Part shown: positions 1 through 30,194 of the stretch, in pieces
How the letters are laid out: the number at the start of each line of letters is the position of its first letter
Position numbering within the stretch: the first letter of the stretch is position 1
DNA from: a virus
DNA: 30,194 bases
IMG/VR virus record: IMGVR_UViG_3300000235_000015
Location: 1 to 30,194 of that record
Reading direction: 5' to 3' (one strand)
Translations under genes and position numbers: made by a program
The notes under the pieces: generated by a model
Told to the model about the DNA's origin: nothing
Seen by the model: only the letters and a program-made list of their open reading frames with translations
Database searches by the model: none

Positions 1-105
1 AGGCGTATCGACTACCGCATAGAAATCACAGATAGCCTTGATCTACCAAAGCACCCCAATTCCATATTCGTAATCGCTTCCTCTACACTCAGGAGCTACT
101 CCTAA
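1..105 (+). CDS. 3' end of an unknown protein (partial, cut by window edge)
   Basis: The frame is open from base 1 and ends in TAA at 103-105, giving the last 34 residues (it ends in ...STLRSYS). The stop overlaps the ATG of the next gene as TAATG, the tight coupling typical of phage operons, so the frame is probably real. The fragment is too short to assign. Its position before a membrane protein, a phospholipase and a peptidoglycan hydrolase suggests the end of a structural or late gene; that is inference only. Confidence 0.6.
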   Translation, partial: RRIDYRIEITDSLDLPKHPNSIFVIASSTLRSYS

Positions 106-641
106 TGGATTCTCTCACCTCCGCTCGCACTACTCTAGAGAACCTTCCGCCCCCAGAAAATGATCTGCAGTATGTCATCTTCGCCCTCGCCGCAGCTATC
201 ACTGCCATATGGCTCGGAACTACATTCATACAAGCCAAGTACGGGAAAGGCTCGGAGCCACCTCCACCTCCACCTCCTACAGAGCCCAAAGAGGGTTCCA
301 AGGAGCTTTGCGCCATCCATACCCATAGGGTAGATGCTCTGCAAGCCCAACTATCCTCTGTACTGTCCGACCTAAATCAGTCCATGCAGAAGATTCGGGC
401 TGATATGAATAACAGTACCCTCGAAAATGAAAGGGCTTTCCACCAGTTCTTCAAAGAGATGATGAAGGAGCTGGAAGATCGGATGGATAAGAGGGATGAG
501 AGGCTAGAGACTTTGATGGATGGGAAATTGGCCAGCTTCAAGGAGGTTTTCGTCCGTACAGCGGCCGAAACCTTTCGCCCGATGGTACAGGAGGCTGTTT
601 CCCAAGCTATGAGATCCTATCAGAAACCACCTACAACATAG
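105..641 (+). CDS. Single-pass membrane protein with proline linker and coiled coil
   Basis: 178 aa, function not recognised. Residues 21-44 form one strongly hydrophobic helix (core YVIFALAAAITAIWLGTTF). A run of seven prolines follows at 52-58, and from about 75 to 165 there is a highly charged helical, coiled-coil-like region. There is no signal-peptidase or lipobox motif, so the helix is probably an anchor with the long domain on one side of the inner membrane. An AGGAG sits 9 nt before the ATG, and the ATG overlaps the preceding stop. Its place next to a phospholipase and an NlpC/P60 enzyme fits a lysis-related role (holin- or spanin-like) or a virion component, but no diagnostic motif decides between them. 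Confidence 0.75.
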   Translation: MDSLTSARTTLENLPPPENDLQYVIFALAAAITAIWLGTTFIQAKYGKGSEPPPPPPPTEPKEGSKELCAIHTHRVDALQAQLSSVLSDLNQSMQKIRADMNNSTLENERAFHQFFKEMMKELEDRMDKRDERLETLMDGKLASFKEVFVRTAAETFRPMVQEAVSQAMRSYQKPPTT

Positions 642-649
642 GAGAATTT

Positions 650-1510
650 ATGAGTAGCCTATTATTGAGCATCGGTGGCGGAGGTGTATTGGGTATCGGC
701 CCAGCCACCTTCCTAAGAAACTGGGAGGAATCCCATAAAGCACTTCCACTGTCCCCGGATGCCCTCGCTGGTACCTCTGTGGGATCTATCTTGGTAGCCG
801 CCAAAGCGATCGGTCTCTCCTGGGCAGAAGTGGAGACCCTATTCATCGCAGGAGCCCCAGTCATCTTCCGTAAGCCTGGGTGGCTATGGAGGATCGACCC
901 TCGCAAGCCCAAATACGATGGTACAGGGTTGGTGGAGGTACTCAAGAAGGTTTTTGGGAGCATTCGAATGAACCAGACCAAGACTCCAGTATTTATCCCA
1001 GCGATGGACTACTCCCGTGGTCGCCCCAAGGTTTGGGGACCGGAAGACGATACATATGTATGGGAAGCCGTAGCAGCATCCTGCTCCGCTCCCACCTTTT
1101 TCCCTCCTCGGCCTGGTCAATTGGTAGATGGTGGGTTGGTGGCCAACTCTCCCTCCATGGTAGGTATCGCAGGAGCCATCTCCAAACTCGGTTGGGAGCT
1201 AGAGGAGAGCTGGTGCATCTCTATGGGAACCAATGGCGACTATTGGGTGAACCCCAAGATTGGGGAAAACACATCCAAGATCGGTTGGGCCGATGTACTA
1301 CTTTCCAACATTACCAGGGGCAACGAGGAACTGTCTGTTTTCCAAACAGCCGCTCTTTTACAGCGTAGATTTCTCCACATTGACCCCCAGCTAGATAAGA
1401 ACTGGTCTCTTGATGATCTACGGGCCATCCCCAGCTATGCGGGCTTGTGGCAGTATGTATTCGAGCTCAAGCAGTTTGAGCTGGAAATCTTCCTTCAGCG
1501 GATGGTGTAA
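650..1510 (+). CDS. Patatin-like phospholipase
   Basis: 286 aa. It carries the three patatin signatures in the right order. A glycine-rich oxyanion-hole segment lies at 8-16 (IGGGGVLGIG). The nucleophile elbow is GTSVG, with Ser43. The catalytic-dyad Asp is D160 in DGG. The family hydrolyses acyl chains from phospholipids with a Ser-Asp dyad. The oxyanion motif is G-G-G-G-V-L-G rather than the usual DGGGxRG, so the arginine is missing. No signal peptide is visible. The gene starts 8 nt after the upstream stop (GGAG at the junction) and is followed 4 nt later by an NlpC/P60 gene. Possible roles are membrane damage during lysis, host entry as a virion enzyme, or an effector; the neighbouring peptidoglycan hydrolase favours lysis or entry. 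The family call is firm, the role is not. Confidence 0.88.
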   Translation: MSSLLLSIGGGGVLGIGPATFLRNWEESHKALPLSPDALAGTSVGSILVAAKAIGLSWAEVETLFIAGAPVIFRKPGWLWRIDPRKPKYDGTGLVEVLKKVFGSIRMNQTKTPVFIPAMDYSRGRPKVWGPEDDTYVWEAVAASCSAPTFFPPRPGQLVDGGLVANSPSMVGIAGAISKLGWELEESWCISMGTNGDYWVNPKIGENTSKIGWADVLLSNITRGNEELSVFQTAALLQRRFLHIDPQLDKNWSLDDLRAIPSYAGLWQYVFELKQFELEIFLQRMV

Positions 1511-1514
1511 AAAG

Positions 1515-1937
1515 ATGCTTCGTGATCAAGCTATTGAGTATGGTCTCCGTTTCGTAGGTCTCCCTTACCTCTGGGGCGGGGATGACCCCATTTTGGGATT
1601 TGATTGCAGTGGTCTTGCCCAGGAGGTTCTGTTGGCCGTAGGGCTAGACCCTCCAGGGGATCAAACCGCCCAAGCACTTTATGAGGCATTCAAGTCAAAG
1701 TCCGTAGGGCTCGCTGGTATTCCGGCAAAGGGCTGTCTAGCTTTCTATGGAAAGTCCCTTCGAGGTATCACCCATGTTTCCATCTGTATTGGTGATGGGC
1801 TGATACTGGAAGCTGGTGGTGGTGGCTCTGCTACGGTGAATAATACTACAGCTGCTACACAAAACGCCTACATCAGAGTGCGTCCGATGAGGCGTAGAGC
1901 TGATCTCGTTGCGGTTGTTGACCCTTTTAAGGCCTGA
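1515..1937 (+). CDS. NlpC/P60-family peptidoglycan hydrolase
   Basis: 140 aa. The motif FDCSG carries the candidate catalytic Cys31, and ITHVSICIGDG carries His87; a third polar position would lie near residues 98-107. YLWGGDDP before the cysteine is the usual NlpC/P60 lead-in (family YxWGG). The family cleaves peptide bonds in peptidoglycan stems. The open frame extends upstream to 1410 inside the phospholipase gene, but the first ATG after that gene's stop (1515) gives a standard-length single domain, so it was chosen. The RBS is weak, suggesting translational coupling. No signal peptide or wall-binding domain is seen, so export would need a holin or virion delivery. It is probably an endolysin or a tail-associated hydrolase. 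The last 11 bp overlap the end of the convergent minus-strand gene. Confidence 0.85.
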   Translation: MLRDQAIEYGLRFVGLPYLWGGDDPILGFDCSGLAQEVLLAVGLDPPGDQTAQALYEAFKSKSVGLAGIPAKGCLAFYGKSLRGITHVSICIGDGLILEAGGGGSATVNNTTAATQNAYIRVRPMRRRADLVAVVDPFKA

Positions 1938-2172
1938 AAATCTCAAAGACGAATACAGACTTGGGTATCTCCTCTAAGGAGAGATTGCCCTGCCCAGTCA
2001 TATATACCTTGCCGTAGGGTAAATTCTTTAGTTTCCTGACCCCTCTCGCAGTACAGCCAGAGGGGAGTTGAATGTGGGCCTTTCTAGCCCATACCCGTAG
2101 CACCTCACCAGAGGTGGCTACTTGGCTTTCCCCTGTGGGGATGTGAGTCATTTTGATGGATGGGTTGGGCAT
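1927..2172 (-). CDS. Hypothetical protein, last gene of the leftward arm
   Basis: 81 aa, not recognised. The sequence begins MPNPSIKMTHIPTGE and appears to be a small, beta-rich soluble protein without obvious catalytic motifs or membrane segments. The start is supported by AAGGAG seven bases upstream, and only one base separates it from the preceding stop, so it belongs to the operon. It ends 11 bp inside the opposite-strand NlpC/P60 gene, marking the convergence point of the two transcription units. Confidence 0.65.
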   Translation of the reverse strand: MPNPSIKMTHIPTGESQVATSGEVLRVWARKAHIQLPSGCTARGVRKLKNLPYGKVYMTGQGNLSLEEIPKSVFVFEIFRP

Positions 2173-2173
2173 T

Positions 2174-2548
2174 TTACTTCTCCTTGATGGTGAATGGGAT
2201 AACTTTAAACGAGTTTGAGGGCCATGGGCCCTTGTGAAGATACTTATACATCAGAGCGCAGGCCTCTTCCGTTGTATAGCTTCGAATCTCTTTGGGGCAT
2301 TCTGGGTGATTCCTTCTGGCTTCCTTATAATACCGGTCTTTTTGGAGTATGATCGGTTTCTGAGCATTTTTGGAAACATCCATCACCAAATCTTCGCTTT
2401 CTATCCAGGCGTGACCCATCCATCCAGGGATGGCTGGGTTGTATACATACCCATGCACGAGTTTGAAACCCTGGGGCATCCAGCGATTTAGGGCCATCTC
2501 GCTTGTATGGTTGAAGCAGTTGCCCCCAGTGAGTGGTTGCTTTCTCAT
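2174..2548 (-). CDS. Hypothetical protein with Cys-His-Asp pattern (possible papain/transglutaminase fold)
   Basis: 124 aa. The N-terminal half contains GGNCFNH (Cys11), then GHAWIE (His46) and VMDVS (Asp57). This order and spacing resemble a compact papain-like or transglutaminase-like triad, and similar Cys...GHAW.E...D proteins recur in phages; the fold assignment is inference. The start is backed by a strong GGAGG and by an ATGA overlap with the upstream stop. No signal peptide or TM is present. It lies in the block of small accessory genes at the end of the arm, so it could be a host-takeover protein, but nothing identifies a substrate. Confidence 0.6.
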   Translation of the reverse strand: MRKQPLTGGNCFNHTSEMALNRWMPQGFKLVHGYVYNPAIPGWMGHAWIESEDLVMDVSKNAQKPIILQKDRYYKEARRNHPECPKEIRSYTTEEACALMYKYLHKGPWPSNSFKVIPFTIKEK

Positions 2549-3249
2549 TTACCCTCCTCCTCCTTGATAAGATCATACCGATTCATTCCCACCCCGCTGA
2601 TAGCTACAAGGGCGATATCAAGGCTCTGCTCATCTGCAAGCTCCTTGTAGTCAGTTTCTGGCTCCTCCTCCAGTACGACCACAATCTGAGCGATCTTCAT
2701 ACCCTTGATGGCCGTTTCAGCCAAGGCCTGGAAGCAGTAATACAGCTCCGCCTCATCTCTGGATACATCACCAACCTGCTGGAGGACTTCTATGACCCAC
2801 CCCGCAGCAGAGCCCTTGAGGGTCTCCATAATCGCAATCTTCCGTTCTGGGTGGGCCCAAGCCTTCCCTACGGTCTTACCCTTCCCCGAGGGCTTGTCGG
2901 TTTTCTCCGGTGGAGGGAGCGGATCTGCAGCGTTGGCCAAAAGAGCCTTGGCATCAGTCAGTAATTGGTAGTAAACATTTGGCTCGGCCGACTTATCCAC
3001 CCGGAAATAAGATGCAAGGGCATCCCACCCATCAGTAGTGGTGACTACCATGGGGACCTTATCGACTTGCGTCTGGATGAACCCTTTCTTCTTGAGGCCT
3101 GCAGCGACCCCAGGAGCTACGGCCTTGGCTAGCTTGGATAGCTTGGTGACATTCTGACTGATGGTGAATACCCATCCAGCACCTCCCCCCGCATCAGCAG
3201 AGGAGATGATGGTGGCGCATAGATACTGGGCTTCTTTTGGTGTTAGCAT
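2545..3249 (-). CDS. Hypothetical protein with winged-helix-like N-terminus
   Basis: 234 aa, not recognised. Residues about 36-77 (GLKKKGFIQ...VTTTDGWDAL) have the helix / hydrophobic-charged turn / 'T..G..AL' pattern of winged-helix domains, so DNA binding is possible. A Lys/Gly/Pro linker at about 110-130 separates this from a C-terminal alpha/beta part with ETLKGSAAGWVIEV and IAQIVVVLEEEPE. The 5' end overlaps the small basic gene upstream, and the 3' end overlaps the next gene as ATGA. Function is unknown; the winged-helix suggestion is weak. Confidence 0.6.
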   Translation of the reverse strand: MLTPKEAQYLCATIISSADAGGGAGWVFTISQNVTKLSKLAKAVAPGVAAGLKKKGFIQTQVDKVPMVVTTTDGWDALASYFRVDKSAEPNVYYQLLTDAKALLANAADPLPPPEKTDKPSGKGKTVGKAWAHPERKIAIMETLKGSAAGWVIEVLQQVGDVSRDEAELYYCFQALAETAIKGMKIAQIVVVLEEEPETDYKELADEQSLDIALVAISGVGMNRYDLIKEEEGK

Positions 3250-3416
3250 GATAAATCCTCCATGGATTTGAAAATAGGTTTTCCCCGTTTAAGTGTACGC
3301 GTGATGATTTTCTTTTGGCGGCGGGCTCTTCGTGAGGAAGCTCGACCACTACCCTTACGAAATTCCCTTTCCTCTTTAATGTCCCAGGTGCATGATTGAT
3401 AGTTGATTGGTTTCAT
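3243..3416 (-). CDS. Small highly basic protein (57 aa)
   Basis: This gene starts MKPINYQSCTWDIKEE and continues with an Arg/Lys-rich stretch (GRASSRRARRQKKIITR) before ending SMEDLSC. Its ATG overlaps the stop of the preceding gene as ATGA, and its own TAA overlaps the first codons of the next gene, so it fills an otherwise empty 160-bp gap exactly. That junction geometry is the main support for it being real. The charge suggests nucleic-acid or acidic-protein binding. No family was recognised. Confidence 0.6.
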   Translation of the reverse strand: MKPINYQSCTWDIKEEREFRKGSGRASSRRARRQKKIITRTLKRGKPIFKSMEDLSC

Positions 3417-3601
3417 TCGGAAATCCTTGCCAGCACCATTTTGAACTGTGAGGCTTGTTTGGGTGTGGCGATAATAAAGTAGGTGGTACAGGAGAAGTCA
3501 TCAGGATCACTTTGGATGGAGATGCCCAGGAAATGGCCGACCTGATGGAGCCGTTCTAGCTGGCCCTCCGTTCTAGCGAAGAAGCGATGCATTTTCAGCA
3601 T
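3413..3601 (-). CDS. Hypothetical protein (62 aa)
   Basis: Not recognised. The open frame extends to 3658, but that would overlap the upstream gene by 56 bp. The ATG at 3601, just after the upstream TAA and beginning MLKMHRFFARTEGQ, removes the overlap and lies downstream of a G-rich stretch, so it is preferred. A third Met nine bases further on is also possible. The protein looks like a small alpha/beta domain without motifs. It is coupled by ATGA to the small basic gene downstream. Confidence 0.55.
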   Translation of the reverse strand: MLKMHRFFARTEGQLERLHQVGHFLGISIQSDPDDFSCTTYFIIATPKQASQFKMVLARISE

Positions 3602-3602
3602 C

Positions 3603-3905
3603 TTACTGGCCCCCCGTGAGGTGATCCCAGTGGGTATCTGTTGCATCAGTAGAGCCAAAGTCTAAATTGCCTCGAACTAGGTAGTTATGCTCAGTGATGC
3701 TACTTATCAGCTGCACAGAGTTCGGTGATGTAGTTTGTCCCCATGGAGTGGTGATTGCCCATTTACCGTGAGCCACTTCAAGCGTGGCTATGGTATAGTG
3801 CCCGTAGGTTCTGTTGAAGCAAAAGTAAATCAAATATTTCTGCATGGGGATAAGGTTGGCTAGCTCTGGTAGGTCAACTGAATGAAGAACTCTATACCGT
3901 TTCAT
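3603..3905 (-). CDS. Hypothetical protein (100 aa), first gene after the repeated promoter
   Basis: Not recognised; a soluble, mixed alpha/beta sequence beginning MKRYRVLHSVDLPE. GAGG lies 6 nt before the ATG, inside the 3' end of the 97-bp repeated sequence. That repeat contains a well-formed promoter, so this gene heads a separate leftward transcription unit of small genes (3905 down to 1927). Genes in such a position often encode early host-takeover factors; that is inference from position only. Confidence 0.65.
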   Translation of the reverse strand: MKRYRVLHSVDLPELANLIPMQKYLIYFCFNRTYGHYTIATLEVAHGKWAITTPWGQTTSPNSVQLISSITEHNYLVRGNLDFGSTDATDTHWDHLTGGQ

Positions 3906-3908
3906 ATT

Positions 3909-4005
3909 TGCCTCGGGTTGGTTGTTTGTACCCTGATAATATAACCTATTTTGATTGACCCATCAATACTTTCATTAAAAATAATTGGTAAATAAAAGTT
4001 TACCA
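3909..4005. repeat. 97-bp inverted repeat, left copy
   Basis: These 97 bases are the exact reverse complement of 30098-30194, the last 97 bases of the window; identity stops at 4006. The copy contains most of a hairpin with a T-tract and a sigma70-like promoter, both oriented leftwards here. It is either a duplicated terminator-promoter module or the trace of an assembly that ended at a repeat. Confidence 0.95.
3938..3966 (-). promoter_or_regulatory. Sigma70-like promoter for the small-gene unit
   Basis: On the minus strand TTGATG (3966-3961) is followed, after a 17-base spacer, by TATATT (3943-3938). This is a close match to TTGACA-N17-TATAAT. It lies about 35 bases before the ATG at 3905 and directly after the hairpin at 3977-4008. 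It is the best complete promoter seen in the window. Confidence 0.7.
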
Positions 4006-4008
4006 ATT
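3977..4008 (-). terminator. AT-rich hairpin with T-tract
   Basis: A perfect 10-bp inverted repeat (AATTGGTAAA / TTTACCAATT at 3983-3992 and 3999-4008) with a 6-base loop is followed on the minus strand by ATTTTT. It overlaps the stop codon of the 58-aa gene. The stem is AT-rich, so termination may be weak. An operator role for the palindrome is an alternative, because it sits just upstream of the promoter. Confidence 0.5.
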
Positions 4009-4184
4009 CAGGTGGAGCATTCAGCTATGAGATGGATCCCGGAGATGTGAAGGGCTTCAACCCTGTTTTTCCTTCCCTTGGTCACCCACCCAGTAGCTAA
4101 GCCTTTGGCCTGCGCGGTTAAGACAATGGCCTTGAGTAGGTGGGACTGTGGCACTCGGGTGGGAAACTTAATTACTGTAGTCAT
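4008..4184 (-). CDS. Small hypothetical protein (58 aa)
   Basis: Begins MTTVIKFPTRVPQSHLLKA and ends HLIAECST. AAAGGAG lies 7 nt before the ATG, and a TATAAT lies about 28 nt upstream of the ATG, giving it its own promoter and leader. Its stop lies within the arm of the AT-rich palindrome, so it forms a promoter-gene-terminator unit. The sequence is basic and amphipathic with no TM. No family was recognised. Confidence 0.6.
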   Translation of the reverse strand: MTTVIKFPTRVPQSHLLKAIVLTAQAKGLATGWVTKGRKNRVEALHISGIHLIAECST

Positions 4185-4211
4185 ACATCAACTCCTTTGT
4201 GTGATTGATGT

Positions 4212-4239
4212 ATTATACCTGATCAATGATCATCGTCAT
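4212..4239 (-). promoter_or_regulatory. Candidate promoter for the 58-aa gene
   Basis: GGTATAAT on the minus strand (-10 at 4217-4212) is preceded at 16 bases by ATGACG (4239-4234), a 4/6 match to a -35. The same GGTATAAT string heads the duplicated leader cassettes at 6653 and 15751. The -35 lies within the upstream 50-aa gene. Confidence 0.45.
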
Positions 4240-4375
4240 TGATCTCTGATTCCTCATACGGCTCGTAATCTGGGCAATCCCGAGGGTATATTCTCATATC
4301 GAGGAGCCTACAAAAAGGCGTCTTGTATAGTACGCAGCTCTTGCACTTGGAGGGAGGCTTCATGGTTGGGGCCAT
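4223..4375 (-). CDS. Small cysteine-containing protein (50 aa)
   Basis: Starts MAPTMKPPSKCKSCVLYK, contains a CxxC and two further cysteines (TPFC, RDCP), and ends with an acidic tail rich in D/E. The ATG overlaps the primase stop as TGATG, indicating translational coupling. A second in-frame ATG lies four codons in. The four cysteines could bind zinc or an Fe-S cluster. It fills the space between the primase gene and the promoter of the next gene. No family was recognised. Confidence 0.55.
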   Translation of the reverse strand: MAPTMKPPSKCKSCVLYKTPFCRLLDMRIYPRDCPDYEPYEESEINDDDH

Positions 4376-5289
4376 CAATACAGTAGTTCCTTACGCACTG
4401 CCTGGGCTTCAGTATCACTGAGATCTCCCGGATCCCTCCCCTCGCCGAAGTCGGCTTGGGCTACCTCCACTGACCGGCCCAGTGCAGCTAGCTCGGAGGC
4501 ATAAGCCCTCGCCTTCGCTTGGGCCTCTGGTTCTGGGTCAAAGAGAAATATAATGCTTTCCCATCGAGCAAGCTCCCTCACCTGCTGATCGGTCATCGAT
4601 GTACCAAATGAGCAGACGAACCCATCACCAAGCCTCCATTGGTCGAATACTCCTTCTACTACCACCACCCTTGGCCCTTTTGCTAGGTGAGCCCCATATA
4701 GTAGGTGCTTGTGGTGGACTAGGGACTTCTCCACAGGACAACCCTTGTATCGTAGCTCCTGCTGGCCAGTGATATCTCTACCTTGGAAGTTGACCAGCCT
4801 ACCCATCCGGTCATGAATGGGGATGATAACTCGGAGCCGGAAGTCAGAGCCCTCCCATTCGCACACTGGTCCAGTGCCCAGGATTCCATACTTGGCCTGT
4901 AAGTAGTCGGGATCGAACCCTCGGCCAGAGAGGTACTTCTTGTGGTGGGTAGTGAGTTCTGCTCCAGGTAGGACAAGTGGCCCAGTTGCCCGAGCCACCT
5001 TCTTGTTATTGAGTGCTTGTCTGGTGAGGTTTTCCGTGTGGTAGGATTTCCACAATACCTCGGCCTCTTTCTCCCTGATGGAAAGCAGTTTGGAGATGAC
5101 CTTGGTCGTTGAGTGAGGACCACATCTCCAGCAAACGAAGCCCCCAGTCTCTGGGTTGAAGCCTCCGTGGTTGCTGTGATCGGTACACATTGGGCATTGT
5201 ATGTGAACCCACCCAGGCCTCACATTCTTTCCCTCGGTCCAGCTTGGGAGCGAGCTTTCTAGTACAAACCGAATCGCATCCCAAGCCAT
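4375..5289 (-). CDS. DNA primase (DnaG-like: zinc finger plus TOPRIM)
   Basis: 304 aa. A CHC2-type zinc ribbon sits at the N-terminus (C32-x2-C35 ... C53-x2-C56). The middle shows the RNA-polymerase-like basic segment (LRYKGCPVEKSLVHHKHLLYG is its region). The TOPRIM domain has VVVVEGVFD (E212), LFDPEPEA (D251) and DPGDL (about 287-290). These are the metal-binding positions of DnaG-type primases, which make RNA primers on the lagging strand. It is short compared with bacterial DnaG (about 600 aa) and lacks a helicase-interaction domain; the DnaB-like helicase is a separate gene at 24585-26030. It is coupled to the upstream wHTH gene by TAATG. Confidence 0.9.
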   Translation of the reverse strand: MAWDAIRFVLESSLPSWTEGKNVRPGWVHIQCPMCTDHSNHGGFNPETGGFVCWRCGPHSTTKVISKLLSIREKEAEVLWKSYHTENLTRQALNNKKVARATGPLVLPGAELTTHHKKYLSGRGFDPDYLQAKYGILGTGPVCEWEGSDFRLRVIIPIHDRMGRLVNFQGRDITGQQELRYKGCPVEKSLVHHKHLLYGAHLAKGPRVVVVEGVFDQWRLGDGFVCSFGTSMTDQQVRELARWESIIFLFDPEPEAQAKARAYASELAALGRSVEVAQADFGEGRDPGDLSDTEAQAVRKELLY

Positions 5290-5558
5290 TAGGTTGCCCG
5301 CTTGACTCGTGGTCTCACTTTGGTGTCAACTCTCTTGACCACATCACCATCTTCTAGCATCACTGGAACCTGTAAGGCGTGGCTGGCTGGTATCTTACGA
5401 ATGATTCCAGCTTGCCGTAAGTCTTTCAAGGCTTGAAAGGCCACAGCCATACTGCACCCTAGTCGCTTGGCAATGACCGTAGGGCTGGCTTCCGGGCATT
5501 CGAGGATTACAGCTAGTACATCTCGCTTGCGCCCAATTAGGGATTGGTGAACTTTCAT
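5289..5558 (-). CDS. Small winged-helix DNA-binding protein
   Basis: 89 aa. Residues 10-60 read as a winged helix-turn-helix: ILECPEASPTVIAKRLGCS, then VAFQALKDLRQAGIIRKI, the pattern of MarR/ArsR-like 'AxxLgcS...v.kaLk.Lr.aGlI.r' domains. The C-terminus is basic. TAGGAG precedes the ATG. It could be a transcriptional regulator of the phage or an accessory DNA-binding subunit of the primase encoded immediately after it (the two genes overlap by one base). Which of these applies cannot be told from sequence. Confidence 0.7.
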   Translation of the reverse strand: MKVHQSLIGRKRDVLAVILECPEASPTVIAKRLGCSMAVAFQALKDLRQAGIIRKIPASHALQVPVMLEDGDVVKRVDTKVRPRVKRAT

Positions 5559-5567
5559 GGGGGTCTC

Positions 5568-6179
5568 CTAAGAAATACTTGACACAAAGCTCTTGTGGCT
5601 TTTCTGGTCGATGGTGAAGGTGCGGTCGGCGATGGCTACAAAATCAGGGTCGTGGGTGACCATGATAATCTGTACACCAAGCCGGTCAATGAGACCTCTC
5701 AGGATTTCTCCCATCAGGGGTCTCAGGCCTTGGGAAAGGAACTTGAAGGGTTCATCCAGTACGATGATCGGTGAGGTCTTGCCAATCGACCAGGCTGCAA
5801 TACGAAGTGCAAGCGACAGGACATCCACCACACCACCCCCACAAGCTAGTTCGGGATCAACCCTCTCCCCATCTTTGTCGAGGTACATTTGGGCTTCTGT
5901 CCTGCCCCGTAGAATAACAAAGTCGATCTTGAATGTATAGGTCGCAGGGAATACGGTATCAAGTGCGGTCTGTACCAAATCCTGCAGGTGGAACTTGAGC
6001 TGCTCTTGGGTTTCCTGGGCCACCTGCTGAAGGAAGGCCTGGGCCAGCTCATCATTGACGAGGTCTAGTGAAGCCTGCTCGGACTTGACCTCCATCTCAG
6101 CGATGGACTCTTTCAAGATCTCAACCCTCACGGACTTGGTGAGTACTAGATCCCGTAGTGATTGGATCTGGTCGGTCAT
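5568..6179 (-). CDS. SbcC/Rad50-like ATPase, C-terminal half (split subunit)
   Basis: 203 aa. A coiled coil at about 1-80 leads into the C-terminal lobe of an SMC/Rad50 ATPase. It has an ABC-type signature region (ACGGGVVDVLSLALRIA), Walker B IIVLDEPF, and the H-loop IIMVTHDP. There is no Walker A; that is in the separate gene at 9170-10384, whose protein ends at the zinc hook. The open frame extends to 6329, but that would run through the membrane-protein gene upstream. The ATG at 6179 (MTDQIQSLRDLV) overlaps its stop as ATGA and is therefore chosen. The signature reads C-G-G-G where SbcC has S-G-G-E. With SbcD (7865-8746) this would form an end-processing nuclease complex. Confidence 0.85.
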   Translation of the reverse strand: MTDQIQSLRDLVLTKSVRVEILKESIAEMEVKSEQASLDLVNDELAQAFLQQVAQETQEQLKFHLQDLVQTALDTVFPATYTFKIDFVILRGRTEAQMYLDKDGERVDPELACGGGVVDVLSLALRIAAWSIGKTSPIIVLDEPFKFLSQGLRPLMGEILRGLIDRLGVQIIMVTHDPDFVAIADRTFTIDQKSHKSFVSSIS

Positions 6180-6376
6180 GTGAGTGCACTCCACATGGCT
6201 GTGAAAATGAATAGGGAAGCTATACTGATGGAGATGAATATCTTGCCCCACCAAGTCCGAAGTATCCGATACTTTGAATGTTTTCCTGTATGGAGTAATC
6301 CGAAGACCAGTAAGGTCACGAAGCCCCAAAGCAGAAAGGTACTACAGAAGACGAAAATATACATCGCCGTATTCAT
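6176..6376 (-). CDS. Small two-TM membrane protein
   Basis: 66 aa with two hydrophobic helices, about 4-27 (MYIFVFCSTFLLWGFVTLLV) and 45-63 (IFISISIASLFIFTAMW), joined by a basic loop (HTGKHSKYRILR). The loop charge suggests it faces the cytoplasm. The start at 6376 overlaps the stop of the coiled-coil gene as ATGA; an upstream in-frame ATG (6385) would add three residues. Its own stop overlaps the SbcC C-half start as ATGA. A membrane protein between two recombination genes is unexpected. No family was recognised. Confidence 0.6.
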   Translation of the reverse strand: MNTAMYIFVFCSTFLLWGFVTLLVFGLLHTGKHSKYRILRTWWGKIFISISIASLFIFTAMWSALT

Positions 6377-6618
6377 ATAGACCATGCTTTGATTTTTGAT
6401 TGGGCTTCCGCCACAGCCTCATCGAGGGAGGAAGATAGCTTGGCCACCTTGGCCTTGGTTGCAGCTAGCAAGCTCTCTGCCTCCTCCAGAGAGGATACAT
6501 CGAATTGCTCCTTGAGCTTACGGAGAATCTCTTCTACTGCTCCTTCCGATTTACTTCTGGCACTGTTGGCCGTCTGGATCTGCTGTTCCAGCTGTTCGAT
6601 TTCTCTTATGGTTGCCAT
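6373..6618 (-). CDS. Small coiled-coil protein next to the SbcC C-half
   Basis: 81 aa, starting MATIREIEQLEQQIQ and almost entirely charged amphipathic helix (two coiled-coil stretches around FDVSSLEEAESLL). The longest open frame begins at 6672, but those extra codons come from a 45-bp leader duplicated in front of another small gene. The ATG at 6618 has AAGGAG nine bases upstream and is the true start. It is the first gene of a unit that continues with the TM protein and the SbcC C-half by ATGA overlaps. It might extend or pair with the coiled coils of the split Rad50-like complex; that is inference. Confidence 0.75.
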   Translation of the reverse strand: MATIREIEQLEQQIQTANSARSKSEGAVEEILRKLKEQFDVSSLEEAESLLAATKAKVAKLSSSLDEAVAEAQSKIKAWSI

Positions 6619-6653
6619 GATGTACTCCTTGTTTAGGGTTGAGGGATTATACC
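6609..6653 (-). repeat. 45-bp leader cassette, copy 1 (promoter -10, leader, RBS, start)
   Basis: Identical over 45 bases to 15707-15751. Read on the minus strand it gives GGTATAAT (-10 at 6651-6646), a 25-base leader, AAGGAG, and the first codons MAT of the coiled-coil gene. The TAA stop of the upstream exonuclease lies inside the TATAAT. No convincing -35 is seen. The cassette has been copied as a unit in front of two unrelated small genes. Confidence 0.9.
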
Positions 6654-7276
6654 GAGGCCTCTGTAGCTTCAAGTATGTCGAGGATCTGCTCGGTTTGGTT
6701 CACATCCCCTCGACAATAGGCCAAGAGTGTTGAAAGTTTGGTAGTGGTGGGTATCCCCTCTCTATACAGATCCCAAACCATACTCCCCGAGAAATCTTTC
6801 TTGGGGGAAGGGAGACCCACAAGGAGGCACGCATCCATAAGGCTGAGCTTGGGCCCACTACCGAATTGGAGGAGCTCCATCACATCTACCACCTTGATAT
6901 CCCAAGGCTTCTTCCCAGCTACGGAAAGCTGGGACGGCACAATCTCCTTTTGGGAAAGGAACCTATTGGCCAGGAAGGGTATATCAAAGCCCTTCACATT
7001 GAACCCAGCCAACCAAGGGTCTCTGGACTTGTGAAGCCAGTTCCGAAATTCAAGTAGCATCCCCTTCTCTGCCAACCGAGAATCGTTCTCGATGGCCATT
7101 TCAAAGGTGTCCCCAGTCTCTCTGGATTTGGCGCAGATGCAGCAGACCAAGCTAAATGCGGGGTGGAGGCTGGCATCCCTATCATCGGTGATCTTCTTTC
7201 TCTCCTTATACTTCTCCCATTCCACTGTACACAGAGTGGCCCAGTTGGGGATAGTCTCGATATCAAATACGATCAT
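6647..7276 (-). CDS. DnaQ-like 3'-5' exonuclease (PolB-type exonuclease fold)
   Basis: 209 aa, a stand-alone RNase H-fold exonuclease. Exo I is FDIET (residues 4-8) and exo II is GFNVKGFDIPFL. Exo III is YCRGDV near the C-terminus; Y..xD is the DEDDy type. The segment FGSGPKLSLMDAC is also typical of PolB-like exonucleases. It degrades single strands 3' to 5', probably for repair or recombination, since the phage polymerase has its own proofreading domain. It is coupled to the DUF3310 gene by ATGA. Confidence 0.88.
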   Translation of the reverse strand: MIVFDIETIPNWATLCTVEWEKYKERKKITDDRDASLHPAFSLVCCICAKSRETGDTFEMAIENDSRLAEKGMLLEFRNWLHKSRDPWLAGFNVKGFDIPFLANRFLSQKEIVPSQLSVAGKKPWDIKVVDVMELLQFGSGPKLSLMDACLLVGLPSPKKDFSGSMVWDLYREGIPTTTKLSTLLAYCRGDVNQTEQILDILEATEASV

Positions 7277-7875
7277 ATAGGCCTCTTCAAGTGGATGGGT
7301 TTGCGACAGTTAGGACAGAACTTGAATCCCATTTCGGGAGCCCTTGGGCTGTCATCAGGGAATCGAAAGGTTGTACCGCAACCAGTGTTGTAATCTGGTT
7401 GCTGATTGGGCTTGGGGGGCTCCCAATGGCAGGCATTCGTAGGGATAGCCAGCTCACCCACTTCCTTGGACAGGTCTTCAATTAGGAACTTGGCCAATCC
7501 CAATTGCCTAAATTGGCGAGGTTGGCCATATTCCACGTGCCTCCATCCGCAAATGATCTCTATAATACTTTTGGCCATCGGATGGGTATCCGGCCAGCTT
7601 TCCCATAGCTTTGAGAGAGGGATCGGTAGGTGTCCGTATCTTGGCCCAGCCCCATCGCCCCATTTGCTTTTGGCAGTGAGATCCTCGAGAAGCTGGATGT
7701 AGTGTTTGGCCTTGTCAATGTCCTCGAGCCCGTTCTTTTTAGAGTAGCGGAGCAGGTACTTGACCACATTACCTTCGCAGAAGGAAAGTTGGTTGATCTC
7801 GGAGAACTCTACGGGCTGGATTTCCACACCCTTGTAGTGATCCCCACCAATCTGAATAGCTAGACTAGATCTCAC
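7273..7875 (-). CDS. DUF3310 protein with C-terminal zinc ribbon
   Basis: 200 aa. The N-terminal 70 residues match the DUF3310 (SaV-like) pattern: GGDHYKG, IQPVEF, FCEGNVVKYLLRYSKK and DIDKAKHYI. The family is widespread in phages and often labelled 'nucleotide kinase' without a P-loop to support it; none is seen here. The C-terminal 35 residues contain CGTTF ... FCPNCRKPI, a four-cysteine zinc ribbon. The start codon is GTG, supported by GGGAGGTGA just upstream. It overlaps the SbcD stop by 11 bp. A nucleotide-metabolism role is possible, given the MazG gene nearby. Confidence 0.75.
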   Translation of the reverse strand: MRSSLAIQIGGDHYKGVEIQPVEFSEINQLSFCEGNVVKYLLRYSKKNGLEDIDKAKHYIQLLEDLTAKSKWGDGAGPRYGHLPIPLSKLWESWPDTHPMAKSIIEIICGWRHVEYGQPRQFRQLGLAKFLIEDLSKEVGELAIPTNACHWEPPKPNQQPDYNTGCGTTFRFPDDSPRAPEMGFKFCPNCRKPIHLKRPI

Positions 7876-8746
7876 TGGTCACCTCCCTCATGATTGAATA
7901 CACTTTTGATTGAACATCCTTTTTGAGCCCGATGCTCTTCCTATCGACATTGTCCGTAAAAGACAAGGTCACTCCCCCACCCTTGGCCACCGCATCCAGG
8001 AAGGCCTCGATTCTCTCATCTCTGGCCTTCGCTTCTGTAAGGTACTCATCAGTGACCACAGAGTTGTCAGCTGCTGGGATTTGAAACCAGCGGCACTTAT
8101 GAGTATCGGTCTCGACCAAGACTATCGCTGGCTGGTACCCAATCATGTCCGCGGCTTGAATGTTGATGCACCCAGGGTTGATCAGGGTACGACCATCCTC
8201 ACCCTCGAAAACGAAAGAGTGGTGGTAGTCTCCGGTGATGATCAGTCGGCTTTCCGGAAACTCTGCCAAAATCTCTTCAGCGGTGAAACCAATACCCTCA
8301 ATCGGGCGGGCTTCTGCGTTGGGGAAAACAAGTCTATGCAAGACTCGGACTGGGGAAGAGCAGGCCTTATCAAGTCCGAATGGCCACCCGCATATAGGGT
8401 AAGCTGGTCCGGAGATTTCTTGCAGGAACCCAGCCCTGCGGAGGGTTCCGAAGCTGCACCGTTCTACATTCTCATAGGAATGGTATGGTAGATCATGGTT
8501 CCCCGCAAGGATTTGAACCGGTACTTTGGCCCGCCCAAGCTCTTCTAGGGCCATGTTGACTACCTCTGTGGCCACCCTTGGGAGGTGAAAGATATCCCCG
8601 GCAATCACCAGCAGCTCTGCGTGATTATTGGCCATCTCCACAATATAGGCCACATCCCGTCTTTGGGATTCGAGCCAGTCTAGATCGGTGCGGCAACGAG
8701 GGCGTTCACCTCGCAGATGCCAGTCCGCCGTGAACATTACTCGCAC
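7865..8746 (-). CDS. sbcD: SbcD/Mre11-like nuclease subunit
   Basis: 293 aa metallophosphoesterase. The metal-binding motifs are in order: ADWH (D8, H10), GDIFH (50-54), GNHD (82-85) and GDYHH near 170. The final 'NPG' block follows as NPGCINI. This is the Mre11/SbcD set, and it would act with an SbcC/Rad50 ATPase to cut hairpins and blocked ends. The GTG start gives MRVMFTADWH, which aligns with the usual SbcD beginning; an ATG three codons later is possible. It sits between the two halves of the split SbcC, consistent with one complex. Confidence 0.9.
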   Translation of the reverse strand: MRVMFTADWHLRGERPRCRTDLDWLESQRRDVAYIVEMANNHAELLVIAGDIFHLPRVATEVVNMALEELGRAKVPVQILAGNHDLPYHSYENVERCSFGTLRRAGFLQEISGPAYPICGWPFGLDKACSSPVRVLHRLVFPNAEARPIEGIGFTAEEILAEFPESRLIITGDYHHSFVFEGEDGRTLINPGCINIQAADMIGYQPAIVLVETDTHKCRWFQIPAADNSVVTDEYLTEAKARDERIEAFLDAVAKGGGVTLSFTDNVDRKSIGLKKDVQSKVYSIMREVTSEI

Positions 8747-9159
8747 TCTTCGTTCCCCTCGTGGCTGGGGCAGCCATCGATAGCTTGTGCATTGCTTTCC
8801 AGCGAAGCCCGCTCTGCGGGTAGGTCGCGATTGATCACGAGCTCCCCTGTGTACTTCTCAGGGAACCGGACTTGTAGCTTTTTGATATTGGCCTCCATCA
8901 CCTGCTCCATAGACCAGCCCATTCGCTCGCAGATCATTCCCACATACCATAGGACATCCCCGAGCTCTTCCTGGAAGTTGACCTCATCGAAGTCCTTGTC
9001 ATAAATGAGAAACTTTTTGACCGAGTCCATGGCTTCCCCAGCCTCGGTACAGAGGCCCATGGCCGCATGGAGGATATCAACTCCAGCCCCATCAATTTGG
9101 AGGCCTCGGAGAGGGACGCAGGTATCGGTAGCAAGTTTCTGGTATTCGTTGATGTTCAT
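8737..9159 (-). CDS. MazG-like nucleotide pyrophosphohydrolase
   Basis: 140 aa all-alpha NTP-PPase. It has the EAGE motif in LCTEAGEAMD and the downstream metal motif EELGDVLWY, the ExxE...ExxD pattern of MazG/MazG-like enzymes. Such enzymes hydrolyse (d)NTPs to monophosphates; phages use them for nucleotide-pool cleaning or to lower alarmone signalling. The C-terminal 30 residues are extra and unstructured-looking. AAAGGAG precedes the ATG. The gene lies within the sbcD-sbcC operon. Confidence 0.88.
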   Translation of the reverse strand: MNINEYQKLATDTCVPLRGLQIDGAGVDILHAAMGLCTEAGEAMDSVKKFLIYDKDFDEVNFQEELGDVLWYVGMICERMGWSMEQVMEANIKKLQVRFPEKYTGELVINRDLPAERASLESNAQAIDGCPSHEGNEECE

Positions 9160-9169
9160 GGGAACTCCT

Positions 9170-10384
9170 TTATTGGTTATGTTTTATATAATCCCCGCCA
9201 CATAGTGGACAGGTAGGTGGTCGTTTGGAAATCAAGGTTTTAGCGAGCTTTTGATTCTCCGCTATTTTACCGAAATGGTCGACAGTCAAGGAGATGAGGG
9301 AGGCCAGCTCCTCTACTTCCTGGTCCAGGTTTTTGAATCGAGTGTGAAGGCTAGAGACCTTCTTCAGTAGTGCGGCTGGCTCCTCCGTAGGTATTCGATC
9401 GAGTATAGCCTTCTCTCTCAACCCTGCAGATATCAGGGTTGAGAGGTCATATTGGTTGGTAAGTAGCTCTACCAGCTCAGAATTCATGTTCCGAGTATCC
9501 CTCACAATCGGTTCTACTTCTACAACCCACCCTAGTTCAGCCATGCTCTTTTTAGCCTGTACTAGAGCTGATGTTAGGGTTGTGAGTGTATTATACTGGT
9601 TGGCAGTAGAAGCGAGGCCCTCTGCTGTCTTTTTGGCAAGAACCACGGACTTCTGGGCTTCTTCAATCCAGGAAAACGCCGCAGAGCGTTCCATCTGCCC
9701 AACTAGCTGGGAAATGCTGGCTCCCAAGCCGGACTCAATGACACTCAGCTTGCTCATCTCCGATTGGAGACCCTCAATCACCTTGACCAATGCTTGGGCC
9801 TCGGAGACCCAGGAAAGCCGTTCAAGTTCCTTCCGGGATGTATCCAAGTTCAGCTCGATCCCTTTGCAGGTTGCAGTACTGGCTCTCTTTTTACCCTCGG
9901 CCAAGGATAGCACCTTGTCAATCACTTCCAGGTTAATCAGCTTGTTGAAAAACTTGGCTACATCCCCAGGGGATTTGGAGATCAGGAAGTCTATGTCCCG
10001 TTGGCGCTGGATATTCACTTCCGACATATTGAAGAAGTCGTTGACCTCTTGTGGTACATCAGTCTTGATAGCCTCCACCTTGGTTTCCCCAACCATGTAT
10101 CCATTCATCTTCGCAGATCGAATGCGGGAGCAGGTAGATCCATCGTTCTTGGTTACGGTGACCCTACATACCTGATCGGGCTTGATAGTACCCTTGTCTG
10201 TCTTGCACCAATCTGATACGTGAGCATCACCAGAAGGCCTGTTTTCTACCGCCCACAAGAGGCCTCGTAGGATGGAAGACTTACCCTTGTCAGAGGCTCC
10301 CACAATAGCGTTGATCCCTGGATGTAGTTCCAGTATAGTATCCTTGTGGGATTGAAAGTTCTCAAGCCTGATTGTCGCTATCAT
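9170..10384 (-). CDS. SbcC/Rad50-like ATPase, N-terminal half ending at the zinc hook
   Basis: 404 aa. The N-terminal lobe of a Rad50/SbcC ATPase opens with RLENFQSHKDTILEL and Walker A GASDKGKSS (29-37). It continues as a long coiled coil (about 150-385) and ends with TCPLCGGDY (Cys392, Cys395), the CxxC zinc hook, eight residues before the stop. Signature and Walker B are absent here but present in the separate gene at 5568-6179. The gene is full length for this arrangement, with a clean ATG preceded by AGGTAGG, and no sign of a frameshift. It overlaps the upstream gene by 23 bp and is followed by mazG and sbcD. Confidence 0.88.
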   Translation of the reverse strand: MIATIRLENFQSHKDTILELHPGINAIVGASDKGKSSILRGLLWAVENRPSGDAHVSDWCKTDKGTIKPDQVCRVTVTKNDGSTCSRIRSAKMNGYMVGETKVEAIKTDVPQEVNDFFNMSEVNIQRQRDIDFLISKSPGDVAKFFNKLINLEVIDKVLSLAEGKKRASTATCKGIELNLDTSRKELERLSWVSEAQALVKVIEGLQSEMSKLSVIESGLGASISQLVGQMERSAAFSWIEEAQKSVVLAKKTAEGLASTANQYNTLTTLTSALVQAKKSMAELGWVVEVEPIVRDTRNMNSELVELLTNQYDLSTLISAGLREKAILDRIPTEEPAALLKKVSSLHTRFKNLDQEVEELASLISLTVDHFGKIAENQKLAKTLISKRPPTCPLCGGDYIKHNQ

Positions 10385-10610
10385 GTATACCTACCTTGAT
10401 TGGCTGGGGTTGGTTGTCTAGGGAAGGAAGTTTTCTCCACTTTCCCGCATCAAACCCTGCACCTGGAAGGGTCATGCAATATACGGAGCCATCGTCCGTG
10501 AGGGCAAAGAGCCTCGCCCTCTCTAGGTGAGGTGGGGCTTTGATTGCCTTCCGGCTCTCCGTATCTACCAACACGCTAGGCGTAGTTGTAATTTGGATGA
10601 TTTTGCTCAT
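10362..10610 (-). CDS. Hypothetical protein (82 aa)
   Basis: Not recognised. Begins MSKIIQITTTPSVLVDTESR and appears to be a small beta-rich domain. No cysteine pairs or TM are seen. The RBS is weak. It overlaps the start of the SbcC N-half by 23 bp, so it is likely translated with it. The segment LFALTDDGSVYCMTLPG resembles the repeat of beta-propeller-type proteins, but a single copy means little. Confidence 0.6.
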   Translation of the reverse strand: MSKIIQITTTPSVLVDTESRKAIKAPPHLERARLFALTDDGSVYCMTLPGAGFDAGKWRKLPSLDNQPQPIKVGIHDSDNQA

Positions 10611-10625
10611 TAGTGTCTATTCCAT

Positions 10626-10877
10626 TTAGGTAGGTGATCTGAATTTGAGGCTCTCCCCTTTATAGTCTTGGTCTGGGAAGCCCTCTGGTAGGGAGCTCGG
10701 GGAAATCTCAATCACACTCTCCAGCCCGTACCAAAACCAACAAGGCTCTCCCCTCCGCATCTTTCTTATCGGTGGACCACTAGGAAGTGTACCTATAAGG
10801 GCGATCGGTCGGCCCTGACAATCATGACCCACCGCAGCTACCTCGGGATGGTCTTCGAAGAACTCACTTAGGTTCAT
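10626..10877 (-). CDS. Hypothetical protein (83 aa)
   Basis: Not recognised. The start at 10877 (MNLSEFFEDHPEVAAVG) overlaps the stop of the resolvase gene as ATGA and is preferred over the ATG seven codons upstream inside that gene. The protein is compact, with GEPCWFWYG and many prolines, and shows no known catalytic motif. It is in the recombination operon between the RuvC-like and SbcC-like genes. Confidence 0.6.
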   Translation of the reverse strand: MNLSEFFEDHPEVAAVGHDCQGRPIALIGTLPSGPPIRKMRRGEPCWFWYGLESVIEISPSSLPEGFPDQDYKGESLKFRSPT

Positions 10878-11392
10878 AGGGCATGCCTCCTCGCCCATTC
10901 CGCGATGAGAAGCCCGTCGGCATCACCTTGCTTCTTGATTTCAGCCTCCAATGTAGGGAACAGTCGGAGCCCCACTTCTTTAGAGGCCTTCTTCAATTGC
11001 GGGGCTCCCTTGGTGCCTTCGGGCAAGAATTCCTTCTGCCAAGCTCTGCTATCTATGAATTCATGGGGGATGTTGAGCCGTTCAAGTGTGATGAGTGTAG
11101 CTTCGAAAGAGCGAAGGGCTCTGCCCGTAGTCTTGAACATCATAGGGTTCACGAAAGGCCTTTCCAGGATGGCCTTGATATCAGATACAGCTTTCACATC
11201 CACCCACTTGAATAGCAACTCGACCAGTACACCTTCTAGTAATGGTTGGTCGATACGGGTGATCATGTTGGCTTTCTTTGTGTAGTCCTGGATCTGCTTG
11301 GTAGGTGGGGTGATATACATCGGTGGGCCATTAGGTGGAAGCACCCCAATCGAACCGGAGGCCCCATTGTCTATGCCAAAATACAGCTTCAT
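10874..11392 (-). CDS. RuvC-like Holliday-junction resolvase
   Basis: 172 aa RNase H-fold nuclease. The catalytic acidic set is in place: GIDNGASGSIG (D8) on the first strand, ILERPF (E77), and QGDADGLLIAEW (D157 and D159) at the C-terminal helix. Length and motif order match RuvC and its phage relatives, which cut four-way DNA junctions by metal-dependent hydrolysis. Here it would process recombination and replication intermediates before packaging. It lies directly after the recombinase operon segment and overlaps both neighbours by ATGA. Confidence 0.85.
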   Translation of the reverse strand: MKLYFGIDNGASGSIGVLPPNGPPMYITPPTKQIQDYTKKANMITRIDQPLLEGVLVELLFKWVDVKAVSDIKAILERPFVNPMMFKTTGRALRSFEATLITLERLNIPHEFIDSRAWQKEFLPEGTKGAPQLKKASKEVGLRLFPTLEAEIKKQGDADGLLIAEWARRHAL

Positions 11393-11592
11393 GACTTCTC
11401 CTCCGAGCGGGTGGAGAGTGTTTCCGTTGCTACGATGAGCATGAATGCCAATTCGTCTTTCGTAAGCGACTTACCATTGATGATAGCCAAGGCCACATCC
11501 TCTATGGAGTGACCAACTAGGTCGTGGTTGGTGATCCAGAAACCGCATTTGTCCCACAGCTTGGCTGGGTCAACTTTCAGTTTGATTTTCAT
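11389..11592 (-). CDS. Hypothetical protein (67 aa) between recombinase and resolvase
   Basis: Not recognised. Begins MKIKLKVDPAKLWDKCGFW; the rest (DVALAIINGKSLTKDELAFML) looks helical. Both ends overlap neighbouring genes by ATGA, which supports it as a translated gene in the RecA-RuvC operon. It may be a small partner of either, but nothing in the sequence shows this. Confidence 0.6.
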   Translation of the reverse strand: MKIKLKVDPAKLWDKCGFWITNHDLVGHSIEDVALAIINGKSLTKDELAFMLIVATETLSTRSEEKS

Positions 11593-12863
11593 ATATACTT
11601 CCTTCCTCTATTGATAGATGCGGCAGCCTCTTCACCCTCCCATTTCTCAATGGTACGGCGTTGGAGTTCTTGGTACAAAGCCGGGTCCCCTTCGATCTTT
11701 TGGATGAGCGTCTCCCGGTCGTATACATCACCAAAGTGGGATCGGTACTGTACTTGGATGGCTGGGTCGCTTTCCACCCATTTGGCGAACCAGTCGAGGG
11801 AGAGGTTGGCGTTACCCGTATCCTTCTTCTTGTCCAGTCTTGCCTTTTCGTCAAGGCCTACATCTTTGAGCCAAACTCTGATGTTTTCAAGGTTGCGTTC
11901 GCATTTGCCATCCCAAGCGATATTCTTGGTTGATCCCGCATCTATATTACCGGTTTTTGCATCCCGTAGGGAGTAGAGATAGTCGAGGCAGGAGCCAATA
12001 TCATCCAGGCCATAGTCGAAGTAGAAAGTGAAGCGGCATTTGCGGAAAGGTCGTGGTGTCTTGGACTTGAGTACCTTGGCCTCGACATAAACACCTACCA
12101 CCCGTCCAGCCCGCTCTATTTTCTGAATAGTGGTTAAAAACAGTCGGGTGTGGCAGTAGAACTCCATCGCCTTGCCACCACTGACTTCCCACTTCTGTCC
12201 AAACATCATCGCCTCTGGGTTGTCTCGGATTTGGGAGATGATCATGAGAAGTGAATTGTTATGCTTGATCGCCTGATGTTGCCCTTTGAAAAAGTGTTGG
12301 GAGAGGAACTTGGCAATCTGCATCCCGTAGTCACCCTTATCCTTGACCTCTACTCCGTTGGCCAACTGGTTGGCTCTTGCAGTTTGCATCGCCTCACGAT
12401 TGGCATCGGACAAACCATCGAGGGAGTCGACCGCATAGATGCCACACTCCCCCTCTTTGATGGTTTCCAGGAACTTTGTGACTTTGGCGTCTAGCTCTTC
12501 GACCGTGGCCGAATCCTCTACTGACCTTGTCCCAAGTTTCCGAGCCTCTGGGCGGATATTGAAACCATATAGGTTAGTAGTGTCAAAGGTGTCCCCAGTC
12601 TCTGTATCGTCGGAAAACCAGCGATAGCCTCTCTGCTTGTGGTCGTGGTAGCCACGGGCGAAAATCTCGTTCTTGAGGAAGGACTTACCGGCGGACTTAT
12701 CGCCGATGATATTGACAATTACTCCTGCGGGGAAGCCCATGACCCCAGAAGCTCCCCCAACAGCCAAGTCAAGGAGGGTACAACCTGTCCGGAAACGGAT
12801 TGGGGTAGAGCTCTCTTCTTCTTTTGGATTCATAATGATATCTCGAATGGAAGTGGTGTTCAT
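11589..12863 (-). CDS. RecA/UvsX-like recombinase
   Basis: 424 aa. The RecA-fold ATPase has Walker A GDKSAGKS (54-61) and Walker B in GIYAVDSLDG. A RecA-type segment SGGKAMEFYCHTRLFL corresponds to the 'GGNALKFYASVRL' block near loop L2. It would form filaments on single-stranded DNA and catalyse strand exchange during recombination-dependent replication, with the SSB and UvsY-like proteins encoded just upstream. The first ATG has almost no RBS and lies 4 bases after a TATAAT. A second in-frame Met (12833) is possible but has no RBS either. A strong terminator separates it from the SSB gene. Confidence 0.88.
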   Translation of the reverse strand: MNTTSIRDIIMNPKEEESSTPIRFRTGCTLLDLAVGGASGVMGFPAGVIVNIIGDKSAGKSFLKNEIFARGYHDHKQRGYRWFSDDTETGDTFDTTNLYGFNIRPEARKLGTRSVEDSATVEELDAKVTKFLETIKEGECGIYAVDSLDGLSDANREAMQTARANQLANGVEVKDKGDYGMQIAKFLSQHFFKGQHQAIKHNNSLLMIISQIRDNPEAMMFGQKWEVSGGKAMEFYCHTRLFLTTIQKIERAGRVVGVYVEAKVLKSKTPRPFRKCRFTFYFDYGLDDIGSCLDYLYSLRDAKTGNIDAGSTKNIAWDGKCERNLENIRVWLKDVGLDEKARLDKKKDTGNANLSLDWFAKWVESDPAIQVQYRSHFGDVYDRETLIQKIEGDPALYQELQRRTIEKWEGEEAAASINRGRKYI

Positions 12864-12867
12864 ACCT

Positions 12868-12873
12868 ATTATA
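12868..12873 (-). promoter_or_regulatory. TATAAT -10 box directly before recombinase ATG
   Basis: GGTATAAT on the minus strand with only four bases between TATAAT and the ATG at 12863. Initiation at the usual distance would begin at or next to the start codon, implying a leaderless message. No clear -35 is seen at 16-18 bases, partly because the terminator hairpin occupies that space. Confidence 0.4.
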
Positions 12874-12881
12874 CCTCAAAC

Positions 12882-12914
12882 AAAAAAGGTGACCCTGTTT
12901 AGATCAGAGCCACC
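12882..12914 (-). terminator. Rho-independent terminator after the SSB gene
   Basis: On the minus strand GGTGGCTCTG pairs with CAGGGTCACC (10 bp including two G-U pairs) around a 7-base loop, followed directly by TTTTTTG. It ends the transcription unit containing SSB and isolates the recombinase gene, whose own -10 box follows within ten bases. Confidence 0.8.
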
Positions 12915-12966
12915 CAACGGTCGCCATTCAAAGAGAGTAGTCTACTTGAATAGCTCATTCAACCCA

Positions 12967-14004
12967 TCAGCCACCGCTAGCTTTATTACAGTCCTCCCAG
13001 ACTTCGCAGCGGCGGCATTGGCGGAGGCTATCAACATCCTTTCCGAAGGTGCCACCATAAGAGCAACTCCCTCCGGCCTTGGTAGCTTCCTTCTGGGGTC
13101 GGGTCTTGGTATTCCGAGCCTCCTCCTGGCGATCTTCTTCCTCAAATACATTACCAACTTCTTCTTGGCCTTCTGCTTTACCTTGAGCTTTCTCTTGAGC
13201 TTGGGCTCGCTGGGGTGCAGGGTTCTGCTCGTTATCCTCGTCATCCCCATCGTCGGGCTGGCCATAGAGGATGGCTTCGAGCTCCGCAGGGGTCTTGACT
13301 ACAAGGAACTCGTCGAAGGAGATGGCCCTGTCCACCAATTCCGGGCCCACCTCTTCCTCCCTACGGACGAACCGGAAGCTCTTGTACTTGGTGGTCTTGC
13401 TTTTCCCGAAGGCCTCTTCTGCCACACGGCAAGAAATCAGGGATCCATCCTCAAGATCAGCGAAGGGAATCACACCTTTGCCATCTGCGCAGGCATTTGC
13501 TTCTTCTATCAGTTCCTTTGTAAAAAGGTAATGACTGACGGAGAAGATCTGTAACGCCTCTGGTCCCATCTTTCCGACGGGTTGTACATTGAAGTAGCAT
13601 CGGCGTGTGGCCCTGATTTGCTTGGCCTCTTCTTCCTTGTCCTGATCATACAGCTGGTTCACTACATCGCAGATCGGGCAGGGCTTACCGTAATTTTTCT
13701 TGGGGCAGATTACATCAGCCTTGCTGGGGCCAATATAGCGATGCACATGGATATCTAGCATAAAATCCAGCTCTCCGATCTTCATCTCTCCTTGGGCTAC
13801 GAGTGGGTGATGGATGGACTTAACTTCGAAGGGGATGATGTTGAACTTGATGAGTGTATCAACTTTGGGCTGGAAGAATTTCAACTCCTTACCGGTCTTG
13901 TTCCAGTTGATCACATCCATACGCTTGGCACCCCCACCATCGTCCTTACTGGAGAGGGCTTGTCCATAGCGGTTTCCACCGAGTTTCATAGGCCTATTAT
14001 TCAT
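12967..14004 (-). CDS. Phage single-stranded DNA-binding protein with two zinc motifs
   Basis: 345 aa. The core matches phage gp32-like SSBs: a basic N-terminus, FNIIPFEVKSIHHPLV, then ICPKKNYGKPCPICD with C100, C109 and C112, plus nearby histidines for zinc. An acidic, glutamine-rich linker follows (DDGDDEDNEQ, about 255-300), as in SSB tails that recruit partners. Unusually, the tail does not end there: the last 35 residues hold four more cysteines (C314, C330, C333, C339), forming a second zinc-binding module. It coats ssDNA during replication and recombination. AGGAG precedes the ATG. The neighbours are UvsY-like and RecA-like proteins. Confidence 0.8.
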   Translation of the reverse strand: MNNRPMKLGGNRYGQALSSKDDGGGAKRMDVINWNKTGKELKFFQPKVDTLIKFNIIPFEVKSIHHPLVAQGEMKIGELDFMLDIHVHRYIGPSKADVICPKKNYGKPCPICDVVNQLYDQDKEEEAKQIRATRRCYFNVQPVGKMGPEALQIFSVSHYLFTKELIEEANACADGKGVIPFADLEDGSLISCRVAEEAFGKSKTTKYKSFRFVRREEEVGPELVDRAISFDEFLVVKTPAELEAILYGQPDDGDDEDNEQNPAPQRAQAQEKAQGKAEGQEEVGNVFEEEDRQEEARNTKTRPQKEATKAGGSCSYGGTFGKDVDSLRQCRRCEVWEDCNKASGG

Positions 14005-14009
14005 TCGGA

Positions 14010-14480
14010 TTACTCCTGTTCTTGTGTTGCTTGGTTACGGTTGAGGTATCCCCGAAGACCTTGGGTCTGGGAGGCTGTGGCACCGTCCCGCTTGGGATCG
14101 GCATAGTACCCGGAGAGGTATAATCTCACGAGGTTATCTAGCATAGACTTCTTATGGTCCAAGGAGCGGAGAAGCCCTTCAAGGTGGGCCACTCCCTTGG
14201 ACAAATCAACCAGATTGGTTTCCAGCTCGATCAGTTCTGGATCCTTGGCCAGGAAGGCTGCAACAACAGCTTCCGTGATCTTGGGTTCCTTAGGAGGGTT
14301 CACCCGCAGGTCGATTTCTATCTCGGCCTTACGGGTTTTCAATTTATTGGTTGCTCTATCGCGAAGGCTCTTGGCTCCAGCCAACTCCTCCCCCACCTCA
14401 TAATAGTAGTGGGATTGCTGTTGGGCCTCTACATCCAGTTGGAATCGGTTGAGGCTGATCATTTCAATGGGGTCTGTCAT
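14010..14480 (-). CDS. UvsY-like recombination mediator (probable)
   Basis: 156 aa, mostly helical. The C-terminal block HKKSMLDNLVRLYLSGYY matches the conserved 'K...L..LV.L...gYY' end of phage UvsY-like recombination, repair and ssDNA-binding proteins. The middle has paired charged helices. UvsY in T4 loads the UvsX recombinase onto SSB-coated DNA. The placement, with SSB five bases downstream and the RecA-like gene after that, supports the role. The family match is by pattern, not by catalytic residues, so moderate confidence. AAAGGAG precedes the ATG. Confidence 0.6.
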   Translation of the reverse strand: MTDPIEMISLNRFQLDVEAQQQSHYYYEVGEELAGAKSLRDRATNKLKTRKAEIEIDLRVNPPKEPKITEAVVAAFLAKDPELIELETNLVDLSKGVAHLEGLLRSLDHKKSMLDNLVRLYLSGYYADPKRDGATASQTQGLRGYLNRNQATQEQE

Positions 14481-14498
14481 AGATTCTCCTTTGTATTT

Positions 14499-15428
14499 TT
14501 ACCCGTTCGTGTGACATGCAGTATAGGCCATCAAGACCACCCCAGGAAACCCATTGGAGTATGTGTCGTAAGAAAAGGCCTCTAGTACTTGTGCAGCCCG
14601 ACCAGAGGAATCTCCCCCACCCAGAACCACGGAAGACATATAACCAGTGACGGCTCGGCGAATCTTCTCGCTGTCCTGATCTTTTAAGCCCTTGAGTACC
14701 ACCGCACACTTGTTCCAGGAGCCAGAAAGTAGGTTCCGGCATAGATCAATCGTACTATCGGATAGCTCCGTGGGCACTGAACAGGCATCCAGCATCTCCT
14801 TCATATCAGTCATACCGATGATCTTTTCTAGTAGGACGAGTGTAGCTCTTGGGCTACCTCCAGCCTGCTGACTGATCTCCTCTAGTACTTCTTCCGGTAC
14901 AGTAACGCCCTCTGCCTTCGCCACTTGCTTCGCCAAACGGTATAGCTGGCGAGCAGGCTGGGTCTCCACCTTGATTTGGGTGCAGCGAGTATGAATGGCA
15001 GGTAGCATCTTCTGCGGGTCTGTGGTACAGAGGAAGAAGAATACATGATCGGGGCAATCTTCCAATGGCTTCAGCATTGCATTCTGCCATTCCTTGGTGG
15101 TCATATGGCATTCGTCGATGATATAGATAACAGAGCCCCCCATCGCTGGGAGGAACCTCATCCGCTCAATAATATCGCGGGCTGTATCGATACCTCTGTT
15201 ATCCGCCGTATTCACTTCCCTGATATTAAGGTCGTTGCCACCAAGATACACCTTGGCAATCATACGGGCGATGGTGGTCTTACCGCAGCCAGATGGGCCA
15301 GAGACCAAGTAAGCATGGCTCCAGTCTGACTTGGGCTTGGCGAACCCTTTTTCAAGAGCCTTGAGCTGGGCCTCGTTGCCCAACATTTCTTCGACCGCTT
15401 GTGGTCTGTATTTGTGATAGAGTCCCAT
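14499..15428 (-). CDS. DnaX-like clamp loader ATPase
   Basis: 309 aa AAA+ protein. It starts GLYHKYRPQAVEEMLG, the classic 'YRP.. F.e..G' opening of DnaX/RFC subunits. Walker A is GPSGCGKTT (44-52), Walker B YIIDECH (104-108), sensor 1 is in FFFLCTTDP, and TRC (in AIHTRCTQ) replaces the SRC arginine-finger motif. It would load the DnaN-like clamp encoded at 18378-19427. The zinc-binding cysteines of bacterial DnaX are absent. Only one loader subunit gene is visible, so it may act as a homopentamer or borrow host subunits. AAGGAG precedes the ATG. Confidence 0.9.
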   Translation of the reverse strand: MGLYHKYRPQAVEEMLGNEAQLKALEKGFAKPKSDWSHAYLVSGPSGCGKTTIARMIAKVYLGGNDLNIREVNTADNRGIDTARDIIERMRFLPAMGGSVIYIIDECHMTTKEWQNAMLKPLEDCPDHVFFFLCTTDPQKMLPAIHTRCTQIKVETQPARQLYRLAKQVAKAEGVTVPEEVLEEISQQAGGSPRATLVLLEKIIGMTDMKEMLDACSVPTELSDSTIDLCRNLLSGSWNKCAVVLKGLKDQDSEKIRRAVTGYMSSVVLGGGDSSGRAAQVLEAFSYDTYSNGFPGVVLMAYTACHTNG

Positions 15429-15437
15429 GTAGGCTCC

Positions 15438-15716
15438 TTATAGGTTAATGGAACGACCGAGGGAGTCTAGTGCTGTAAGGTTTGCTTGCATACGGGAAGC
15501 AATGCGGGCCAGTACACCTGCGATACTGGAATCCGTACTTACTTCTTCTGGTGTAACAAGTTTCCCACCCTTCTTACAGATCGGTGCAAGGGCTGATACC
15601 AAGTTTCCCTGTACTTGGGTTTGAGCTTGAGACATACCATCGATGAGGGAGAGGAGCTCCGTCACAGATAGGTTACGGACTTCCTTGACCGATACTTTCT
15701 TCTTTTTGGTTGCCAT
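15438..15716 (-). CDS. Small helical protein behind the duplicated leader
   Basis: 92 aa beginning MATKKKKVSVKEVRN, then two helical stretches (VTELLSLIDGMSQAQTQVQGN and IAGVLARIASRMQAN lie within them). Not recognised. The frame stays open upstream to 15791, but those codons are the 45-bp leader repeat, and the ATG at 15716 has AAGGAG, so the shorter form is real. Having its own promoter cassette between the polymerase and clamp-loader genes suggests it is needed in high amounts. It could be a replisome accessory; there is no direct evidence. Confidence 0.7.
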   Translation of the reverse strand: MATKKKKVSVKEVRNLSVTELLSLIDGMSQAQTQVQGNLVSALAPICKKGGKLVTPEEVSTDSSIAGVLARIASRMQANLTALDSLGRSINL

Positions 15717-15751
15717 GATGTACTCCTTGTTTAGGGTTGAGGGATTATACC
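15707..15751 (-). repeat. 45-bp leader cassette, copy 2
   Basis: Identical to 6609-6653. It starts exactly at the polymerase stop codon (TAG at 15753-15751) and ends inside codon 4 of the small helical gene. It contains GGTATAAT (-10 at 15749-15744), a leader and AAGGAG. No -35 consensus is present at the expected distance. Confidence 0.9.
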
Positions 15752-18324
15752 TACAGAGCACCCAGGGATTCCATCTCTGCCCACGATCCATCGATTTTGG
15801 AGCGTTCAGCTTCTAGAGTCAAGGGTACATTGATCCAAGACCAGGCCTCCCTGATCTTCTTGGTTGCGTATTCCTTCATGATAGCATTTACCTGCTCTTC
15901 CTCTTCTGGGTGAATATCCCCGACCATCGCATCGTGAATCTGCCCTATGATCTCGCTGCGACCAGAGAGGCCTCGGACGATCGGTGCAACTTCCGCGATG
16001 TCCCAAAGTAGGCAGTGAAAGGCAGAGCCTTGAATGGGGCGATTGGTTCCTTCTGTGTAGGCTACTGGGCCATAGCAGCGAAAGCCCGTATACAGCTCGA
16101 TATAACCATCTTCTTCGTACCGAGCATACATACTACGCTTCCACTTGTCATACACCTTAAAGCGTGTACCCCAAAAGTGCTTCTCAATCTCCGCTAGGTG
16201 AGTACTGAACTCCCCGAGGTTGGTAAGCCCATGAGTGGCCATATGATCGCGGGTTTCCTGGTCAACATTCTCCCATAAGTCAGGAGCCATCGACTTGCAG
16301 GTAGCTCCATAAAAGCTGGGGAACACAAACATATTTTTGGCCCATTGGCGTTCCTGCTTTCGAAAGGTCTCTTTCTTGCGCTTGAAAATCTCGCAGGCCA
16401 TATCTCGATGCATATCCGTAGCAGGGTCTTCTATATATTTCATCATCGTCGGGTCTTTATGGTAGCAGGCGGAGATACATACCTCCACACCCTTGTAGTC
16501 CCACTCATAAATACGGTTCCCTACTCTCGGCCTGATCAGGCTCCGGACGATCTTCTGCGCCTCTTTATCCCGTTTGGGGATATTCTGGAAGTTGGGGCTA
16601 TCAGAGGAGCTACGGAATGTGACCACTTTATGTAGGTTGAAGAATGGGCGAACCACCCCATCAACCTGCTCTCTTTTAAACTGGGCCAAGTAGGTGTCCC
16701 TCATCTTTTGCCATCTTCTCCAAGCGAGTGTGAGAGTACATAACTCGGACTTGAGCTTGGACAAAGAGGGTTCATCCACCCCTCTGTTATGGGATCGGTA
16801 CTTCAATACATCATACAGGAGAATGGCCATATCCGTGTTAGAAGTATGTTTGAATGGGGCGGGGCCAGGCCACACCCGTACCTCGGGACAGGCTATAATT
16901 TGCTTTTCTAAGGATACCATCTTCTCCGTGAGGGATGCCCATTGCGCATCCAGCTGCTCCATGCGGATATACATACCAGCATTCTGTACCTTGGTGAGCT
17001 CATACCCACCATCCAGGAAGAAGTAAAAGCCCTTCCGTTGGAGGGGATCCTCTAGATCAGCCAGCTGTGCCTCATATATTGGCATCATATATAGGCTGTC
17101 CTTCGCGTTATATTCGAGTAGGTCAATCATCGAGAATCCAGGACCAGGGCGATACAGCTTGTTGAAGGCGTTCGCGGAGTTCCTATCCTCCCCGTCCAAG
17201 GGCTTGGTGACCCATTGATCCATCTTGGCATCGTACCCAGCTATGCCCAACCGAGTGTAGGCTTCAAACTTGAGGCCGGTGGGTGCATTATTGTTGATGC
17301 AGTGAGCTCCGAGGCAAGTGTCCCATTCATAGTGGGTTGGCCAGTAGGGTTCAACGCCCTCGCCCCAAGCTCGGAACCTTGTCCAAGTTTGCTCGAAGTC
17401 CCCTTTGTGGGCCACCCTTTTCACCTTGGGATCGGTCATCAGTTCCTTCCAAGCGGAGAGGAAGTCGGTAGACTTGAACCAAGGAAAGGCTCCAGCCCAC
17501 CACTGTCCATCTTTCTTGAAAGATAGGGAAGCGCATACAATGCGGTGCCCTTCCCTGTGGGGCTTGATACCGGTGGTCTCATAATCGAAGCCCACCGCAG
17601 ACTTCGCCTTGATTCCGGCCTTGATCCAAGCGACTGCCTGCTTCTCTTCCTGGGTGATTTCCCAGTTCTCCGATATGACCGGGAAGGGAGTTCGCTTGGT
17701 AGCCAATGCCCAGGCCTTCTTGAGGTGGTCGAAGGTGAAAGCCCGTTCAACTTTGTTGCGCCGAGGGTCTCTCAGCTCATCCAGGCTGTATGTGGGGCAT
17801 ACCCAAGCATCAAGGCTTCTCTCTGGGATAGCCTTTCCAAAGAACTGGTGGGGGGATACATTGGTAATTCTTCCCGCGAGGTTGTCCCAGAGGACAGACA
17901 TGATAGGCATAGTACCCAGTGGAATAATTACAGCTGGTTTTAGATCAGAAATGAGTTTCGTCAGCTTGGGCTTGCAAAATTGAAAGGCTGTCAAATTCTC
18001 CGTGGGTACTGGGCACCTTGAGGCGTAGGTCACCCAGCAGTCTTCCCAAAATGTTTTTGAAATACGGGAAGCGATATCCCGGATGAATTGTAGACGGGAT
18101 CCCAGGGAGAGGTCTTCCTCCTCCACAGCATCCAGGCTGGGGCTTTCTAGAATCAGCAGAATACCCTTTTTCCCTTCCCCTTGGTAGGGGATCGGTGAAC
18201 CTGCCCAACACTTGTCTAACTTACACTCTGGGCAACCACCAGCCACCCCATTCTTTATCTTCCGCTTGGGGAGGTCAACATCTGGGGCTGGGCCGAGGTC
18301 GAAAAATCCTTGATGAATGGCCAT
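15751..18324 (-). CDS. Family-A DNA polymerase with N-terminal uracil-DNA-glycosylase-like domain
   Basis: 857 aa. Residues 30-190 resemble family-4/5 uracil-DNA glycosylases, with Fe-S cysteines C31, C34, C104 and C117 and the 'C.p.L...i....P..ii.LG' block. However, the GEAPG motif reads LESPS and the HPS motif reads CPTYS, so key catalytic residues appear lost. The 3'-5' exonuclease follows: FDYETTG (about 246-252), the D309 region, and YNAKDS (405-410). The polymerase motifs are A EWDYKGVEV (D609), B ERQWAK...FVFPSFYG (658-673) and C QIHDAM (H797, D798). ATG 18324 is preferred over a GTG five codons upstream because TAGGA precedes it. It is the replicative polymerase. Confidence 0.92.
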   Translation of the reverse strand: MAIHQGFFDLGPAPDVDLPKRKIKNGVAGGCPECKLDKCWAGSPIPYQGEGKKGILLILESPSLDAVEEEDLSLGSRLQFIRDIASRISKTFWEDCWVTYASRCPVPTENLTAFQFCKPKLTKLISDLKPAVIIPLGTMPIMSVLWDNLAGRITNVSPHQFFGKAIPERSLDAWVCPTYSLDELRDPRRNKVERAFTFDHLKKAWALATKRTPFPVISENWEITQEEKQAVAWIKAGIKAKSAVGFDYETTGIKPHREGHRIVCASLSFKKDGQWWAGAFPWFKSTDFLSAWKELMTDPKVKRVAHKGDFEQTWTRFRAWGEGVEPYWPTHYEWDTCLGAHCINNNAPTGLKFEAYTRLGIAGYDAKMDQWVTKPLDGEDRNSANAFNKLYRPGPGFSMIDLLEYNAKDSLYMMPIYEAQLADLEDPLQRKGFYFFLDGGYELTKVQNAGMYIRMEQLDAQWASLTEKMVSLEKQIIACPEVRVWPGPAPFKHTSNTDMAILLYDVLKYRSHNRGVDEPSLSKLKSELCTLTLAWRRWQKMRDTYLAQFKREQVDGVVRPFFNLHKVVTFRSSSDSPNFQNIPKRDKEAQKIVRSLIRPRVGNRIYEWDYKGVEVCISACYHKDPTMMKYIEDPATDMHRDMACEIFKRKKETFRKQERQWAKNMFVFPSFYGATCKSMAPDLWENVDQETRDHMATHGLTNLGEFSTHLAEIEKHFWGTRFKVYDKWKRSMYARYEEDGYIELYTGFRCYGPVAYTEGTNRPIQGSAFHCLLWDIAEVAPIVRGLSGRSEIIGQIHDAMVGDIHPEEEEQVNAIMKEYATKKIREAWSWINVPLTLEAERSKIDGSWAEMESLGAL

Positions 18325-18340
18325 AGTTTTCCTATACACG

Positions 18341-18373
18341 AAAAGGGATCCTGGCTGTTATACAGGATCCCTT
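18341..18373 (-). terminator. Hairpin terminator between clamp and polymerase genes
   Basis: A perfect 11-bp inverted repeat (AAGGGATCCTG / CAGGATCCCTT) with a 9-base loop ends, on the minus strand, in TTTTCG. It lies between the clamp stop and the polymerase start and probably attenuates read-through, reducing polymerase relative to clamp. The U-tract is short, so termination is likely partial. Confidence 0.65.
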
Positions 18374-18377
18374 GTGG

Positions 18378-19427
18378 TTATTCTTTGATGGAACTTGCAG
18401 CGACTTGCACATAGCCTGGAGTAGAGAACACTAGGGCTGTGCTGTTTGTTGATGGGCTGGTGGTCAGATAGAACTCCACCACTTTCTTTCCAGCCTCGAG
18501 AAGGAAGGAAGAGTCCACCCATACTTCAGTTGTGGGGCAGTTGAGAGGTGTTTCCCAAGGAATGGATTCACTGGCCTTGCCCGTAGTCTTCTCTGCGAAG
18601 ACCACCAACTCCGTAGCAGTAAGTGTAAGCTTGACAGGGAAGCTACCTTTCACATCGGTTGCTAGAGTAGCTACTCGGTCAACCACTTCCGTGAGGGTTG
18701 CTGGGAGCTTTCCACCCACATCCCCTTCCTTACGATCCATTCCTGTGATTAACTGATCCAGTAGCTTGATCGGGTACTTGGTATGATCCTTCCGCTTACA
18801 GCTGAAGATGGTTCCATCAGCAAGGCGGAAGTGTACCCAAGCCTCGGACAGGGAGTAGTCTTTCACCTGATCGAGCTTGAGAAGGTCTGCCACTGCGGGG
18901 TCATCGATCCAGAAGGGCTTCATCTCTCCCTTCAAGGTGAAGCGGTTCATACGAACAGAGTCGGTGGAAACCATGAGCACTCCATCAACAGCAACGCCTC
19001 GCTTGGGGTCAGAGTTTTGGGCCATCTTGACCAGCTTGAGACCAGCCGAGAAGTCTTCTGGTACAGCTTCGAATACGAGCTGCTCTAGTTTCAGCTCAGT
19101 GAGATAGCTCCCTACCTTACTATCGATGAGGGAAAGCTCGGCCTTGGTGCGGCCTGCGGTGAAGAGCCACTTGTTGGCCACCACTTCCACTTCAATGATC
19201 GGTGCATTGATTTTGGACACAAGTCGGAAAGCATCCATAGACTTGCAGGCACCAGCCAATCCATCCAGTTCAACTGGGACAGATACGGATACCGAGTCGT
19301 TGTAGGAGTGTAAGAACTTCCCGGAGAAGAGGAAGGTATCTGCCCCCTCGATCAGTGATGCACCTTTGTCCACCCCAGGTAGGGCTTTCTTCATGGCGAC
19401 GAGTAGCTGGTCTTTTGCGATATTCAT
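18378..19427 (-). CDS. DnaN-like sliding clamp
   Basis: 349 aa. It has the layout of bacterial beta clamps: an N-terminal start MNIAKDQLLVAMKKALPGVDK, a central VLMVSTDSVRMNRFTL (beta clamps have 'TDgyRLa'), and a C-terminal ALVFSTPGYVQVAASSI in place of the 'y.iMPmRL' end. It would encircle DNA and tether the PolA-type polymerase encoded next, after loading by the DnaX-like protein. Sequence similarity is weak and the call rests on layout and context. AAGGAG precedes the ATG. Confidence 0.72.
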   Translation of the reverse strand: MNIAKDQLLVAMKKALPGVDKGASLIEGADTFLFSGKFLHSYNDSVSVSVPVELDGLAGACKSMDAFRLVSKINAPIIEVEVVANKWLFTAGRTKAELSLIDSKVGSYLTELKLEQLVFEAVPEDFSAGLKLVKMAQNSDPKRGVAVDGVLMVSTDSVRMNRFTLKGEMKPFWIDDPAVADLLKLDQVKDYSLSEAWVHFRLADGTIFSCKRKDHTKYPIKLLDQLITGMDRKEGDVGGKLPATLTEVVDRVATLATDVKGSFPVKLTLTATELVVFAEKTTGKASESIPWETPLNCPTTEVWVDSSFLLEAGKKVVEFYLTTSPSTNSTALVFSTPGYVQVAASSIKE

Positions 19428-19445
19428 TTGGACTCCTTGTTTTGG

Positions 19446-20267
19446 TTAGAGAAAGAAATTGGTGGTTGGTTTGAAAACCTTCATCGCCTTGTGGTGGAGG
19501 CTTTCGTAGTAAGCAACTGAGATATAAACACGCTCTCGCGTACCGAGGGATGATTGCTCCTGTGCCACGTCATAATTGAAGCCAAGGGATTCTACCCAGG
19601 ATCGGACAATATCCACAGCCTTGGTGGTCTTCCATCCTTGGTCATCTATACGGACCTTCGGGTTCAGCTTTACAGCCTTCCGTTGCGGAGTGAAGATTCC
19701 ACCGAAACGAGCCATTACATGTACGGAGGTGGCATCTACCGACTTCCAAGGGTAGCCAAGAATCAGATCTTCGTCCATAATGCCGTAGCCATGGAACCCC
19801 ACCTTCTCAGGATCAGGGTAGAGTGTGAAGACTTTATCGAGGAACTTATGGAGCCTGTTTTTGCCAGCCCCAACCATTCCCCCAAGCCCAATATAGTCCG
19901 TGACCCCAGCCATCTTATGTAGCCATTCCTCCGGTTCACCTTCATGGAAGGCTGGAAGTGGCTGAAGGCCTGCATCGAGCATCTTCTCATAGTTGATCCA
20001 TGAGGCCTCTGCATCACCAATCACATCAAGTGCTGCGTATACATTGAGGATGGGTGCATTCTCCTTCAGGAATTGGATATACTCCATCAGGTTGATCGGT
20101 TTCCCACTCTTCGAGGTAGTGAAGGCTCCCGAGTCAAGGAAGTAGCTGTCGCAGTAGTAGGGGATCTTAATCTTGCGGATTGTAGCATAGCTTTGCAGTA
20201 CACCAATCTGAGGCATCCTACCATCTTCGTACTTCCCAGAGGTGATATTCGAGTAGTAAATTTTCAT
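19446..20267 (-). CDS. dpdA: DpdA-like DNA guanine transglycosylase, paralogue 1
   Basis: 273 aa, a TGT-related TIM-barrel protein of the phage DpdA type. Key blocks are YFLDSGAFT (Asp45, candidate general base), AALDVIGDAEAS (about 79-89), LPAFHEGE, DYIGLGGM, VGFHGYG and YPWKSVDATS (Asp178, candidate nucleophile). DpdA exchanges guanine in DNA for a 7-deazaguanine. It is the last gene of the modification block, coupled to queE by ATGA. A second DpdA paralogue lies at 21841-22665; the two share a 29-bp identical stretch, suggesting duplication within the phage lineage. The two may differ in site or substrate. Confidence 0.85.
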   Translation of the reverse strand: MKIYYSNITSGKYEDGRMPQIGVLQSYATIRKIKIPYYCDSYFLDSGAFTTSKSGKPINLMEYIQFLKENAPILNVYAALDVIGDAEASWINYEKMLDAGLQPLPAFHEGEPEEWLHKMAGVTDYIGLGGMVGAGKNRLHKFLDKVFTLYPDPEKVGFHGYGIMDEDLILGYPWKSVDATSVHVMARFGGIFTPQRKAVKLNPKVRIDDQGWKTTKAVDIVRSWVESLGFNYDVAQEQSSLGTRERVYISVAYYESLHHKAMKVFKPTTNFFL

Positions 20268-20977
20268 TCGATACCTACCAGCTTATGCGTTTGTAGGGAA
20301 AGGCGGTATCCCTCGGACTTGACCAGCTTGATAGCCAAATCTGTGGACTCTGCTACTGCGGAGTTGGGCTGGATATAAATGATCGATGGTGGTAGGTACT
20401 TACCCTGGAGAGCCTCCTTGGCCATTTCCCAAGCCTCAATATCCAGTTCCGTACCAATGACCAGCTTGACCTCGTCTGCGTAAATAAGCTCATCTATTAG
20501 TACCGGCAGGGTATCGTTGATCCCGAACTTGGGGCTGACAGTGATATAGGGCCTCACTTCGCAGTCGTACAATAGGGAGGTGAACGAGATTGTACCCGAG
20601 GTCTCAATCTGTACCTCGTAGGATCGGGAGGTCAAGAAGTTGATGAAGTCTACCAGCTGCTCTTTGTGGATAAGAGGCTCCCCGCCTGTGATAACAACCA
20701 GCGGGGGATTCTCGGGTCGGAACACTAAGCTCTCCATCGCTCCGAGGATATCTTCGAACTCCATCTTCGCATAGGTAGGCCTGGGGATGTATCCACCCTT
20801 GGCTAGCATTTCAAGCTCGCTGACTTCCTTGTCCTTCCCTAGTGACCAAGTGTGTTTTGTATCGCACCAAGGGCAGTGGACTGGGCAGCCCTGCAGACGA
20901 ATGAATACGGAGGGACGACCGGCCATACCACCTTCGCCTTGAATGGTGTAGAAAATCTCATTGACGGGAAGTGTCAT
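20264..20977 (-). CDS. queE: QueE-like radical SAM enzyme (7-carboxy-7-deazaguanine synthase)
   Basis: 237 aa. FYTIQGEGGMAGRPSVFIR and the radical SAM cluster motif C31-x3-C35-x2-C38 (in GCPVHCPWCDTKHTW) are diagnostic for QueE. ITGGEPL is the SAM-binding GGE motif. It converts CPH4 to CDG in preQ0 synthesis. The open frame begins at 21112 within the PRTase gene, but the ATG at 20977 (MTLPVNEIFYT) has AAAGGAG upstream and matches family length, so it is chosen. It overlaps the PRTase by 20 bp. Confidence 0.93.
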   Translation of the reverse strand: MTLPVNEIFYTIQGEGGMAGRPSVFIRLQGCPVHCPWCDTKHTWSLGKDKEVSELEMLAKGGYIPRPTYAKMEFEDILGAMESLVFRPENPPLVVITGGEPLIHKEQLVDFINFLTSRSYEVQIETSGTISFTSLLYDCEVRPYITVSPKFGINDTLPVLIDELIYADEVKLVIGTELDIEAWEMAKEALQGKYLPPSIIYIQPNSAVAESTDLAIKLVKSEGYRLSLQTHKLVGIE

Positions 20978-21410
20978 ATTGCTCCTTTTCCGCGACCCAG
21001 TTTTCAGCCTTCTCCCAAGGAAATACCACCCATTCCTCTGTAGCAAATAGGAGGGCTTTGGTTCTGTCCTTGGCTGGATTGAGGTGTTGATTTCGTTTGA
21101 GTACCCAAGCAAAAATAAGGCCGGTGGGATAGGCTTCTAGGAATATAGAGGCTTCAGCTCCACTGTCCACAATATCATCGAGGAATAGTACATGCTTGTG
21201 GGATACGTGGCCCAAGTCCAGAATCATTGGGATCTCCAAGATGTGGGATAGGGTTACACCAAGAACAAGCCCGCCTCTTGGTGGGGCATAGATAACGCAG
21301 TCTTCCTTTTTAAGGCCTTCTGTCTCCAAGGTAGCCAGAATGAGATCCTCCATCTTATGGCAATCCCTGGCCCAGTTGCCCCAACCAAGCAGTAGTTTAC
21401 GGAAACTCAT
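20958..21410 (-). CDS. Purine-type phosphoribosyltransferase in the deazaguanine cluster
   Basis: 150 aa type-I PRTase. The PRPP loop is VLFLDDIVDSGAEA (74-87). The N-terminal PPi loop is YAPPRGG (41-47). The C-terminal EEWVVFPWE is typical of (hypo)xanthine/guanine PRTases and sits where they bind the purine. It would convert a purine base plus PRPP to a nucleotide. The start at 21410 (MSFRKLLLGWG) overlaps the queD stop as ATGA, rather than the ATG seven codons upstream. It is not a known preQ0 pathway enzyme. Since DpdA exchange releases guanine, salvage to GMP is an attractive role, but substrate is inferred. Confidence 0.8.
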   Translation of the reverse strand: MSFRKLLLGWGNWARDCHKMEDLILATLETEGLKKEDCVIYAPPRGGLVLGVTLSHILEIPMILDLGHVSHKHVLFLDDIVDSGAEASIFLEAYPTGLIFAWVLKRNQHLNPAKDRTKALLFATEEWVVFPWEKAENWVAEKEQYDTSRQ

Positions 21411-21832
21411 AGGGTAGCCTCTGCATGACACTTATAGGTCTCTTCTACCTTGACCTCTACCAACTCCACATCCCCAGGGAGGTAAAGTGGTCCAATGTTG
21501 GTGAGTAGGTACTCTGCCATGTTTTCCGCGGTGGGGTTGAATGGTACCAAGCATACACCTTCAGGATCCATCTTTTGCATTTCCTCCGCCTGTGGGTCTT
21601 CTGCCCATAGAACCATTTTGTGGTCCCAGTTGGCCTCCAGCCACATACAGAGGATAGATTTGATCACCGAGAAGTCGATCACCCTCCCGATTTGGTCAAG
21701 CCCAACCTTGGGGGCAATCTTGAAATGCACCCTGTAATTGTGCCCATGAAAGTGCTTGCACTTGCTTTCATGGTTGACCACTCGGTGGCCAACTGAGATA
21801 TCGTGGAATCTTATCGCGTAAATTTTGGACAT
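21407..21832 (-). CDS. queD: QueD (6-carboxy-tetrahydropterin synthase)
   Basis: 141 aa, the PTPS/QueD fold. Zinc ligands His16 (GHRV) and His29/His31 (HFHGHNY) are present, with the catalytic Cys25 in ESKCKHF. Typical later blocks are VIDFSVIK, WDHKMVL, PTAENMAEYL and VEETYKCHAE. It makes CPH4 from dihydroneopterin triphosphate supplied by FolE. TAGGA precedes the ATG, and a GGTATAAT sits 33 bases upstream within the end of DpdA-2, so it may have its own promoter. Confidence 0.93.
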   Translation of the reverse strand: MSKIYAIRFHDISVGHRVVNHESKCKHFHGHNYRVHFKIAPKVGLDQIGRVIDFSVIKSILCMWLEANWDHKMVLWAEDPQAEEMQKMDPEGVCLVPFNPTAENMAEYLLTNIGPLYLPGDVELVEVKVEETYKCHAEATL

Positions 21833-21840
21833 TTGAGTTC

Positions 21841-22665
21841 CTAGAAGAAGAAGTTATTGGTCAGATTATACCGAGTGGGGGACTCGTCTGCCACGCACTC
21901 GAGCCGGTAGGCATTGACCTTCATACGCTCAATACGACCTTCCCGATCATTCTTGTTGCAGAGTTCCCAGCTGAAGCCGATTGATTGTACCCATTCGCGA
22001 ACCTTTTCCAAACTTATGGGGGAGTCTTGCCAAGCCTTCGCTGGTGCCGCCACTTTCTCTCCTACGCAATAAGTACCCCACGGAGTTTGTAATCTGCCGG
22101 AAAAGGCACAGAAGTACGCCCCAGTTGAGTCTGCAGTTTTCCAAGGGTACGCCCGCAGCAGGTCAGGATCGGTGACCCCGTACCCATGGAAGCCGACTTC
22201 CGCTGGATTTGGGAACATACTGAACACCCTGTCCATAAACTTGTGACGCTGCTTCTTATTGCAGAGTGCGATATTGCCCAGCCCAATATAGTTCGTGTGT
22301 TTGGCGTACTCTTGTAGGTAGCTCAAGTCCTCACCTTCATGGAAGGCCGGAAGTGGGTCGAGGCCTCGTTCCCTCATTTTCAAGTAGTTCTTCAAGGAGG
22401 CCTCTGCATCACCAATCACATCAAGGGCTGCGTAGGTGGTGACCTGATCACCCCGTTCCTTCAAGAAGGAGCAGTAGTCGTCTAGGGAAATGACCTTACC
22501 ACTTTTCCAAGCGGAGAAGGCCCCAGAGTCCAGGAAGTAGATGTCCGACCATTCCGCCCGCTTGATCTCTTTCACACTAGCAAAAGAGGAAAGAACCCCT
22601 ATTGAACGATGAAACCCGATGGGGAGCTTGTAGATTGCATCCATTCCGCCGTGATAGAGCCTCAT
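21841..22665 (-). CDS. dpdA: DpdA-like DNA guanine transglycosylase, paralogue 2
   Basis: 274 aa. It has the same family blocks as the protein at 19446-20267: YFLDSGAFSAW (Asp46), ALDVIGDAEAS, LPAFHEGED, YIGLGN, VGFHGYG and YPWKTADST (Asp179). Both candidate catalytic Asp are kept, so it does not look like a dead copy. It differs mainly after residue 180 (AYFCAFSG versus SVHVMARFGG), where TGT enzymes contact substrate and zinc. It is coupled to folE by ATGA. The two proteins could act on different bases or DNA contexts, or together as a heterodimer; none is proven. Confidence 0.85.
   Translation of the reverse strand: MRLYHGGMDAIYKLPIGFHRSIGVLSSFASVKEIKRAEWSDIYFLDSGAFSAWKSGKVISLDDYCSFLKERGDQVTTYAALDVIGDAEASLKNYLKMRERGLDPLPAFHEGEDLSYLQEYAKHTNYIGLGNIALCNKKQRHKFMDRVFSMFPNPAEVGFHGYGVTDPDLLRAYPWKTADSTGAYFCAFSGRLQTPWGTYCVGEKVAAPAKAWQDSPISLEKVREWVQSIGFSWELCNKNDREGRIERMKVNAYRLECVADESPTRYNLTNNFFF
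21865..21870 (-). promoter_or_regulatory. GGTATAAT box upstream of queD
   Basis: TATAAT on the minus strand within the 3' end of DpdA-2, 33 bases before the queD ATG, in the same GGTATAAT context as the leader cassettes. No -35 match is visible at the expected distance, so it is only a candidate. Confidence 0.35.
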
Positions 22666-23318
22666 TTATTCATCTCCACCAGCTTGAGAAACTCACTGCG
22701 AGCTGCGGGGTCATCCCGGAAGATCCCACGCATCACGGAGGTCGTCATTTCACTGGATGGCTCTTTGACCCCTCTCCAGGTCATACAGTAGTGCTTGGCC
22801 TTCACAATCACAGCTACACCCTTGGGAGTAATCACCTTTTGGATGATGTCTGCAAATTGGATAGTGGCTTCCTCCTGAATCTGTGGGCGGGAGAAGATCC
22901 AGTCGGCCAACCGGCTGAACTTGGAAAGCCCGATGAGGCGGTCTCCGGGGATGATACCCACCCAAGCCTGCCCCATGATAGGAACCATGTGGTGGCTACA
23001 TCCACTACGGATGGTGATCGGTCCCACGAGGTAGATCTCGTCTAGGTGCTCGGTATTGGGGAAGTCCTTGAGCTCCGGCATTGGTTGATAGCGACCCTTG
23101 AATACTTCCGTGAGAAACATCTTGGCCATCCGGCGAGCAGTCCCTTTGGTGTTGGGGTCGTTCTCCGTATCGATAGCCAAGGCCTCAAGTAGATTTTGGC
23201 AGGCCTCCTGCACTTCTTCTCTCATATTTCCCCATACCTCGGGATTGATATGCTCGGCGATGTTAGAGTTGGCCATCGCTGGGACTGACTTAGATTTAAG
23301 CATTTTTAACAGGTTCAT
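22662..23318 (-). CDS. folE: GTP cyclohydrolase I (FolE)
   Basis: 218 aa. The zinc and catalytic motifs of GCH-I are complete: SGCSHHMVPIMGQAWVG (C107, H109, H110), GLSKFSRLADWIFSRPQIQE and AKHYCMTWRGVK (C178). It converts GTP to dihydroneopterin triphosphate, the first step of preQ0 synthesis. The longest frame starts at 23348 inside queC; the ATG at 23318 with AAAGGAG five bases upstream is chosen. It is followed by DpdA-2 with an ATGA overlap. Confidence 0.95.
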   Translation of the reverse strand: MNLLKMLKSKSVPAMANSNIAEHINPEVWGNMREEVQEACQNLLEALAIDTENDPNTKGTARRMAKMFLTEVFKGRYQPMPELKDFPNTEHLDEIYLVGPITIRSGCSHHMVPIMGQAWVGIIPGDRLIGLSKFSRLADWIFSRPQIQEEATIQFADIIQKVITPKGVAVIVKAKHYCMTWRGVKEPSSEMTTSVMRGIFRDDPAARSEFLKLVEMNK

Positions 23319-23328
23319 ATGGTCTCCT

Positions 23329-24582
23329 TTAAGTGAAAGCTGGGTCATCTATACCGTTACGGTCGAAAGCAGTTTTACGCATAAAGCATGGGCCACACTG
23401 GCCACAATGGGTGTCCCCGTTTCTGTAACAGGACCAAGTGAGATCCATTGGAGCCCTGATATAAGCACCGAGCTTTACAATCTCATGCTTCATGAGGTGC
23501 CCTACGGGCTGATGCACCCGTACATAGTTCCCCTCATTCACGGCGTTGGGGAGTAGTTGGTTGAAAAGATTGATAAACTCGCCCTCATTGTCCGGATAGG
23601 CTCCGGATTCCTCCAGGTTGGTACCTAGACAAAGGTGGCTGAAGTTATTGGCCTCTGCGAAGGCTACTGCCAAGGACAGCATCACCAAGTTGCGGGCTGG
23701 TACCCATTCATGGGCATATTCAGCTCCAGCCAATCCCCCAGCGATATTATCGTCTTTTTGTAGGAGGGGAGAGTTGCCTGCCATTGCCGAGTAGCCCAAG
23801 GGCAAGAAATGTACTTTGGTACCCATTCGCTCGGCAATGGCCTTGATACGGGACACCTCATTATCCTCTGCCTTGCAACCATACTGGAAATGTAGGAGTT
23901 CTACCTCGTACCCTTGAGTCTGCATCCACTTGGCAGCTACGGTGGAGTCAAGTCCCGCGGAGGCGATGGCGAGGCATCTCTCATTGATGATGCGAGGGAT
24001 CGGCTCGGATTGCAGAGTGCTGAGGCTCAATACCGTATACGGCTCAAGTTTGCAAGGGCGATGACCAATCTCAACCACTGGGTCAAGGAATTGAGCAAGG
24101 CTCGCGAAATAGATACAGGTGGCTCCTGGGGTGATGCTGGCATAGTAGTATAGCGGCTTGTAATTTGCAGCCAAGTACATATCGTGCTCACCTACAATCG
24201 CCAAGGCGTAGCTCCCTTTGAGCTTCCCCAGCGAGGTAGCCACAGATCTTATACTTGTCCTGTCCAATACCTTGGGGATGATTTCGCTGTCAACTGCACC
24301 CGGAGGATTGCCAAGTTCTTTATCGTTGGCGATTGTTCCGTTATGTACCACCCCATCGTATGGCTGCAGACGGGTGGGGTTATCAAGCTCCGTAGTGGGG
24401 GTCGCCCTGTTATTACCAATCAACCAGTTGATCGGTACAGTTTTTGGCCCATCACCAGAAGGAACCATCATGGTTCCCTTCGTGAAGCCCTCCGCATCTC
24501 GACCTCGGAGCTTACTAAGAGTTTTGATCTCTTGTAGCTTGCTGTGATCGTAGTTTCCAAACGCCCCATAAATTGAGCACAT
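23329..24582 (-). CDS. queC: GAT-QueC: glutamine amidotransferase fused to preQ0 synthase
   Basis: 417 aa in two domains. Residues 1-195 are a class-II (Ntn) glutaminase: MCSIYGAFG with nucleophile Cys2, RGRDAEGF, GNNRAT and HNGTI. Residues 200-417 are QueC: the PP-loop ASAGLDSTVAAKW (208-213 core), NLVMLSLAVAFAE, and the zinc cysteines C385, C393, C396 and C399 in CGQCGPC. QueC makes preQ0 from CDG. The GAT-QueC fusion is known from Crenarchaeota and phage 9g, where it is linked to conversion of preQ0 nitrile to the amidine of archaeosine. AAGGAG precedes the ATG. It heads the modification block. Confidence 0.93.
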   Translation of the reverse strand: MCSIYGAFGNYDHSKLQEIKTLSKLRGRDAEGFTKGTMMVPSGDGPKTVPINWLIGNNRATPTTELDNPTRLQPYDGVVHNGTIANDKELGNPPGAVDSEIIPKVLDRTSIRSVATSLGKLKGSYALAIVGEHDMYLAANYKPLYYYASITPGATCIYFASLAQFLDPVVEIGHRPCKLEPYTVLSLSTLQSEPIPRIINERCLAIASAGLDSTVAAKWMQTQGYEVELLHFQYGCKAEDNEVSRIKAIAERMGTKVHFLPLGYSAMAGNSPLLQKDDNIAGGLAGAEYAHEWVPARNLVMLSLAVAFAEANNFSHLCLGTNLEESGAYPDNEGEFINLFNQLLPNAVNEGNYVRVHQPVGHLMKHEIVKLGAYIRAPMDLTWSCYRNGDTHCGQCGPCFMRKTAFDRNGIDDPAFT

Positions 24583-24584
24583 AT

Positions 24585-26030
24585 TTAATCTCCTTGGTTG
24601 TTTTTACCATAAGCCTGTTCGGTCGGTAAGGTATGAGCGTGGATACGGCTCTTAACCTTGGCATCCATGAACGGTCGGCCAATCTTGAGGGCTTGGGTGA
24701 CTACCACCTGGTCCAGGAAGGCCTCTCCTTCCCTCTGCACCTTACAGCCCAGCCTCATAAGGCCTTGAGCAATCTCCTCTTCCGTTTGGTTGAGTGTGAT
24801 GAGCTTGGTGAGGTGAGCGATCTTTCTCATATCTTCTGCTGCATCCTCTGCTTCAACATCTTTCTTACCCGACATTGTCTTTCTACCAGATTGGGAGGCG
24901 GTAGCGATGGCCACATTCAACTCCTGGGCCAGCCCTCGGATTCCACCCCAGATGGAGTTCAGCCTATGGCGCTCCTCGTTGATACCCTTGTCATCTGCCA
25001 TAATATCGGCATAGTCAATAGAGATGAAGTCGGGTACATAGTTCTCGTACATCTCCAGGTTATGAAGAACAGTTCTCAGATCGGTGAGAGTTAAGGTAGT
25101 GGTGGGGAAAGTAAGTACACGAAATCCACCACTACGTGCATTCATTTTGATCTTGCGTATCTCCGTAGCAATGTTTTCCTGGGTAGGTGTTTCAAAGGTG
25201 CGGGTCATGGGCCTATACTCCAGAGACCACTTGTCTCCATCTTGTACAAATCGCCCCACATCAAAGTGTACCTCACCCTTCCGAGGCATGCCCTTCAAGG
25301 ATTGCCAAATGCGGCGGGTGACCTGATTCTCGGTCATCTCCAGGTTGATATGCAAGGCCTTACATCCAGTGAGTGCAGCCCTTTGAGCGAGGTATAGGAG
25401 CCACCAGGTCTTACCTCGCTTTGGTGGCCCCATAAACGAAATGAAGTCACCCCTATTAACGGAGCCGATGGCGAGGCCGAGGTCTCCTGGTAGTGTGAAG
25501 AGCTCTTCTTCTGCTTCGTTGAAGGCAGAAGCCACCCTTTCGAAATCGGAGAATAGGTCGATTCCCTGGCCATTTACCCTTTCCACCCTCTTGTATTCCG
25601 CAATCAACTTCTCTCCAGCCTTGGCATCGCCTTGCCCAATAACAGCCTCTAGCTGATCCTTCATCAAGGTGAGAGACCTCATCTTAAACCAGTCTACCGC
25701 TACCTTGGCAGAATAGGCCTTATTGTTCGGTACATTGGCCTCCCAATCCCTAGAGAGCCTGGAGAGGAACTCCCCCACCATTTCTTGGGTTTCATCTTCC
25801 CGTATCTCACTCTTCCTCTTGCGGTAAATATCCTCGATCGCTCGACCAGGAGCTTCCTTTGTAAGGGTAAAGAATTCCAGTACCCAAGAGGCTACTGCTC
25901 TGGAATACGAGGACTCGAATAGCCTAGACTGGGCAACCGAGGAAATCTCCAACAAAAAGGGAGTCGAAGTGATCATATGGGACAATACTCGTCTTTCTTC
26001 CGATAGATCAACTTTGGTTCTCTGCATCAT
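24585..26030 (-). CDS. DnaB-like replicative helicase
   Basis: 481 aa. An all-helical N-terminal domain (1-150, starting VDLSEERRVLSHMITST) is followed by a RecA-like motor. Walker A is GPPKRGKTW (201-209), Walker B FISIDYADIM, and ATASQSGR corresponds to the DnaB 'isQL.R' block. It unwinds the fork and would pair with the DnaG-like primase at 4375-5289. The Walker A sequence with P-P-K-R is unusual but keeps the G...GKT core. The start overlaps the SNF2 stop as ATGA. Confidence 0.88.
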   Translation of the reverse strand: MMQRTKVDLSEERRVLSHMITSTPFLLEISSVAQSRLFESSYSRAVASWVLEFFTLTKEAPGRAIEDIYRKRKSEIREDETQEMVGEFLSRLSRDWEANVPNNKAYSAKVAVDWFKMRSLTLMKDQLEAVIGQGDAKAGEKLIAEYKRVERVNGQGIDLFSDFERVASAFNEAEEELFTLPGDLGLAIGSVNRGDFISFMGPPKRGKTWWLLYLAQRAALTGCKALHINLEMTENQVTRRIWQSLKGMPRKGEVHFDVGRFVQDGDKWSLEYRPMTRTFETPTQENIATEIRKIKMNARSGGFRVLTFPTTTLTLTDLRTVLHNLEMYENYVPDFISIDYADIMADDKGINEERHRLNSIWGGIRGLAQELNVAIATASQSGRKTMSGKKDVEAEDAAEDMRKIAHLTKLITLNQTEEEIAQGLMRLGCKVQREGEAFLDQVVVTQALKIGRPFMDAKVKSRIHAHTLPTEQAYGKNNQGD

Positions 26031-27814
26031 TTATGGATACCTCTGCGCGTGAGTAGTTCACCCAGGAAGTCAGTATCGGGTGGGATTTCCCCATCTACAA
26101 CCTTTGTAATCATCTTCCTTCGAGAATCTAGTATTTCCACCATATCCTCGTCGATCGTTCCAGGAGCGATCAGGTAGTAGATGTTCACTGATTTGGTTTG
26201 GCCGCTTCTATGTAAGCGGTCTTCTGCCTGGGCGTGATCGGTGGGGCTTGGGGCATATTCGACGAATACCATATTACTACAAGCATCCTGTAAACCATCA
26301 ACGCCAACCCCGCAGGCTTGTATATTCCCTAGGAAGATGCGGGCTTTTCGATCCTTAAAACGCTGAATCTCCCCATCTCTCGCCTTTCCAGTCACATCCC
26401 CATCCACTTTCGTGGTGCCATAGCCTTTCAAGGTTTCCTGGAGGATACTACCTACGGCCTTATGCCAGTAGAATATCACCAACGGCTCGTCCGTAGATTC
26501 CAGGAACTCGCAGATCCAGGAGATACATCCTTTCTCCTTGGCGATGTATGCGCTTCTTTGTAAACGGGAGGCGATGGCTTTCTGCTCTACAACACCACCC
26601 GCACCAGCGACACCATTCCAGAAGTCGTCCTCTATCAGCTTATACTTCTCTACCAGCCCAGGATCTGCTTGGACAGGTACAACCTCAATCATTTTCGGAG
26701 GTAAGTCTTTCATCACCTCTGATTTGAGTCTGCGTAGCATCAAGGGCTTGATGAGGGTATGTAGCTCCTCCATATTGGTAGCACCCTTGTATTCTATGGC
26801 AAACCCATTGTGGCGAGGGTCGCAGTATCTGTTAAGGTACTTCTGCTGGTTACTGAAAGTCTGCTTGTCAATCAAGTTCAAAATAGGGTAAAATTGTGCA
26901 GGCCTTGTTCTGATTGGGGTTCCCGATAAGGCTACCACGGATGCACACTTTTTGGATAAGGCACGAAAGGCCTTGCTACGCTTGCTAGAAGAGTTCCCGA
27001 TGGCTTGTATCTCGTCTCCGATGATCATCTTCCAAGTTATATCCCCCAAGCCCCCATCAAGTACAAATCTGTAACTATGGTCTTCGTACCCTGCCCAGTC
27101 TGCCAGAATGTCCCAGTTGATGACATAGGTTCCCCAAGGCTCCAGCTTCCGAGGTGTACGCCCTTCCAGGATGGTGATCGGTTCGTTTGGTCCAACCCAC
27201 CTCCTCACTTGCCGGTACCATTGCACCTTGGTGGTCGTCATCACCACAATCAGTACAGGCCTCAACTCTGGCTTCATGGCCTGCCAAGCCAAGGCCATGA
27301 CAGTCTTACCAGTACCCATCTCATCCCCAATGAGGCCTCTTCCTCCTCGATACTCCAGGAATCGCAAGGCCTCTATTTGGTAGGGTCGGAGCCCACTTGG
27401 GTAGGTGTCTGTCAATTCCAAGTTTTCCCATGGGGCTTGCCAAGGTTCCGCGGGAATTAGAGCACTTTGTGGTAGCTCTATACCTTGGGCAGGGGTTTCC
27501 GGTAGTTCGATCTTATATCCCATGCTTTCCAGCAATTGATAGCATTGTGGAGTGTTGGGGATCGTCCAGTGCTTGGCCTTGGGCTCGAATAGCCGCCCAG
27601 GGACTGACTTGACCAGCTCGAGTTGCTTACGCCACTCTTCCGTATCAGCATCCCACCACTTTACAGTGAATCGGTTGGTTCGGAGGTCTAGCTTGGCAAT
27701 TCTCCGAGGTCTTGCTTGTGGGTTGTAATCCACAAAGGGCTTCGGTGTACTTTGGCTACCAAACCCTTGGTGACTTTCCATCCATTCCATAAATTGAGAG
27801 TTTTGATTATTCAT
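26027..27814 (-). CDS. SNF2-family helicase, SMARCAL1/HARP-like
   Basis: 595 aa. An N-terminal HARP-like module covers about 40-100 (VKSVPGRLFEPKAKHWTIP). The SNF2 motor follows: motif I GDEMGTGKT (163-171), motif II GDEIQ (266-270, replacing DEAH), motif III ALSGTPI (295-301) and motif VI AEDRLHRSGQ. SMARCAL1-type proteins anneal or remodel forked DNA rather than unwinding it. The frame extends to 27916 inside the upstream gene. The ATG at 27814 (MNNQNSQFMEW), nine bases after that gene's stop, is chosen, though no strong RBS is present. It overlaps the DnaB-like gene by ATGA. Confidence 0.88.
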   Translation of the reverse strand: MNNQNSQFMEWMESHQGFGSQSTPKPFVDYNPQARPRRIAKLDLRTNRFTVKWWDADTEEWRKQLELVKSVPGRLFEPKAKHWTIPNTPQCYQLLESMGYKIELPETPAQGIELPQSALIPAEPWQAPWENLELTDTYPSGLRPYQIEALRFLEYRGGRGLIGDEMGTGKTVMALAWQAMKPELRPVLIVVMTTTKVQWYRQVRRWVGPNEPITILEGRTPRKLEPWGTYVINWDILADWAGYEDHSYRFVLDGGLGDITWKMIIGDEIQAIGNSSSKRSKAFRALSKKCASVVALSGTPIRTRPAQFYPILNLIDKQTFSNQQKYLNRYCDPRHNGFAIEYKGATNMEELHTLIKPLMLRRLKSEVMKDLPPKMIEVVPVQADPGLVEKYKLIEDDFWNGVAGAGGVVEQKAIASRLQRSAYIAKEKGCISWICEFLESTDEPLVIFYWHKAVGSILQETLKGYGTTKVDGDVTGKARDGEIQRFKDRKARIFLGNIQACGVGVDGLQDACSNMVFVEYAPSPTDHAQAEDRLHRSGQTKSVNIYYLIAPGTIDEDMVEILDSRRKMITKVVDGEIPPDTDFLGELLTRRGIHK

Positions 27815-27822
27815 ATGCCATT

Positions 27823-29412
27823 TTACCCAGCATCTTCTAATGCCCATTGATCTTCCTTCCCCAAGGCCTTCTCCGCCATCTGATATAGCTCTTCCGTCGA
27901 GGGGATGGGGATACAAGCCTCCTCCGCAGTCTTCTTGAGCTCCTCTGCTTTACGGGAAACCCGTTCTCTGTGAACCGCAGCCCTCTCTCTCTCCCGTAGG
28001 GCGGAGGCCTTGGCCTCTTTAGTAGCCGAGGGCTCCAGTTCTACCTTCTCCTGGTACCTTACGAGGTTCACAAAGCGTTCCCAGTGAGGGCTCTTGGGTG
28101 TGAGGAATTCCCATCTCAGCCCTCCAGTAACTCTTTCAACTTCTATGTACTGGATCACAAGGGAGAAGAACGAGGATCGGTTGCATACATCGAATTGGTT
28201 CTCGCTGCAGGCCAGGATGCGTTCTTTGAAGGCATTGTACCACTCCACCAACTCTAGGCCTGCGTTGTAGTAGGTATACTTGGCTTGGTATGTCCACTCT
28301 GGCTGGCTCCCGGAGGCTACCTCCTCTTTATAGAGCTTGTCCATCTTGGTAGCCACATCATTAGGTAGCTGGGATCTGACCACCATCCACATACCCTTCA
28401 GCTCCTCTTTAAGAGGTGAGTACAGAAAGGTCAGAAACATAGAGGTGCACTGCAGAGGGTTGCGGTCGTTAACCAGGAAGTTTCGGAGGTTGATCTTTTG
28501 CCTACGCTTTTTGTCAGGCATCATAGAAGGCCAGTCGAACCCATTATCCCACGACTCCTGCAGGGCGCTGGCGGCATGGATCACCATAGATACAATTTCA
28601 TCCCAGTGCACCAACCCACCTTCTCCGGAATCCCTAGGAAGCAGTCCTCCGAAATCGATTTCCTTTTCCGGCCACCCTACCTTCCAAGAAGTTCCAGAGA
28701 GAAAGGTTCGGTGTCTGATCTTCTGTATTATGTCGTTGATGGCTACCAATTCCTTAGAGGGATGGGTTCGGTTGTATTCTGAATTGACAAAGATACCAGT
28801 ATCGATAATGGACTTAAAGATTTCCTGAGGGACAAAGTCATCAGAAACCTCTTCCGAGAAGAAGGAAGCACTCCCCGCCTGCGCAGCTGCGGGGATGCCT
28901 CTGGTTATCTCTTTAGAGATTGGGGTCTGGTTAGGTAAGGTATGGTTTAATAAATGTTGGCTTGCTGCCAGGCTGCTTGCTGGTTTGCTGTCAGGCTGCT
29001 TGCTGGTTTGCTGCCAACCAACAAGCTTTGCCCCACTACCAACAAACGATTTCTCGGTTTTTATATAGTTTTCCAGGATTTCAAGATTGATAACATACCA
29101 CTTACGGGCCGGTAACCCTTTCAGCTTTGAAATGAGTATACCAGCAGCCTGCAAATCGGCGATACACCTATGAACCGCAAACCTTTTAAGGCCGAGCCAC
29201 TCCGTAATACTTTCCTCCGTACAATAGAAAACCAGCCCATCTCCATCAGGCTGTTTTCCACTGTCTAGGAACACTTTTTGTTGGTCCAATAGGTAGGACA
29301 GTACAGCTATAAGATTCCAGTCCCCCTCGCAGGGCTTGACCAAACCCTTGTACATTGGCCACCAATTACCACCATAGATGGGGTGGCCCTTCCATAATTT
29401 ATTACCACTCAT
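27823..29412 (-). CDS. Probable replication initiator (winged-helix N-terminus)
   Basis: 529 aa, no clear family. The first 130 residues read as a winged helix: EGDWNLIAVLSYLLDQQ, then TEESITEWLGLKRFAVHRC, then LQAAGILISKLKG and ARKWYVINLE. This pattern is seen in phage replication initiators and DnaD/RepA-like proteins. A Ser/Gln/Pro-rich linker (about 145-200) is encoded by 23-bp DNA repeats. The C-terminal part is helical and ends in a charged coiled coil (RERERAAVHRERVSR). The ATG at 29412 (MSGNKLWKGH), just after the upstream stop with GGGGG before it, is preferred to 29478. Position at the head of the replication arm supports the role. Confidence 0.6.
   Translation of the reverse strand: MSGNKLWKGHPIYGGNWWPMYKGLVKPCEGDWNLIAVLSYLLDQQKVFLDSGKQPDGDGLVFYCTEESITEWLGLKRFAVHRCIADLQAAGILISKLKGLPARKWYVINLEILENYIKTEKSFVGSGAKLVGWQQTSKQPDSKPASSLAASQHLLNHTLPNQTPISKEITRGIPAAAQAGSASFFSEEVSDDFVPQEIFKSIIDTGIFVNSEYNRTHPSKELVAINDIIQKIRHRTFLSGTSWKVGWPEKEIDFGGLLPRDSGEGGLVHWDEIVSMVIHAASALQESWDNGFDWPSMMPDKKRRQKINLRNFLVNDRNPLQCTSMFLTFLYSPLKEELKGMWMVVRSQLPNDVATKMDKLYKEEVASGSQPEWTYQAKYTYYNAGLELVEWYNAFKERILACSENQFDVCNRSSFFSLVIQYIEVERVTGGLRWEFLTPKSPHWERFVNLVRYQEKVELEPSATKEAKASALRERERAAVHRERVSRKAEELKKTAEEACIPIPSTEELYQMAEKALGKEDQWALEDAG
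28873..28894. repeat. GC-rich hairpin inside the putative initiator gene
   Basis: CCCCGC and GCGGGG arms flank a 10-base centre that itself contains the palindrome CTGCGCAG. It lies about 75 bases from the 23-bp repeats. It may be part of a replication origin or just reflect the Ala/Gly codons it encodes. Confidence 0.4.
28969..29014. repeat. 23-bp tandem repeats, candidate origin iterons
   Basis: Two adjacent 23-base units (28969-28991 and 28992-29014), each CAGGCTGCTTGCTGGTTTGC plus TGT or TGC, differ only at the last base. A partial third copy (GCTTGCTGCC) precedes them. 23 is not a multiple of three, so the repeats shift frame and encode different residues each time, which argues for DNA-level function. 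An AT-rich stretch (TTTAATAAATG) is adjacent at about 28947-28957. Confidence 0.6.
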
Positions 29413-29413
29413 T

Positions 29414-29839
29414 TCAACCCCCGCGTTGCCAGCGTACTCGGTCTTCTGCTGTACAAGGCTTCTTCCCCAGCCACTCATCCACCTTCCTCAGATCATATGC
29501 GGCCTTACTCTCGTTCATTTCCTTGAATGGGGGACTCGCGTAGGGTTCCGCTGGTAGCTCCAGTGAGTGGATAGTGATCGGCGGAGCCTTCCAATTCCTT
29601 CCTCTGTATGTAAACTGCCACCATCTGGGATCGGGCTTGTAGTTGCGGTGCATCATCTCGTTCAATACCAAGTGATGGTATCTAACGATAGAGGCATATG
29701 GGTACAGCCATAGCCACCTTGTAGATGGACCATTGCCTCTGCCCCAGCCCTTGCCACGAATAGAGCAGCAGTCTCTATGTAGCGAGGTAAGAAGTGGGGA
29801 GGGAAGAGCTGGTATGAGAGAAGGATGATATAGGTACAT
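29414..29839 (-). CDS. TIGR02328-type, pyrimidine-dimer-glycosylase-like protein
   Basis: 141 aa. The opening MYLYHPSLIPALP, then LHRDCCSIRGKGWGRGN and HHLVLNEMMHRNYKPDPRW, match from memory a small conserved family related to pyrimidine-dimer DNA glycosylases (pattern M.LwH..LIP.LP...L...HReccalRGkGWG). The match from residue 1 supports this ATG even though there is no RBS; it lies four bases after a TATAAT and eight bases after the stop of a possible 33-aa ORF. The biochemical activity of the family is poorly established, so the function is tentative. It is the first well-supported gene of the arm. Confidence 0.65.
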   Translation of the reverse strand: MYLYHPSLIPALPSPLLTSLHRDCCSIRGKGWGRGNGPSTRWLWLYPYASIVRYHHLVLNEMMHRNYKPDPRWWQFTYRGRNWKAPPITIHSLELPAEPYASPPFKEMNESKAAYDLRKVDEWLGKKPCTAEDRVRWQRGG

Positions 29840-29843
29840 GGCT

Positions 29844-29849
29844 ATTATA
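29844..29849 (-). promoter_or_regulatory. TATAAT box at the head of the leftward arm
   Basis: AGTATAAT on the minus strand, four bases before the ATG at 29839, the same spacing as at the recombinase gene. It would yield a leaderless message for the first gene. No -35 match is seen at 17 bases. Another TATAAT (in GCCTATAATATAAG) lies about 60 bases upstream and could serve instead. Confidence 0.35.
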
Positions 29850-29946
29850 CTGGAGGCCTGATCGTCTCATTGAGTGGATTGAAGACTATATCATTTTCGC
29901 TTATATTATAGGCCAAGAGTGCCCTCCATATCCGTATTGGATTCAT
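29845..29946 (-). CDS. Possible 33-aa leader ORF
   Basis: An ATG at 29946, after GGAAGGG, opens a frame beginning MNPIRIWRALLAYNISENDI and ending RPPV. Its TAA lies within the TATAAT box and 5 bases before the next ATG's sequence context, so it could couple translation into the glycosylase-like gene, which lacks an RBS. The frame is also open nine codons upstream without ATG. It is short and without recognised homologues; it may be noise. Confidence 0.3.
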   Translation of the reverse strand: MNPIRIWRALLAYNISENDIVFNPLNETIRPPV

Positions 29947-30097
29947 CCCTTCCACTGGTAAATCACTTCGTACCTACTATTGGGAGGCCTTGGTGATCCC
30001 TACCCACGGGAGCAGAGTTCCTATATTTAACGAGATCGGCTCCGGCTCTGGCTCGAGAAGTAGAAACGGCAATCCTTGGCTAAATATCAGCAAAGTA
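29947..30097. other. Intergenic divergence region
   Basis: Together with the doubtful 33-aa ORF this makes about 350 bases without a confident gene. It should separate the leftward arm from rightward genes beyond the window. On the plus strand a frame without ATG stays open from about 29915 to a TAA at about 30100, with a repetitive GGCTCCGGCTCTGGCTCG stretch, but there is no start codon or RBS. No tRNA or terminator was recognised here. Confidence 0.5.
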
Positions 30098-30194
30098 TGG
30101 TAAACTTTTATTTACCAATTATTTTTAATGAAAGTATTGATGGGTCAATCAAAATAGGTTATATTATCAGGGTACAAACAACCAACCCGAGGCA
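30098..30194. repeat. 97-bp inverted repeat, right copy at the window end
   Basis: The exact reverse complement of 3909-4005; the two copies diverge at the inner edge (30097). The hairpin here is shortened to 7-bp arms (TGGTAAA / TTTACCA) but keeps the ATTTTT tract. The sequence ends abruptly at the repeat boundary with the start-codon-proximal GAGGCA, so the downstream gene is not in the window. Confidence 0.95.
30137..30165 (+). promoter_or_regulatory. Right copy of the sigma70-like promoter
   Basis: TTGATG (30137-30142), a 17-base spacer and TATATT (30160-30165), identical to the promoter at 3938-3966 but reading rightward out of the window. If the junction is genuine it drives a rightward gene just beyond 30194. 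Confidence 0.6.

Follow-up and report, generated by a model that had tools for sequence, protein, structure and literature searches.

The cluster of Enterobacteria phage 9g (Nonagvirus, Queuovirinae), one of the closest known systems, contains FolE, QueD, QueE, GAT-QueC, and a single DpdA, with no phosphoribosyltransferase (PRTase), and lies beside a superfamily II helicase gene and near the clamp and polymerase genes. The 9g GAT-QueC together with DpdA gave dG+ at 9 to 18% of G in plasmids in wild-type E. coli (PMC6884629), and, of more than 200 type II enzymes, about 71% were blocked on 9g DNA (PMC5567051). Vibrio phages 033B/VpKK5 and Stenotrophomonas phage ply2008005c have a block of QueE, QueC, QueD, FolE, and DpdA together with a PRTase domain of the kind described below, but in these phages the PRTase is fused at the FolE N terminus, the QueC is plain, without an amidotransferase domain, and there is one DpdA. 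Microbacterium phage Megan resembles the present locus in having two adjacent DpdAs, a long QueC with amidotransferase motifs, QueD, QueE, and FolE, though no PRTase was found in the stretch searched and its DpdA pair arose independently. Outside phages, the tubercidin cluster includes TubE, a CDG-specific phosphoribosyltransferase that adjoins the same GTP-to-CDG genes (PMC6112128).

In the window, by which we mean the whole 30,194-nucleotide stretch of viral DNA analyzed here, overlapping or near-abutting ORFs, all on the minus strand, form one seven-gene block at 19446-24582. GAT-QueC (23329-24582) is a fusion of a class II glutamine amidotransferase with a 7-cyano-7-deazaguanine synthase, with preQ0 and the archaeosine amidine as predicted products, and matches Pfam QueC (E 3.9e-53), GATase_7 (E 4.3e-6), and PHROG 10428 (E 1.5e-111). 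It is followed by FolE (22662-23348; Pfam PF01227, 1.8e-49; PHROG 2197, 2.5e-53), the GTP cyclohydrolase I of the first step, by the DNA guanine transglycosylase DpdA-a (21841-22665; PHROG 887, E 6.4e-38), and by the 6-carboxytetrahydropterin synthase QueD (21407-21832; Pfam PTPS, E 2.3e-23; PHROG 2389, 2.9e-44). A Gpt-like purine PRTase comes next (20958-21431; PHROG 8995, 1.7e-12), starting at GTG 21431 or ATG 21410. The block is completed by the radical SAM 7-carboxy-7-deazaguanine synthase QueE (20264-20977; TIGR04322, E 4.5e-52, a match under the equivalog cut-off; PHROG 2076, 2.1e-44), whose likely start is ATG 20977 with AAGGAG upstream, and by a second transglycosylase, the DpdA-a paralogue DpdA-b (19446-20267; PHROG 887, E 3.5e-43). 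The first-pass annotation had described FolE, QueD, QueE, GAT-QueC, and the DpdAs as one intact block, and each was found in place with its family match; its full route from GTP to preQ0 is likewise borne out by the presence of FolE, QueD, QueE, and the QueC domain (Pfam, PHROG, and TIGR04322). It overlooked the PRTase gene and did not discuss the reason for two DpdAs.

The block was also said to lie between helicase and clamp genes. On one side there is indeed a DnaB-like replicative helicase (24585-26030, minus strand; Pfam DnaB_C, 7.9e-11; PHROG 19, 5.8e-41), where 9g has a superfamily II enzyme. The possible sliding clamp on the other side (18378-19427, minus strand; 349 aa) is a weaker case, with no Pfam or PHROG match and an hhalign probability of 13% (E 0.002) against phage clamps, and its candidacy comes from its position: it adjoins the DNA polymerase A gene (PolA, 15751-18339), an arrangement also present in 9g, Me-ZS1, and others. 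In a BLASTP comparison, the window PolA had no match to the 9g polymerase, which argues against regarding the window phage as just another relative of 9g, and the gene order within the cluster differs as well.

In the case of GAT-QueC, the window and 9g proteins align end to end with 47% identity. The window protein retains the glutaminase residues (Cys2, NNRAT, and HNGTIAND) and the zinc cysteines of the motif C(x)7CxxCxxC. The catalytic motifs, previously described as intact, are indeed kept across the genes, with the qualification that the QueC PP-loop reads SAGLDS and not the canonical SGGxDS, a variant common to the window protein and the GAT-QueC of locus L173; the assignment to QueC stands despite it, on the strength of the Pfam match and the zinc cysteines. 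The core cluster belongs to a known system, of which it is a divergent representative. FolE, QueD, and QueE would convert GTP to 7-carboxy-7-deazaguanine, which GAT-QueC would carry to preQ0 and then to the archaeosine amidine with ammonia from its own glutaminase domain, and the two DpdAs would, after replication, swap guanine in the phage DNA for the modified base. Because the window GAT-QueC is so similar to the 9g enzyme, whose insertion of dG+ with DpdA was measured, dG+ is the best prediction for the window phage, and its resistance to restriction is predicted from the behavior of 9g DNA. With gene content, gene order, intact catalytic motifs, and predicted folds observed in the window and the chemistry and dG+ product inferred from 9g, we consider the block to be probably a 7-deazaguanine DNA-modification operon, with dG+ as its most likely product and protection from many restriction enzymes as the expected outcome.

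The two DpdAs are 42% identical over their full length (BLASTP) and are sisters in the tree (support 100/99), each being the closest relative of the other. Both retain D82, H160, and D179, comprising the catalytic aspartates and the DpdA histidine; DpdA-a also keeps D46, and has GNI where most DpdAs have GGx. The AlphaFold2 model of DpdA-a (pLDDT 88.8) has the TGT fold, matching the solved DpdA 7ui4 (Z 18.6, 256 aligned, rmsd 3.5) and human TGT (Z 18.9). An earlier expectation that the enzymes would group with those of 9g-like phages is borne out better for GAT-QueC than for the DpdAs, which share about 33 to 35% identity with 9g DpdA and form a separate, weakly placed pair outside the 9g clade. 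Single-protein scans of viral contigs with each DpdA, and with the PRTase, found no relative. The window DpdAs are a lineage-specific pair, and the tree gives separate origins to the other pairs, in Megan (L008) and in L144.

Several other readings of the core block were weighed. That the DNA ends up carrying dPreQ0, dADG, or some combination, and not mainly dG+, because amidination by GAT-QueC has been lost or changed, is unlikely: the variant PP-loop would fit such a change, and in Vibrio phage nt-1, which has ArcS, the base is mainly dPreQ0, amidotransferase homologues being imperfect predictors of the base (PMC6884629), but the glutaminase residues are kept in a protein close to the dG+-making enzyme of 9g. 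Far more improbable is that the que genes serve queuosine in host tRNA instead of phage DNA. Phages with preQ0 genes and no DpdA have been proposed to raise host Q (PMC6884629), but this operon carries two DpdAs and a GAT-QueC, and the 9g GAT-QueC homologue failed to complement a queC mutant for Q (PMC6884629). As for the DpdAs, one suffices in 9g-like phages and the window copies are each other's closest relatives, as would be expected if the second were a redundant duplicate with no separate role; we regard this as doubtful, since copies only 42% identical are both intact where decay would be expected without selection, and since pairs arose independently in Megan and L144. More probably, though with lower confidence than attaches to the operon itself, the two DpdAs divide target contexts or incoming bases between them, or pair as unlike subunits.

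The window PRTase belongs to a family whose profile matches solved purine and xanthine-guanine PRTases (1vdm, E 4.1e-29; E. coli Gpt 1a95, E 1.5e-18), and its AlphaFold2 model (pLDDT 89.9) matches Gpt/HGXPRT at Z about 15. It resembles E. coli Gpt and the archaeal purine PRTases in fold and in the residues of the PPi loop, PRPP motif, and base-stacking tryptophan, keeping the DDxxD acids D85, D86, and D89 and the tryptophan W134. The PRPP-motif acids, the RGG of the PPi loop, and this tryptophan are invariant in the 47-sequence family alignment, the last DDxxD acid being D in 46 and E in one. This last acid acts on N7 in 6-oxopurine PRTases. Compared with Gpt, the family lacks about 20 residues of the segment joining the PPi loop to the PRPP motif, so that the full-length flexible loop is not present, and the phosphate-loop Thr or Ser found in 44 of 47 sequences is Glu (E93) in the window copy. 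The shortened loop and this glutamate leave the activity of the window PRTase uncertain, though its fold and closest solved relatives use guanine.

The PRTase is repeatedly found with preQ0 genes. Such genes lay within 4 kb of its relatives at 68 of 80 IMG/VR loci, a proportion inflated by the choice of these loci as best matches to a profile built from cluster-linked members, compared with 2 of 51 random loci, both from one lineage (Fisher p 6e-22). That low count among random loci led us to set aside a chance association. The PRTase-derived query was likewise set aside as the sole source of the association, since the PRTase is also present in 14 of 35 loci retrieved with DpdA alone, fused to FolE in 11 of the 35; in the first locus sets, seven loci have the fusion. 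Each of the seven PRTase-bearing isolate genera examined likewise has genes for QueD and a transglycosylase, the transglycosylase match in Brevundimonas being weak. A literature search for a link between DpdA and a phosphoribosyltransferase found none, and a wider search returned only unrelated PRTases, though such a connection may have been published already.

The leading reading, unproven and held at a little below an even chance, is that the PRTase recycles the guanine released by DpdA. It would combine this guanine with PRPP to form GMP, removing the competing base and returning guanine toward GTP, the substrate of FolE. Since the 9g cluster has one DpdA and no PRTase, neither the second DpdA nor the PRTase is needed for dG+. 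Slightly more tentatively, the Gpt-like PRTase may be a regular, unrecognized part of phage 7-deazaguanine DNA modification that captures the guanine expelled by DpdA, thereby pulling the exchange forward and allowing heavy or complete replacement. It is less likely that the PRTase instead acts on a 7-deazaguanine (preQ0, CDG, or the archaeosine base) to give a nucleotide that could be reduced and polymerized into DNA, a pre-replicative route beside DpdA. TubE provides a precedent (PMC6112128), likened here by description and gene setting, though it has 194 aa compared with 157 and serves antibiotic biosynthesis, and the phage PRTase does sit among preQ0 genes; yet every PRTase-bearing isolate genus checked has a transglycosylase, allowing for the weak Brevundimonas match, the fusion partner is FolE and not QueE or QueC, and the N7-contacting acid, for which a C7-substituted base would have no use, is kept in 47 of 47 sequences of the alignment. 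We give similarly low weight to a sensor function, in which the domain is not an enzyme but adjusts FolE through binding of a guanine nucleotide or PRPP, like PRT-fold regulators elsewhere. Its repeated fusion or adjacency to FolE, the family-wide shortening of the catalytic loop, and the phosphate-loop glutamate of the window copy are consistent with such a role, but the invariant PRPP-motif acids, PPi-loop RGG, and stacking tryptophan are best explained by catalysis.

The core cluster adds one more divergent phage lineage predicted to carry archaeosine in its DNA. If the PRTase link holds, it accounts for the fate of the guanine expelled from DNA and supplies a testable gene that may distinguish light from heavy guanine replacement, and the recurrent DpdA pairs offer a route to asking how DpdA picks its target guanines.

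The 19446–24582 block of the 30,194-base virus record lies on the minus strand throughout and consists of overlapping ORFs for GAT-QueC (an amidotransferase-QueC fusion), FolE, DpdA-a, QueD, a small phosphoribosyltransferase (PRTase), QueE and DpdA-b. Family searches back each gene that the first-pass annotation had named there, namely GAT-QueC (QueC E 3.9e-53, plus a GATase domain), FolE (E 1.8e-49), QueD (E 2.3e-23), QueE (radical SAM and TIGR04322, 4.5e-52), and the transglycosylases DpdA-a (21841–22665) and DpdA-b (19446–20267), both PHROG 887, but that reading had overlooked the PRTase at 20958–21431. Of the proposed flanks, a DnaB-like helicase on one side stands, whereas the clamp on the other, beside DNA polymerase A, is a possible and weakly supported one. 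The surroundings of the phage 9g cluster are of the same kind, and BLASTP gave no similarity between the window and 9g polymerases. Elsewhere in the window, a MazG-like pyrophosphatase (8737–9159) and a partial nucleotide-kinase-like protein (7273–7875) are possible nucleotide-pool genes.

Aligned along its whole length, the window GAT-QueC shares 47% identity with its 9g counterpart, and Cys2 is retained, as are the NNRAT and HNGTIAND motifs; the PP-loop of the window enzyme is the variant SAGLDS, which is also found in the GAT-QueC of virus locus L173. In 9g DNA, dG+ (archaeosine) makes up 25–27% of dG, and this DNA resists approximately 71% of >200 type II enzymes (PMC5567051). The 9g GAT-QueC and DpdA produce dG+ in wild-type E. 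coli plasmid DNA at 9–18% of G, and 9g FolE, QueD, and QueE can replace the E. coli enzymes (PMC6884629). Because of this activity, the resemblance to 9g and the retained motifs, we infer that dG+ is a sound prediction for the base in this phage's DNA, as previously proposed.

The two DpdA copies are 42% identical to each other, and each shares about 33–35% identity with 9g DpdA across the region that aligns. The AlphaFold2 model of DpdA-a (pLDDT 88.8) matches human TGT (Z 18.9) and the solved DpdA 7ui4 (Z 18.6). Residues D46, D82, H160, and D179 are retained in both copies, and the segment aligning with the TGT GG motif is GNI in DpdA-a and GGx in most relatives. In a 58-sequence tree, whose bootstrap values had yet to stabilize completely and in which many of the deep branchings are uncertain, DpdA-a pairs with DpdA-b (100/99), the two DpdAs of Microbacterium phage Megan pair with each other (100/99), and so do those of locus L144 (100/100), so that tandem DpdA pairs have three or more separate origins. 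Locus L143 also has two DpdAs, of uncertain placement in the tree. In L145 (6807–8600) and L144 (104–1830), a 57-aa ORF between two DpdAs matches the QueC profile and is apparently a QueC remnant or a small QueC-like protein.

The PRTase family profile matches the solved purine PRTase 1vdm (E 4.1e-29) and E. coli Gpt, the xanthine-guanine enzyme (1a95, E 1.5e-18), and the window PRTase model (pLDDT 89.9) scores Z ~15 against solved purine/xanthine-guanine PRTases. R52–G54, D85, D86, W134, and P138 are invariant in 47/47 sequences, and residue 89 is D in 46 and E in one. Compared with Gpt, the family has a shorter loop ahead of the PRPP motif, and the window PRTase has Glu in the phosphate loop where 44 of the 47 sequences carry Thr or Ser; a longer loop with QTRDG, absent from the window PRTase, is present in relatives L024, L034, L049, and L005.

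A single-sequence search of the phage isolate collection found the PRTase in 35 of 50,697 records; every isolate genus checked that has it also has a transglycosylase, including Campylobacter phages, with the Brevundimonas match being weak (E 6.8e-7). A profile scan of IMG/VR yielded 187 confirmed relatives, and in the best 80 of these FolE, QueD, QueE, or QueC lay within 4 kb in 68 loci, a proportion biased upward since cluster-linked members were the source of the profile, and preQ0 genes lay within 1 kb in 64, with QueD at greater distance in two further records. Such genes occurred in 2/51 comparison loci fetched by an arbitrary 16-mer, both of one lineage (68/80 versus 2/51, Fisher p 6e-22). 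Among 35 loci seeded by DpdA only, a set without that profile bias, 14 had the PRTase, which in 11 was fused to FolE. The window order FolE, QueD, PRTase, QueE recurs in L012, L014, L028, L050, L059, L068, and L162.

In Vibrio and Stenotrophomonas phages the PRTase is the N-terminal part of a protein annotated as FolE. Such N-terminal fusions occur in L002, L003, and L007, isolates in which the protein is annotated just as GTP cyclohydrolase, and in L039, L058, L082, L086, L143, L150, L152, L155, L156, L158, L159, L160, L161, L163, and L168. A second, divergent transglycosylase family with DNS for the DSG motif stands alongside the PRTase in 25/80 loci (L006:10138–10932, L021, L048, L074, L032, and others; alignment A7) and is found in Campylobacter, Cellulophaga, and Flavobacterium phages.

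Transglycosylation frees one guanine for each base put in, and it is possible, at a little under even chances, that the PRTase recycles it: as a guanine PRTase it would clear competing guanine set free by the exchange and return it toward GTP, the FolE substrate. The guanine-type fold and residues, the transglycosylase in every isolate genus checked, and the frequent FolE link favor recycling, whereas the shortened family loop and the Glu for Thr/Ser count against it and place the window PRTase's own activity in doubt. Rival explanations are that the PRTase acts on a 7-deazaguanine, for which TubE, the CDG phosphoribosyltransferase of tubercidin biosynthesis, is a direct precedent (PMC6112128), or that it is a PRT-fold sensor tied to FolE.

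No paper joining DpdA with a phosphoribosyltransferase was found among the openly licensed papers searched, so an earlier report is possible; given that scope, and since in one Campylobacter phage record the PRTase already bears the name "purine phosphoribosyltransferase / queuosine biosynthesis protein," the novelty of the PRTase link is not firm. At its core the window's system belongs to a kind already known, here carried by a divergent phage; what makes it a variant is the presence of the PRTase and of two DpdAs.

Follow-up and report, generated by a model that had tools for sequence, protein, structure and literature searches.

A compact predicted 6-oxopurine phosphoribosyltransferase in viral 7-deazaguanine cassettes and its possible part in guanine recycling

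Phages that carry 7-deazaguanine cassettes swap the guanine of their DNA for a protective look-alike. Enzymes of the DpdA type would excise guanine from the phage genome and put preQ0 or G+ in its place, with one free guanine released per base exchanged and each inserted base costing one GTP. Release of guanine by base exchange is established for the TGT family, and FolE is established as the GTP-using first step of preQ0 synthesis. We investigated what might become of the displaced guanine at a locus where a phosphoribosyltransferase (PRTase) gene is embedded in such a cassette. In the recycling scheme the PRTase would convert guanine and PRPP to GMP and pyrophosphate, host kinases would presumably raise GMP to GTP, and FolE, which adjoins the PRTase or is fused to it in many relatives, would use this GTP for the next round of preQ0 synthesis. 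From the predicted fold of the PRTase, its active-site residues, its conserved neighbourhood and the FolE fusion in relatives we infer a substrate, a direction of reaction and a benefit to the phage.

The window, by which we mean the whole stretch of 30,194 bases analysed, is the virus record IMGVR_UViG_3300000235_000015 of IMG/VR. Its cassette is encoded on the minus strand in the order gat-queC, folE, dpdA A, queD, PRTase, queE, dpdA B (Table 1), and all four preQ0 genes, folE, queD, queE and queC, were found in it together with two DpdA-type transglycosylases of the phrog_887 family. A sequence-only reading of this DNA had placed the PRTase between queD and queE with no strand named; the open reading frame is real, occupies that place and lies on the minus strand. 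The translational coupling to both neighbours that had been claimed is plausible on both sides, with an ATGA overlap at the queD end (21410-21407) and a 20 bp overlap at the queE end (20958-20977). By the reasoning of Hutinet et al. 2019 (PMC6884629), who link Gat-QueC with dG+, the Gat-QueC fusion predicts an archaeosine-type (G+) base.

Table 1. Genes of the modification cassette in the window, in their order along the minus strand
Gene	Positions	Strand	Product or family	Remarks
gat-queC	23329..24582	minus	Gat-QueC fusion (class II glutamine amidotransferase + QueC)	
folE	22662..23318	minus	GTP cyclohydrolase I	here unfused to the PRTase
dpdA A	21841..22665	minus	dpdA-like transglycosylase A, 274 aa	phrog_887 E 6e-38, and alignment
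queD	21407..21832	minus	6-carboxytetrahydropterin synthase, 141 aa	
PRTase	20958..21410	minus	phosphoribosyltransferase, 150 aa	ATG 21410-21408, TGA 20960-20958
queE	20264..20977	minus		start codon within the 3' end of the PRTase gene
dpdA B	19446..20267	minus	dpdA-like transglycosylase B, 273 aa	phrog_887 E 3.5e-43

The two dpdA-like genes flank the queD-PRTase-queE block, and their products are 42% identical to each other; they may serve different sequence targets or form a heterodimer. Two DpdA open reading frames are present in 4 of 177 distinct PRTase loci as well. Single-query scans of the viral collection with the window PRTase or the window DpdA returned no match, thus the collection holds no close relative of either.

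When used as a single sequence, the window PRTase scored 19.2 bits against Pfam PF00156, below the cut-off of 26.3, and matched phrog_8995, 'phosphoribosyl transferase', at E 1.4e-12; the best PDB chain was the purine PRTase 1vdm (E 1.9e-5). This modest assignment became unambiguous once relatives were added, since a profile of 30 sequences matched 1vdm at E 9e-28 and E. coli XGPRT at E 1e-17. The protein thus has a type I PRTase fold, PF00156-like and with a PRPP motif. An AlphaFold model (pLDDT 90.1, pTM 0.84) retrieved 1vdm as the top Foldseek match (E 1.1e-8), followed by XGPRT with guanine or GMP, and gave VIA Z values of about 14-15 against HGXPRT/XGPRT and 13-14 against PyrR. The structural neighbours of the model include PyrR and a ppGpp-bound protein. 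Two other identities were considered and rejected: a chance open reading frame, which is ruled out by the profile, the predicted model and the conserved gene context, and a non-purine PRTase, because 6-oxopurine PRTases head both the profile and the fold matches, with OPRT, APRT and PyrR lower.

The fold and the residues of the protein match a 6-oxopurine PRTase, in line with the purine type that had been claimed for it. The purine-type PRPP loop, VLFLDDIVDSG, is present at residues 74-84; the WVVFPWE motif, which the sequence-only reading had taken for the very end of the protein, is present at residues 127-133, with 17 residues after it. By comparison with XGPRT/HGPRT, we take R45-G46-G47 to be the PPi loop, D78-D79 and D82 to belong to the PRPP/purine-N7 loop, K105 to contact the purine O6 and W127 to stack on the ring; the window protein thus has the O6 Lys, the N7 Asp, the stacking aromatic residue and the RGG of 6-oxopurine PRTases. 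Conservation was counted over 130 aligned relatives. The PPi loop is kept as R in 126/130, G in 130/130 and G in 130/130, the PRPP-loop aspartates D78, D79 and D82 in 130, 129 and 129, and W127 in all 130, followed by P131 (123/130), W132 (126/130) and E133 (126/130). Position 105 is K in 99 of the relatives and R in 14. A His replaces this Lys in the DpdA2-linked PRTases of seven loci (L013, L016, L028, L031, L050, L064 and L074), a substitution hinting at an altered base preference.

The residue D82 presumably corresponds to the HGPRT Asp that acts on the purine N7, and 7-deaza bases have no N7 atom. Its retention in all but one of the relatives suits a purine substrate and would be superfluous for a 7-deaza base, which argues against an alternative in which the PRTase makes 7-deazaguanine nucleotides, joining preQ0, G+ or ADG base to PRPP so that the monophosphate, after reduction, would supply a modified dGTP to the polymerase. 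This route is also at odds with the distribution of the gene: the PRTase was found with QueC, without QueC and with QueF, therefore its presence does not track the final base, as would be expected of an enzyme whose substrate, for instance guanine, stays the same. The partner to which it is fused in relatives is, moreover, the first enzyme of the pathway and not the last.

The fold, the RGG loop and the DDxxDxG motif are shared with E. coli Gpt XGPRT (1a95/1a97/4jit), Pyrococcus 1vdm and Sulfolobus HGXPRT (4zfn/5bqo), as are the O6 lysine, the stacking Trp and a PW[ED] end. Unlike these enzymes, with which structural alignments give 17-28% identity, the viral PRTase sits among preQ0 genes and is fused to them in relatives, and most viral members miss about 20 residues of the flexible loop. 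The linker between RGG and DD, which in XGPRT holds this flexible catalytic loop and spans about 48 residues (counted from the profile alignment), is 30 residues long in the window protein, at most 35 in 110/130 relatives and longer in 20/130, showing that the loop is gone in most members. The window protein also has a Glu at position 86, in the 5'-phosphate loop, where 127/130 relatives carry the Thr/Ser of 6-oxopurine PRTases. Both departures count against recycling, and with the short linker, the PRTase may catalyse its reaction slowly or depend on a partner.

The missing loop lends weight to a reading in which the domain regulates or senses: the PRTase fold would bind PRPP, guanine or GMP and tune FolE or the cassette, with little catalysis. 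PyrR, which binds UMP, and XPRT, which binds ppGpp, are analogies for such a role, and the structural neighbours named above include PyrR and a ppGpp-bound protein. Set against the missing loop is the near invariance of the catalytic and base-binding residues across the 130 relatives, which goes beyond the needs of binding alone.

To place the PRTase in its genomic context, we searched viral contigs with an alignment of six sequences and analysed the best 80 of 185 relatives; the seed was drawn largely from cassette PRTases, and the set therefore stands for this family rather than for viral PRTases at large. In 68 of these 80 the locus contains DpdA, an immuto-type enzyme or one or more of FolE, QueD, QueE and QueC, and in 7 further loci such a gene lies elsewhere in the record or DpdA2 lies in the locus. 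Among the best 80 of 185, 75 are thus accompanied, within the locus or elsewhere in the record, by a gene of the preQ0 pathway or for a transglycosylase, and in 5 (L026, L038, L049, L057 and L070) neither was found. A TGT-family enzyme accompanies 63/80 (43 in the locus, 6 elsewhere in the record, 14 of the DpdA2 type); a preliminary view that about half of the PRTase loci have no transglycosylase proved mostly wrong, as an enzyme came to light in 20 of the 37 loci concerned once whole records were searched and a DpdA2-type model was applied. Of the 17 loci without a TGT-family enzyme, 11 have preQ0 genes near a contig end, at most 0.9 kb from end to cluster in 10 and 4.5 kb in L065. The co-occurrence with dpdA clusters on which the sequence-only reading had staked its proposal is therefore present, at 75/80 for 7-deazaguanine genes and 63/80 for TGT-family enzymes among the best 80 of 185 relatives.

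Surveys were also seeded with other genes, and the sets share some contigs. In the DpdA-seeded set the PRTase occurs in 30/80 loci, fused to FolE in 25, and the 50/80 loci without it count against recycling. In a PolA-seeded control the PRTase was found in 14/28 DpdA-positive versus 0/52 DpdA-negative loci (Fisher 2.7e-8, with kinship ignored). In the FolE- and QueE-seeded sets, where many contigs are short, the PRTase was present in 42/80 and 39/80 loci, respectively, with 31/54 transglycosylase-positive versus 11/26 negative loci in the former and 27/57 versus 12/23 in the latter; where FolE or QueE is present, the PRTase shows no clear association with a transglycosylase, which counts against recycling. 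This last result would fit a general salvage of guanine or hypoxanthine for the phage pool, with the PRTase near FolE because FolE drains GTP and without any particular connection to base exchange, as would the 5/80 PRTase-seeded loci, among the best 80 of 185, that have neither pathway nor transglycosylase gene, and bacterial contigs in which a PRTase::FolE fusion has no transglycosylase in the locus. The empty DpdA-negative class of the PolA control and the modification-pathway genes of 75/80 PRTase-seeded loci (best 80 of 185) speak against such a general role, which we regard as quite improbable.

Pooling all survey sets gave 199 PRTase loci, 177 of them distinct. A transglycosylase lies in the locus in 138 of the 177 and elsewhere in the record in 7; a further 24 have preQ0 genes with the cluster less than 6 kb from the locus end, leaving 8 others. 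The adjacent genes are on the PRTase strand in 162/162 cases counted. FolE is the favoured neighbour of the PRTase: it lies within 150 bp in 84/177 distinct loci, and in 42/177 the two form a single open reading frame with the PRTase first. Across many unrelated phages, relatives of the PRTase thus co-occur with genes for a transglycosylase and for preQ0 synthesis, and the association is tightest with FolE. That fusion and adjacency are mainly with FolE would also suit a regulatory domain; many PRTases, on the other hand, stand alone or beside QueC, QueD or QueE rather than FolE.

When the PRTase domain encoded by Vibrio phage 033B served as tblastn query, 43 records matched, including VpKK5, NP1, PaMx25 and Quinobequin-P09 and phages of Stenotrophomonas, Xanthomonas, Variovorax and Sphingomonas. 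Most of the matches lie inside genes annotated solely as GTP cyclohydrolase, and the PRTase::FolE fusion was read directly in 033B and PSASB_03; those in Flavobacterium and Cellulophaga phages are stand-alone genes. Flavobacterium phage immuto has queD, queE, the PRTase and folE together with a DpdA so named by its depositors, and in phage F379 the depositors named the PRTase 'purine phosphoribosyltransferase / queuosine biosynthesis protein'. No PRTase was detected when the whole records of nt-1, JenP1 (9g-like), CAjan, Me-ZS1, BcepGomr, phiSM and HVTV-1 were searched. The last of these has preQ0 genes and no detected transglycosylase, so that its want of a PRTase is in line with recycling. 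The first six of the seven phages, together with the PRTase-less DpdA-seeded loci, indicate that the PRTase is not obligatory.

Some loci contain the PRTase and no recognizable base-exchange enzyme. In a 416-kb phage record (L302) a FolE-PRTase-QueE run occupies positions 10001-11961, and DpdA, immuto-type, DpdA2 and PF01702 models detected no transglycosylase in the record, which counts against recycling; likewise, none was found with the FolE-PRTase-QueE run of L313 (36 kb). A 462-kb record with a locus similar to that of L302 (L320) does have a DpdA2-type match. Bacterial and archaeal contigs yielded 20 PRTase relatives. In L412 and L413, which have identical coordinates and scores, and in L414, the PRTase lies in full or partial dpdA cassettes, and L415 and L425 carry PRTase::FolE fusions with no transglycosylase in the locus. 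The fusion of L415 (7875-8843), whose FolE half is a weak match, is on a 2.4-Mb Tepidiformaceae chromosome with no dpdA cassette in the locus. The bacterial locus L425 (7011-9415) comprises two PTPS-like genes, the PRTase::FolE fusion and a short-chain dehydrogenase, after which come heme genes, the names beyond those given by the models being our reading of the sequence.

The gene set of L425 looks like a pterin operon, which counts against recycling, and its PPi loop is KNG, a degenerate RGG. A PRTase::FolE fusion with a degenerate PPi loop in a pterin-like setting speaks for a regulatory domain. Loop loss and the bacterial fusion together keep a regulatory role in play, as an explanation that we consider unlikely.

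The base-exchange enzymes in PRTase loci are of three types: DpdA, the DpdA2 of nt-1 (YP_008125322; family phrog_10773) and the immuto type, a family (phrog_19058) labelled 'unknown function'. For the immuto type a TGT fold is predicted (model pLDDT 94.3), with a TGT as the best Foldseek match (E 7e-8) and DpdA 7ui4 at E 7e-7; the best PDB chain for its profile is also 7ui4 (E 1e-3). The family includes a 'hypothetical' protein of the Campylobacter phages F379, CPt10, CP220 and their kin, found at F379 104959-105735 (L253 4960-5736) and at CPt10 54369-55139, which the model makes a candidate DpdA of CP220-like phages. A phiST hypothetical protein (phrog_20335; phiST 45606-46346, L252 5607-6347) adjoins FolE, QueE and QueD, and is a distant member of the immuto-type TGT-fold family. 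A broadened immuto-type model gave no match in 31 further records.

These assignments bear on the synthesis of 7-deazaguanine nucleotides by the PRTase. Hutinet et al. (PMC6884629) group the Campylobacter phages as lacking DpdA, and their discussion proposes a modified-dGTP route for these phages. That these phages carry the PRTase is in line with such a route, as are the position of the phiST PRTase, two genes away from a ribonucleotide reductase, and the PRTase loci with no detected transglycosylase. Campylobacter phages with dADG, as reported by others, nevertheless have both the PRTase and the TGT-fold protein, TGT-family proteins being encoded in the Campylobacter and phiST records alike, and with a base-exchange enzyme in most PRTase loci a nucleotide route would be redundant. 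We therefore judge it quite unlikely. The TGT-fold protein in phages grouped as DpdA-less bears in turn on how dADG enters their DNA.

Returning to the guanine-salvage loop that the sequence-only reading had put forward, we find partial support for it in the 6-oxopurine PRTase fold and residues, in the co-occurrence with transglycosylase and preQ0 genes and in FolE as the closest partner; it is weakened by the loss of the flexible loop in most members, by the loci without base exchange and by the bacterial PRTase::FolE in a pterin-like operon. In addition, GMP needs two phosphorylations before FolE can use it, which counts against the loop. That the window open reading frame encodes a compact 6-oxopurine (guanine-type) PRTase of viral 7-deazaguanine DNA-modification cassettes which recycles guanine seems to us, from sequence and model, slightly more probable than the contrary. 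For the broader claim, an undescribed recycling arm in which a guanine PRTase that lacks the flexible loop, and in many cases is joined to FolE, would return the guanine expelled by base exchange as GMP to the first step of the pathway and leave little net GTP drain, the chances appear somewhat short of even.

Recycling, if correct, would fill a stoichiometric gap in a well-studied anti-restriction system, the fate of displaced guanine, and candidate enzymes are at hand in phages that can be cultured (NP1-like Pseudomonas phages, VpKK5 and the Campylobacter CP220 group). A further question is whether PRTases that have lost the flexible loop are functional. Like the cassettes of Hutinet et al. 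2019 (PMC6884629), the window has DpdA, FolE, QueD, QueE and Gat-QueC, and unlike them it adds the PRTase and two dpdA genes; the main text of that paper mentions no phosphoribosyl enzyme. The family phrog_8995 is matched by the window protein and by the two relatives tested, and nothing in its name points to DNA modification. A full-text literature search found no paper on this PRTase, and papers outside that search may mention it. PRTases and phage 7-deaza cassettes are already known; we found no description of the cassette PRTase, its FolE fusion or its loop-less form.

One record of the survey (G016, the contig of locus L035) showed an irregular reading frame. Its DpdA match at 10594-11277 holds two TAG and four TAA codons, and a six-frame scan gave a stop-free open reading frame near that match.
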